From Ruminiclostridium sp. (lineage in GTDB: Bacteria > Bacillota > Clostridia > Oscillospirales > Ruminococcaceae), in the NCBI GenBank assembly GCA_017465545.1, contig JAFTVY010000036.1:1-38701 (forward strand): a stretch of DNA of 38,701 bases, read 5' to 3'. The position numbers and the translations under genes are program-made. The notes beneath the pieces were generated by a model. The model worked only from the letters and a program-made list of their open reading frames with translations, ran no database searches and was not told the origin of the DNA. Positions 1 to 38,701 of the stretch are shown here, piece after piece. How positions within the stretch are numbered: the first letter of the stretch is position 1; each line of letters opens with the position of its first letter.

Positions 1-264
1 TATCTTGTCGCTGTCCTCACTCTTTGCGGTAAGCAATATCACGGGAAGGTTTGTGAATTCTCTTATTTTAACCATTGCAGATATTCCATCCATCACGGGC
101 ATCATTATATCCATAAGTGCCAGATGTATATCATTGCTCTTAATAAGCTCCAGCGCCTGTTCTCCGGTATAGGCTTCAAAAAGAGTATACGAAGGTTCGG
201 AAAGGTATATTTTAAGCGCATTCACTATGTCTTTATCATCGTCACATATCAGTATGTTGTACAT
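1..264 (-). CDS. Response regulator, receiver domain (3' part cut by window edge)
   Basis: The 88 residues visible form most of a CheY-like receiver domain. An acidic cluster (Asp8-Asp9-Asp10) follows the first beta strand, the phospho-acceptor Asp52 sits in LMDIMMPVMDG, and the conserved Thr lies in VILLTAKS near residue 79. Such domains are phosphorylated by a partner histidine kinase and usually control a C-terminal DNA-binding domain, which here would lie beyond the left edge. The ATG is preceded by a GGGGGAAC Shine-Dalgarno-like stretch. The gene is divergent from the hydrolase at 419. An OmpR/PhoB-type output domain is likely from the receiver style but cannot be seen. Confidence 0.9.
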   Translation of the reverse strand, partial: MYNILICDDDKDIVNALKIYLSEPSYTLFEAYTGEQALELIKSNDIHLALMDIMMPVMDGISAMVKIREFTNLPVILLTAKSEDSDKI

Positions 265-357
265 TCTTGTTCCCCCATTACGTTTACTGATTTAATTATA
301 TAGCATCGGTTATTAAATATCAATACAGAAAACTTTAAGATTTTATTAAGATTCTTA

Positions 358-386
358 TTGATATGAAATAAAAACTGTGATATACT
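358..386 (+). promoter_or_regulatory. Sigma-A promoter for the hydrolase gene
   Basis: TTGATA (358-363), a 17-bp spacer, and TATACT (381-386). A purine-rich AGGAAGGA Shine-Dalgarno region follows at about 398-405, ahead of the ATG at 419. Confidence 0.65.
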
Positions 387-418
387 TTTAAAAAAAGAGG
401 AAGGATAAAGACGGTTTT

Positions 419-1180
419 ATGATAAAGGAATACACTTTTGACACAAGCGAATATAGTATAGAAAGAAGTAACAAGACAATATATGGAGAGCTTTACAGAC
501 CGCTGACGGATAAAGAAAAGCTACCCATTATAATTATCTGTCACGGATACAACAGCTGTTGCGAGGGTGTGAGATACGAAGCGGAGCTTCTTGCAAAAAG
601 AGGGATTGCCAGCTACTGCTTTGACTTCTGTGGTGGCGGTCTGAAAACAAAAAGCTCAGGAACGCCCGTAGAAATGACTATCCGTACAGAGCAAAATGAC
701 CTTGAAGAGGTGATAAAGGAAATTTCCGCTCTGCCCTTTGTAGATAAAGAAAATATCTGTCTCTTTGGTATGAGTCAGGGCGGTTTTGTTTCGGCTCTGA
801 CCGCACCCGATCATAAGGAAATGATAAAGGCGTTGTTTCTTGTGTTCCCAGCCTTCTGCATTCCTGATGACTGGGCGGAAAGAAGCAGGAACAATAAAAG
901 TGAACTCATTGAATTTAACGGTATGTGTATAAGCAGACGCTTTGTGGACGAATTGCCTGAATACGACGTATTTGAAAAAGCCGCAGAATTTGATAAAAAG
1001 GTGTTTATCTTCCACGGCGACAGCGATCCTGTTGTAAAGGTCTCCTACTCCGAAAAGCTGGTAAAAAGCTATAAAAACGCCACACTCACCGTATTCCCCG
1101 GACAACAGCACTGGTTTACAGGTGAATATAGCGAACAGATGATGGATACAATCTGTAACTACATAAAAGAAAACGGATAA
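419..1180 (+). CDS. Alpha/beta hydrolase (dienelactone hydrolase / prolyl-oligopeptidase-like)
   Basis: A 253-residue single-domain alpha/beta hydrolase. An oxyanion-region HG motif is at residues 42-43 (ICHGYNS). The nucleophile elbow G-M-S-Q-G places the catalytic Ser at 119. The acid is probably Asp203 in HGDSDPVV and the His is 231 in GQQHWF. This spacing is typical of cytosolic esterases or peptidases of the S9/BAAT-like group; the substrate cannot be read from sequence. No signal peptide is seen. The gene stands alone, with its own promoter and a strong hairpin terminator just after the stop. Confidence 0.88.
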   Translation: MIKEYTFDTSEYSIERSNKTIYGELYRPLTDKEKLPIIIICHGYNSCCEGVRYEAELLAKRGIASYCFDFCGGGLKTKSSGTPVEMTIRTEQNDLEEVIKEISALPFVDKENICLFGMSQGGFVSALTAPDHKEMIKALFLVFPAFCIPDDWAERSRNNKSELIEFNGMCISRRFVDELPEYDVFEKAAEFDKKVFIFHGDSDPVVKVSYSEKLVKSYKNATLTVFPGQQHWFTGEYSEQMMDTICNYIKENG

Positions 1181-1183
1181 TAA

Positions 1184-1216
1184 AAAAGCGTAGCAACCAA
1201 AAATTGCTACGCTTTT
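1184..1216. terminator. Bidirectional intrinsic terminator
   Basis: Perfect 13-bp stem AAAAGCGTAGCAA / TTGCTACGCTTTT with a 7-nt loop. A/T runs on both sides let it serve the hydrolase gene (+) and the convergent NhaC gene (-). Confidence 0.9.
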
Positions 1217-1242
1217 ATTAGTGCTTATAATCTGTTACGTTT

Positions 1243-2769
1243 TTATTTCTTCGTCTGTGCCGAAGCTGTCTTTTTCTCCAGCAGGAATCTGACAAGGAAA
1301 AGTGCGCCGATAGTGAGTGCAATACCGATAGCAAGGCTGATAATCGGATTTCTTATAAACGCTACAAGAACGTACATCACGAAGGATATTCCTGCAACAA
1401 GCAGCGCATAAGGAAGCTGTGTAGAAACGTGTCTTACGTGCTTACATCTTGCTCCTGCAGACGCCATAATAGTCGTATCGGAAATCGGCGAGCAATGATC
1501 GCCGCAAACAGAACCTGCCATACAAGCGGAGATTGCTATTACCATCATCTGAGGGTCGGTATTTTCAAAAATGCTTACAACTATAGGGATAAGAATACCA
1601 AATGTACCCCAGGACGTACCCGTTGCAAAGGAGATACCGATTGCAATAAGGAAGATGATAGCAGGAAGCAGGAAGCTGAAGGATTCCGCATACTGCTGTA
1701 CGAAGTTATCAACGAATACACCAGCACCGAGGCTGTCTGTCATAGCCTTTAAGGTCCATGCAAAGGTAAGGATAAGTATTGCGGGTACCATTGACTTGAA
1801 GCCTTCGGGCAGACATTCCATACAGGATCTGAAGGAAATTACCCTTCTGATAAGGTACGTGGCGATTATAACTATAAGTGCTATAAACGAGCCTATTGCA
1901 AGGCCTGTTGAAGCGGAGCAGTTTGCAAAGGCATCAATGATATTTACGCCCTGGAAGATTCCGCCCGTATAAAGCATACCGAACACACAGCTTGCGATAA
2001 GAACGATTATGGGGAAAACGAGATCGAACATTTTTCCTCTGCCACGTTCATTCTGAACAGTTGTGATTTCCTCTTCGTTATCTCCGGGATCTTCGCCCTT
2101 CATTGCGAGGCTTTCTGCCTTTGCCATAGGACCGAAATCCTTCTTCATAAGGATTATACCGAATACAAAGACAAGTGTAAGAAGTGCATAATAGTTATAA
2201 GGAATAGCGCTTAAAAATACAGATAAGCCCTTTTCATCGCTCTGTACAAAGCCTGCAACCGCCGCCGCCCAGGAAGAAACAGGAGCGATAATGCAGACAG
2301 GTGCGGCTGTAGAATCGATAAGATAGGAGAGCTTTGAGGATGATATCTTGTGCTTTACAGCTACAGGCTTCATAACGCTACCTACTGTAAGGCAGTTGAA
2401 ATAGTCGTCTATAAAGATGAGCATACCAAGAATAACGGTAGCGATCTGTGCTCCTACCCTGCTTTTGATATGAGTCTTTGCCCATTCACCGAAAGCCGCA
2501 GAGCCACCCGCCTTGTTCATAAGACAGACTATAGTGCCTAAAATTACGAGGAATATAAGTATCCCTACGTTGCCCGAATCGGAAAGAACCTTTACAAATC
2601 CGCCGTCAATAAGCTGATTCATAGTTGCTTCAGGCTGGAAGCCTGCAAAGAGCAATGCTCCGAATAATACACCTACGAAAAGCGAGCTGTAAACCTCTTT
2701 TGTTATAAGTGCCAGTGCTATTGCAATGAGTGGTGGGACAAGCGCCCAGAACGTTGCATAAAATTCCAT
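1243..2769 (-). CDS. Na+/H+ antiporter, NhaC family
   Basis: A 508-residue polytopic membrane protein with about a dozen hydrophobic segments. It resembles the NhaC/YheL-type antiporters, which exchange Na+ for H+ or, in relatives, malate/lactate. Family-typical stretches are IDDYFNCLTVGSVMKPV near residue 120, with charged residues inside a membrane helix, and the Gly/Ser/Thr-rich FATGTSWGTFGILIP plus CGDHCSPISDTTIMAS in the C-terminal half. A charged cytoplasmic loop (about 220-245) divides the protein. The start is the ATG preceded by AAAGGAA. It is a single gene with its own promoter. The family is clear; the exact ion or substrate pair is not. Confidence 0.9.
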   Translation of the reverse strand: MEFYATFWALVPPLIAIALALITKEVYSSLFVGVLFGALLFAGFQPEATMNQLIDGGFVKVLSDSGNVGILIFLVILGTIVCLMNKAGGSAAFGEWAKTHIKSRVGAQIATVILGMLIFIDDYFNCLTVGSVMKPVAVKHKISSSKLSYLIDSTAAPVCIIAPVSSWAAAVAGFVQSDEKGLSVFLSAIPYNYYALLTLVFVFGIILMKKDFGPMAKAESLAMKGEDPGDNEEEITTVQNERGRGKMFDLVFPIIVLIASCVFGMLYTGGIFQGVNIIDAFANCSASTGLAIGSFIALIVIIATYLIRRVISFRSCMECLPEGFKSMVPAILILTFAWTLKAMTDSLGAGVFVDNFVQQYAESFSFLLPAIIFLIAIGISFATGTSWGTFGILIPIVVSIFENTDPQMMVIAISACMAGSVCGDHCSPISDTTIMASAGARCKHVRHVSTQLPYALLVAGISFVMYVLVAFIRNPIISLAIGIALTIGALFLVRFLLEKKTASAQTKK

Positions 2770-2804
2770 GGTTTTTAAATTCCTTTCAGAAATATTATAG
2801 TTTT

Positions 2805-2833
2805 AGTTTAATATAAAAGTCGGTTTATGTCAA
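2805..2833 (-). promoter_or_regulatory. Sigma-A promoter for the NhaC-family gene
   Basis: On the minus strand: TTGACA (2833-2828), a 17-bp spacer, and TAAACT (2810-2805). Confidence 0.55.
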
Positions 2834-2999
2834 GTGAAATCAGCATTTTGGCAAATTTATTTTTATGAAACTACTCGTAGCTTTATTTACACAGCAGAAA
2901 AAACAGCATAAGAATGATGTAAAAAGCCCGTCACAGAATTTACAGTCAATATTACGACAAGCGTTCTCTTGAAACTTAGTATGAAAATGCATAAAATCC

Positions 3000-3028
3000 T
3001 TGAAATCTGTCGGTTTGTGGCGTATAAT
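3000..3028 (+). promoter_or_regulatory. Sigma-A promoter for the 89-residue protein
   Basis: TTGAAA (3000-3005), a 17-bp spacer, and TATAAT (3023-3028), about 38 bp ahead of the start codon. Confidence 0.7.
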
Positions 3029-3065
3029 TCCATAAGAAAAAAACGGAAAGAAAAAGGAGTAGGCT

Positions 3066-3335
3066 ATGTCATACGTGATCAGAACCACCAACGAAGCCGG
3101 AGAAACGGTTTACTTTCATTCATCAGGATGCTGTATTTACTGTCCCGAGCTTGCAACAAAGTACAAAACAAGAAAAAACGCAACGTCGATGAAGTATCAT
3201 CTTTGTAATGAAAAGAATTACAAGGACGTGGAGATTATCGAATACACTTCCGACATTGTAAAAAGCGCCCATCAGGAGTATTACGGAAAAGGAGAAGATT
3301 TCATAAGAGATATTCTTGACAGAATAGAAAAATAA
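3066..3335 (+). CDS. Small hypothetical protein, 89 residues
   Basis: I do not recognise the family. The product is soluble and carries a cysteine cluster GCCIYC (Cys22, Cys23, Cys26) plus Cys47, which could bind a metal, although the spacing matches no named zinc motif I know. The C-terminal third is acidic and probably helical. The reading is supported by a good AAAAAGGAG site 6 nt before the ATG, a consensus promoter upstream and a terminator downstream, so it is an independent single-gene unit. An overlapping frame beginning at 2969 lacks these signals. Confidence 0.7.
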   Translation: MSYVIRTTNEAGETVYFHSSGCCIYCPELATKYKTRKNATSMKYHLCNEKNYKDVEIIEYTSDIVKSAHQEYYGKGEDFIRDILDRIEK

Positions 3336-3352
3336 TAACACACAAAACAAAA

Positions 3353-3389
3353 ATCCCCTTAAAATCCGGGTCAGGAATTTTAAGGGGAT
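3353..3389. terminator. Intrinsic terminator between convergent genes
   Basis: A 13-bp stem ATCCCCTTAAAAT / ATTTTAAGGGGAT followed by CGTTTTTT on the plus strand and flanked by A-rich sequence. It can serve the 89-residue gene (+) and the UPF0210 gene (-). Confidence 0.88.
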
Positions 3390-3395
3390 CGTTTT

Positions 3396-4751
3396 TTAGT
3401 TTTTCAGGCTCTGGAGAGGTGCGGGAATTCTGCCGCCTCTTGAGATGAACTTGGATGAAGAGAAGCTGCTGAGCTTCATTACGGGGCCTGTACCGAACAG
3501 ACCGCCGAATTCAATGGTGTCGCCTTCCTTCATACCGATTGCAGGAACTACTCTTACGGCAGTTGTCTTGGAGTTTACCATACCGATTGCCGCTTCGTCT
3601 GCGATGATAGCGGAAATGGTATCTGCAGGAGTATCACCGGGAATAGCTATCATATCAAGACCTACGGAGCATACCGCTGTCATGGCTTCGAGCTTTTCTA
3701 TAGAAAGTGCGCCGCAGTTTACTGCATCTATCATACCTGCATCCTCTGATACGGGAATGAATGCGCCTGAAAGTCCGCCTACGTGGGATGACGCCATTAC
3801 GCCACCCTTCTTGACTGCGTCATTGAGCATCGCAAGTGCCGCCGTTGTACCGTGTGCGCCACAGCTTTCAAGACCGATTTCTTCAAGGATGTGTGCAACG
3901 CTATCGCCTACTGCAGGTGTGGGAGCTAAGGACAGGTCAACGATTCCGAAGGGAATACCAAGCATCTTGCTTGCCTCTGTACCTACAAGCTGTCCCATTC
4001 TTGTAATCTTGAAGGCTGTCTTCTTGATTGCTTCTGCTACTTCACTTATATTGGCGTCAGGCATCTTTGCAAGAGTTGAACGTACTACACCAGGTCCGCT
4101 TACGCCGACGTTGAGAACGCAGTCCGCTTCGCCTACGCCGTGGAATGCACCTGCCATAAAGGGATTATCCTCAACGGCATTGCAGAATACTACTATCTTT
4201 GCCGCACCGAAGCAGAAATTATCCTTTGTGGCTTCTGCCGCTTCCTTGATTATTCTGCCCATAAGAGCAACGGCGTCCATATTTATACCTGCTCTTGTAG
4301 AACCGATATTAACGGATGAGCAGACGTTGGAGGTTTCTGCAAGCGCTCTGGGTATGGATTCGATAAGCTCTCTGTCACCTGCCGCAAAGCCCTTCTGTAC
4401 AAGTGCGGAATAACCGCCTATGTAGTTTACGCCTGTGCCATCCGCTACTCTCTGCAGAGTCTTTGCAAACTTCACGGGATCGCCCTTTGCCGCTGCCGCA
4501 AGCATTGCTATAGGAGTTACGGATAATCTCTTATTGATTATCGGAATACCGTAACGCTTTTCGATGATTTCACCCGTTTCAACGTGATGCTCTGCGACTC
4601 TCATCATCTTTTCATAGATCTTTTCGCAGGAGCGGTCTATATCGCTGTCGATACAGTCAAGAAGTGAGATACCCATTGTAATGGTACGAATATCAAGATT
4701 TTCTTCCTGTATCATCTTGATGGTTTCAAGAATATCTTTTGAATTGAACAT
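3396..4751 (-). CDS. UPF0210 / DUF711 (PFL family) protein
   Basis: A 451-residue cytoplasmic protein of the UPF0210 family, which has solved structures but no settled biochemical role as far as I know. Recognisable segments are the N-terminal [20 protein letters not shown], the Gly-rich central [19 protein letters not shown], and the [19 protein letters not shown] and [17 protein letters not shown] stretches. Length is normal for the family. It starts 24 bp after the ACT-domain gene and shares its promoter. This pairing is widely conserved in Firmicutes and suggests the ACT protein senses a small ligand, probably an amino acid, for the partner; that link is inference. Confidence 0.92.
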
Positions 4752-4775
4752 TTTATCTGTCTCCCGTATCTTTAC

Positions 4776-5045
4776 TTATATGGTGTGCATTGAATTGAAA
4801 ATATCCTCGTGCATAACGTGGATCTGGAGTCCCATCTGCTCACCGCACTCCTTGAGTCTGTCAGCAAGTACGTTATACTCATCCTTGCACTTTGTAATAT
4901 CGATAAGCATGGTCATCGCAAAAAGGTCCTGCATGATAGTCTGGGTAACGTCCATAACGTTTGCATTGCACTCTGCACATATTGTGCTGACCTTTGCTAA
5001 AATACCTACCGTATCCTTACCGATAACTGCTACTACTGCTCTCAT
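4776..5045 (-). CDS. ACT domain protein (UPF0237)
   Basis: An 89-residue stand-alone ACT domain. It begins MRAVVAVIGKDTVGILAKVS, the usual first strand and ligand-loop region, with a following helix and the NVMDVTQTIMQDLFAMTMLI strand pair. ACT domains bind amino acids at dimer interfaces. The glycine-cleavage repressor GcvR is a relative, but no DNA-binding part is present here. It is the first gene of a two-gene operon with the UPF0210 gene. The Shine-Dalgarno is AAAGGAAAAG ahead of the ATG. Confidence 0.92.
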   Translation of the reverse strand: MRAVVAVIGKDTVGILAKVSTICAECNANVMDVTQTIMQDLFAMTMLIDITKCKDEYNVLADRLKECGEQMGLQIHVMHEDIFNSMHTI

Positions 5046-5097
5046 TTTTACTTTTCCTTTCTTTGTTTAAAAATTCACAATTTTTTGCTATGCTCCT

Positions 5098-5126
5098 ATT
5101 ATACACAATTTTTTATAAAATGTAAA
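5098..5126 (-). promoter_or_regulatory. Sigma-A promoter for the ACT/UPF0210 operon
   Basis: On the minus strand: TTTACA (5126-5121), a 17-bp spacer, and TATAAT (5103-5098). Its -35 box is only 7 bp from the -35 box of the divergent promoter at 5134. Confidence 0.75.
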
Positions 5127-5133
5127 GAAGTGA

Positions 5134-5162
5134 TAGACAAATTTTCGATTTTGTGATAAAAT
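5134..5162 (+). promoter_or_regulatory. Sigma-A promoter for the PHP-lrp-aminotransferase-ispE operon
   Basis: TAGACA (5134-5139), a 17-bp spacer, and TAAAAT (5157-5162). The leader contains an inverted repeat at 5184-5212. Confidence 0.65.
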
Positions 5163-5183
5163 ATAAAGATGAATAGTGTAAAT

Positions 5184-5212
5184 TTTGCTGATAACCACAA
5201 ATTTTCAGCAAA
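5184..5212 (+). promoter_or_regulatory. Inverted repeat in the 5' leader, possible operator or RNA hairpin
   Basis: TTTGCTGA (5184-5191) and TCAGCAAA (5205-5212) form an 8-bp inverted repeat separated by 13 nt, about 22 bp after the -10 box. It could be a protein site or an mRNA hairpin; there is no T-run, so it is not a terminator. Confidence 0.35.
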
Positions 5213-5243
5213 TTAATAAAGAACAAAGTAAGGAAAGACAGAA

Positions 5244-6062
5244 ATGACAGATAATAATATAATAATGGACTGCCACAATCATTCCAATCTATCCCCCGAC
5301 GGAAGCAACAGTCCCGAAGAAATGGTAAAGCGAGCCTGCGGGCTTGGCATTAAATATTACGCTCTCACGGACCATCTTGAAATAAACAAGTTCTTTGACG
5401 AAGAATATCTGTACGAAGAGCCTGTGAGAAAAGCCAGCGAAATATGTCCCGCTCTCTGCGAAAAGTATTCCGACAAGCTCACGATGAGCTATGGCGTGGA
5501 GCTTGGTCAGCCGCTTCAGGATATGCCTCTTACAAACAGAATGCTTGACAGCTATAATTACGATTTTATAATCGGCTCCCTTCATATGTGCGATGGCTGG
5601 GAGGACTTCTACGAGCTGGATTACAGCAAGGTAAGTGCAGATTATCTGCTGGGACTTTATTTTGACGAAGTGCTGGAAATGGCAAAATGGGGTAAATTTG
5701 ACGTACTCGGACATCTTACTTATCCTCTTCGCTATATAAAAGGCGAATCGGGTATTGACGTAAACCTTGATAAATACCTGCCGGTAATAAAGGAAATATT
5801 CTCTACCCTTATAAAGAACGATATGGGTATTGAGATAAACACCAGCGGTTTAAGACAGAAGCTCGGCGTTCCGATGCCTGATGCATACTACGTAAATCTC
5901 TATAAGGAGCTTGGTGGCAGAATACTTACAATAGGCTCTGACGCTCATTGTACGGAGGATTTAGGTAAAGGCGTAGCCGAATGTGTGAAAATGGCAAAGG
6001 ATATAGGCTTTAGCGAGCTTACCTTCTTTAATAAAAGAAATCCTATTTTTATCAAAATATAA
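5244..6062 (+). CDS. PHP-domain phosphatase, HisJ-like histidinol-phosphatase family
   Basis: A 272-residue PHP-fold metal-dependent phosphoesterase. The metal ligands are visible in order: H11-x-H13 in DCHNHS, D43-H44 in LTDHLE, E86, H114 in GSLHMCD, H157 and D233-x-H235 in GSDAHC. The architecture matches HisJ-type histidinol-phosphatases, which remove phosphate in the penultimate step of histidine synthesis. No other his gene is nearby and the family is also used for other phosphoesters, so the substrate is uncertain. It is first in an operon with an Lrp regulator and an aminotransferase, which suggests an amino-acid setting. The Shine-Dalgarno is AAGGAAAG. Confidence 0.85.
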   Translation: MTDNNIIMDCHNHSNLSPDGSNSPEEMVKRACGLGIKYYALTDHLEINKFFDEEYLYEEPVRKASEICPALCEKYSDKLTMSYGVELGQPLQDMPLTNRMLDSYNYDFIIGSLHMCDGWEDFYELDYSKVSADYLLGLYFDEVLEMAKWGKFDVLGHLTYPLRYIKGESGIDVNLDKYLPVIKEIFSTLIKNDMGIEINTSGLRQKLGVPMPDAYYVNLYKELGGRILTIGSDAHCTEDLGKGVAECVKMAKDIGFSELTFFNKRNPIFIKI

Positions 6063-6081
6063 TTTATAAGGAGAAAAAGCT

Positions 6082-6567
6082 ATGACAATGAAAGAAAAAC
6101 TCGTCAACATTTTAAGACAGGACGCCCGTATGCCCGTAAACCAGATAGCGGCAATGCTTGGCGTTACTGAAGCGGAAGTGGACAATATGATGAAGGAGCT
6201 TGAAGAAAGCGGTATCATCATCGGTTACGCCGCCATTATCAACGAAGAAGAATTTGACAAGAACGCTGTAAGTGCCTTTATAGAGGTACGTGTTTCTCCT
6301 GCGGTAAACTGCGGATACGACGATATTGCAGCCGAAATTGCTCAGTACAAGGAGGTTTCCTCCGTTTATCTTATGAGCGGTGGCTACGATCTTGCCGTTA
6401 CGGTGAAGGGTTCTAATTTAAGAGAGGTTGCAACCTTTGTTTCCGACAGACTTGCGCCCCTTGACGGCGTACTCAGTGCTACAACACACTTTATTTTACA
6501 CAGATATAAGGAAAAGGACAAGCTGTTCGTTTCCGAAACAGATGAAAGGAGCTTAGTATCTCCGTGA
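6082..6567 (+). CDS. Lrp/AsnC family transcriptional regulator
   Basis: A 161-residue regulator. An N-terminal winged helix-turn-helix (about 4-50: LVNILRQDARMPVNQIAAML and following) is joined to a C-terminal ligand-binding RAM/ACT-like domain (about 68-145, with AVSAFIEVRVSP and SVYLMSGGYDLAVTVKG). Lrp-family proteins form dimers to octamers and respond to amino acids. It lies 19 bp after the PHP gene, and its stop overlaps the aminotransferase ATG by one base. It is therefore translated with that enzyme and is a natural candidate to regulate it and the shared promoter; this is inference. Confidence 0.9.
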   Translation: MTMKEKLVNILRQDARMPVNQIAAMLGVTEAEVDNMMKELEESGIIIGYAAIINEEEFDKNAVSAFIEVRVSPAVNCGYDDIAAEIAQYKEVSSVYLMSGGYDLAVTVKGSNLREVATFVSDRLAPLDGVLSATTHFILHRYKEKDKLFVSETDERSLVSP

Positions 6568-7751
6568 TGGATTATAATAAAATACTGTCAAAAAAAGTTA
6601 CAGACATACCTTTTTCGGGTATCAGAAAGTTTTTTGACATTGCCGCTTCCTATAAGGACGTTATATCCCTGTCCGTAGGCGAGCCTGACTTCAAGACTCC
6701 CTGGGCAATAAGAAAGGAAGCTATAAAAACCCTTGAAAAGGGTAAGACTACCTATACGGCAAACGCTGGTCTTGAACAGCTGAGAGCAGCTATATCCGAT
6801 TATCTTTTTGACAGAATTGAAACAAGATACGATGCGAAAAAGGAGCTTATAGTTACCGTTGGTGGTTCTGAGGCTATCGACCTTGCGGTAAGAGCTATTG
6901 TCGATATCGGTGACGAGGTGCTTATACCTGAGCCGAGCTTCGTCTGCTATTCTCCGATAGTTTCACTGGCAAACGGCGTACCCGTTTCTATAGAAACCAA
7001 GGTAGAAAATAATTTCAGACTTACGCCTGAGCAGTTAAAGGCGCATATCACTCCTAAAACCAAGCTTCTTATACTTCCCTACCCCAACAACCCCACGGGT
7101 GCAGTTATGAGAAGAGAGGATCTTGAGGCTATCGCCGAGGTTTTAAGAGGCACGGATATAATGATACTGTCCGACGAAATATACAGCGAGCTGACCTACG
7201 GTGACGAAAAGCATATTTCTATAGTTCAGATAGAGGGCATGAGAGAAAGAACCATCCTGATAAACGGTTTTTCAAAGGCGTTTTCAATGACGGGATGGCG
7301 ACTCGGATATTCTGCCGCTCCTGAAGAGATCACAAGACAGATGCTGAAAATCCATCAGTACGGCATTATGAGTTCTCCCTCAATCAGCCAGTATGCGGCT
7401 ATAACCGCCCTTACCCAGTGTGCTGAGGACGTTGCAAGCATGAGAGACGAATACGACCTTCGCAGAAGGCTTATTGTAAAGGGCTTTAACGATCTGGGAC
7501 TTGAATGCTTTGAGCCTGAAGGCGCATTCTATATCTTCCCTTCCATAAAAAGCACGGGGCTTACCTCCCAGGAATTCTGCGAAAGACTTATTGAATCCCA
7601 CAGAGTAGCGGTAGTACCCGGTGACGCCTTCGGTAAGTGTGGAGAAGGCTTTATAAGAGTCTCCTACGCATATTCGCTGAACCATATAAACACAGCCCTT
7701 GAAAGAATAGGAGAATTTCTGAAGGAGCTCCGTAATGAAAATAAAGCTTAA
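6567..7751 (+). CDS. Pyridoxal-phosphate aminotransferase, class I/II fold type I
   Basis: A 394-residue aspartate-aminotransferase-family enzyme. PLP-site residues are Asn174-Asn175 in PYPNNPTG, Asp203 and Tyr206 in SDEIYS, Schiff-base Lys237 in NGFSKAFSMTGWRLGY, and the substrate carboxylate Arg in GFIRVSYA near residue 368. Relatives use aromatic amino acids, alanine or N-acetyl-diaminopimelate, so specificity is open. Two starts compete: GTG at 6564 and ATG at 6567. I chose the ATG, which overlaps the lrp stop as TGATG; the AAGGAG site lies 15 nt upstream of it. The 3' end overlaps ispE by 17 bp. Confidence 0.92.
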   Translation: MDYNKILSKKVTDIPFSGIRKFFDIAASYKDVISLSVGEPDFKTPWAIRKEAIKTLEKGKTTYTANAGLEQLRAAISDYLFDRIETRYDAKKELIVTVGGSEAIDLAVRAIVDIGDEVLIPEPSFVCYSPIVSLANGVPVSIETKVENNFRLTPEQLKAHITPKTKLLILPYPNNPTGAVMRREDLEAIAEVLRGTDIMILSDEIYSELTYGDEKHISIVQIEGMRERTILINGFSKAFSMTGWRLGYSAAPEEITRQMLKIHQYGIMSSPSISQYAAITALTQCAEDVASMRDEYDLRRRLIVKGFNDLGLECFEPEGAFYIFPSIKSTGLTSQEFCERLIESHRVAVVPGDAFGKCGEGFIRVSYAYSLNHINTALERIGEFLKELRNENKA

Positions 7752-8613
7752 AGCGTACGCAAAGCTGAATCTTCTGCTGGATATAACAGGTATTATGCCA
7801 AACGGCTACCACTATCTCGATAACGTAACCCAGAGCGTTGATATCGGTGACGTTCTTACCGTCACTGCTGAAAAAAGCGGGCAGTTCAGTTGTCATATCA
7901 CCTGCGACAGAAGTGATATTCCCACGGATGAGCGTAATATCGTATATAAAGCGGCAAAGAAGTTCTGCGATAAGGCAGGCTTCAATATAAGCTGTGATAC
8001 GGATATAGAAAAGCACGTACCCCTTATGGGTGGCATGGGCGGCTCGTCTGTCGACGGAGCAGGTACGCTGTTTGCTCTTAACAGAATATTCGATAACCCT
8101 CTCAGCGAAGAAGAGCTGTTACGCCTTGGAGAAGAGATAGGCGCTGACGTTCCGCTGTGCTACGTCGGAGGTACGCTCTATTCCTACAGCAGTCCGGAGT
8201 CTGTGGGTACAGAAGCTATAAACACGGATACAAACGCTGTTTTTCTCTGTATACAGCCTGATTTCAGCTGTAATACCGGTGCCGCTTATAAGCTGTATGA
8301 CAAGGCGCCGATACCCCCTTATGGCAAAACTGCGCAATACCTTGATAAGCTGAAAAACGGCGGTGTAATTTCTGCCTGTCAGGATCAGTACAACATCTTC
8401 ACTCTGCTGTATAATGACAACCGTATTGAGGAAATCAAAGCTGAGCTTATACGGGCAGGTGCCGTGGCTTCTGAAATGACCGGAAGCGGTAGTGTGGTAT
8501 TCGGGATTTTTGAAACTTTTGAAAAAGCGGAAGCGGCAAAGGCTGAAATCAGTCGTAAATACAGCAATATATTCACCTGCAAGCCGATTGACAAGGGAAT
8601 AATTATTCTTTAA
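7735..8613 (+). CDS. ispE: 4-diphosphocytidyl-2-C-methyl-D-erythritol kinase
   Basis: A 292-residue GHMP kinase. The IspE signature is present: an N-terminal AKLNLLLDI with catalytic Lys10, the ATP-binding loop PLMGGMGGSSVDGAGTL (96-112), Asp138 in GADVP, and the third GHMP motif EMTGSGSVVFGIF near residue 250. It phosphorylates CDP-methylerythritol in the MEP route to isoprenoids. The start overlaps the aminotransferase gene by 17 bp, with GGAGCTC upstream as ribosome site, so the two are co-translated. The loop reads GGMGGSS rather than the more common GxGGGSS; the enzyme should still be active. Confidence 0.93.
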   Translation: MKIKLKAYAKLNLLLDITGIMPNGYHYLDNVTQSVDIGDVLTVTAEKSGQFSCHITCDRSDIPTDERNIVYKAAKKFCDKAGFNISCDTDIEKHVPLMGGMGGSSVDGAGTLFALNRIFDNPLSEEELLRLGEEIGADVPLCYVGGTLYSYSSPESVGTEAINTDTNAVFLCIQPDFSCNTGAAYKLYDKAPIPPYGKTAQYLDKLKNGGVISACQDQYNIFTLLYNDNRIEEIKAELIRAGAVASEMTGSGSVVFGIFETFEKAEAAKAEISRKYSNIFTCKPIDKGIIIL

Positions 8614-8647
8614 AGCTCTTTTTTCTGCAAATAATATTGTAAAAGTC

Positions 8648-8676
8648 TTGAAAAAGCGATGAAAATAATGTATAAT
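8648..8676 (+). promoter_or_regulatory. Sigma-A promoter for asp23-fakA-recG-rsmE
   Basis: TTGAAA (8648-8653), an exact 17-bp spacer, and TATAAT (8671-8676). The TGGAGGAAA Shine-Dalgarno of the asp23 gene follows at 8695-8703. Confidence 0.82.
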
Positions 8677-8708
8677 TATAAATAATATGTTTTCTGGAGG
8701 AAACGCAT

Positions 8709-9086
8709 ATGGTAAGTATAAACAATCACTTAGGCACAATTAATTACACAAAGCAGTTCTTCTACAGTCTTATAGGCGGAACTGTTTCAAATTGCTTCGG
8801 CGTTGTTGATATGAACGCAGGCGACGTAAAACAGAGCTTTATCGAAAAGGTTCCCGTTCCCTTCATCAAGAAATTTGCAGAAAAGACCATCCTTGCTGAA
8901 AAGGGTGTTACTGTAAGATTCAAGAACGGCAAGCTTTATATTGACCTGCATATAACGGTTATGTACGGCGTCAACGTTGCCACAATCGTAAAGAGCATTA
9001 TCCACAAGGTAAGATATGCCGTAGAAGAGGAAACCGAGTTTTCCGTTGAAAAGGTAAACGTATTTGTGGATTCAGTAAAGATATAA
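8709..9086 (+). CDS. Asp23/Gls24 family (DUF322) envelope stress protein
   Basis: A 125-residue protein of the Asp23/Gls24 family. It starts NNHLGTINYTKQFFYSLIGG, carries the NCFGVVDMN segment, and ends with the family-typical YIDLHITVMYGVNVATIVKSI and EKVNVFVDSVKI strands. Relatives are abundant cytoplasmic proteins, some membrane-tethered, linked to cell-envelope homeostasis. It sits 30 bp before the DAK2-domain gene, the same order as yloU-yloV in Bacillus, which supports both calls. The start is fixed by GGAGGAAA 6 nt before the ATG. Confidence 0.93.
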   Translation: MVSINNHLGTINYTKQFFYSLIGGTVSNCFGVVDMNAGDVKQSFIEKVPVPFIKKFAEKTILAEKGVTVRFKNGKLYIDLHITVMYGVNVATIVKSIIHKVRYAVEEETEFSVEKVNVFVDSVKI

Positions 9087-9116
9087 GAAGAATAAAAACA
9101 AGGAGAGTAAGTTATT

Positions 9117-10757
9117 TTGAAGATCAGCGGTAAAATTCTCAGAGACGCAATTATTTCAGGTGCAAATAATATCTGCAACAACAAAGAGGCTGTCGATGAG
9201 CTCAACGTATTCCCCGTACCCGACGGTGATACGGGTACAAATATGTCAATGACAATCAAGAATGCTGTTGCAGAGCTTTCTATGATGAATGACAGCGTTT
9301 CTGCAGAAGAGGTTGCAAAGGCAGCCGCAGGAGCTATGTTAAGAGGTGCAAGAGGTAACTCAGGCGTTATTCTGTCACTCTTATTCAGAGGACTTTCAAA
9401 GGGACTCAAGGGCAAGACGGAGGCTACCACAGAGGAATACTGTGAGGCACTCCAGAAGGGTGTTGACGCAGCTTACAAGTCAGTTATGAAGCCCACAGAG
9501 GGTACTATCCTCACAGTAGCAAGAGAGGCAACGGAAAAGGTAAAGGAAGCAAACAGCGGTACTTTCAGCGAGCTGTTTACAGTTCTTCTGACAGAAGCAA
9601 AGGCGTCTCTTGACCGCACACCCGAATTATTACCCGTGCTTAAAAAGGCAGGCGTTGTAGACGCAGGCGGTATGGGCTACCTTGTAATTCTTCAGGGTAT
9701 GGCATCAGTAATTCAGGATGGAAAGATGATTGAGCTTGAAGGCGCTCAGTCAAAGGAAAACACTGTAAAGACAACAGGTGCTGACTCCTATGAGGCTGAT
9801 ATAGAATTTACCTACTGCACAGAGTTTATCGTTATGAAGAGCGATACGGAATCCGATTCTACAAAGCTTCGTGCATATCTTGAATCTATCGGTGACAGCG
9901 TTGTAGTCGTTGACGATGAAGGTATTATAAAGGTTCACGTTCACACAGAGCATCCCGGTAAGGCTATCGAAAAGGGTATCACCTTCGGTCCTCTCACAAA
10001 TATGAAGATTGAGAATATGAAGGAACAGAACAAGGGCGTTACCGCAAAGAAGGAAATGCAGAGCAAGAAGAAGCTCGCTCCCGTAAAGCCTGAAAAGGAA
10101 TTCGGCTTTGTTGCAGTTACTTCAGGTGCAGGTCTTGAAGAATTATTCAAGGATCTTGGCGCTGATACGATTGTAAGAGGCGGACAGACTATGAATCCTT
10201 CAACAGAGGACATTCTCGAAGCTATCAACGCAACACCCGCTCACAACGTATTCGTTCTTCCGAACAACAAGAATATAATTATGGCGGCTGAACAGGCAGT
10301 AAATCTTACTAATGACAGAAAGGTATGCGTTCTTCAGTCAAGAACCATTCCCCAGGGTATCACAGCAATGCTCGCCTTTGATGAATCTGCTGATTTCAAG
10401 GCAAACAGCGTAGAAATGACCAAGGCTCTTGACAGAGTAGGTTCAGGCTCTATCACCTATGCGGTAAGAGACAGCGACTTTGAAGGCAGACAGATAAAGA
10501 AGGGCGAAATCCTTGCTATGGAAAACGGCAAGCTCGCTATCGTAGAGCATGACATCAACAAGGCTCTTGTAAAGCTCACAAAGAAGCTCATAAAGTCCGA
10601 CTCCTCCTATATTACTCTTATCTATGGTAATGACGTTGCAGACGAGACTGCACAGAGTGCTTATGAGACTTTAAGATCCAAGATAAGCGATGACATCGAA
10701 ATCGTACTTGTAAACGGCGGTCAGCCTGTTTACTACTATATCATTTCAGTAGAATAA
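9117..10757 (+). CDS. fakA: DAK2-domain protein, FakA/YloV-like fatty acid kinase subunit
   Basis: A 546-residue protein with a TTG start, set by AGGAGAG 9 nt upstream. An N-terminal DAK2 domain (about 1-200) holds the nucleotide/Mg motif NVFPVPDGDTGTN with Asp36 and Asp38, and RGARGNSGVILS (76-87). A middle domain (about 225-315) includes IKVHVHTEHPGKAI, and the C-terminal third is DegV/FakB-like. This is the FakA layout; FakA phosphorylates fatty acids presented by FakB (DegV) proteins for phospholipid synthesis. No fakB is in the window. The linker near 300-325 is Lys-rich. The kinase assignment rests on family and gene order. Confidence 0.9.
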   Translation: MKISGKILRDAIISGANNICNNKEAVDELNVFPVPDGDTGTNMSMTIKNAVAELSMMNDSVSAEEVAKAAAGAMLRGARGNSGVILSLLFRGLSKGLKGKTEATTEEYCEALQKGVDAAYKSVMKPTEGTILTVAREATEKVKEANSGTFSELFTVLLTEAKASLDRTPELLPVLKKAGVVDAGGMGYLVILQGMASVIQDGKMIELEGAQSKENTVKTTGADSYEADIEFTYCTEFIVMKSDTESDSTKLRAYLESIGDSVVVVDDEGIIKVHVHTEHPGKAIEKGITFGPLTNMKIENMKEQNKGVTAKKEMQSKKKLAPVKPEKEFGFVAVTSGAGLEELFKDLGADTIVRGGQTMNPSTEDILEAINATPAHNVFVLPNNKNIIMAAEQAVNLTNDRKVCVLQSRTIPQGITAMLAFDESADFKANSVEMTKALDRVGSGSITYAVRDSDFEGRQIKKGEILAMENGKLAIVEHDINKALVKLTKKLIKSDSSYITLIYGNDVADETAQSAYETLRSKISDDIEIVLVNGGQPVYYYIISVE

Positions 10758-10759
10758 AT

Positions 10760-12793
10760 ATGAACAATAACAACAACCCTGCCGACTTCCCTGTATGCTT
10801 TGTCAAGGGAGTCGGTGAAAAAAGGGCTAAACTTTTACAAAAGCTTGGTATAAACACGGCAATGGATTTAGTTATGCATTATCCGAGAGGCTATATTGAT
10901 TTCAACGACGTAGTCCCGATAAGCAAAGTCTTATCCGAAGAAAGCTGTGTCATAAGAGCAACAGTCACTAAGAAGCTCGCTCCCTACAGAGGAGGAAGAG
11001 TTGATATATTCAAGTGTATCGTTTCTGACGGAAGCGGTGATATGCTTATCACCTTTTTCAACAGCGAATATTCTTTTAAAAGACTGATGCTTGATAAGGA
11101 ATACTGCTTTTACGGAAAGGCGGCGGGAGATTTTCTTCGTAAGGAAATGAACTCGCCTATTTTTATTGACGCAGACGAACCCGTAAAGCTACTCCCCCGA
11201 TACCGACTTACAGAAGGTTTATCCCATAATATCATATCCACCTGCGTAAAAAACGCACTTTCTGCCTTTGATTATGAGGATTGCTTTCATGGCGGATTCC
11301 TTAAAGAATACGGTCTTATATGCTACGGTGACGCTCTCAGGATGATCCATTTTCCTAAAACCATGGCGGAATATAATCTTGCAAAGCACAGACTTACCTT
11401 TGAAGAGCTTTTTACACTTCAGGCAGGTCTCAAATCAATGAGGAACAGGAAGCAGAAGCTTACGGGCTCTACAATGCAGAATAAAAGCCTTGAGCTCTAT
11501 TACAGCTCTCTGCCCTTCACACCTACAAACGCTCAGAAAAGAGCAATAGAGGACTGTGTACTGGATATGCAGAGAAGCGTCCCTATGAACAGACTTCTTC
11601 AGGGTGACGTAGGCTCAGGTAAGACTGCCGTTGCCGCCGCCGCTTGCTATTTTGCGGCAGTAAACGGATTCCAGTCTACTCTGATGGCACCAACGGAAAT
11701 CCTTGCAAAACAGCATTACGATACCTTATCAGGCTTTCTCTCCCCTCTTGGGATATGCGTTCAGCTTCTAACAGGCTCTTCAACAGCGGCGGAGAAAAAG
11801 AAGATACGCTCACTAATTGCAGACGGTACCGCAGACGTGGTAGTAGGCACCCAGACGCTTATCCAGAAGAACACGGAATTTTCAAATCTCGGTCTTGTGA
11901 TAGCCGACGAGCAACACCGTTTCGGAGTTGAGCAGAGAGCCGCACTCACCGGCAAGGGACGTAACCCCCATACTCTCATTATGTCTGCTACTCCTATCCC
12001 CCGCACACTGGGAATGATAATCTACGGAGATCTGGATATTTCAATTCTTGATGAAATGCCTAAGGGCAGACTCCCCGTAAAGACTTATGCTGTAAACACA
12101 AGCTATCACGAAAGGCTGTATAAATTTATTCTGAAATACGTACAGAACGGCTTTCAGGCGTATATCGTATGCCCTCTTATAGAGGAAGGTATGTCCGAAA
12201 AAGCAAGTGCTGTAAAGTATATAGAAGGTCTTTCTGAAACCTGCCTTAAAGATATACCTATAGGACTGCTGCACGGTAAAATGAAGCAGGCTGAAAAGGA
12301 TAAGGTAATGCAGGCATTCAAGGCGAATGAAATAAAGGTGCTTGTATCCACTACGGTTATTGAGGTAGGCGTAGACGTACCCAATGCGGTGGTTATGCTT
12401 ATAGAGAATGCTGAACAGTTTGGTCTGTCCCAGCTTCATCAGTTAAGAGGTCGTGTCGGCAGAGGCAAGGAGCAGGCACATTGTGTGCTTATCAGCGACA
12501 ACTGTAACAAATATACAAAGCAACGTATGGATACGATGGTCAGAACCTCGGACGGCTTTGAAATAGCCAACGAGGATCTCAAATTAAGAGGTCCCGGAGA
12601 CTTCTTCGGCAGTCGTCAGCACGGACTTCCGCCTTTACGCATTGCGGATTTATATGCCGATTTCGATATTCTCAAAATAACGGAAGCGGCGGCGGAAAAG
12701 ATACTGAAAAGCGATCCACAACTCGAAAAGCCTGAAAACAGCAAAATAAAGGAGCTTATAAGACGGCTTTTTGACAATGCTCCGGACGCTTAG
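10760..12793 (+). CDS. recG: ATP-dependent DNA helicase RecG
   Basis: A 677-residue helicase acting on stalled replication forks and Holliday junctions. In order: the N-terminal wedge with an OB-fold (about 10-145), the helicase core with Walker A GDVGSGKT (282-289), DEQH box (383-386) in IADEQHRFGVEQR, motif III SATPIPRT, and the C-terminal helicase domain with STTVIEVGVDVPNA and QLRGRVGRG. The C-terminal RecG stretch LKLRGPGDFFGSRQHG is intact. Length is normal. It begins 2 bp after the fakA stop with no clear Shine-Dalgarno, so translation probably depends on coupling. Confidence 0.96.
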   Translation: MNNNNNPADFPVCFVKGVGEKRAKLLQKLGINTAMDLVMHYPRGYIDFNDVVPISKVLSEESCVIRATVTKKLAPYRGGRVDIFKCIVSDGSGDMLITFFNSEYSFKRLMLDKEYCFYGKAAGDFLRKEMNSPIFIDADEPVKLLPRYRLTEGLSHNIISTCVKNALSAFDYEDCFHGGFLKEYGLICYGDALRMIHFPKTMAEYNLAKHRLTFEELFTLQAGLKSMRNRKQKLTGSTMQNKSLELYYSSLPFTPTNAQKRAIEDCVLDMQRSVPMNRLLQGDVGSGKTAVAAAACYFAAVNGFQSTLMAPTEILAKQHYDTLSGFLSPLGICVQLLTGSSTAAEKKKIRSLIADGTADVVVGTQTLIQKNTEFSNLGLVIADEQHRFGVEQRAALTGKGRNPHTLIMSATPIPRTLGMIIYGDLDISILDEMPKGRLPVKTYAVNTSYHERLYKFILKYVQNGFQAYIVCPLIEEGMSEKASAVKYIEGLSETCLKDIPIGLLHGKMKQAEKDKVMQAFKANEIKVLVSTTVIEVGVDVPNAVVMLIENAEQFGLSQLHQLRGRVGRGKEQAHCVLISDNCNKYTKQRMDTMVRTSDGFEIANEDLKLRGPGDFFGSRQHGLPPLRIADLYADFDILKITEAAAEKILKSDPQLEKPENSKIKELIRRLFDNAPDA

Positions 12794-12804
12794 AAAGGAA
12801 TTAT

Positions 12805-13557
12805 ATGTCAGAAGAACTTGAACGCTGGCGTTATCCGAGATTTTTTTCGGATAATATAGACGCAGACAGCGATACTATACTTATAGACGGTGAGGATGCA
12901 AAGCATATCACCTCGGTTTTACGTATGAAAAAGGGCGACAAGGCTATCATCTGCGACAAGAACAGCACAGATTATCTGTGCGAGCTTGAATCGGGAGATA
13001 AAAGCTTCGTAGAGTTCAGGGTAATGGAAAGCCGTAAAAACAGTGCCGAGCCTGACGTGGAAATAACGCTGTATCAGGCTGTGCCAAAAAACGACAAGCT
13101 TGATTTCATCGTTCAGAAGGCTACCGAGCTTGGCGCCACAAGAATCGTTCCTTTTAATTCAAAACGATGCGTATCAAAGCCTGACAGCAAAAGCGCAGAA
13201 AAGAAGGTACAAAGGCTACAGCGCATATGCTATGAGGCATCCAAGCAATGCGGCAGAGGAATAATCCCTGAGGTTATGCCCTTTACCGACTTCAAATCTG
13301 CAGTAAACAGTATAGAGGATGATACCACAGCATTGATATTTTACGAATGCGGCGGCGAAAAAATAAAGAACATCGACCTTTCAAAAAAGAAGATTGCAAT
13401 TTTCATTGGTAGCGAAGGCGGATTTGAAAAGGAAGAGGTAGATTTTGCGGTTTCAAAGGGATTTATCTCCGCATATCTCGGAGAAAGAATCTTAAGATGT
13501 GAGACTGCACCCATAGCCGCCCTTGCCGTTTTGATGAATGTAACAGAAAATCTATAA
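12805..13557 (+). CDS. rsmE: 16S rRNA (uracil(1498)-N(3))-methyltransferase
   Basis: A 250-residue SPOUT methyltransferase that makes m3U1498 in 16S rRNA. An N-terminal PUA-like domain (about 12-75: DGEDAKHITSVLRMKKGD) is followed by the trefoil-knot catalytic domain, with the RsmE motifs KNDKLDFIVQKATELGATRIVPF, IFIGSEGGFEKEEVD and LGERILRCETAPIAAL. It follows recG by 11 bp with GAAAGGAA as ribosome site and ends the operon. RsmE often adjoins prmA; here no prmA is present. Confidence 0.95.
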   Translation: MSEELERWRYPRFFSDNIDADSDTILIDGEDAKHITSVLRMKKGDKAIICDKNSTDYLCELESGDKSFVEFRVMESRKNSAEPDVEITLYQAVPKNDKLDFIVQKATELGATRIVPFNSKRCVSKPDSKSAEKKVQRLQRICYEASKQCGRGIIPEVMPFTDFKSAVNSIEDDTTALIFYECGGEKIKNIDLSKKKIAIFIGSEGGFEKEEVDFAVSKGFISAYLGERILRCETAPIAALAVLMNVTENL

Positions 13558-13594
13558 ATGTTTTGTCTAAAATGTCAATATTTATAAATTACAC

Positions 13595-13623
13595 TTGAAA
13601 TTTATTTCAATCTGGTGTATAAT
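13595..13623 (+). promoter_or_regulatory. Sigma-A promoter for the 87-residue membrane peptide
   Basis: TTGAAA (13595-13600), a 17-bp spacer, and TATAAT (13618-13623). A dyad TTGAAA-TTTA-TTTCAA (13595-13610) overlaps the -35 box and could be an operator. Confidence 0.8.
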
Positions 13624-13667
13624 TAAGAAAAGTTTATTGGTGCAAAACCAAAGAAAGAGGTAAAAAT

Positions 13668-13931
13668 ATGAAGGCATTTACAGGATTCGCCATTGGCATT
13701 CTCGCAGTTGTTGGTGCAATTGCAGCTATCGGCATTTATTTAAAGAAGAAGACAGAAAAGGAACAGCTCGAATACGAAAAGTTCGATGAAATCATGGACA
13801 GCGACGAAGATTTCGACGCATTCTTTGACGAAGAAGACGAAATCATCGACGAAGCTGAAGAAGCTGTTGAAGACGCAAAGGACGCTGTTGCAGAAGTAAT
13901 CGCTGACGTAGCAGAAGAAATTGCTGAATAA
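13668..13931 (+). CDS. Small single-pass membrane protein with an acidic tail, 87 residues
   Basis: I do not recognise a family. Residues 3-26 form one hydrophobic Ala/Gly/Ile helix, followed by a stop-transfer KKKTEK. That predicts N-terminus outside and C-terminus in the cytoplasm, although a short signal anchor of the other topology is possible. Residues 36-87 are very acidic (DEDFDAFFDEEDEIIDEAEE and onward) and likely form an extended or coiled helix with Ala/Val spacing. The gene has a consensus promoter, an AAAGAGG site and its own terminator, so it is a separate and probably well-expressed unit. A YtxH-like envelope peptide is a loose analogy only. Confidence 0.75.
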   Translation: MKAFTGFAIGILAVVGAIAAIGIYLKKKTEKEQLEYEKFDEIMDSDEDFDAFFDEEDEIIDEAEEAVEDAKDAVAEVIADVAEEIAE

Positions 13932-13951
13932 TTTCTGATTACAAAGACTTA

Positions 13952-13980
13952 AAACCCGTGAAGGTATCCTTCACGGGTTT
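13952..13980. terminator. Intrinsic terminator
   Basis: A 13-bp stem AAACCCGTGAAGG / CCTTCACGGGTTT with a TAT loop, followed by TTGTTT on the plus strand. A T-run on the other strand lets it also end the convergent lipoprotein gene. Confidence 0.9.
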
Positions 13981-13993
13981 TTGTTTACTATTT

Positions 13994-16606
13994 TCAGCGT
14001 AATGAGTAAAGCTCGGTGTTTTTAAGAGCAAGCATAGAAACCTGTGGCAGTTCACCTGCTTTTGACAGAAGAACCGTGCTGTAGCTTTCATATACGAAAT
14101 CCTCAATCAGAGCCGAAGCAGTCAGATCGTATACCATAGCTCTTGACGTGTGGGTATAAAGCTTCTTTGCACCCTCCCCGTCGTTCTTCGAGGAAGAAGA
14201 ATGAGAACTACCGGCATCAACACCTGCACATATAAGATATCTTACGCCTGATACGTCAAAGCCGACGGATGAAAGCTCCTCCTTGAGAGTAACGCCCTCG
14301 GGAAGCATATTTACAAGCTGTGTTATCTGTGCCGACGTAACGCCGTCCAACACGCTGTGCTGACTATATATATCAAGGCTGAAGCTTCTGCCGAGAGTGT
14401 TACAGAATACCCTGTCTCCCCCGCTTACTGCTGTTTTGTTCGCCGCATAAAATTCAGCAATACCACCTGCACTTTTGTTAAAGGCGATATACAGCTCGTT
14501 TTCCGATGTAAGCTCCGAATCTACGGCAAGGGATAGCAAAGATAACAGATAACCCTTTACAAGCACTCCATTTACGTAGTATCTGAATTCAGTTTTAGGC
14601 GTTATTGTCTGAGGCTGCCAGTTAAAGGTGCAATCCATGAGATAATCGTAATTATAAAGCGCACCATTTTCAGCCATATAACTGTCTGCAACCCTGAGCA
14701 TAAGCTCGGCGAAGGACATTCCCTTTATCTTGCTGTCAAACAGCGTTCTGATAGCGGCTAAAGAGCTTTTGTATTCATCATACAGCTTGTCAACCTCTTC
14801 GGGTGTCATATTCTCAACGTCTGCCGATTCGTACCGCATAATAGCGTCTAAATGAGGCTGTGCTGACATTATAACAGCCTTTAGCATATCAACGTCGCTT
14901 AAAAATACGTCAAGCTTGTTTGTAGCATCTGTTATGCTATGTTTCTTTTCCGTTACGGTATTGATATGCACGCAGTTATATATTTTTGTATGCAGATTAT
15001 CAAAATAAATTGTTTTCTCGTCTAACATTCCAAGATAGGAAGAAAGCATCTTTTTGTCCTGATAGCTTACTTTTCCTATATTTGAAAGCTTAGACATATC
15101 ATCAGAAAACGCATTCGCCCATGCCTTTGCCATAAGTGCGGTAAGATGCTCCATTTCGCTCTGGGAGAACTTGTCCGAGTCGGGTGCCGAAGCTCTTTCC
15201 TTTGCGCTGTAACGTAAGGGAAATGCGGGGATAGATTCGTTTTCTCCCCATCTGTTGAAAAGAGAGCTTGCCTTCAGCGCTACGGTACCGTAAAGCTCAG
15301 CTGTATCAGCGGTGGAGGTTTTCGGGATGGTAAATTCTATCTCGGCGTTATCATCCTGAAGCTGGATCGTTTCTACCACAGCTCTGGAATAATCCCCACC
15401 GAACACAAAGCTTGTTTTACTTACAACGTTGAAGCTTCCGTTTATAACGGAAAATCTCGCTTTAACCCTGAAGTCAGAACCGTTTTCCGTTACTGAAAGT
15501 ATCTGTGCGTAAACGTCGGGCTTGCTTGGTTTTATAGAAAAATCAAGCTTTTCGTTTATATTGAGAGCCGTTTCATTTATTGTAAAGGTGCTTGACGAGA
15601 TTTCTGTAATTGCATCCTCCACAGACTCAAAATCAAAGCTTAAGTATACAAGAGCTTCGTCAGGCGATACTCTGTTTACTCTGTTGATAGTGATTGCAGG
15701 GTTATCGCAGGACAACATCTCGGCGGATACGGAATCTGTAAAGGTGGCATCTCTGAGACTTACGGGAATGCAGGAATAGTTGAAGGTTGCCTCAAAGCCG
15801 TCCATATCCGTGATGACCAGAGGAGAGGTTATTCTTATCTCCGCCGTTACGTCCTCGGAGCTGTCGGTTATTACGTTTTTATCTACGGTTATATAACCTG
15901 TCTGAGAGTTATCATTATAACTGCACAGAATATCAACGGTAAGAGTGTTTTCGCCCGTCCGTTCCACCTTTTCAACGTCGCAGGATGAAAAACCCGCTGA
16001 CAGGGTTACGTCCTTTTCCGTTATTTTATCAGAAAAGCTTGTTTTATCCAAGGTAAGCTTTACTGAAATCCTTTCGTGGCTTCTTATAACGTGAGCTGTA
16101 TCTGAAACCATTGAATAACGGGAATATTTGACCAGTGCATAGCTGTAAAGCAGTTTATCATCCTTATTGCTGTCCTTATCGATAATAAAGATATATCCGC
16201 AAGGTCTGTTTTCTGCAAAGTCATTATCCGTAAAGGATACAGATACAGAGTTGCCTGAATTTAAAACCTCGGTGGGAGTTATATCGGTTACGCTGTACTC
16301 ATCCTCACGGAGCTGAATTCCCTTTTCGCTGTCTATCTGCGGAAGCTTATCCGCATCCGCTGTTACGTAGCATATCTTTATATCATCCGCATTGATATTA
16401 TCGGATAGCTCCGCTGTACCGCTGAAATTTACCGTGAATTTACCCTGACTGTTATAGGATATTTCGCTGTCACACTTCAGTTCAGTGTATACGTCGCTTG
16501 CTTTCGGCAAGTCTTCCTTAACCTCTGCACATCCTGATATTACCGACGTAAAAACAGAAAAAGCGAGTATTACAGCGATTTTTCTATATATATTAAGTTT
16601 TTTCAT
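13994..16606 (-). CDS. Large predicted lipoprotein, 870 residues, unknown function
   Basis: A secreted lipoprotein. It begins MKKLNIYRKIAVILAFSV and has a lipobox VISGC with the lipidated Cys26. I chose this ATG because GGAAAGGCAG precedes it and the signal peptide starts here; a longer in-frame reading from 16693 would bury the signal and overlap the upstream gene. Residues about 30-490 look like serial beta-sandwich modules (repeated patterns such as VSVSFTDNDF, ITSPLVITDMDG, STFTINETALN). Residues about 500-870 look more alpha-helical. I see no catalytic motif. It lies 34 bp after the transglutaminase-like gene, so the two probably act together at the cell surface. Confidence 0.78.
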   Translation of the reverse strand: MKKLNIYRKIAVILAFSVFTSVISGCAEVKEDLPKASDVYTELKCDSEISYNSQGKFTVNFSGTAELSDNINADDIKICYVTADADKLPQIDSEKGIQLREDEYSVTDITPTEVLNSGNSVSVSFTDNDFAENRPCGYIFIIDKDSNKDDKLLYSYALVKYSRYSMVSDTAHVIRSHERISVKLTLDKTSFSDKITEKDVTLSAGFSSCDVEKVERTGENTLTVDILCSYNDNSQTGYITVDKNVITDSSEDVTAEIRITSPLVITDMDGFEATFNYSCIPVSLRDATFTDSVSAEMLSCDNPAITINRVNRVSPDEALVYLSFDFESVEDAITEISSSTFTINETALNINEKLDFSIKPSKPDVYAQILSVTENGSDFRVKARFSVINGSFNVVSKTSFVFGGDYSRAVVETIQLQDDNAEIEFTIPKTSTADTAELYGTVALKASSLFNRWGENESIPAFPLRYSAKERASAPDSDKFSQSEMEHLTALMAKAWANAFSDDMSKLSNIGKVSYQDKKMLSSYLGMLDEKTIYFDNLHTKIYNCVHINTVTEKKHSITDATNKLDVFLSDVDMLKAVIMSAQPHLDAIMRYESADVENMTPEEVDKLYDEYKSSLAAIRTLFDSKIKGMSFAELMLRVADSYMAENGALYNYDYLMDCTFNWQPQTITPKTEFRYYVNGVLVKGYLLSLLSLAVDSELTSENELYIAFNKSAGGIAEFYAANKTAVSGGDRVFCNTLGRSFSLDIYSQHSVLDGVTSAQITQLVNMLPEGVTLKEELSSVGFDVSGVRYLICAGVDAGSSHSSSSKNDGEGAKKLYTHTSRAMVYDLTASALIEDFVYESYSTVLLSKAGELPQVSMLALKNTELYSLR

Positions 16607-16640
16607 AATCTCTGCCTTTCCTGAATTCCGGATATAATCA

Positions 16641-17936
16641 TCAATAATATGACTCCTGAGAATAGTAATTTTCAAACACGTAATAATCATCACGGGCTTC
16701 GGGAATCGGATAGTAATTAAATTCCGTATAAAGCTTACGTGAGGTATCCGTATCGTCTATCATAGGATATACAGAACGGGCATTTTCCTTTTTCATCATT
16801 TCATCGTTGAAATTGAAATAATCGTAATAAATTTCACTCTTCAACGTGCCGTCATCCCAGGTGAGGTCCATATGATACCACTGGTTATCAATGCTTATCA
16901 TATTCCACATATGACCGATACCCTGCGATTCGCCTATAATAAGAAGGTTTTCGACGCCTATTCTCTGACAGATATACTGGAAAGCTCTGGAGTAGGATTC
17001 ACAAACGCCCACTTTATCCACAAGCACGCCAAATGCCTCGTAGTCGCCCGTTTTATCCATAGTATCGGAATATTTACAATTATAGAGTATCTCGTTATGT
17101 ACCTGCACGAGATAGTCCATAAGAGTATAGCTTCCGTCTGCCTTCTGCAGTATCTGGTCTACCCTTTCCTTCGTTTTCTTTTCGTAATACTTTACGTCGC
17201 TTTCCTTGAAGTCAAAACCTAAGGTGAGAGACGTGATATTATCGTTTGAGCCGTTGCAGTTAAGACTCAAAAGAGGAACCTGGAACATAAGAGGATTATC
17301 GTAATTTACGCAGAACAGAATTTTCTGCACCTTTGAATTGGTGAGATTCTGTGAGCCGAAGCTTATGGTAGGCGTAAAGTTCTTTGCCGCCTCGTATATT
17401 TTCGTATAGATATACTTCTCATCATTATCAAGGGAGTTATAACCGTAGGCATAGTGATAATCGGTTGCATCCTTGAAAATAACGTAGGAAAAGAATACTA
17501 TGTCGCTGAGCTTATCACCATCTACAGCACATACGCATAAGAAGGTGCTTTCATTTATCTCAATACCCTTTGAATCGTCATACAGAAGAGAGTCCGCTTC
17601 GGGTATGGTGCCATCAATGGTATACCTTATTTCCTTATACTCGCTGTCGAAGTAAAGCTTCTGTGCTCTGCTGTAGAAGCCCGAATCTATAGAAGCTGTT
17701 ATTTCAGCCTTGAAGTCTCTTATATCGTGTTCTTCGCCGAACTCTGCAAGGAAAGGAAGGTGTCCAGGTGCATCCACGCTCTTTCTGAGCTGTTCATAGT
17801 CCTGTGACAGATCCTGTGCAAATACCCGGCTTGTAATTGCAGTAAAGCGATCGCCCAAGTTTTCTGCTGTAGTAAATAAGCTCACTATAATGCCAAGTAT
17901 AAGAATCATACTGAATGCCGCTGTACTTTTGTTCAT
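16641..17936 (-). CDS. Secreted or anchored transglutaminase-like cysteine protein
   Basis: 431 residues. The N-terminus (residues 6-22) is a hydrophobic signal or anchor without a lipobox. Residues about 75-155 resemble the small chitobiase/hexosaminidase C-terminal beta module (YFDSEYKEIRYTIDGTIP). Residues about 275-365 are a transglutaminase-like core with the full papain-type triad: Cys312 in VGVCESYSRAFQ, His342 in GIGHMWNMI and Asp357 in WYHMDLTWDD. Bacterial members are often peptidases or peptide-bond-forming enzymes of the cell surface; the actual reaction is unknown. It is downstream of the dnaI-like gene (16 bp) and upstream of the lipoprotein gene. Confidence 0.85.
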   Translation of the reverse strand: MNKSTAAFSMILILGIIVSLFTTAENLGDRFTAITSRVFAQDLSQDYEQLRKSVDAPGHLPFLAEFGEEHDIRDFKAEITASIDSGFYSRAQKLYFDSEYKEIRYTIDGTIPEADSLLYDDSKGIEINESTFLCVCAVDGDKLSDIVFFSYVIFKDATDYHYAYGYNSLDNDEKYIYTKIYEAAKNFTPTISFGSQNLTNSKVQKILFCVNYDNPLMFQVPLLSLNCNGSNDNITSLTLGFDFKESDVKYYEKKTKERVDQILQKADGSYTLMDYLVQVHNEILYNCKYSDTMDKTGDYEAFGVLVDKVGVCESYSRAFQYICQRIGVENLLIIGESQGIGHMWNMISIDNQWYHMDLTWDDGTLKSEIYYDYFNFNDEMMKKENARSVYPMIDDTDTSRKLYTEFNYYPIPEARDDYYVFENYYSQESYY

Positions 17937-17952
17937 CGTATATCCACCCTTA

Positions 17953-18942
17953 TTACTTATTCTGCTTCAGCGCCATTCTTATATCGTCGCCGCTGAAAAC
18001 CATACACTTCATAGAAAGCAGTCTTGATGCTATTCTGTCGCTATAGCGCTCTCTTATTTCGGAAATGGAGAAATTGGTGCTTACTATAGTCGGTCTTCTG
18101 TTGTTTATTCTCGAATTTATAATCTCGTAGAGATTGGAGGTGTTGTACTTGGTATCATGCTCCGCTCCGAGGTCGTCAAGTACAAGAAGGTCGCATTCTT
18201 TGATGGTTTCCAAAACCTCTCCTTCTTCGTCGCTCTGACCGAAGCTCTCATCCTTTATTTTGCGTATAAGGTCAGGAACAGAACCGTAAACAACGGAAAA
18301 TCCCTTATCCGAAACCTCTCTTGCTATCGACAGCGAAAGATGAGTTTTGCCAAGTCCCGTTCCGCCCATCATGAATATGCCGTCGCAGGGCAGGTGAAAA
18401 TTCTCCGCATAGCTTCTGCAGTAATCAAAATTCTGCTGCATTATGAATTTGGCAGATTTGCCCTTGAGCTCAGTTCTTGGGACATCGCTGTAATATCTCA
18501 TATCAAAGGTATCAAAGGACATAAGTCCGACTGGCATCTGTTCTGAAAGCTTTTTTCCTGCTAACTGCTTTAATACACTATTGAAGCATTCGCATCTTTT
18601 ACTGCCATCTCTGCCCGTATCACAGCATATTTCGCAGGTGTATATGGGATTGAGATAGTCGGCGGGATAACCGTTCTTTATAAGCTCCTCTTCCAGAGCC
18701 TTCTGTATATCAAGGTTTTCCTTTTCGATAACCGCTATCTTTTCCCTGATTCTTTCGTCACGGGCAACAATAAGCTGTGCTACCTTGTTTATCGTTTCTG
18801 CCATATCTTCTATGTATTTTTTTGCAAGAGGAAGCTTTGATTTTATTTCCTCGTAGCGTAAATCAAGCATATAGCCGTTTTTGTTTTTTCTGTCGTCTAT
18901 TATCTGCTGTGCTTCTGATACGTACGACTTGGGATAGTTCAT
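17953..18942 (-). CDS. DnaI/DnaC-type helicase loader ATPase
   Basis: A 329-residue replicative helicase loader. An N-terminal helical region (1-95) is followed by a Cys cluster C103-x2-C106 ... C117-x-C119 (YTCEICCDTG, KRCECF), which fits the zinc site of DnaI-like loaders that binds the DnaB helicase. The AAA+ domain has Walker A GGTGLGKTHL (193-202), Walker B DLLVLDDLGAE (251-261), a sensor region IVSTNFSISEI and an Arg finger candidate in RIASRLLS. It follows the DnaD-domain gene by 12 bp, the usual DnaD/DnaB-DnaI pairing in Firmicutes. Phage-type dnaC is an alternative, but the surroundings look chromosomal. Confidence 0.9.
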   Translation of the reverse strand: MNYPKSYVSEAQQIIDDRKNKNGYMLDLRYEEIKSKLPLAKKYIEDMAETINKVAQLIVARDERIREKIAVIEKENLDIQKALEEELIKNGYPADYLNPIYTCEICCDTGRDGSKRCECFNSVLKQLAGKKLSEQMPVGLMSFDTFDMRYYSDVPRTELKGKSAKFIMQQNFDYCRSYAENFHLPCDGIFMMGGTGLGKTHLSLSIAREVSDKGFSVVYGSVPDLIRKIKDESFGQSDEEGEVLETIKECDLLVLDDLGAEHDTKYNTSNLYEIINSRINNRRPTIVSTNFSISEIRERYSDRIASRLLSMKCMVFSGDDIRMALKQNK

Positions 18943-18954
18943 ATTACTGCTCCT

Positions 18955-19947
18955 TTACATATAATCGTCAAGAATGATATTATCAATTTCCTTTGTATCA
19001 AAGGAGGATACAACGTTATTACCTGTCTGTCTGTTTTCCTGATCTGCACGGATCGCATCCACGGTATGCAGTCCCTTCTGATGCCAGGTCTCAAGGATTT
19101 TGCTTATATAGGGGAAGGTGAATTTTCCCTTGGCGTTGACGTTTATATCATAAGCCATACGGATTATTTCCGCATTGAAGCCCCATTCCTTAACCCACAG
19201 AACGGCAAAATCCTTTTCCTTCTGAGTAAGAGCTCTGTTATTTATGCCAAAAACAGATCTGATGATGCTTTCTGCACCGAATTTTTCCTGAAGTCCGTTT
19301 ATGTATTCCTCAGCGGCAAGAAGTGTGGTTATATCGTTTTCCATCCACTCGACCGCCATATTCTTCATAAACGCCGGCGTAGGTCTGTCAATAGAGAAGC
19401 AATAGCTCACAAGCATCAGAGTAACCTCTGAAGGAAGTCCTATTTCATCTACTATAGTTACAAGTGCATTCTGTTCCGTATGCTTTAACGGTCTGCCGTA
19501 AAGTCCCTCGCAGGTCTTGAATAAAAAGTTTATTTCGTCATTTCCCTTGACCGTATCAGCAATCTGAACGGGAGAAAAATGAGGTGAGCGTAACGCCGCC
19601 GTCTTTACTGCGGTAAATCTTGCCTGCTCATCGGTTATTTCTGCTTCATACGTTTTTTCAGGAGCGGCAGGTACAGGTACTGCGGGAGAGGAAGGAATAT
19701 AAACATCCTCATTCTTGGCAAGAAGTCCGACCTGCTCCCAGAAGATAAATGCGTCCCGCACATCCTCTTCGCTTATAGAAATTGCCTGAGCCACCTGAGC
19801 GGAGTCAATAACGCTTCCGCTGTAGCGTAAAAGGTACAGAAGGGTTTTTATTGACGCACCGCTGGCTATTCTCATATATTTATCGACAACGTCGGTAGGT
19901 ACTGCAAAAATGCCGTTCCAGCCGCCGAGATCTATTTTGTAATTCAT
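18955..19947 (-). CDS. DnaD-domain replication initiation protein
   Basis: 330 residues. An N-terminal winged-helix domain (about 1-90: VDKYMRIASGASIKTLLYLL, SISEEDVRDAFIFWEQVGLL) is followed by a Pro/Ala linker and two DnaD/DnaB_2-type helical modules (about 140-215 and 225-305). The second ends with the family's WxxxGl pattern in ILETWHQKGLHT. Such proteins remodel DNA and recruit the helicase with its loader at the origin or at restart sites. In-frame GTG codons at 19959 and 19956 allow a slightly longer start; I chose ATG 19947. Confidence 0.9.
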   Translation of the reverse strand: MNYKIDLGGWNGIFAVPTDVVDKYMRIASGASIKTLLYLLRYSGSVIDSAQVAQAISISEEDVRDAFIFWEQVGLLAKNEDVYIPSSPAVPVPAAPEKTYEAEITDEQARFTAVKTAALRSPHFSPVQIADTVKGNDEINFLFKTCEGLYGRPLKHTEQNALVTIVDEIGLPSEVTLMLVSYCFSIDRPTPAFMKNMAVEWMENDITTLLAAEEYINGLQEKFGAESIIRSVFGINNRALTQKEKDFAVLWVKEWGFNAEIIRMAYDINVNAKGKFTFPYISKILETWHQKGLHTVDAIRADQENRQTGNNVVSSFDTKEIDNIILDDYM

Positions 19948-20052
19948 TTTAATCACCACTTATATAAAATTCGATTTATACCCATATTATAGTATAACAT
20001 AAATCAAGCGATTTTGCACTACTTTTTTTCGATTTTTTACGAAACAAGCAAA

Positions 20053-20083
20053 AAACCTTACGGCAAGACATACCGTAAGGTTT
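20053..20083 (-). terminator. Intrinsic terminator of the large ncRNA
   Basis: On the minus strand: AAACCTTACGG, a 9-nt loop, CCGTAAGGTTT and then more T (the T-run covers about 20055-20050). The stem is a perfect 11 bp and points away from the promoter at 20660. Confidence 0.88.
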
Positions 20084-20443
20084 ATATTATTTAATTTTGA
20101 TTAGTCAGCTATGCTGAACTGTTAGTATCAATCAGTACATTGGTATATACCCCGCTAAATAATATTTTGTTATTCTGCAGTTTATTGATAATATCTCACC
20201 TTAAACACATCCTTAATATTTTACAACTGCCTATTTAAAACTACCTTTGACTGAAAGAACACTAATCATATCAATCACCTTGCCTTTATAGGTCTATGTA
20301 AACGCTTATAGCGGTAGAGTGCATCTTTACAATGCAATTAAGGTTTTTATCAGTCCGTCTGACTCATAGCGTTTTAAGTAAATCTTAAAGCTTCAGGTTT
20401 TCGCAGATACCGTTTGAGTATCCGGATCAATACCCCTCTTGTC

Positions 20444-20497
20444 TTATATGCCACGAGTCCTTATGGACTGTGATTCTGTAACTGGTTCCTTACCCAT
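20444..20497 (-). CDS. Possible 17-residue peptide inside the ncRNA
   Basis: An ATG at 20497 is preceded by AGGAGG with an 8-nt gap, an ideal ribosome site, and reads MGKEPVTESQSIRTRGI before TAA. The same bases also take part in predicted stems (AGTCC/GGACT), so the site may be structural rather than translated. There is no known family. It would make the RNA dual-function if real. Confidence 0.25.
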   Translation of the reverse strand: MGKEPVTESQSIRTRGI

Positions 20498-20631
20498 CGG
20501 ACCCGCCTCCTTCTCGACTGAATTTGTACACCTTTACATCTTGTGTACATTGTGAATAAACTTACTTTATTATATTAAGACGTTAGCACCAAGCTGTTTA
20601 TTCTGTCTGGGGTTTTGTTTTCCTTGATTAA

Positions 20632-20660
20632 ATAATACCACATAAATAACCAATTGTCAA
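20632..20660 (-). promoter_or_regulatory. Consensus sigma-A promoter of the large ncRNA
   Basis: On the minus strand: perfect TTGACA (20660-20655), a 17-bp spacer, and TATTAT (20637-20632). The predicted transcription start is near 20625. It is among the strongest promoters in the window by consensus. Confidence 0.85.
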
Positions 20661-20797
20661 CACAAAAGTTGAAAAATAATATACAAAGTGCATAAATTGT
20701 CTTTGTGTATTTTGCATAGCGTTACATTTTGTTTTCACAAAAGTACCAAAAACCGCTGAATTTTTCACTAAATTTCAGCTAATATAACATTTTCCAC

Positions 20798-20826
20798 TTG
20801 ACACGAAGAATATTTTCGTGTAAAAT
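20798..20826 (+). promoter_or_regulatory. Sigma-A promoter with an embedded operator-like dyad
   Basis: TTGACA (20798-20803), a 17-bp spacer, and TAAAAT (20821-20826). A perfect 7-bp inverted repeat ACACGAA ... TTCGTGT (20801-20807 and 20815-20821) fills the spacer and touches both boxes, as expected for a repressor site. It drives the DUF1292 gene and perhaps the 6S RNA. Confidence 0.8.
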
Positions 20827-20872
20827 TATAATCATAAGAGAGACAAATCTCAGCGACAGAAAGGAAAACGTT

Positions 20873-21193
20873 ATGTCAGAGCTTGAAAAAAACATAAATG
20901 AAGAAGAAGAGTTTGCTCCTGAGCTTATTGATCTTGAGGATGAAGAAGGCAACACAGTCACCTTTGAAATCATCGACGGTCTTGAGTTCGAAGGATGCGG
21001 ATATTATGCGCTTATCCCCTACAGCGAGGATGACAAGGAAGACGTAGAAGAGGACGAATTCGTGATCTTAAAGGAAACCGAAAAGGATGGCGAAACCTAT
21101 CTTGCAACTATCGACAACGATGAAGAATACGATCGTGTAGGTGCCGCATTCCTCGAAAGATTCTCCGAAATACTCGGCGAGGATGCTCAATAA
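20873..21193 (+). CDS. DUF1292 domain protein
   Basis: A 106-residue acidic protein. After a short Glu-rich lead, the DUF1292 core is clear (about 20-100): LIDLEDEEGNTVTFEIIDGL, YYALIPY and FVILKETEKDGE. The function of the family is unknown. In Firmicutes it usually sits with ruvX/yrrK; here it stands beside a 6S-like RNA instead. The start is the ATG preceded by AAAGGAAAAC; a longer in-frame reading from 20798 would begin inside the promoter -35 box and is rejected. Confidence 0.9.
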   Translation: MSELEKNINEEEEFAPELIDLEDEEGNTVTFEIIDGLEFEGCGYYALIPYSEDDKEDVEEDEFVILKETEKDGETYLATIDNDEEYDRVGAAFLERFSEILGEDAQ

Positions 21194-21204
21194 ATCAGTT
21201 TAAT

Positions 21205-21386
21205 CACTGCCTTGTGCGTTTAAGTATGATTGTTATGATCCAACACTTAATTAATAGGGATTTCTACTCCGGGTGCGGATTGCAGACCTCCCGCCTTTAG
21301 CGGACGAAGGGAGCGTGAACCATTCGGGTGATCTTACCCACCGTGCTTATGTACGGGTTTTATCGTCATACCACGGCAAGGTGGTA
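21205..21386 (+). ncRNA. ssrS: Probable 6S RNA
   Basis: About 182 nt that fold as one long interrupted hairpin. The ends pair as ACTGCCTTG (21206-21214) with CAAGGTGGT (21377-21385), counting two wobbles, then GTATGA with TCATAC. The apical part has CTCCC/GGGAG and CCGC/GCGG. On the 3' side of the central bubble is a small hairpin CCGTGC-TTAT-GTACGG followed by GGTTT, the same position and form as the CCUUG hairpin and GGGUU of E. coli 6S RNA. Size is normal for 6S, which binds sigma-70 holoenzyme as an open-promoter mimic. rarA is close by; from memory, the Bacillus 6S gene bsrA also lies near rarA. No separate promoter is obvious, so it may be processed from the DUF1292 transcript. Confidence 0.72.
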
Positions 21387-21398
21387 CATAAAAATCAC

Positions 21399-21428
21399 AG
21401 CCTTACTGCTTTTAGCAGTAAGGCTTTT
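21399..21428 (+). terminator. Intrinsic terminator after the 6S-like RNA
   Basis: A perfect 11-bp stem AGCCTTACTGC / GCAGTAAGGCT with loop TTTTA, followed by TTT and CG. It separates the RNA from the transporter genes. Confidence 0.88.
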
Positions 21429-21472
21429 CGTATTTTCACAGCTTTTATTCACATAATATAACGGGTGATAAT

Positions 21473-21820
21473 ATGAAAAATAAAACGTCGTATATTTTCG
21501 GTCTGCTATGTGGATTTCTGAACGGTCTTTTCGGCTCGGGCGGAGGTACGGTGGCAGTTCCCTGCCTTGAAAAAAGCGGACTTGAAACTAAAAAAGCTCA
21601 CGCATCTTCCGTTCTGCTGATTTTCGTTCTGAGCATTTTTACAAGCATTATCTATTTCCTGAACGGAAATCTGGATTTTTCGCTTGCGGCACAGTTTATT
21701 CCCTATGGAATAATAGGGGCGGTTATAGGTTCGCTCACTCTCAGGAAAATATCGTCTGATATTCTGAAAAAAATATTTGCCGTTATAATCATTATCAGCG
21801 GAGTAAGGATACTGTTATGA
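21473..21820 (+). CDS. TauE/SafE (TSUP) transporter, N-terminal half-size subunit
   Basis: 115 residues with about four membrane helices, equal to one DUF81 repeat. The signature near the N-terminus is GLLCGFLNGLFGSGGGTVAVPCL, with the Gly-rich loop of sulfite/organic-anion exporters, and GIIGAVIGSLTLRKISSDIL follows. Usual TSUP proteins are about 250 residues with two such repeats. Here the second repeat is the next gene, overlapping as ATGA, so the pair probably assembles as a heterodimer. The substrate is unknown; sulfite, sulfoacetate and related anions are candidates. Confidence 0.85.
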   Translation: MKNKTSYIFGLLCGFLNGLFGSGGGTVAVPCLEKSGLETKKAHASSVLLIFVLSIFTSIIYFLNGNLDFSLAAQFIPYGIIGAVIGSLTLRKISSDILKKIFAVIIIISGVRILL

Positions 21821-22185
21821 ATATCATAATCGGATTATTATCGGGGATAGCCGCCTCAATGGGACTTGGCGGCGGCTTTATACTGCTTATATACCTGTCC
21901 GCCTTTACCGATACAAGTCAGGCTGTGGCGCAGGGTGTCAACGTTCTTTTCTTTCTGCCTATTGCCCTTATTTCGGTAATCATACATCTTAAAAACAAGC
22001 TGATTGACATAAGGACGGTTTTTAAATACTGCATTGCAGGTCTTGTAGGTGCAGTAATCGGGAGCTTTTTATCGGCATATCTTGACACGTTGATTTTAAA
22101 AAAGCTGTTCGGAGTTTTTCTTATAATCATAGGATTGAAGGAATTATTCTGGAGCAAAGCAAAAAAAGAGCCACAGGAAAAATAA
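21817..22185 (+). CDS. TauE/SafE (TSUP) transporter, C-terminal half-size subunit
   Basis: 122 residues, about four membrane helices, the second DUF81 repeat. It repeats the loop motif as GLLSGIAASMGLGGGFILLIYL and has the matching GLVGAVIGSFLSAYLDTLIL. Its ATG overlaps the stop of the first half by 4 bp, giving coupled translation and a 1:1 ratio. I find no frameshift that would join the halves: each has its own start and a full repeat, so this is a two-gene arrangement rather than a broken gene. Its stop lies inside the following terminator loop. Confidence 0.85.
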   Translation: MNIIIGLLSGIAASMGLGGGFILLIYLSAFTDTSQAVAQGVNVLFFLPIALISVIIHLKNKLIDIRTVFKYCIAGLVGAVIGSFLSAYLDTLILKKLFGVFLIIIGLKELFWSKAKKEPQEK

Positions 22186-22197
22186 AAATCCTGTGGC
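22170..22197. terminator. Terminator between TSUP and rarA (convergent)
   Basis: Stem GCCACAGGA / TCCTGTGGC. The minus strand continues CTCTTTTTTT, making it a good rarA terminator; the plus-strand tail is weaker. Confidence 0.8.
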
Positions 22198-22204
22198 ATA
22201 AATT

Positions 22205-23455
22205 CTATTTTTTACCCTTTATCATATCACGGTAAGCCTTTGCCTGCTGTTCCATTTTATTATCACCGAACTGATAATATACTCTGTCCTTTAAGATATC
22301 TGGCAGATATTGTTGCTCAACGTAATGATTGGGGAAATCGTGGGGATAAAGGTAATGCTGCCCTTTGACAGCCGCACCCTCGCCGTCATAATGCTTATTC
22401 TGCAGGTGTCTTGGTATGTCTCCTACCCTGCCCGCTTCTATATCCTCCATAGCCGCCGCAAGTGCCATATAAGCGCTGTTGGACTTGGGAGAGGTGGCAA
22501 GAAGAATAACTGCTTCAGCAAGAGGGATTCTTGCCTCTGGAAAGCCGAGCTGTAAAGCGCTGTCAACGCAAGCCTTTACGATAGGCACAGCCATAGGATA
22601 AGCAAGTCCGATATCTTCGCTGGCAATTACAAGAAGTCTTCTGCAAAGGCTTGCCAGATCTCCCGCCTCGATAAGCCTTGCCATATAGTGAAGAGCGGCG
22701 TTTTCGTCCGAGCCACGGATAGATTTCTGAAGGCCTGACAGAATATCGTAATGCTTATCTCCGTCACGGTCATAATTCATATTGCTTTTCTGAGTAAGAA
22801 CTTTGGCAATATCCATTGTAATTTTATTATCTTCAGATGACAAGGCGCAAAGCTCAACCGTATTTACAGCCTTTCTGACGTCACCTCCGCAACCATAGGC
22901 AATATGTTCTACAACGCCATCTTCTATTTCAAAGCTACAATTAAGCTCCTCTTCCATCAGGCGGAAGGCTCTTTCTACAGCAGGAATTACGTCCTCTGCG
23001 GTTATCGGCTTGAACTCAAACACCGTTGAACGGGATAAAATAGCGTTATATACGTAAAAATACGGATTCTCTGTGGTTGAAGCAATAAGGGTTATTTCGC
23101 CCGTTTCAAGATATTCAAGTAAGGTCTGCTGTTGCTTTTTGTTGAGGTACTGAATCTCGTCAAGGAACAAAAGTATTCCGTTGGCGGCGGCAAAGGTGCC
23201 AAGACTTGAAACTATCTCCTTTATATCGGCAGTCGAAGCCTGAGTACCATTGAGCTTATAAAGCGTCATACTCGTCTGCTTTGCTATTATATTGGCAACC
23301 GTCGTCTTGCCTACGCCTGAGCTTCCGTAAAATATCATATTCGGGATTTTGCCCTTATTTATAATATTATAAAGCGGTCTGCCCTTTGCAAGTATGTGAC
23401 GCTGTCCCACCACCTCGTCAAGGGTGGTTGGTCTTATTCTGTCTGCGAGTGGCAT
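22205..23455 (-). CDS. rarA: Replication-associated recombination protein A (AAA+ ATPase)
   Basis: A 416-residue RarA/MgsA/WRNIP1 homologue acting at stalled forks. It starts with the family block MPLADRIRPTTLDEVVGQRH. Walker A is YGSSGVGKTT (43-52) and Walker B is ILLFLDEI (94-101). Sensor 1 is IASTTENPYFYVYNAILSR, and the C-terminal tetramerisation part includes GSDENAALHYMARLIEAGD and the YKYPHDF-type YLYPHDFPNHY. Full length. It is preceded by GGAGTG 6 nt before the ATG and lies downstream of prs with a terminator between. Confidence 0.95.
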   Translation of the reverse strand: MPLADRIRPTTLDEVVGQRHILAKGRPLYNIINKGKIPNMIFYGSSGVGKTTVANIIAKQTSMTLYKLNGTQASTADIKEIVSSLGTFAAANGILLFLDEIQYLNKKQQQTLLEYLETGEITLIASTTENPYFYVYNAILSRSTVFEFKPITAEDVIPAVERAFRLMEEELNCSFEIEDGVVEHIAYGCGGDVRKAVNTVELCALSSEDNKITMDIAKVLTQKSNMNYDRDGDKHYDILSGLQKSIRGSDENAALHYMARLIEAGDLASLCRRLLVIASEDIGLAYPMAVPIVKACVDSALQLGFPEARIPLAEAVILLATSPKSNSAYMALAAAMEDIEAGRVGDIPRHLQNKHYDGEGAAVKGQHYLYPHDFPNHYVEQQYLPDILKDRVYYQFGDNKMEQQAKAYRDMIKGKK

Positions 23456-23477
23456 ATTTTCACTCCTTTATTCAAAA

Positions 23478-23506
23478 TTACCTCTGAAGCTATACTTCAG
23501 AGGTAA
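23478..23506 (-). terminator. Intrinsic terminator of prs
   Basis: A 12-bp perfect stem TTACCTCTGAAG / CTTCAGAGGTAA with a 5-nt loop, followed on the minus strand by TTTTG. It lies between prs and rarA. Confidence 0.82.
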
Positions 23507-23514
23507 GATTTTTA

Positions 23515-24663
23515 TCAACCGTTTTTGTGCTTTTCTAAAAGCTGGCTTATCTTGAGATGGGGATCGATAACCTTGCTTGTTGACATATCGTGGTTAAGTG
23601 CCGCAATAAGATATGCGATATACTTGGAAACGTCAACCTCACAGAACCAGTCTCTTGCAAGAAGCTCAGGAGTTCTGTAGGTAAGGTTTGTACCGAATAC
23701 GTAGTCGATTATACCCTGTTCGTAAGCCATATCGAACTTTTCAAGTCCGTTTGTGAAGATTGGATAGGTAGCATAAGCAAGGATTCTCTTAGCCTTACGC
23801 TTTTTCAGTTCGTAAGCAATGTCAAGCATAGATTCGCCGGAAGAAATAATATCATCAGCGATGAATACGTCCTTGCCCTCTACTGAGTTACCTAAATATT
23901 CGTGAGCTACGATGGGGTTACGGCCGTTTACAACCTGAGAATAGTCTCTTCTCTTGTAGAACATACCAAGGTCAACACCGAGTACGGAAGTGTAGTACAT
24001 ATTTCTGTTCATAGCACCTTCGTCGGGGCTTACTGCCATAAAGTGTTCCTTATCAAGCTTTAAGTCTGTTACGTTGTTGAGCATAGCCTTGAGAACCTGA
24101 TAGGTAGGAATTACGTTATCAAAGCCCATTAAGGGAATAGCGTTGCAAACTCTGGGATCGTGTGCGTCAAAGGTGATAACGTTTGATACACCTAAGTTTT
24201 CAAGCTCCTGAAGTGCTACTGCACAGTCGAGGGATTCTCTGTAATTTCTTCTGTGCTGTCTGCCGCCGTAAAGTATAGGCATAATTACGTTTATTCTGTG
24301 TGCCTTACCGCCGATAGCCTGAATGATACGCTTTAAGTTCTGGAAGTGATCGTCGGGTGACATAGCATTTTCTCTGCCGAATAATTCGTAAGTGCAGCTG
24401 TAGTTACCTACGTCAACGATGATGAATATATCATCACCTCTTACTGTGCTCTTGATAAGTCCCTTACCGTCACCGGAGGAGAATCTGGGGCACTCATTTT
24501 CAATTAAAAAGGTATCGAAATTGAAACCTGCAGCAGATGACCACTTTACTAAATACTGGTCAATCTTTGCTCCTAATTCTTCAGCACCGGGAAGAGCGAT
24601 GATGCTCATAGGTGCTACTCTTTCAGAAGTAGAAAACAGAATTTCACTTGCTTTTGCTGTCAT
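23515..24663 (-). CDS. prs: Ribose-phosphate pyrophosphokinase
   Basis: 382 residues. It makes PRPP from ribose-5-phosphate and ATP for purines, pyrimidines, His and Trp. Recognisable segments are the ATP-site YGGRQHRRNYRESLDC, ITFDAHDPRVCNAIP, and the PRPP loop VFIADDIISSGESMLDI, where classical enzymes read DDMIDTGGT. The length exceeds the usual 310-320 residues, with extra N-terminal sequence, which fits a long clostridial Prs subgroup. The start is ATG 24663, preceded by GAAAGGAAA; an earlier in-frame codon at 24681 has no ribosome site. It lies downstream of glyA, a folate/purine-related pairing. Confidence 0.88.
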   Translation of the reverse strand: MTAKASEILFSTSERVAPMSIIALPGAEELGAKIDQYLVKWSSAAGFNFDTFLIENECPRFSSGDGKGLIKSTVRGDDIFIIVDVGNYSCTYELFGRENAMSPDDHFQNLKRIIQAIGGKAHRINVIMPILYGGRQHRRNYRESLDCAVALQELENLGVSNVITFDAHDPRVCNAIPLMGFDNVIPTYQVLKAMLNNVTDLKLDKEHFMAVSPDEGAMNRNMYYTSVLGVDLGMFYKRRDYSQVVNGRNPIVAHEYLGNSVEGKDVFIADDIISSGESMLDIAYELKKRKAKRILAYATYPIFTNGLEKFDMAYEQGIIDYVFGTNLTYRTPELLARDWFCEVDVSKYIAYLIAALNHDMSTSKVIDPHLKISQLLEKHKNG

Positions 24664-24725
24664 ATCTATATTTCCTTTCAATCCGGCTCACGCCGTTATA
24701 TCTTTATATATTTCTTTAATAAACA

Positions 24726-24762
24726 CCATAAACGAGGGACAGAATCTCTCGTTTACGTATGG
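24726..24762 (-). other. Hairpin between glyA and prs, weak terminator or attenuator
   Basis: TAAACGAG / CTCGTTTA 8-bp stem extended by CCAT/ATGG across a 3-nt bulge. The minus-strand tail is only TGTTTATT, so termination would be partial. Confidence 0.45.
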
Positions 24763-24775
24763 TTATTTTCAGATA

Positions 24776-26032
24776 TTATTCATAAAGAGGGTACTTGTTG
24801 CAGATGTCTGTTACCATACCTCTTACCTTTTCAGCACTTGCATCAAAGTCAGTTGCTGTAAGATAGATACACTCTGCAATAGTCTTCATATCCTCTTCTA
24901 CAAGACCTCTTGTTGTAACGGCAGGTGTACCGATACGAACACCGCTTGTAACGAAGGGGCTCTGAGGATCGTTGGGGATAGCGTTCTTGTTTACTGTGAT
25001 GTAAACCTCATCAAGCTTCTTTTCGAGCTCCTTACCTGTGATATTGAAGGGCTGAAGGTCTACTAACATAAGGTGGTTGTCAGTACCGCCTGATACAAGG
25101 TTGAAACCCTTTTCTAAAAGTGAAGAAGCTAAAACGGAAGCGTTGCTTACGATCTGCTTTGCATAAGCCTTGAATTCAGGCTTTAACGCCTCACCGAAGC
25201 ATACTGCCTTTGCGGCGATAACGTGCATTAAGGGTCCGCCCTGTGTACCGGGGAAAATAGCCTTGTTTATCTTGAGAGCAAGCTCTTCGTTGTTTGTAAG
25301 GATAAGACCGCCTCTGGGACCTCTTAAGGTCTTGTGAGTTGTTGTTGTAACGATGTCAGCGTAAGGAACGGGAGACATATGCATTCCGCCTGCTACAAGG
25401 CCTGCAATATGTGCCATATCTACCATAAGATATGCGCCTACTTCCTTTGCGATAGCGGAGAGCTTTTCAAAATCGATAGCTCTGGGGTATGCACTTGCAC
25501 CTGCTACGATAAGCTTGGGCTGATGCTCTTTAGCTAAAGCTAATACTGTGTCATAGTTTATCATACCTGTTTCGTCGTCAAGACCGTAGGGTACGAAGTT
25601 GAAGTACTTACCTGAAATGTTTACGGGTGAACCGTGTGTGAGGTGACCGCCGTGAGCAAGGCTCATACCGAGAACTGTGTCACCGGGATTTAAAAGTGCG
25701 AAGTATACGGCTGTGTTAGCCTGTGCGCCTGAGTGAGCCTGAACGTTTGCAAACTTTGCGCCGAAAAGCTCGCAGGCACGGTTTATTGCGATATTTTCTA
25801 CGATATCAACGTCCTCGCATCCGCCGTAGTAACGCTTGCCGGGGTAACCTTCAGCATACTTGTTTGTAAGAACGCTGCCCATTGCCGCCATAACTGCGGG
25901 AGAAACGATATTTTCGCTTGCGATAAGCTCGATGTTTCTTCTCTGGCGTCCGAGCTCTAAGTTCATAGCGTCTGCTACGTCGGGATCGAAGCCTTTAAGG
26001 TAACCGATTGTGTCAACTAAATCTTTGTACAT
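24776..26032 (-). CDS. glyA: Serine hydroxymethyltransferase
   Basis: A 418-residue PLP enzyme converting serine and tetrahydrofolate to glycine and methylene-THF. Motifs: [14 protein letters not shown] (34-47), [15 protein letters not shown] (57-71), HGGHLTHG (127-134), Asp205 in [11 protein letters not shown], and Schiff-base Lys234 in [14 protein letters not shown]. Standard length. It is 67 bp downstream of xylB with no convincing terminator between, so read-through from xylB is possible. The ribosome site is GGAAAGGAAA. Confidence 0.97.
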
Positions 26033-26099
26033 TTTAATTTTTTCCTTTCCGGTATATTTGAAGTCCGGCCTTACAGCCGTCTAAAAGATACGTTATATA

Positions 26100-27629
26100 T
26101 TATACGTCAAGATTTGCAAGAAGGTCGAAGTTCTCCTTCATTGCGGGGTAAAGCTTTTTGTAAAGCTCGTAGACCTTTTCGTACTTTGCAGAGTTTTCTG
26201 CAACGGGCTCCTGAATTCTTTCAGGCTTTATTACAGCCTTGCAGGCTTCGGGAACTGAGCTGTAGATACCTGTTCCTACTGCGGCAAGAAGTGCAACGCC
26301 GAGTGCGGGGCCTTCCTTATTAGCTGTAGTCTTTACCTGACAGCCGTATAAATCAGCGAGCATCTGACGCCATAAGGGGGACGTACCGCCACCGCCGCAA
26401 GCCATCATATCGTCGATGCTGATATTCATTTCACGCATAACCTCTACACAGTCACGAAGTGAATAGGAAACACCCTCCATAACAGCACGGAGCATATCCT
26501 TTTTCTTGTGCATTGAGGAAAGACCTACGAAAGCACCTCTTACGTTGGGATCGAGGTGTGGAGTTCTTTCACCGTTGAGGTAAGGCATATAAAGGAGTCT
26601 GTTAGCGCCGATAGGCACGCTGTCAGCCTCTTTATCCATAAGGTAATAGGGATCAACGCCCATTGAAAGAGCTGTTTCCATCTCTGCCCAGGCAAAATTA
26701 TCTCTGAACCACTTGAGGGAGAGACCTGCCGACTGGGTAACACCCATAACGTGCCAGCAACCGGGAACTGCACAGCAGAAGGTATGTACTCTGCCCTTGC
26801 TGTCTATGGAAATATCGGAAGTGTGAGCGAACACAACGCCGCTTGTACCGATTGTTGTGAAGGCTTTACCATCCTCTACAACGCCTGTACCAACTGCCGC
26901 CGCCGCATTGTCACCTGCACCGCCTACAACAGGAGTGCCTTCCTTAAGGCCGGTAGCTCTTGCTACTTCCTTTGTGATAGTACCTGTGATATCAGGGCTT
27001 TCGTAAACCTTTGCAAGAAGGCTCTTGTCAATACCAAGCTTTGTAAGTACCTCATCAGACCAGCAACGGTTAGGGATGTCAAGTAACTGCATACCTGACG
27101 CATCGGAAACCTCGGTTGCATATTCGCCTGTGAGCATAAATCTTATGTAATCCTTAGGGAGAAGGATATGACGGCATTTTTCGTAAATATCAGGCTCGTT
27201 GTTTTTTACCCACATTATCTTTGCGGCTGTAAAGCCTGTTATTGCAGGGTTTGCTGTGATTTCGATAAGTCTGTCATGACCTACCTTCTCTGTAATCTCA
27301 ACAACCTCCTTGCCCGTTCTCTGGTCACACCAGATAATGCTGTTTCTCAGCACCTTGTTGTCGCCGTCGAGCATTACCAGTCCGTGCATCTGTCCTGAGA
27401 GACCTACGCCCTTGATGTCATCTGCAGAAACGCCGCTCTTTGCAATAACGTCACGGATACTGTTTACGGAAGCATTCCACCAGTCAAGGGGATCCTGCTC
27501 TGCGTAGCCGTTACGGGGAGTGTAAAGGGGGTACTCGTAAAGTGCGGATGCAACGGGTGTACCGTCCTCGCTGAAAAGCACGGTCTTGGTACCTGACGTG
27601 CCTATATCAACGCCAATAATGTACGCCAT
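26100..27629 (-). CDS. xylB: Xylulokinase (FGGY family)
   Basis: A 509-residue sugar kinase phosphorylating D-xylulose to xylulose-5-phosphate. N-terminal phosphate motif GVDIGTSGTKTVLFSEDG (5-22); YAEQDPLDWW; substrate-site GLSGQMHGLVMLD and WCDQRT; the second nucleotide motif GTSGVVFAHT; and the C-terminal GGGGTSPLWRQMLADLYG adenosine motif. The XylB-typical NRLLYMPYLNGERTPHLDP is intact. No xylose isomerase or transporter adjoins it. It has its own promoter with a dyad at the predicted start site, and is divergent from the phosphofructokinase gene. Confidence 0.95.
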   Translation of the reverse strand: MAYIIGVDIGTSGTKTVLFSEDGTPVASALYEYPLYTPRNGYAEQDPLDWWNASVNSIRDVIAKSGVSADDIKGVGLSGQMHGLVMLDGDNKVLRNSIIWCDQRTGKEVVEITEKVGHDRLIEITANPAITGFTAAKIMWVKNNEPDIYEKCRHILLPKDYIRFMLTGEYATEVSDASGMQLLDIPNRCWSDEVLTKLGIDKSLLAKVYESPDITGTITKEVARATGLKEGTPVVGGAGDNAAAAVGTGVVEDGKAFTTIGTSGVVFAHTSDISIDSKGRVHTFCCAVPGCWHVMGVTQSAGLSLKWFRDNFAWAEMETALSMGVDPYYLMDKEADSVPIGANRLLYMPYLNGERTPHLDPNVRGAFVGLSSMHKKKDMLRAVMEGVSYSLRDCVEVMREMNISIDDMMACGGGGTSPLWRQMLADLYGCQVKTTANKEGPALGVALLAAVGTGIYSSVPEACKAVIKPERIQEPVAENSAKYEKVYELYKKLYPAMKENFDLLANLDV

Positions 27630-27677
27630 AATTATTCTCCTTACAGTTTTTTCTTTTTAGTTTACTCCTTATCGGAG

Positions 27678-27693
27678 CTTGTACAAATACAAG
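27678..27693 (-). promoter_or_regulatory. Operator-like dyad at the xylB transcription start
   Basis: CTTGTA-CAAA-TACAAG, a perfect 6-bp inverted repeat located just downstream of the xylB -10 box, over the expected +1. The position fits a repressor site; the regulator is unknown. Confidence 0.45.
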
Positions 27694-27696
27694 ATT

Positions 27697-27726
27697 ATTA
27701 TAATATAAAATGAGCTGTTTTGTCAA
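27697..27726 (-). promoter_or_regulatory. Sigma-A promoter for xylB
   Basis: On the minus strand: TTGACA (27726-27721), an 18-bp spacer, and TATAAT (27702-27697). Confidence 0.72.
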
Positions 27727-27840
27727 TAGAAAAAGCCACTTTATAGACAAAGAAAATAACTCATTTATTCTAAAAAATTTGGTCATTTTGACCACCCGCA
27801 ATAAAAATAGGCACAATTTACAATTTTGCACTTATTTTTC

Positions 27841-27869
27841 TTGACTTTTTGTTATTTTCAACATATAAT
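27841..27869 (+). promoter_or_regulatory. Sigma-A promoter for the phosphofructokinase gene
   Basis: TTGACT (27841-27846), a 17-bp spacer, and TATAAT (27864-27869). This puts the start codon at 27925, not at the upstream in-frame ATG at 27826, which lies before the promoter. Confidence 0.8.
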
Positions 27870-27924
27870 AATATTACGGACAAGAAATACCGTTCATATT
27901 TCATACAAGAAAGGTCGGATAAAA

Positions 27925-29010
27925 ATGGCAAAACGCAGAATAGGAATTTTAACAAGCGGTGGCGACTGCCCCGGACTCAACGCTACGATAAGAGGTGCCG
28001 CAAAGGCGTGCTACACCTTATTTGGTGAAGATGATGTTGAGATAATCGGTATTTCCAACGGCTTTGACGGACTTATCAGAAACAATTGTCGCATCATGAA
28101 GCCTGAAGAATTCTCGGGTATTTTAACTCAGGGCGGTACTATCTTAGGTACAAAGCGTACTCCCTACAAGATGATGCAGGTAATCGAGGATGACAATATA
28201 GACAAGGTTGCTGAAATGAAGGCAACCTATAAAAAGCAGAAGCTGGACTGTATTCTGACACTTGGCGGCAACGGCACACACAAGACCGCAAACCTGCTTT
28301 CCGAAGAAGGTCTCAACATAATCGGTCTGCCCAAGACTATAGATAACGACATATGGGGTACCGACGTTACCTTCGGCTTCCATACAGCCGTTGACATCGG
28401 TACGGAGGTCATTGACAGAATCCACACCACAGCCACCTCCCACCGCAGAATCATGGTTATCGAAATTATGGGTAACAAAGCGGGCTGGCTTACACTTTAT
28501 TCAGGCGTTGCAGGCGGTGCTGATATTGTGCTTATTCCTGAAATTCCCTACAACATAGATAAGGTAATCGACGCCTGCGAAAGAAGAATGGAAGCAGGAA
28601 AGATGTTCTCTATCATCGCTGTAGCCGAGGGCGCTATGGATAAGGATGAAGCGAAGATGAAGAAAAAGGAACGTGCTAAAAAGCGTGCTGAAGCAGGCGA
28701 AACCACGGTTACAAGCCGTATCGCAAAGCAGATAGAGGCGGCTACCGGCGTAGAATCAAGAACGGTAGTTCCCGGTCATATTCTTCGTGGTGGCAGTCCT
28801 TCAGCCTATGACAGAGTGCTGGCGACCAAGTTCGGTGCAAGAGCGGCTATGCTCATAAAGGAAGGCAAGTACGGCTACACGGTGGCTAAAATCGGTAGCG
28901 AAATCTGCGAGAACAAGCTCTGTGACGTTACAATGAAGACAAAGTTCGTGCCTCAGGATGACAAGCTGGTTATAACAGGTAAAAATATCGGCATCTCCTT
29001 TGGCGACTGA
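27925..29010 (+). CDS. 6-phosphofructokinase (ATP- or PPi-dependent, mixed-type site)
   Basis: 361 residues, phosphofructokinase A family, glycolysis. The N-terminal RRIGILTSGGDCPGLNATIRG binds the phosphoryl donor. The donor-defining residues are mixed: GGNGT (114-118) has Gly where PPi enzymes have a second Asp, while PKTIDND (136-142) carries the Lys typical of PPi enzymes. Asn116 stands where the Mg-binding Asp of GGDG is usual. Further motifs: IEIMGNKAGWLTL, VIAVAEG-like IIAVAEGAM, and PGHILRGGSPSAYDR. A Lys/Arg-rich stretch at about 248-258 is an insertion-like helix. Start as fixed by the promoter and AAAGG. Confidence 0.92.
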   Translation: MAKRRIGILTSGGDCPGLNATIRGAAKACYTLFGEDDVEIIGISNGFDGLIRNNCRIMKPEEFSGILTQGGTILGTKRTPYKMMQVIEDDNIDKVAEMKATYKKQKLDCILTLGGNGTHKTANLLSEEGLNIIGLPKTIDNDIWGTDVTFGFHTAVDIGTEVIDRIHTTATSHRRIMVIEIMGNKAGWLTLYSGVAGGADIVLIPEIPYNIDKVIDACERRMEAGKMFSIIAVAEGAMDKDEAKMKKKERAKKRAEAGETTVTSRIAKQIEAATGVESRTVVPGHILRGGSPSAYDRVLATKFGARAAMLIKEGKYGYTVAKIGSEICENKLCDVTMKTKFVPQDDKLVITGKNIGISFGD

Positions 29011-29031
29011 TAGATAAGCGAATAGAAAAGG

Positions 29032-29058
29032 TCCCATCAGGAAGTATTCCTGATGGGA
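29032..29058. terminator. Intrinsic terminator after the phosphofructokinase gene
   Basis: Perfect 12-bp stem TCCCATCAGGAA / TTCCTGATGGGA with a GTA loop, followed by TATTTTTAG. It lies only 5 bp from the end of the convergent hydrolase gene. Confidence 0.9.
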
Positions 29059-29063
29059 TATTT

Positions 29064-29816
29064 TTAGTATATAAAGGGTGTTATTTCCTCTATCCACTTC
29101 TGTGGCTCAAAGGATATATAACGACAATGAGCACACTTCTGAAAGCACTTTAAGGTAAGGCGTGAATAAAGTCCTTTAAGAGTAAAGGCGGAGGTTTCGG
29201 ATATTCCCTCATTACCCTTTGTGCCATAGCAGAAGAGAATCTTAGTTTTAGCGGATGAAGAAAAGCCTTCAAGACGATTTTCTGACAGACTGGCTATAAT
29301 ATTTTCTATTGAAGTATCGGACATTCTGTCAGCTATGGCAAGATAGCTATCAAGATACTTTTCCGGGAGAAAATTCTTTTTAAAGCTACGCATTACGCCA
29401 TTTTTACGAAGCTGGGATTTATGTATCAGGCTTTTATACTGATTTTTCATAATAGCGCCCATTCGCCTGTTGAAGCCGACAAGAGGAGCGCCGTCAAGTA
29501 CAAGCTTATTTATAGTGAGCTTTTCTGACTTGAAAATCTCAAAGGCAATAACACCGCCCATAGAGATACCGCACATCACGTCAATATCACCGCTGGTATT
29601 TGCAAGGCAGAAGTTTATGATTTTATCCGCTTCCTGCTCCACCGAAGTATATTCGCTTCGTGTATCTTCTTCATGAGCGTCAAGTGCAGGTACTATTACA
29701 AAATATTCTTCTGAAAAATGCTCCGCTACCTCCTGCCATATCTGCCAGGGAGTGAGCATTCCGTGAATCAGGAGCATTGCAGGTCTTGATTTGTCACCCA
29801 AGGTATGGAAATTCAT
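29064..29816 (-). CDS. Alpha/beta hydrolase, last gene of a three-gene operon
   Basis: 250 residues. Oxyanion motif LLIHGM (16-20), nucleophile Ser85 in CGISMGG, and a probable catalytic His in the C-terminal CAHCRYISFEP; the acid is not obvious. The start is ATG 29816, set by AAGGGGACAGG and by the ATGA overlap with the methyltransferase stop; a longer reading from 29837 would include that ribosome site. No signal peptide. Tight coupling to an LCMT-type methyltransferase suggests a shared small-molecule or methyl-ester pathway, which is inference. Confidence 0.82.
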   Translation of the reverse strand: MNFHTLGDKSRPAMLLIHGMLTPWQIWQEVAEHFSEEYFVIVPALDAHEEDTRSEYTSVEQEADKIINFCLANTSGDIDVMCGISMGGVIAFEIFKSEKLTINKLVLDGAPLVGFNRRMGAIMKNQYKSLIHKSQLRKNGVMRSFKKNFLPEKYLDSYLAIADRMSDTSIENIIASLSENRLEGFSSSAKTKILFCYGTKGNEGISETSAFTLKGLYSRLTLKCFQKCAHCRYISFEPQKWIEEITPFIY

Positions 29817-30613
29817 TTGCCTGTCCCCTTTCCGCATTTATAGACGTAGATTCTGTACATTTTGCTACCGAATTTTTTCATAAATTTAAAGCGTGTCTTG
29901 TAAATTCCCTTTAGTTTACCAATATATTCATCAAGGATTATATTACGTGTTTCGGTATGGAATACATTCTTTTCAGGATTATGGAACAGCTTTTCATCAT
30001 CCATAAAGAAGGATATTTTGGCATCCACCGAATTTATGGGGTTCTTCACCTTTGACGCCTTTGCCGCAAAGGAAGAATAGGCGTCGAATATAAAAGTCAC
30101 GTTGCCGAATTTTTCAGAGAACAATTCTGTAAGAGTGCGGATTTCTTTTTCCGTAAGGTACATTGTAAGTCCTTCCGCTATAACAAGCATCGGCTCACCG
30201 TTATACTCAATCTGTTCGAGCCAGGAAAAATCTGTAGCGGAAGAGCGTAGCATAGTGTAATTATCCGTTTCTTTATAATAGTTTTCCCTGAAAGAGATAA
30301 CCTCGGGGAAATCAAGATCATACCAATGCTTCGCCTTGCGGTTTACTCTGACTATTCTGCTGTCCAGTCCGCATCCGAGGTGAACAACTATAGCTTCGGG
30401 ATTTTTGTATATAAAATCAGTCGCAAAGCTATCATACTGCATTGCTCTCATCGTCATATAGATAGCAAGCCTTTTTGATTTATCCACGGTTTTGAGATAG
30501 TCATAATTCTTTGCTACTATCTCCTCTGCCGTTTTATCCTGCCAGAATCCGTCAAGGCTCATCATTGCCTTGCCGTACAGCGGAATAAACAGAGTTCTGC
30601 TTTCGTTTTTCAT
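29813..30613 (-). CDS. Class I SAM methyltransferase, leucine carboxyl methyltransferase (LCMT/PPM1) family
   Basis: 266 residues. SAM-binding motif I reads VVHLGCGLDSR (77-87), followed by YDLDFPEV (98-105), the LCMT-family signature, and LVIAEGLTMYLTEKEI, which closes the SAM pocket. Bacterial members act on small-molecule carboxyl or hydroxyl groups, as in polyketide tailoring, while eukaryotic members methylate PP2A. The substrate is unknown. It starts 12 bp after the glycoside-hydrolase-like gene and overlaps the hydrolase gene by 4 bp, so the three are one operon. Confidence 0.88.
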   Translation of the reverse strand: MKNESRTLFIPLYGKAMMSLDGFWQDKTAEEIVAKNYDYLKTVDKSKRLAIYMTMRAMQYDSFATDFIYKNPEAIVVHLGCGLDSRIVRVNRKAKHWYDLDFPEVISFRENYYKETDNYTMLRSSATDFSWLEQIEYNGEPMLVIAEGLTMYLTEKEIRTLTELFSEKFGNVTFIFDAYSSFAAKASKVKNPINSVDAKISFFMDDEKLFHNPEKNVFHTETRNIILDEYIGKLKGIYKTRFKFMKKFGSKMYRIYVYKCGKGTGK

Positions 30614-30625
30614 AAATACATCCTC

Positions 30626-32383
30626 TTATCTGCGGTTTATTTTATAAGCCTTCCATCTGCCTACCGTTGCCCAGAGTCTGAACACCGACTCACCGCTTTC
30701 TTCATAAAGGGGCAGTATTTCCTTATCTGTGCCGATTTCCGTAATGCTTTTTGCATCCTTTATATGAACAGTCACGTCGCTGTCATAGGTGTTGTTATCC
30801 ACGTAAGGATAGATTATAAAGGTATCGTTATCGTAAAGGAATATGCTTATTGTGGATTTGCCGCTGTAACGGATGCCGTTTACCGCAAATTCACGTCTCA
30901 TACGGTTAAGCACCGCTTCGGGATAGTATTTGATATCCGAAAAGGCTTCGGGTACAACGAGAGTGTACATTTTGCCCTTGCCGTAGGTGTCTAAGGCTAA
31001 AAGCGTGCAGGCTTCTTCTTCGTTTATCGCCTTGCATACCGCACCCCATGTAGCGTTATTACGAAGCTCCATTATAGGAACGGTTATATATTTATCCGCT
31101 GACTGTCTTGCCCAGCGGCTTGCCGCTACCGCAATCTCACCCTCTGCCGCAAAATCTCTTGCGGTCATTTTTCTGTCTCTATAGCGAAGTGATGTTATAC
31201 GTTCAATTCCCTTTCCGAGCGTTGCCTTTACAAATCCGCTGGTGACTATAGCTTTATTGCCGCTTGCGATATAATTTTCAAGCTTTTCGATTATATCCTT
31301 ATCAAAAGCTGAAGAAGCGGTAAGGAGCATAACGGGTGCATCTGATTTGAAATCAGGGGTAGGAAGCACGGGGAAACCGTTCATGCCGAGGTAATCCTGA
31401 AGGTTATCTTCGCCCTGGGAGGCGTTTGGAATATAGCAAGGTACACCTATGGGTGTTCCTAAATTATCAAGAAGCGTATCGAGCTTATCCAGCATAAAGC
31501 CGAGAGGAGGGAGAAATACGCTGTCATTAAGTGCCTGAAAGCAGAAAAGCATTATTTCCCTCGGCTTTGCAAAGGCTGTGAGATAGCCCTGCTCAAGGTA
31601 ATAATCAAGAATGCGACAGTCAAAGCAGTCAAACCATCCGCCACCATTACGGCCGGGTGCCATATCTTCCATATAATTCATAAGAGAATAGGACAGATAA
31701 CGAGGCAGATGCTGATCTGTGTTGACGGGATCTCTTGTTTCGGTGCCCGTATAGATAAAATCGAAAATTTCTCTCTGGGATGCGGGATCGTAGCCCGTTT
31801 CCTGATAGGATTCCATCCAGTTGGGATATTTTATAGTTATCTTACAGTCGGGGTTTACCGCCTTTGCAGGATCGATTATGTATTTCTTTGACGCTTCAAA
31901 AAGCAGGTGTGTGCGGTATGCCTGCCAGCTACCGTCGGTAATACCGTGTTCCTTGTTGTACTTATCCCTTTCGCTCCTACACTTTTCACAGGTGCAGTTA
32001 GAGAAATAGAAATCGTCTATTATAAAGCTGTCAAAGACTCTTGCATTCATTTCGCAGGCTTTCTGCAGAGTAGCCATCATCTTTTCATCGTTATAGCAAA
32101 GAACGTTGAAAAGGCGCTGTTTTCTTTCCTGACCTTCGGGATCGGGAAGGCTTGTAGTTATACCACCCTTAGCTTCTATGCCGTTTTCTTCAAAAATCTG
32201 CTTGCAAAGGCGAAGCTCTTCTTCTGATACGAAAATATCTCTCATAGGCTCGATATACACCTTATCGAGTCTTAAATAGCGCTTGAAAAAGTCGATTTGC
32301 TGCTGAAGCTTTTCTTTGTTCAGGTTTTTTACGCCATGCGCAACGTAATACACAACAAGCTTGAAATTTCTGTAGTTTGACAT
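30626..32383 (-). CDS. Glycoside-hydrolase-like protein, TIM barrel plus GATase-like domain
   Basis: A 585-residue cytoplasmic protein. Residues about 5-310 look like a (beta/alpha)8 barrel of the glycoside hydrolase type. A characteristic strand end FIIDDFYFSNCTCEKCRSERDK (about 118-139) has paired Asp residues and a CxCxxC cluster that could bind zinc. Residues about 340-440 (APVMLLTASSAFDKDIIEKLENYIASGNKAIVTSG) resemble the class I GATase-like middle domain of beta-galactosidases, and the last about 90 residues look like a beta-sandwich. No secretion signal is visible, so it would act on an imported substrate. I cannot name a GH family. First gene of the operon, with an AAAGGA site. Confidence 0.6.
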   Translation of the reverse strand: MSNYRNFKLVVYYVAHGVKNLNKEKLQQQIDFFKRYLRLDKVYIEPMRDIFVSEEELRLCKQIFEENGIEAKGGITTSLPDPEGQERKQRLFNVLCYNDEKMMATLQKACEMNARVFDSFIIDDFYFSNCTCEKCRSERDKYNKEHGITDGSWQAYRTHLLFEASKKYIIDPAKAVNPDCKITIKYPNWMESYQETGYDPASQREIFDFIYTGTETRDPVNTDQHLPRYLSYSLMNYMEDMAPGRNGGGWFDCFDCRILDYYLEQGYLTAFAKPREIMLFCFQALNDSVFLPPLGFMLDKLDTLLDNLGTPIGVPCYIPNASQGEDNLQDYLGMNGFPVLPTPDFKSDAPVMLLTASSAFDKDIIEKLENYIASGNKAIVTSGFVKATLGKGIERITSLRYRDRKMTARDFAAEGEIAVAASRWARQSADKYITVPIMELRNNATWGAVCKAINEEEACTLLALDTYGKGKMYTLVVPEAFSDIKYYPEAVLNRMRREFAVNGIRYSGKSTISIFLYDNDTFIIYPYVDNNTYDSDVTVHIKDAKSITEIGTDKEILPLYEESGESVFRLWATVGRWKAYKINRR

Positions 32384-32432
32384 AGAAAAAATCCTTTCTG
32401 AAATATTATTGTCGGCTCACCATCTTAGTTGG

Positions 32433-33083
32433 TTAAGACCTGCCATTTCCGTTATTGCCTCCAAACTCACACCCGTGAGAATGGTTTTTTCCGTAATACC
32501 ATCTACCGTATCTGTAGCCGTAATGGGGTGGACAATTTGCACAATCGCCGTTACATCCGAATGTCTTATTCTGCGATTCACGGGAATCTATAGAGTTTGC
32601 GACTACAAGTGTAGAAAAAAGAGTTCCTAAAAAGCCTGCTTTTTTCTCTTTTCCTTTCCCAAAACGATTATTGTCATTCACAGAATCATAAACATCAGGC
32701 GATTCGCAGAGTTCTTCCGGTAAGGGGATCCCTTTTTCGGAACACAGCTTTATGATTACATCATCATCAACCACGCCGTATAGTTCTTCTACATCCTCTG
32801 CCGTAAGCTTATCAGAAGAATTATAAAGAGCCTGTGCAACAAGCTTTTCATCATTACAACAAAACAGCTCAATGATAATATCTACGGGGAATTGCAATTT
32901 TGCTTCTACCGCTTTTTGTAAGAGACGATCTGATGCACCCACGTCTGATTGCAATTCAAGTATAATTTCTCCTACCTCATCAGCAGAACCGAGAGAAGTC
33001 AATGCGTATAAATTACGCACCCGTGTGCTTTCTTCCCAATCGTAAAATTTTTCGTAATACTCATCCCACGTATAAGTGCGCAA
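32433..33083 (-). CDS. Hypothetical protein with Cys/His-rich tail, 216 residues
   Basis: No family recognised. Residues about 15-125 are alternating acidic helices that look HEAT/armadillo-like (NLYALTSLGSADEVGEIILE, LVAQALYNSSDKLTAEDVEE). A weakly hydrophobic segment GFLGTLFSTLVVA lies at about 150-162. The tail is rich in Cys, His, Tyr and Gly, with GCNGDCANCPPHYGYRYG and HSHGCEFGG, a likely metal site. The start is decided by the ribosome site: AGGAG ends directly before a TTG at 33092 but is 9 nt before the in-frame TTG at 33083, so the latter is chosen. It follows the GNAT gene by 32 bp. Confidence 0.65.
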   Translation of the reverse strand: MRTYTWDEYYEKFYDWEESTRVRNLYALTSLGSADEVGEIILELQSDVGASDRLLQKAVEAKLQFPVDIIIELFCCNDEKLVAQALYNSSDKLTAEDVEELYGVVDDDVIIKLCSEKGIPLPEELCESPDVYDSVNDNNRFGKGKEKKAGFLGTLFSTLVVANSIDSRESQNKTFGCNGDCANCPPHYGYRYGRWYYGKNHSHGCEFGGNNGNGRS

Positions 33084-33115
33084 ACGAATCAACTCCTGCT
33101 TCTATACACCTTAAT

Positions 33116-33874
33116 TTACTTTATCCTTTTCGCTCCAAGCTCTGCCCACATCGGTTTAAAACCGCAGTTTAAAGCTATATTTCTTGAATGATAATTTGCT
33201 ACGCTCGTGCCGTAGAAGGGTATATCCCCTCTTTTTATTATCTCGTTTTTTAAAAGGGTTACAAGATACGTACCCACTCCCATAGAGCGGTACTGCGGCA
33301 TTACGTCTATTCCTATCTGTTGCCAGCCTTTTGCATCCTCAGAACAGCCTGCCATACCCATAATTTCATTGTTATCGTCATAGGCGCAGACTACGATTCT
33401 GTCAGGGCGGTGCGGGAGATACTCTTCGCAGATGGCATTCGGGAAGCGGTCATCTCCGTAAAATATATCTATTTCCCTGTCATAAAACCATTTTACCTTG
33501 TAATCTCTTTTTGGTGTTACGTCAGAATAAGGCAAAAACATATGGTGGCTGCGGTCAAAGGTGTAGCCGTACTTATTAAGCTCCTTTTCTATCGGCAGGA
33601 GATTGCACAGTTCAAAAAGCAGATGTCCCTGCTTGTCCTTTATATATTCCTCTAAAAAGGGGTGTAGCTGCTTATCCGCTGTGATAACCGTATTATTACC
33701 GAAGGTCACCATTGAAAAGAAATATTTTTCCTTCGTATACATTCTTCTGCCCTCGTTAAGGGCGGAAACGGTGACTATATTTTCGTTTTTCTCGAAATCT
33801 TCGGAAGAGCAGTTATACTCTGTTGCTAATAAGTCTTTCAGCTTATGATAGCAGGTTTTGAAATAAGAATTCAT
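33116..33874 (-). CDS. GNAT family N-acetyltransferase
   Basis: 252 residues. The C-terminal half (about 140-245) is a GNAT domain: DRIVVCAYDDNNEIMGMAGCSEDA (beta strands 2-4) and the acetyl-CoA loop QIGIDVMPQYRSMGVGTYLV with the Q/R-x-x-G-x-G pattern, ending SVANYHSRNIALNCGFKP. The N-terminal half (1-130) has no recognised motif and may be a substrate-recognition or GNAT-like duplicate. The ATG overlaps the stop of the nucleotidyltransferase-like gene by 4 bp (ATGA). The acceptor is unknown. Confidence 0.87.
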   Translation of the reverse strand: MNSYFKTCYHKLKDLLATEYNCSSEDFEKNENIVTVSALNEGRRMYTKEKYFFSMVTFGNNTVITADKQLHPFLEEYIKDKQGHLLFELCNLLPIEKELNKYGYTFDRSHHMFLPYSDVTPKRDYKVKWFYDREIDIFYGDDRFPNAICEEYLPHRPDRIVVCAYDDNNEIMGMAGCSEDAKGWQQIGIDVMPQYRSMGVGTYLVTLLKNEIIKRGDIPFYGTSVANYHSRNIALNCGFKPMWAELGAKRIK

Positions 33875-34587
33875 TTTTTGTCCTTCTTTTTAAGTCTTAT
33901 AAAATAATCTACAAGGAGAAATACTCCGATTATAGCCGCAAGAATGAATCCGCCGATTATTATTGCTATATCTATAGGCATATCCACGTATTCGGGTAAA
34001 ATCCACATAACCAGCAAGCCTATAGCAAGAGCACCAATGAAGAGTAAAAGCTCTATACCACCCTCAGCAAGAGCATTAAGTGCGGGATGGGGATTCTCCT
34101 TTTTCTGCTCCTTAACGATTTGCTTATATATAAATTTCAGCTTTTCCTTATCCTTTTTATTTCTGACCTTTACTCTGTAGCCATCCTTTGAAGAGGCTCT
34201 GTAGACGGTCTGATACTGTTCTAAGGTAAGCAATCTGAATTTTACATCCTCCTCGGTTTTAACCCCGATGTTAGTCAAAGGTATACCCGCAAAGCTATAA
34301 AGCTCCTCGATAGAGGCGTAAGAGTAGCATACGCCGTCCTTGCAGAAGGTATGCTCATGCTCGTCGGCAAGTACGTAGCCTTCTTTTTCTAAAGCAGTTT
34401 TAAATTCATCCCACCTATCTGTGAGATATTTCTCATATATCAGAATATCTATATCATCTGAATTTAAGTCTTCGCCTGTAAGGTATTCAAGTCCCAGCGA
34501 GCCGTAGAGGAGTGGAGTGATATCGAAGGAATTCTGTAAAAGGCGGGCGTTTTCGAGAAAAAGAGGGAATTTTGTGGGTGTTGGCAT
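33871..34587 (-). CDS. Nucleotidyltransferase-fold protein with two C-terminal membrane helices
   Basis: 238 residues. Residues about 25-110 match a minimal nucleotidyltransferase fold: LLYGSLGLEYLTGED with G29-S30, then D45-x-D47 in SDDIDILIYE, although the linker is longer than in classic GSxxxGxxxxxSDxD enzymes. Residues about 172-195 and 200-228 are two hydrophobic helices with a short acidic loop, and the protein ends KKKDKK, so the catalytic part faces the cytoplasm. It may be inactive or a regulatory paralogue. The first about 17 codons recur as a relic at 36365. ATGA overlap with the GNAT gene. Start set by AAAGGAAAC. Confidence 0.6.
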   Translation of the reverse strand: MPTPTKFPLFLENARLLQNSFDITPLLYGSLGLEYLTGEDLNSDDIDILIYEKYLTDRWDEFKTALEKEGYVLADEHEHTFCKDGVCYSYASIEELYSFAGIPLTNIGVKTEEDVKFRLLTLEQYQTVYRASSKDGYRVKVRNKKDKEKLKFIYKQIVKEQKKENPHPALNALAEGGIELLLFIGALAIGLLVMWILPEYVDMPIDIAIIIGGFILAAIIGVFLLVDYFIRLKKKDKK

Positions 34588-34605
34588 AATAGTTTCCTTT
34601 ACTCA

Positions 34606-34998
34606 TCAGCACTTTTCAATCATTTTCTTAAGTCCGTTTATAAATGGCAAAAGAACACTTTGGTCTGTATTAAAGCAAAAAGTCATACTGTGTTCCATTG
34701 CATCTGCATATACTGTGCCTTTAATCACAACACGCCCTGCCCTGTCAATCGTGAAAATTATTTCACTGCCATAACAGATGTCTTTAAACGTAACTGACTT
34801 CCTTTTAAAATCGTACATTTTCTGCATTTCGGATACAAATTTACTGAAATATCCTGTATGGTATTCACATTCACCATAACCGCTGAAGGAGCCTGACGTT
34901 ACATAAATATCAAAGGTTACTCTGAATATATCGTAAGGAGAAAAAGCAAAATTGTCTATTCTGATAGAATTGTTTCCGTCAATTAATTCAGTTTTCAT
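34606..34998 (-). CDS. DUF6228/WapI-family-like immunity protein
   Basis: 130 residues. The pattern of beta strands plus FVSEMQKMYDFKR, FTIDRAGRVVIKGTVYAD and the end FNTDQSVLLPFINGLKKM resembles the WapI-type immunity family (DUF6228), whose members protect against contact-dependent toxins. I made this match by pattern only. No toxin gene is next to it, so it would be an orphan immunity gene. The start is supported by GGAAAGGAGC. It lies 18 bp upstream of the nucleotidyltransferase-like gene. Confidence 0.55.
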   Translation of the reverse strand: MKTELIDGNNSIRIDNFAFSPYDIFRVTFDIYVTSGSFSGYGECEYHTGYFSKFVSEMQKMYDFKRKSVTFKDICYGSEIIFTIDRAGRVVIKGTVYADAMEHSMTFCFNTDQSVLLPFINGLKKMIEKC

Positions 34999-35036
34999 AA
35001 AAGCTCCTTTCCATTATATAAAACGCTCAACAAATA

Positions 35037-35354
35037 TTAAAGCTTTATTTTGCCTGACATAAATCCTTCAACATCCTTGACTGCTTCTTCTATCGTCTGC
35101 GGATGCCAATGGGTGTGACGTTTAACTGTTCTTCTGAACAGCGTTCTCTTCTCATAGTCCACAGAAAAGACAAAGGCATAGCCGTGAGGGTCGGGATCCA
35201 GATCATCTGCATAGAGATAGAATTTTCCTTGCTCTGCTTCTCCGCAGATAACGGGGAAATCACTTGTAAAGCCTTTGTTCAGCGAAAAGGTATTAGTAAG
35301 AAGTAAATCGTACTTATCCTTTACTTTTTCGTAAATAAGTTCGATGTCGTTCAT
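35037..35354 (-). CDS. Small hypothetical protein, 105 residues
   Basis: No family recognised. It is soluble, with a helical N-terminus, a central beta-rich part (VICGEAEQGKFYLYADD, YAFVFSVDYEKRTLFRRT), the motif HTHWHP and a C-terminal helix TIEEAVKDVEGFMSGK. Size and beta/alpha style are like those of orphan immunity proteins in polymorphic toxin loci, which fits its neighbour, but this is only analogy. The start is the ATG at 35354, set by AAAAGGAGCC; a longer reading from 35396 begins inside the rlmD-like tail. Confidence 0.55.
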   Translation of the reverse strand: MNDIELIYEKVKDKYDLLLTNTFSLNKGFTSDFPVICGEAEQGKFYLYADDLDPDPHGYAFVFSVDYEKRTLFRRTVKRHTHWHPQTIEEAVKDVEGFMSGKIKL

Positions 35355-35368
35355 ATATGTGGCTCCTT

Positions 35369-35404
35369 TTAACTTTTTGTGAGACACACGACACATTCAA
35401 CGTG
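35369..35404 (-). pseudogene. Possible third copy of the rlmD C-terminal tail
   Basis: In one frame the minus strand reads HVECVVCLTKS and then TAA, matching the RlmD family C-terminus (the intact gene ends HVETVVLLIKE). The upstream sequence to about 35487 is open in this frame but not RlmD-like. Only 11 codons support it. Confidence 0.4.
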
Positions 35405-35487
35405 CCTTGGGACAATGGCGTGAATAAAAATGCCGTTATCTACGCTGCCCACACGACCCTCGGCGTCAGGAATATGCCGTTGATTGG

Positions 35488-36159
35488 TTACTCTTTATTA
35501 GATTTCCCCCAAATCAGCGCCCCCAAGAAGTAACTATAATTCTCGTCTTTCCATCTATTACAAATAACTTCTCTAACTATAGGCAGCAAACAGCTTTTGG
35601 CACAGTCAATCTTACTATCAGAGTTATTGAAATAGAAAAAATCGGAAAGTAAATCTGAACTTGGATTATCACAAATATTATTCCAATTTTTCAATAAGCC
35701 TTCTTGCGCTGGCGTTTCTGTCCATAAATCAAAAAGAAGAACCCCAAAAACTTTGTAGGTGGATATTGATTCTTTTTCATAAAACAGTTCTTCAAATCTT
35801 CCCAAGCCGAGATTTTCGATGCGAGTATAATCATTACCTAATTCTTTTTGTTTTTTCGGCAAATTATTTTTGCTGAATCGTTTTGCTTCAATTAAATATA
35901 CTTCTCGCTTTGTGTGATTAATAATTAGTCCATCAATTCGGTTGTTTCTCTTGGTTCCATTTGAAATCTGAAATTCATACCATGTGCTAATTTGTTCATT
36001 ATTTTCTTCCGCAACAGTTTCATACGCGATCATAAAATTCACAGTTTGGTTATGTTCGTTAAATCCGTTTGAACCCATTGTCGGCCAAATCTTGTTAAGA
36101 ACAGAAGAATATCGTGCCTGATAAGCATCAACAACATAATTCATTCTTTTTTTATCCAT
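35488..36159 (-). CDS. PD-(D/E)XK nuclease-like protein, 223 residues
   Basis: A soluble protein with a PD-(D/E)XK nuclease core: Glu62 in WYEFQIS, Asp76 in NNRIDGLII and Glu91-x-Lys93 in EVYLIEAKRFSK. The spacing is right for restriction-endonuclease-type or very-short-patch-like domains. Residues after 120 have no known motif. It resembles stand-alone nuclease-domain proteins of unknown role found in defence or mobile regions. No methylase or helicase partner adjoins. It is more AT-rich in codon use than its neighbours and sits between two rlmD tail copies, both signs of acquisition. Start supported by TTGGAGGAC. Confidence 0.65.
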   Translation of the reverse strand: MDKKRMNYVVDAYQARYSSVLNKIWPTMGSNGFNEHNQTVNFMIAYETVAEENNEQISTWYEFQISNGTKRNNRIDGLIINHTKREVYLIEAKRFSKNNLPKKQKELGNDYTRIENLGLGRFEELFYEKESISTYKVFGVLLFDLWTETPAQEGLLKNWNNICDNPSSDLLSDFFYFNNSDSKIDCAKSCLLPIVREVICNRWKDENYSYFLGALIWGKSNKE

Positions 36160-36319
36160 ATTTGTCCTCCAATATCTTGTGAGTATTTTTAGTCATTAAT
36201 ACTACTGTCTCCACATGCGCTGTCCTTGAAAACATATCAACAGGAACAACCTTTGTTGTCGTATAGCCAAGACTATCAAAATATCCGCAATCTCTGGCGG
36301 CAGTGGCGGCGTTGCAGGA
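36152..36319 (-). pseudogene. Relic of the rlmD 3' end (second copy)
   Basis: The minus strand reads SCNAATAARDCGYFDSLGY, then TTTKVVPVDMFSRTAHVETV and VLMTK, the same as the last about 44 codons of the intact rlmD at 37369-37503. Most differences are synonymous. It has a foreign C-terminal extension (NTHKILEDKYG) that stops inside the start of the nuclease gene. It has no start codon of its own in frame. Confidence 0.9.
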
Positions 36320-36371
36320 GGCGGGCGTTATCGAGAAAAAGTGGAAATTTTGTGGGTGTTGGCATAACGTA
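36319..36371 (-). pseudogene. Relic of the 5' end of the nucleotidyltransferase-like gene
   Basis: ATG at 36365 with an AAAGGAG site reads MPTPTKFPLFLDNARLLQ, matching the first 18 residues of the gene at 34587 with one change (Glu to Asp). It then runs out of frame into the rlmD tail and stops after about 29 codons. The junction is at 36318-36320. Confidence 0.88.
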
Positions 36372-36390
36372 CTCCTTTATATCTTAATAC

Positions 36391-37347
36391 TCACTTCATC
36401 ATCTTTCTCAAAATCTTCAGAGCCTTTATGAAATGTCGTGGCTTTTCGAAATGAATATCATGACCGCTTCTGACAATCTTTCTCTTACCGATTTTTAAAA
36501 TGCTCATAATTCTGTCGGCAGATTCATCGGTATTTGCCGCCCACAAAACTTTGTCCTTGCCGTATTTAGTCTTAGCTTTTAAATATACTGTAGGGCATTC
36601 AACATTTTTCAGAATTTCTTCCTGATCTACACCATTAAACCACTCGCCTGTATAAAAGCTTTCAGAAAAAAGTAAATCGAATTTATTCCAGTAGGTAAAG
36701 CCCTGAAAGGATTTTGCTGAAACCTTGTTCAAATCCGGTAGCTTGCCGGGATTAATTTTCAGCTTTTCTCTCGCTTCTTGCGCTAATTTATTTACCCATT
36801 CCTTACCGAAAAACCTTTCTCCAAGATAATTATAAATATAGCCGTGTTCGATATAATAAGGAATATATTCGGTTTCTTCCTTCTGACTCAGAAATCCGTG
36901 TGTAACCTGAAAGCTGTCCTTATATACAAAAGTGTTTTCAAATTCACCAGGTTGAACGTTGAAGAAAGGCGGATCTTCAAGCATAAGTCCTTTTACACAC
37001 TCAGGTATTTTTCCTGCAACATAAGCTGCAAGTATTCCACCGGAAGAATGACCGCTTACTACACAGGGTTCTTTAATCTCACTCTGTATAAATTCTGCGA
37101 TAGCGTCACCAATTACGTTACAACGATACAAAGCAGATTCCTTTTCGCTTTCTCCATGACCGAAACAATCCACAAGATAAAGTGTATAATCGTCAGCCAG
37201 TTTTTCGAAAACAGTCTCATAATCAAGTCCGCACATACCTTGACCGTGTATGAGGACAAGGGGCGTTTCGCCTGCACCTTTTACTGTAATATAGTGAAGA
37301 GATGCAGATAAACTTGTTTTAAAGACATTATTTGTTTTAGTGAACAT
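36391..37347 (-). CDS. Alpha/beta hydrolase, 318 residues
   Basis: A full-length alpha/beta hydrolase of the esterase / C-C-bond hydrolase style. Oxyanion motif LVLIHGQGMCG near residue 31, nucleophile Ser in SGHSSGG near residue 99, a long lid region (about 135-240) and the catalytic His in GHDIHFEKP near residue 300. An acid residue is probably in the NTDES segment. No signal peptide. It lies 21 bp after rlmD with a GGGAGGG ribosome site, in the position where cargo appears to enter behind rlmD. Its substrate is unknown. Confidence 0.85.
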   Translation of the reverse strand: MFTKTNNVFKTSLSASLHYITVKGAGETPLVLIHGQGMCGLDYETVFEKLADDYTLYLVDCFGHGESEKESALYRCNVIGDAIAEFIQSEIKEPCVVSGHSSGGILAAYVAGKIPECVKGLMLEDPPFFNVQPGEFENTFVYKDSFQVTHGFLSQKEETEYIPYYIEHGYIYNYLGERFFGKEWVNKLAQEAREKLKINPGKLPDLNKVSAKSFQGFTYWNKFDLLFSESFYTGEWFNGVDQEEILKNVECPTVYLKAKTKYGKDKVLWAANTDESADRIMSILKIGKRKIVRSGHDIHFEKPRHFIKALKILRKMMK

Positions 37348-37368
37348 ATGTACCCTCCCGATATATAA

Positions 37369-38701
37369 TTACTCCTTGATAAGGAGAACAACCGTTTCAA
37401 CGTGCGCTGTTCTTGAAAACATATCAACAGGAACAACCTTCGTTGCTTTATAGCCAAGACTATCAAAATATCCGCAATCTCTGGCGGCGGTAGCGGCGTT
37501 GCAGGAAACCATAACTATTCTTTCTGCACCGAACTGTGCGATGTAGTTTACCGCCTCTTCTCCGCATCCCTTTCTTGGTGGGTCTACTATTACAACGTCA
37601 GGCTTCAAGCCTTTTTCAAGTAATATCTTTGCCGCCTTGCCTGCATCGGCGCAGATGAATTCTGCATTTTCTATGCCGTTTGCTTCTGCATTCTTTTTTG
37701 CATTTTCTATTGCTTCGGGGATTATTTCAACACCGATTATCTTTTTGGATTCCTTTGCCATTGATAATCCTATTGTACCAGCTCCACAATATAAGTCAAG
37801 TACAATTTTGCCATCTGGCTCGGCAAATTCCTTTGCCTTGGCGTATAGCTTTTCTGCGGCGGGGGTATTCACCTGATAGAATGCCTTCGGAGCAATAGAA
37901 ATCTTATTGCCGCACATTGTATCGGTGATTTCAGGTTTTCCGTACATCAGGATTTCTTCTTCTCCCAGAATAACGTTTGTGTCCCTGGGATTTATATTTA
38001 TTACCGCTGATACTATTTCTTTATATTCTGAGGTTATTTTATCAATAAGCGTCTTCAGCTTCTTTTCGTTATTCTTTACTACAAGGCAAAGGCATATTTC
38101 ACCGCTGTAGTGACCTTTTCTGAGATAGATATGACGGAGATTGCCTTTTCTTGTTTCTTCATTATATAAGGATATACGAAGCTCCTTTGCAAGCGCCTTT
38201 ATTCTGTCGGTGATGCTTTTAAAGATTTCCGGCTGTAAAAGACAGTTATCGCAGGGTACTATTCTATGGGAATGGGTGGCGTAAAAGCCGCTTATGATAT
38301 TCCCTTCCTTATCCACTCCAACGGGCATCTGCAGTTTATTGCGGTAGCCGTAAAGCCTGTCATTTGCTACGATGGGAAGAAATTCGGGGGTGAGTCCGCC
38401 TATTCTTGTAAAGGCGTCAGTTACAAACTGCGCCTTTGCTTTAAGCTCTGCCTCATAGCTGATATGACGAAGGGAGCAACCGCCACACTTGCCGTAAATA
38501 CTGCAATCGGGGGTTACTCTGTCAGGAGAGGGGGTTATTATTCTTTCTATTTTTCCATAGCAGTAGGTTTTATTGACCTTGAGGATTCTTACCTCTAATT
38601 TGTCACCTATAGCAGAAAACGGCACGAATACCACCATGCCGTCTGCCTTACCTACCCCGGAGCACTCGTTTGTAAGCGAGGTTATCTCCAGCTCGATAAT
38701 A
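37369..38701 (-). CDS. rlmD: 23S rRNA (uracil-C(5))-methyltransferase, RlmD/RumA family (5' end beyond window)
   Basis: 443 residues are visible; the frame stays open to the right edge, so the true start is outside. The N-terminal TRAM domain begins IIELEITSLTNECSGVGKAD and continues GMVVFVPFSAIGDKLEVRI. A [4Fe-4S] site is in CSIYGKCGGCSLRH. The SAM-binding LDLYCGAGTIGLSMA follows, then DPPRKGCGEEAV and the catalytic-Cys motif MVSCNAATAARDCGYF, ending MFSRTAHVETVVLLIKE. It makes m5U in 23S rRNA. The ATG at 38637 lies inside the TRAM domain and is not the start. Its 3' end is duplicated at 36152-36319. Confidence 0.94.
   Translation of the reverse strand, partial: IIELEITSLTNECSGVGKADGMVVFVPFSAIGDKLEVRILKVNKTYCYGKIERIITPSPDRVTPDCSIYGKCGGCSLRHISYEAELKAKAQFVTDAFTRIGGLTPEFLPIVANDRLYGYRNKLQMPVGVDKEGNIISGFYATHSHRIVPCDNCLLQPEIFKSITDRIKALAKELRISLYNEETRKGNLRHIYLRKGHYSGEICLCLVVKNNEKKLKTLIDKITSEYKEIVSAVININPRDTNVILGEEEILMYGKPEITDTMCGNKISIAPKAFYQVNTPAAEKLYAKAKEFAEPDGKIVLDLYCGAGTIGLSMAKESKKIIGVEIIPEAIENAKKNAEANGIENAEFICADAGKAAKILLEKGLKPDVVIVDPPRKGCGEEAVNYIAQFGAERIVMVSCNAATAARDCGYFDSLGYKATKVVPVDMFSRTAHVETVVLLIKE

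Follow-up and report, generated by a model that had tools for sequence, protein, structure and literature searches.

Between a dnaD-like gene and a DUF1292 gene in Ruminiclostridium sp. lies a stretch of DNA that looks like a complete transcription unit without a long reading frame. The question it raises is what such a unit makes: a leader for the next gene, a regulatory RNA, a message for small peptides, or something of another kind. The window (the whole stretch of DNA that was analysed, 38,701 nt) had been annotated before from its letters, and the earlier note proposed an independent, structured RNA of about 580 nt at this place.

The transcription unit and its neighbours

The unit and the two genes divergent from it are placed as follows.

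20632..20660, minus strand: promoter read from the sequence, TTGACA (20660-20655), 17-nt spacer, TG-N-TATTAT (20637-20632)
20047..20626, minus strand: transcript of about 580 nt, both ends inferred from promoter and terminator
20053..20083, minus strand: intrinsic terminator-like hairpin of 13 pairs (5 G-C) with a T-rich tail
20798..21193, plus strand: DUF1292 gene (Pfam PF06949), divergent neighbour
21201..21391, plus strand: 6S RNA, divergent neighbour just downstream of DUF1292 (RF00013, 46.4 bits, exactly the gathering score)

The TTGACA-17-TATTAT promoter of the earlier note was confirmed; it matches the consensus at 11 of 12 positions and has a TG ahead of the -10 box (an extended -10). 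The absence of a long frame over about 580 nt was confirmed as well, no ORF of at least 80 aa being listed between 19960 and 20797. At the other end the hairpin and T-rich tail described before are present, with 13 pairs counted at 20083-20053 instead of 11. Forty-five RNAs were scanned with a strict promoter rule that admits spacers of 16-18 nt. TTGACN, 17 nt and TANNNT were found in 38, the window included, and in all 38 a TG is separated from the -10 box by a single base; the seven without a match to the strict rule are L074, L075, L076, L079, L081, L083, and L163. A terminator was found in 37 of the 45 (the window among them) and was lacking in eight. The regularity of the promoter argues for strong, conserved transcription of the RNA gene, driven by what appears to be a sigma-A type promoter whose extended -10 box is kept across relatives.

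The conserved neighbours lie on the upstream side. DUF1292 is divergent from the RNA in 11/11 close loci and in 15/16 loci of a second set of relatives, called group 2 (the exception is L134, with a flank of 342 nt). A 6S-like motif was found on the opposite strand, 0.77-1.4 kb from the first tiny ORF (ORF1), in 19/22 loci from the window's genus and others. Of the three loci without it, L148 and L156 offer no more than 800 nt on the upstream side, and L146 has 7.5 kb. Searching by blastn with five 6S genes gave 6S in 15/16 group 2 loci (the miss is again L134, and the match in L135 is cut by the contig end) and none in the loci of family f13, where the flank is at most 878 nt. The Rfam cut-off for 6S was reached in fewer loci than the motif or blastn detected. 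Among loci whose flank is long enough, almost all have DUF1292 and 6S divergent from the RNA gene. On the downstream side a dnaD-like gene adjoins the RNA in 6/11 close loci, and different genes are found there elsewhere. The earlier placement between dnaD and DUF1292 therefore stands for DUF1292, while the "dnaD" gene of the window has a DnaB_2 domain and is adjacent in only those six loci. Because the upstream side is fixed and the downstream side variable, the RNA is read as an independent gene and not as a leader of dnaD, in agreement with the independence claimed before: the unit has its own promoter and terminator, and these are kept in relatives despite differing downstream genes.

This arrangement makes it very improbable that the RNA is a cis-acting leader or attenuator of the next gene. 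Short ORFs followed by a terminator do look attenuator-like, and in g20, which belongs to another family, a similar start element is found in short leader ORFs before lipoprotein-like genes. However, relatives differ in the gene that follows the RNA, in the window the terminator comes ahead of that gene, and the neighbours that are conserved are the divergent DUF1292 and 6S genes. As a separate observation, the leader ORF of g20 (family f20; L219, L238, L243, L244, and L248), which encodes MGSTETE... or a similar peptide, is present several times per genome. It has the start element AAGGAAGTGAGTCCRATGGG and precedes lipoprotein-like genes, and the copies may form a family of attenuators whose start element resembles that of the RNA.

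Three further observations concern the window itself. The 6S RNA starts 7 nt past the end of the DUF1292 frame, and the two may be co-transcribed in this group. TauE is represented by two half-size tandem ORFs, 21473-21820 (the Pfam C-terminal half) followed by 21817-22185 (the N-terminal half). At 13994-16693 on the minus strand, an 899-aa ORF has no Pfam match at E <=0.001.

The earlier note had been unable to match the RNA to a known class, and no Rfam family was found to overlap it in the window or in relatives. When the whole window was compared with Rfam at gathering, the sole match was the neighbouring 6S RNA at 21201-21391, a gene the earlier note had not seen; the RNA under study does not itself match RF00013. 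Nor does it belong to any family of Rfam 15, OLE, ROOL, GOLLD, raiA, tmRNA, and RNase P included. At gathering, 59 distinct relative loci (some from the same genomes) matched only neighbouring 6S, RNase P, tRNA, and T-box. Relaxed scans gave chance-level matches only (E 0.24 and above) across 19960-20800, and no family for one group 2 and one f13 member, with one sub-threshold match at E 0.24.

Relatives and the covarying 5' domain

By blastn, the RNA was detected in 11/71 genomes of the window's genus, its own included, at E <1e-8; weak matches in 14 more (E 0.002-0.1) were treated as chance. A covariance model of the 5' part, termed R1 and built from 11 sequences, reached 37/71 genomes of the genus at E <=0.1 (28/41 of those of good quality) and 24/71 at E<5e-5. 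In a sample of the family it matched 7/197 genomes at E <=0.01, three of them from the window's genus.

A start motif, AAGGMRGCGAGTCCRATGG, was found in 87 stretches of a public genome collection. Scoring of these with R1 covered 80 listed stretches and seven viral loci, with L195-L201 outside it, and gave 22 loci at E <=0.01 and 35 at E <=10, none of them viral. The seven pattern matches on viral contigs were taken as chance because their frames run to 64-82 codons and R1 does not match them; phage records likewise gave no match to the RNA. By eye, 42 of the 87 stretches were kept as relatives, and the 45 set aside comprise unrelated hosts, long frames, look-alikes from Coriobacteria, and a few Clostridia (such as L120, L121, and L123). 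The 42, together with loci from other searches and minus identical cores, make up a table of 49 RNAs. With one mismatch allowed, the motif occurs in 29/394 genomes of the order as compared with three genomes for a reversed control, and some of these genomes carry something other than the RNA under study.

The start-motif scan exposed group 2, which consists of Clostridia MAGs with an ORF1 of the MELNEPFSKTSAESQSAER type. A pattern for the 3' half, GCGTTTAYATA...GGTGRTT..ATG (the block GCGTTTACATAGA plus the start of ORF2), was found in 6/297 family genomes and in no reversed control. Two of the six are of the window's genus, and the other four are every g118 genome sampled. In two of the g118 genomes, G187 and G272, the start motif is present at the same place, and their sequences belong to group 2 (L223 and L224); two separate blocks therefore travel together. 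What group 2 has in common with the window's genus is the start of ORF1 and the 3' half; the 5' domain is not shared. Relatives of the RNA are thus found in the window's genus and a second genus, and possibly further off: in family f13, L249, L250, and L251, which by eye have an ORF1 and an end resembling a terminator, may be distant forms. Many carriers are MAGs from animal gut or rumen.

Beside these, records of Collinsella, Enorma, and a Coriobacteriaceae (L158, L166, L170, L175, and L178) have copies of the same start element, AAGGAGGCGAGTCCAATGG, which leads into a frame 19-20 codons long (of the MGTEDIAQAFG... type), and R1 matches at E 0.012-0.1. In L170, L175, and L178, GCGAGUCC can pair with GGGCUCGU, as judged by eye. 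It is possible that these look-alikes are remote relatives in another phylum.

The 589-nt strand of the window has a minimum free energy of -143.1 (z = -3.3), and none of 100 dinucleotide shuffles folded as low. The elements of the 5' domain are listed here.

20605..20612, minus strand: CCCC-A-GAC, strand of the 5' helix (RNAalifold)
20554..20603, minus strand: stem A, GAAU (20603-20600) with AUUC (20557-20554), inner CUU/AAG
20525..20549, minus strand: stem B, UGUACAC/GUGUACA (helix 4)

According to RNAalifold, CCCC-A-GAC can pair with GUC (20518-20516) and with the GG.GG of the ORF1 Shine-Dalgarno sequence (20510-20506), and in the close group stems A and B lie between the two strands of this helix. 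The GAC/GUC portion (helix 2) covaries, with CGA/UCG and other pairs in 8-9 sequences and pairing in 100%. In stem A, two-sided changes were found in the outer stem and one inner pair (RNAalifold, 11 sequences) and, in the 27-sequence alignment, in the inner stem (helix 3); in stem B 7/8 modelled pairs show them. Overall, 96.3% of cells are paired in an R1 alignment of 27 sequences, and 16/29 pairs show a two-sided change; as this alignment was fitted to the R1 model and includes its 11 training sequences, it leans towards the structure. Slid registers reach at most 41.7% paired. None of 500 shuffles reached the structure in four of five measures, and 2/500 did so for pair types. A plain MAFFT alignment of 11 sequences gave two-sided changes in 10/36 pairs by RNAalifold. 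The covariation that the earlier note asked to be sought in homologous regions was thus found, and it supports a structured RNA whose 5' domain covaries in the window's genus. Of the longer-range CTACC/GGTAG pairing noted before, both strands are present in the window (20317-20313 and 20245-20241), while GGTAG is absent at the equivalent place in L003.

The 5' domain may also bear on translation. The ORF1 start codon lies within a hairpin, GGGUCC (20504-20499) with GGACUC (20460-20455) in the window and GAGUCC/GGACUC in the close group. The CC/GG portion of the 5' helix, at the ORF1 Shine-Dalgarno site, is almost invariant, and in the single-sequence fold of the window CCCC pairs with a different G run; for these two reasons, hiding of the ORF1 ribosome-binding site by the 5' domain is plausible, not proven. 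Moreover, R1 scarcely matches group 2 (best E 0.27), so that control of ORF1 by this domain would not be general.

Tiny reading frames along the RNA

The start sites and conserved blocks in the window run in the following order.

20444..20514, minus strand: ORF1 with ribosome-binding site AGAAGGAGG (20514-20506), ATG at 20497, peptide MGKEPVTESQSIRTRGI, stop ending at 20444
20410..20419, minus strand: conserved block ACTCAAACGG, from the alignment of relatives
20293..20315, minus strand: conserved block ACCGC-n-GCGTTTACATAGA
20231..20280, minus strand: ORF2 with ribosome-binding site AGGTGATT, ATG at 20269, peptide MISVLSVKGSFK, stop ending at 20231
20182..20214, minus strand: possible ORF3 (weak), AAGGATG..., GTG at 20199, MRYYQ, stop ending at 20182
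20132..20155, minus strand: ORF4, a two-codon minigene, GCGGGGTATATACCA, ATG at 20140, ATG-TAC-TGA

The frames after these start sites are 2 to 17 codons long, the peptide of ORF4 being MY, and ORF4 has the sequence form of a two-codon minigene (Shine-Dalgarno, start, zero or one further sense codon, stop). The term non-coding RNA used in the earlier note accordingly holds for the structure and the lack of an Rfam class; it does not hold for the lack of frames, since several short ORFs with Shine-Dalgarno sequences stand in a fixed order, an array that the note had not seen.

In relatives, the shared order is ORF1, ACTCAAACGG, ACCGC-n-GCGTTTACATAGA, ORF2, sometimes ORF3, ORF4, and the terminator, with AATTGAATA kept ahead of the terminator in many. 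The tiny ORFs recur in this order in most of the 49 tabulated RNAs, the window included (only ORFs of <30 codons were entered, and near-duplicates remain once identical cores are taken out). ORF1 with its ribosome-binding site was found in 11/11 aligned RNAs, the window counted. At the place equivalent to ACTCAAACGG, CTC[AT][AT]ACGG was found in 7/14 loci scanned, loci that came from a model without that block; the block is variable in group 2, where the ORF2 start site is retained. ORF2 and ORF3 are not present in all relatives, the ORF3 candidate of the window being likewise not kept in every one. Further start sites were found in addition. One or two mini-ORFs often precede ORF1 in group 2, as in L119, whose array is MGC, MA, MELNEPFSKTSAESQSAER (a 19-mer), MCALMKRKGKYG (a 12-mer), MSDKVCS, and a bare AUG-UAA. 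In L079 there are three tandem copies of ORF2 (MEGEYLPL, MESEYLPL, and MEGEYLLL), each with its own start element and with ATGs at +279, +346, and +413 from ORF1 in the orientation of the RNA. Among the starts read, non-ATG codons are GTG (ORF1 of L006 and L077, ORF2 of L080) and TTG (ORF2 of L078).

The starts follow a Shine-Dalgarno run, and CC-R very often stands directly 5' of the start codon, a context found in 1/123 long ORFs from the window and 30 dnaD loci. The motif AAGGAGG-n-GA-n-UCC resembles an extended sequence complementary to the 3' tail of 16S. A subset of 28 among the 49 RNAs holds 95 tiny ORFs that begin with ATG behind a Shine-Dalgarno, as compared with 29.6 in dinucleotide shuffles, and 55 in the CC-R-ATG context as compared with 0.65; ORF1 was left out of both counts because the motif that had selected many loci contains the CC-R context. 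Under the rule of this test L078 has no further Shine-Dalgarno ATG, and L006, L072, and L045 have no further start with the CC-R context. The window RNA by itself, with two Shine-Dalgarno tiny ORFs as compared with 1.2 expected, is not unusual and was rejected as evidence for an array. Given this and the lack in L078, the array is a comparative finding.

The lengths of the frames were compared with those of the other two frames in 43 RNAs, duplicates counted once, with ORF4 located by its upstream context (none was located in L072). ORF4 stops after 1-7 codons in 38/38 distinct copies, with a median of 2 as compared with 6 and 8 in the other frames; its stop is the earliest of the three frames in 30/38 (Wilcoxon p = 1e-7), and all three stop codons are used. 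The upstream mini-ORFs of group 2 have a median of 3 codons as compared with 16 and 20 (21 copies, p = 0.001), with one exception of 57 codons. ORF1, by comparison, is open for 15-27 codons in 40 distinct copies and is the longest frame in 20/40 (p = 0.0006), and ORF2, open for 8-16 codons in 17 distinct copies, does not differ from the other frames (p = 0.19). These p-values ignore relatedness and are optimistic because the sequences are related. A protein recognising the start motif may shape part of the pattern. However, if the AUG were merely part of a protein-binding motif, the sequence downstream of it would be free, and the early stops, which such a protein leaves unexplained, show otherwise.

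The open frames of ORF1 and ORF2 bear on the reading of the RNA as a polycistronic mRNA for several functional micropeptides. In four sets of ORF1 and ORF2, zero in-frame stops were matched in just 12-22/400 column permutations, and ORF2 ends in a RIGPSE- or RIDSAG-like sequence in several distant members. Nevertheless, neither the third-position excess (p = 0.11-0.73) nor BLOSUM similarity of the peptides (p = 0.055-0.29) is significant, and peptide conservation was rejected as the chief signal. Moreover, ORFs of one or two codons give no real peptide, and the ORF2 start of L007 is followed directly by TAA; this reading is considered quite unlikely. In group 2, two in-frame stops fall inside six codons of ORF3. 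What is conserved is the start sites, which rank among the best conserved features of the RNA, and the shortness of the ORFs, the peptides hardly so.

The repeated AAGGA motifs also suggest a sponge that binds CsrA through many GGA motifs, and csrA is present in 55/71 genomes of the genus, the window's included. This explanation is disfavoured to the point of being scarcely credible, because csrA was not found in 11/24 carriers of the RNA (R1 E<5e-5), namely G009, G013, G018, G030, G031, G093, G005, G029, G033, and G094 (each at least 96% complete) and G077 (83%); in addition, a CsrA sponge has no need of start and stop codons. On its own account, csrA is patchy in the window's genus, not being found in several nearly complete genomes.

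Rated second among the explanations, although still somewhat unlikely, is a dual-function regulatory RNA like RNAIII, which would act in trans on mRNAs or proteins while translation of its short ORFs only tunes folding or decay. It accords with the covarying structure, with conserved blocks that belong to no ORF, for instance ACTCAAACGG and GCGTTTACATAGA, with a structure that can hide the first start site, and with a size near that of RNAIII. The early stop after the last start site, the extra start sites of group 2, and the repeated ORF2 of L079 are left unexplained by it.

Proposed action and comparison with known systems

The pattern of starts and early stops suggests that the job of the RNA is ribosome engagement rather than protein making. 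The reading placed first, held tentatively at a little short of an even chance, is that a stable, structured, and strongly transcribed RNA works by engaging initiating ribosomes, as a sponge or a sensor. The RNA would be made in quantity and be stable; initiating ribosomes would bind its start sites and terminate after forming few bonds or none; and one RNA would hold or cycle several ribosomes. As the outcome, the supply of initiating ribosomes or of initiator tRNA would be buffered or sensed, with the 5' domain setting the accessibility of the first start site. The peptides themselves would probably not be the product.

For S. aureus, PMC13009471 describes initiation as directed by extended Shine-Dalgarno pairing close to the start. 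For two-codon ORFs with a strong Shine-Dalgarno, the accessible text of PMC8708949 reports that ribosomes reinitiate without leaving and that tRNA is depleted; given such reinitiation without release, the RNA could occupy several ribosomes.

A further, unlikely proposal draws on the gene order. 6S RNA binds RNA polymerase. Lying back-to-back with 6S, the RNA would be its ribosome-side counterpart, binding several initiating ribosomes through a Shine-Dalgarno start-stop array and matching translation capacity to growth.

If ribosomes do occupy the start sites, this would be a new means by which RNA alone acts on translation, and start-stop ORFs would count as working elements instead of noise. 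An apparent non-coding RNA can also retain its start codons as the peptides drift, which is a trap for surveys of both ncRNAs and small proteins. In the titles and abstracts of the PubMed Central open set, neither a description of this RNA nor global control by tiny-ORF arrays was found; subscription papers lie outside this scope, and an unlabelled entry in a survey list is possible. Since no class known to us accommodates a structured RNA that stands alone and bears a conserved start-stop ORF array, the kind is provisionally called new; should it act like RNAIII, it would rather be a variant dual-function RNA.

Several known systems have features in common with it. The classes described in a survey of uORFs and sORFs, as given in the excerpted text of PMC11109978, likewise have a conserved start and stop, a Shine-Dalgarno, and an intergenic motif, but theirs are sORFs, or single uORFs that precede a main ORF, whereas here they form arrays. 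OLE, ROOL, GOLLD, raiA, 6S, tmRNA, and RNase P are similar as large or abundant standalone RNA genes, while the RNA described here has no Rfam match. Large standalone bacterial RNAs are few, and we know of none with an array of minimal ORFs. RNAIII and SgrS are dual-function RNAs, in which a structured transcript of regulatory size carries one functional peptide ORF; a structured transcript with a short ORF is found here too, but with several tiny ORFs and weakly conserved peptides. In sponges of the CsrB/RsmZ type a GGA-containing motif is repeated in one RNA. The GGA repeats are alike, but in the present RNA the motif leads on to a start codon with a stop soon after it.

The closest likeness at the level of single ORFs is to two-codon minigenes, of which bar of phage lambda is one. 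The mg2 minigene of axe-txe likewise consists of a Shine-Dalgarno, ATG, zero or one further codon, and a stop, and such minigenes affect ribosome re-use and tRNA supply, as described in the accessible part of PMC8708949. These cases are mini-ORFs of leaders or toxic transcripts, whereas in the present one several short ORFs follow in order on a structured RNA that stands alone.
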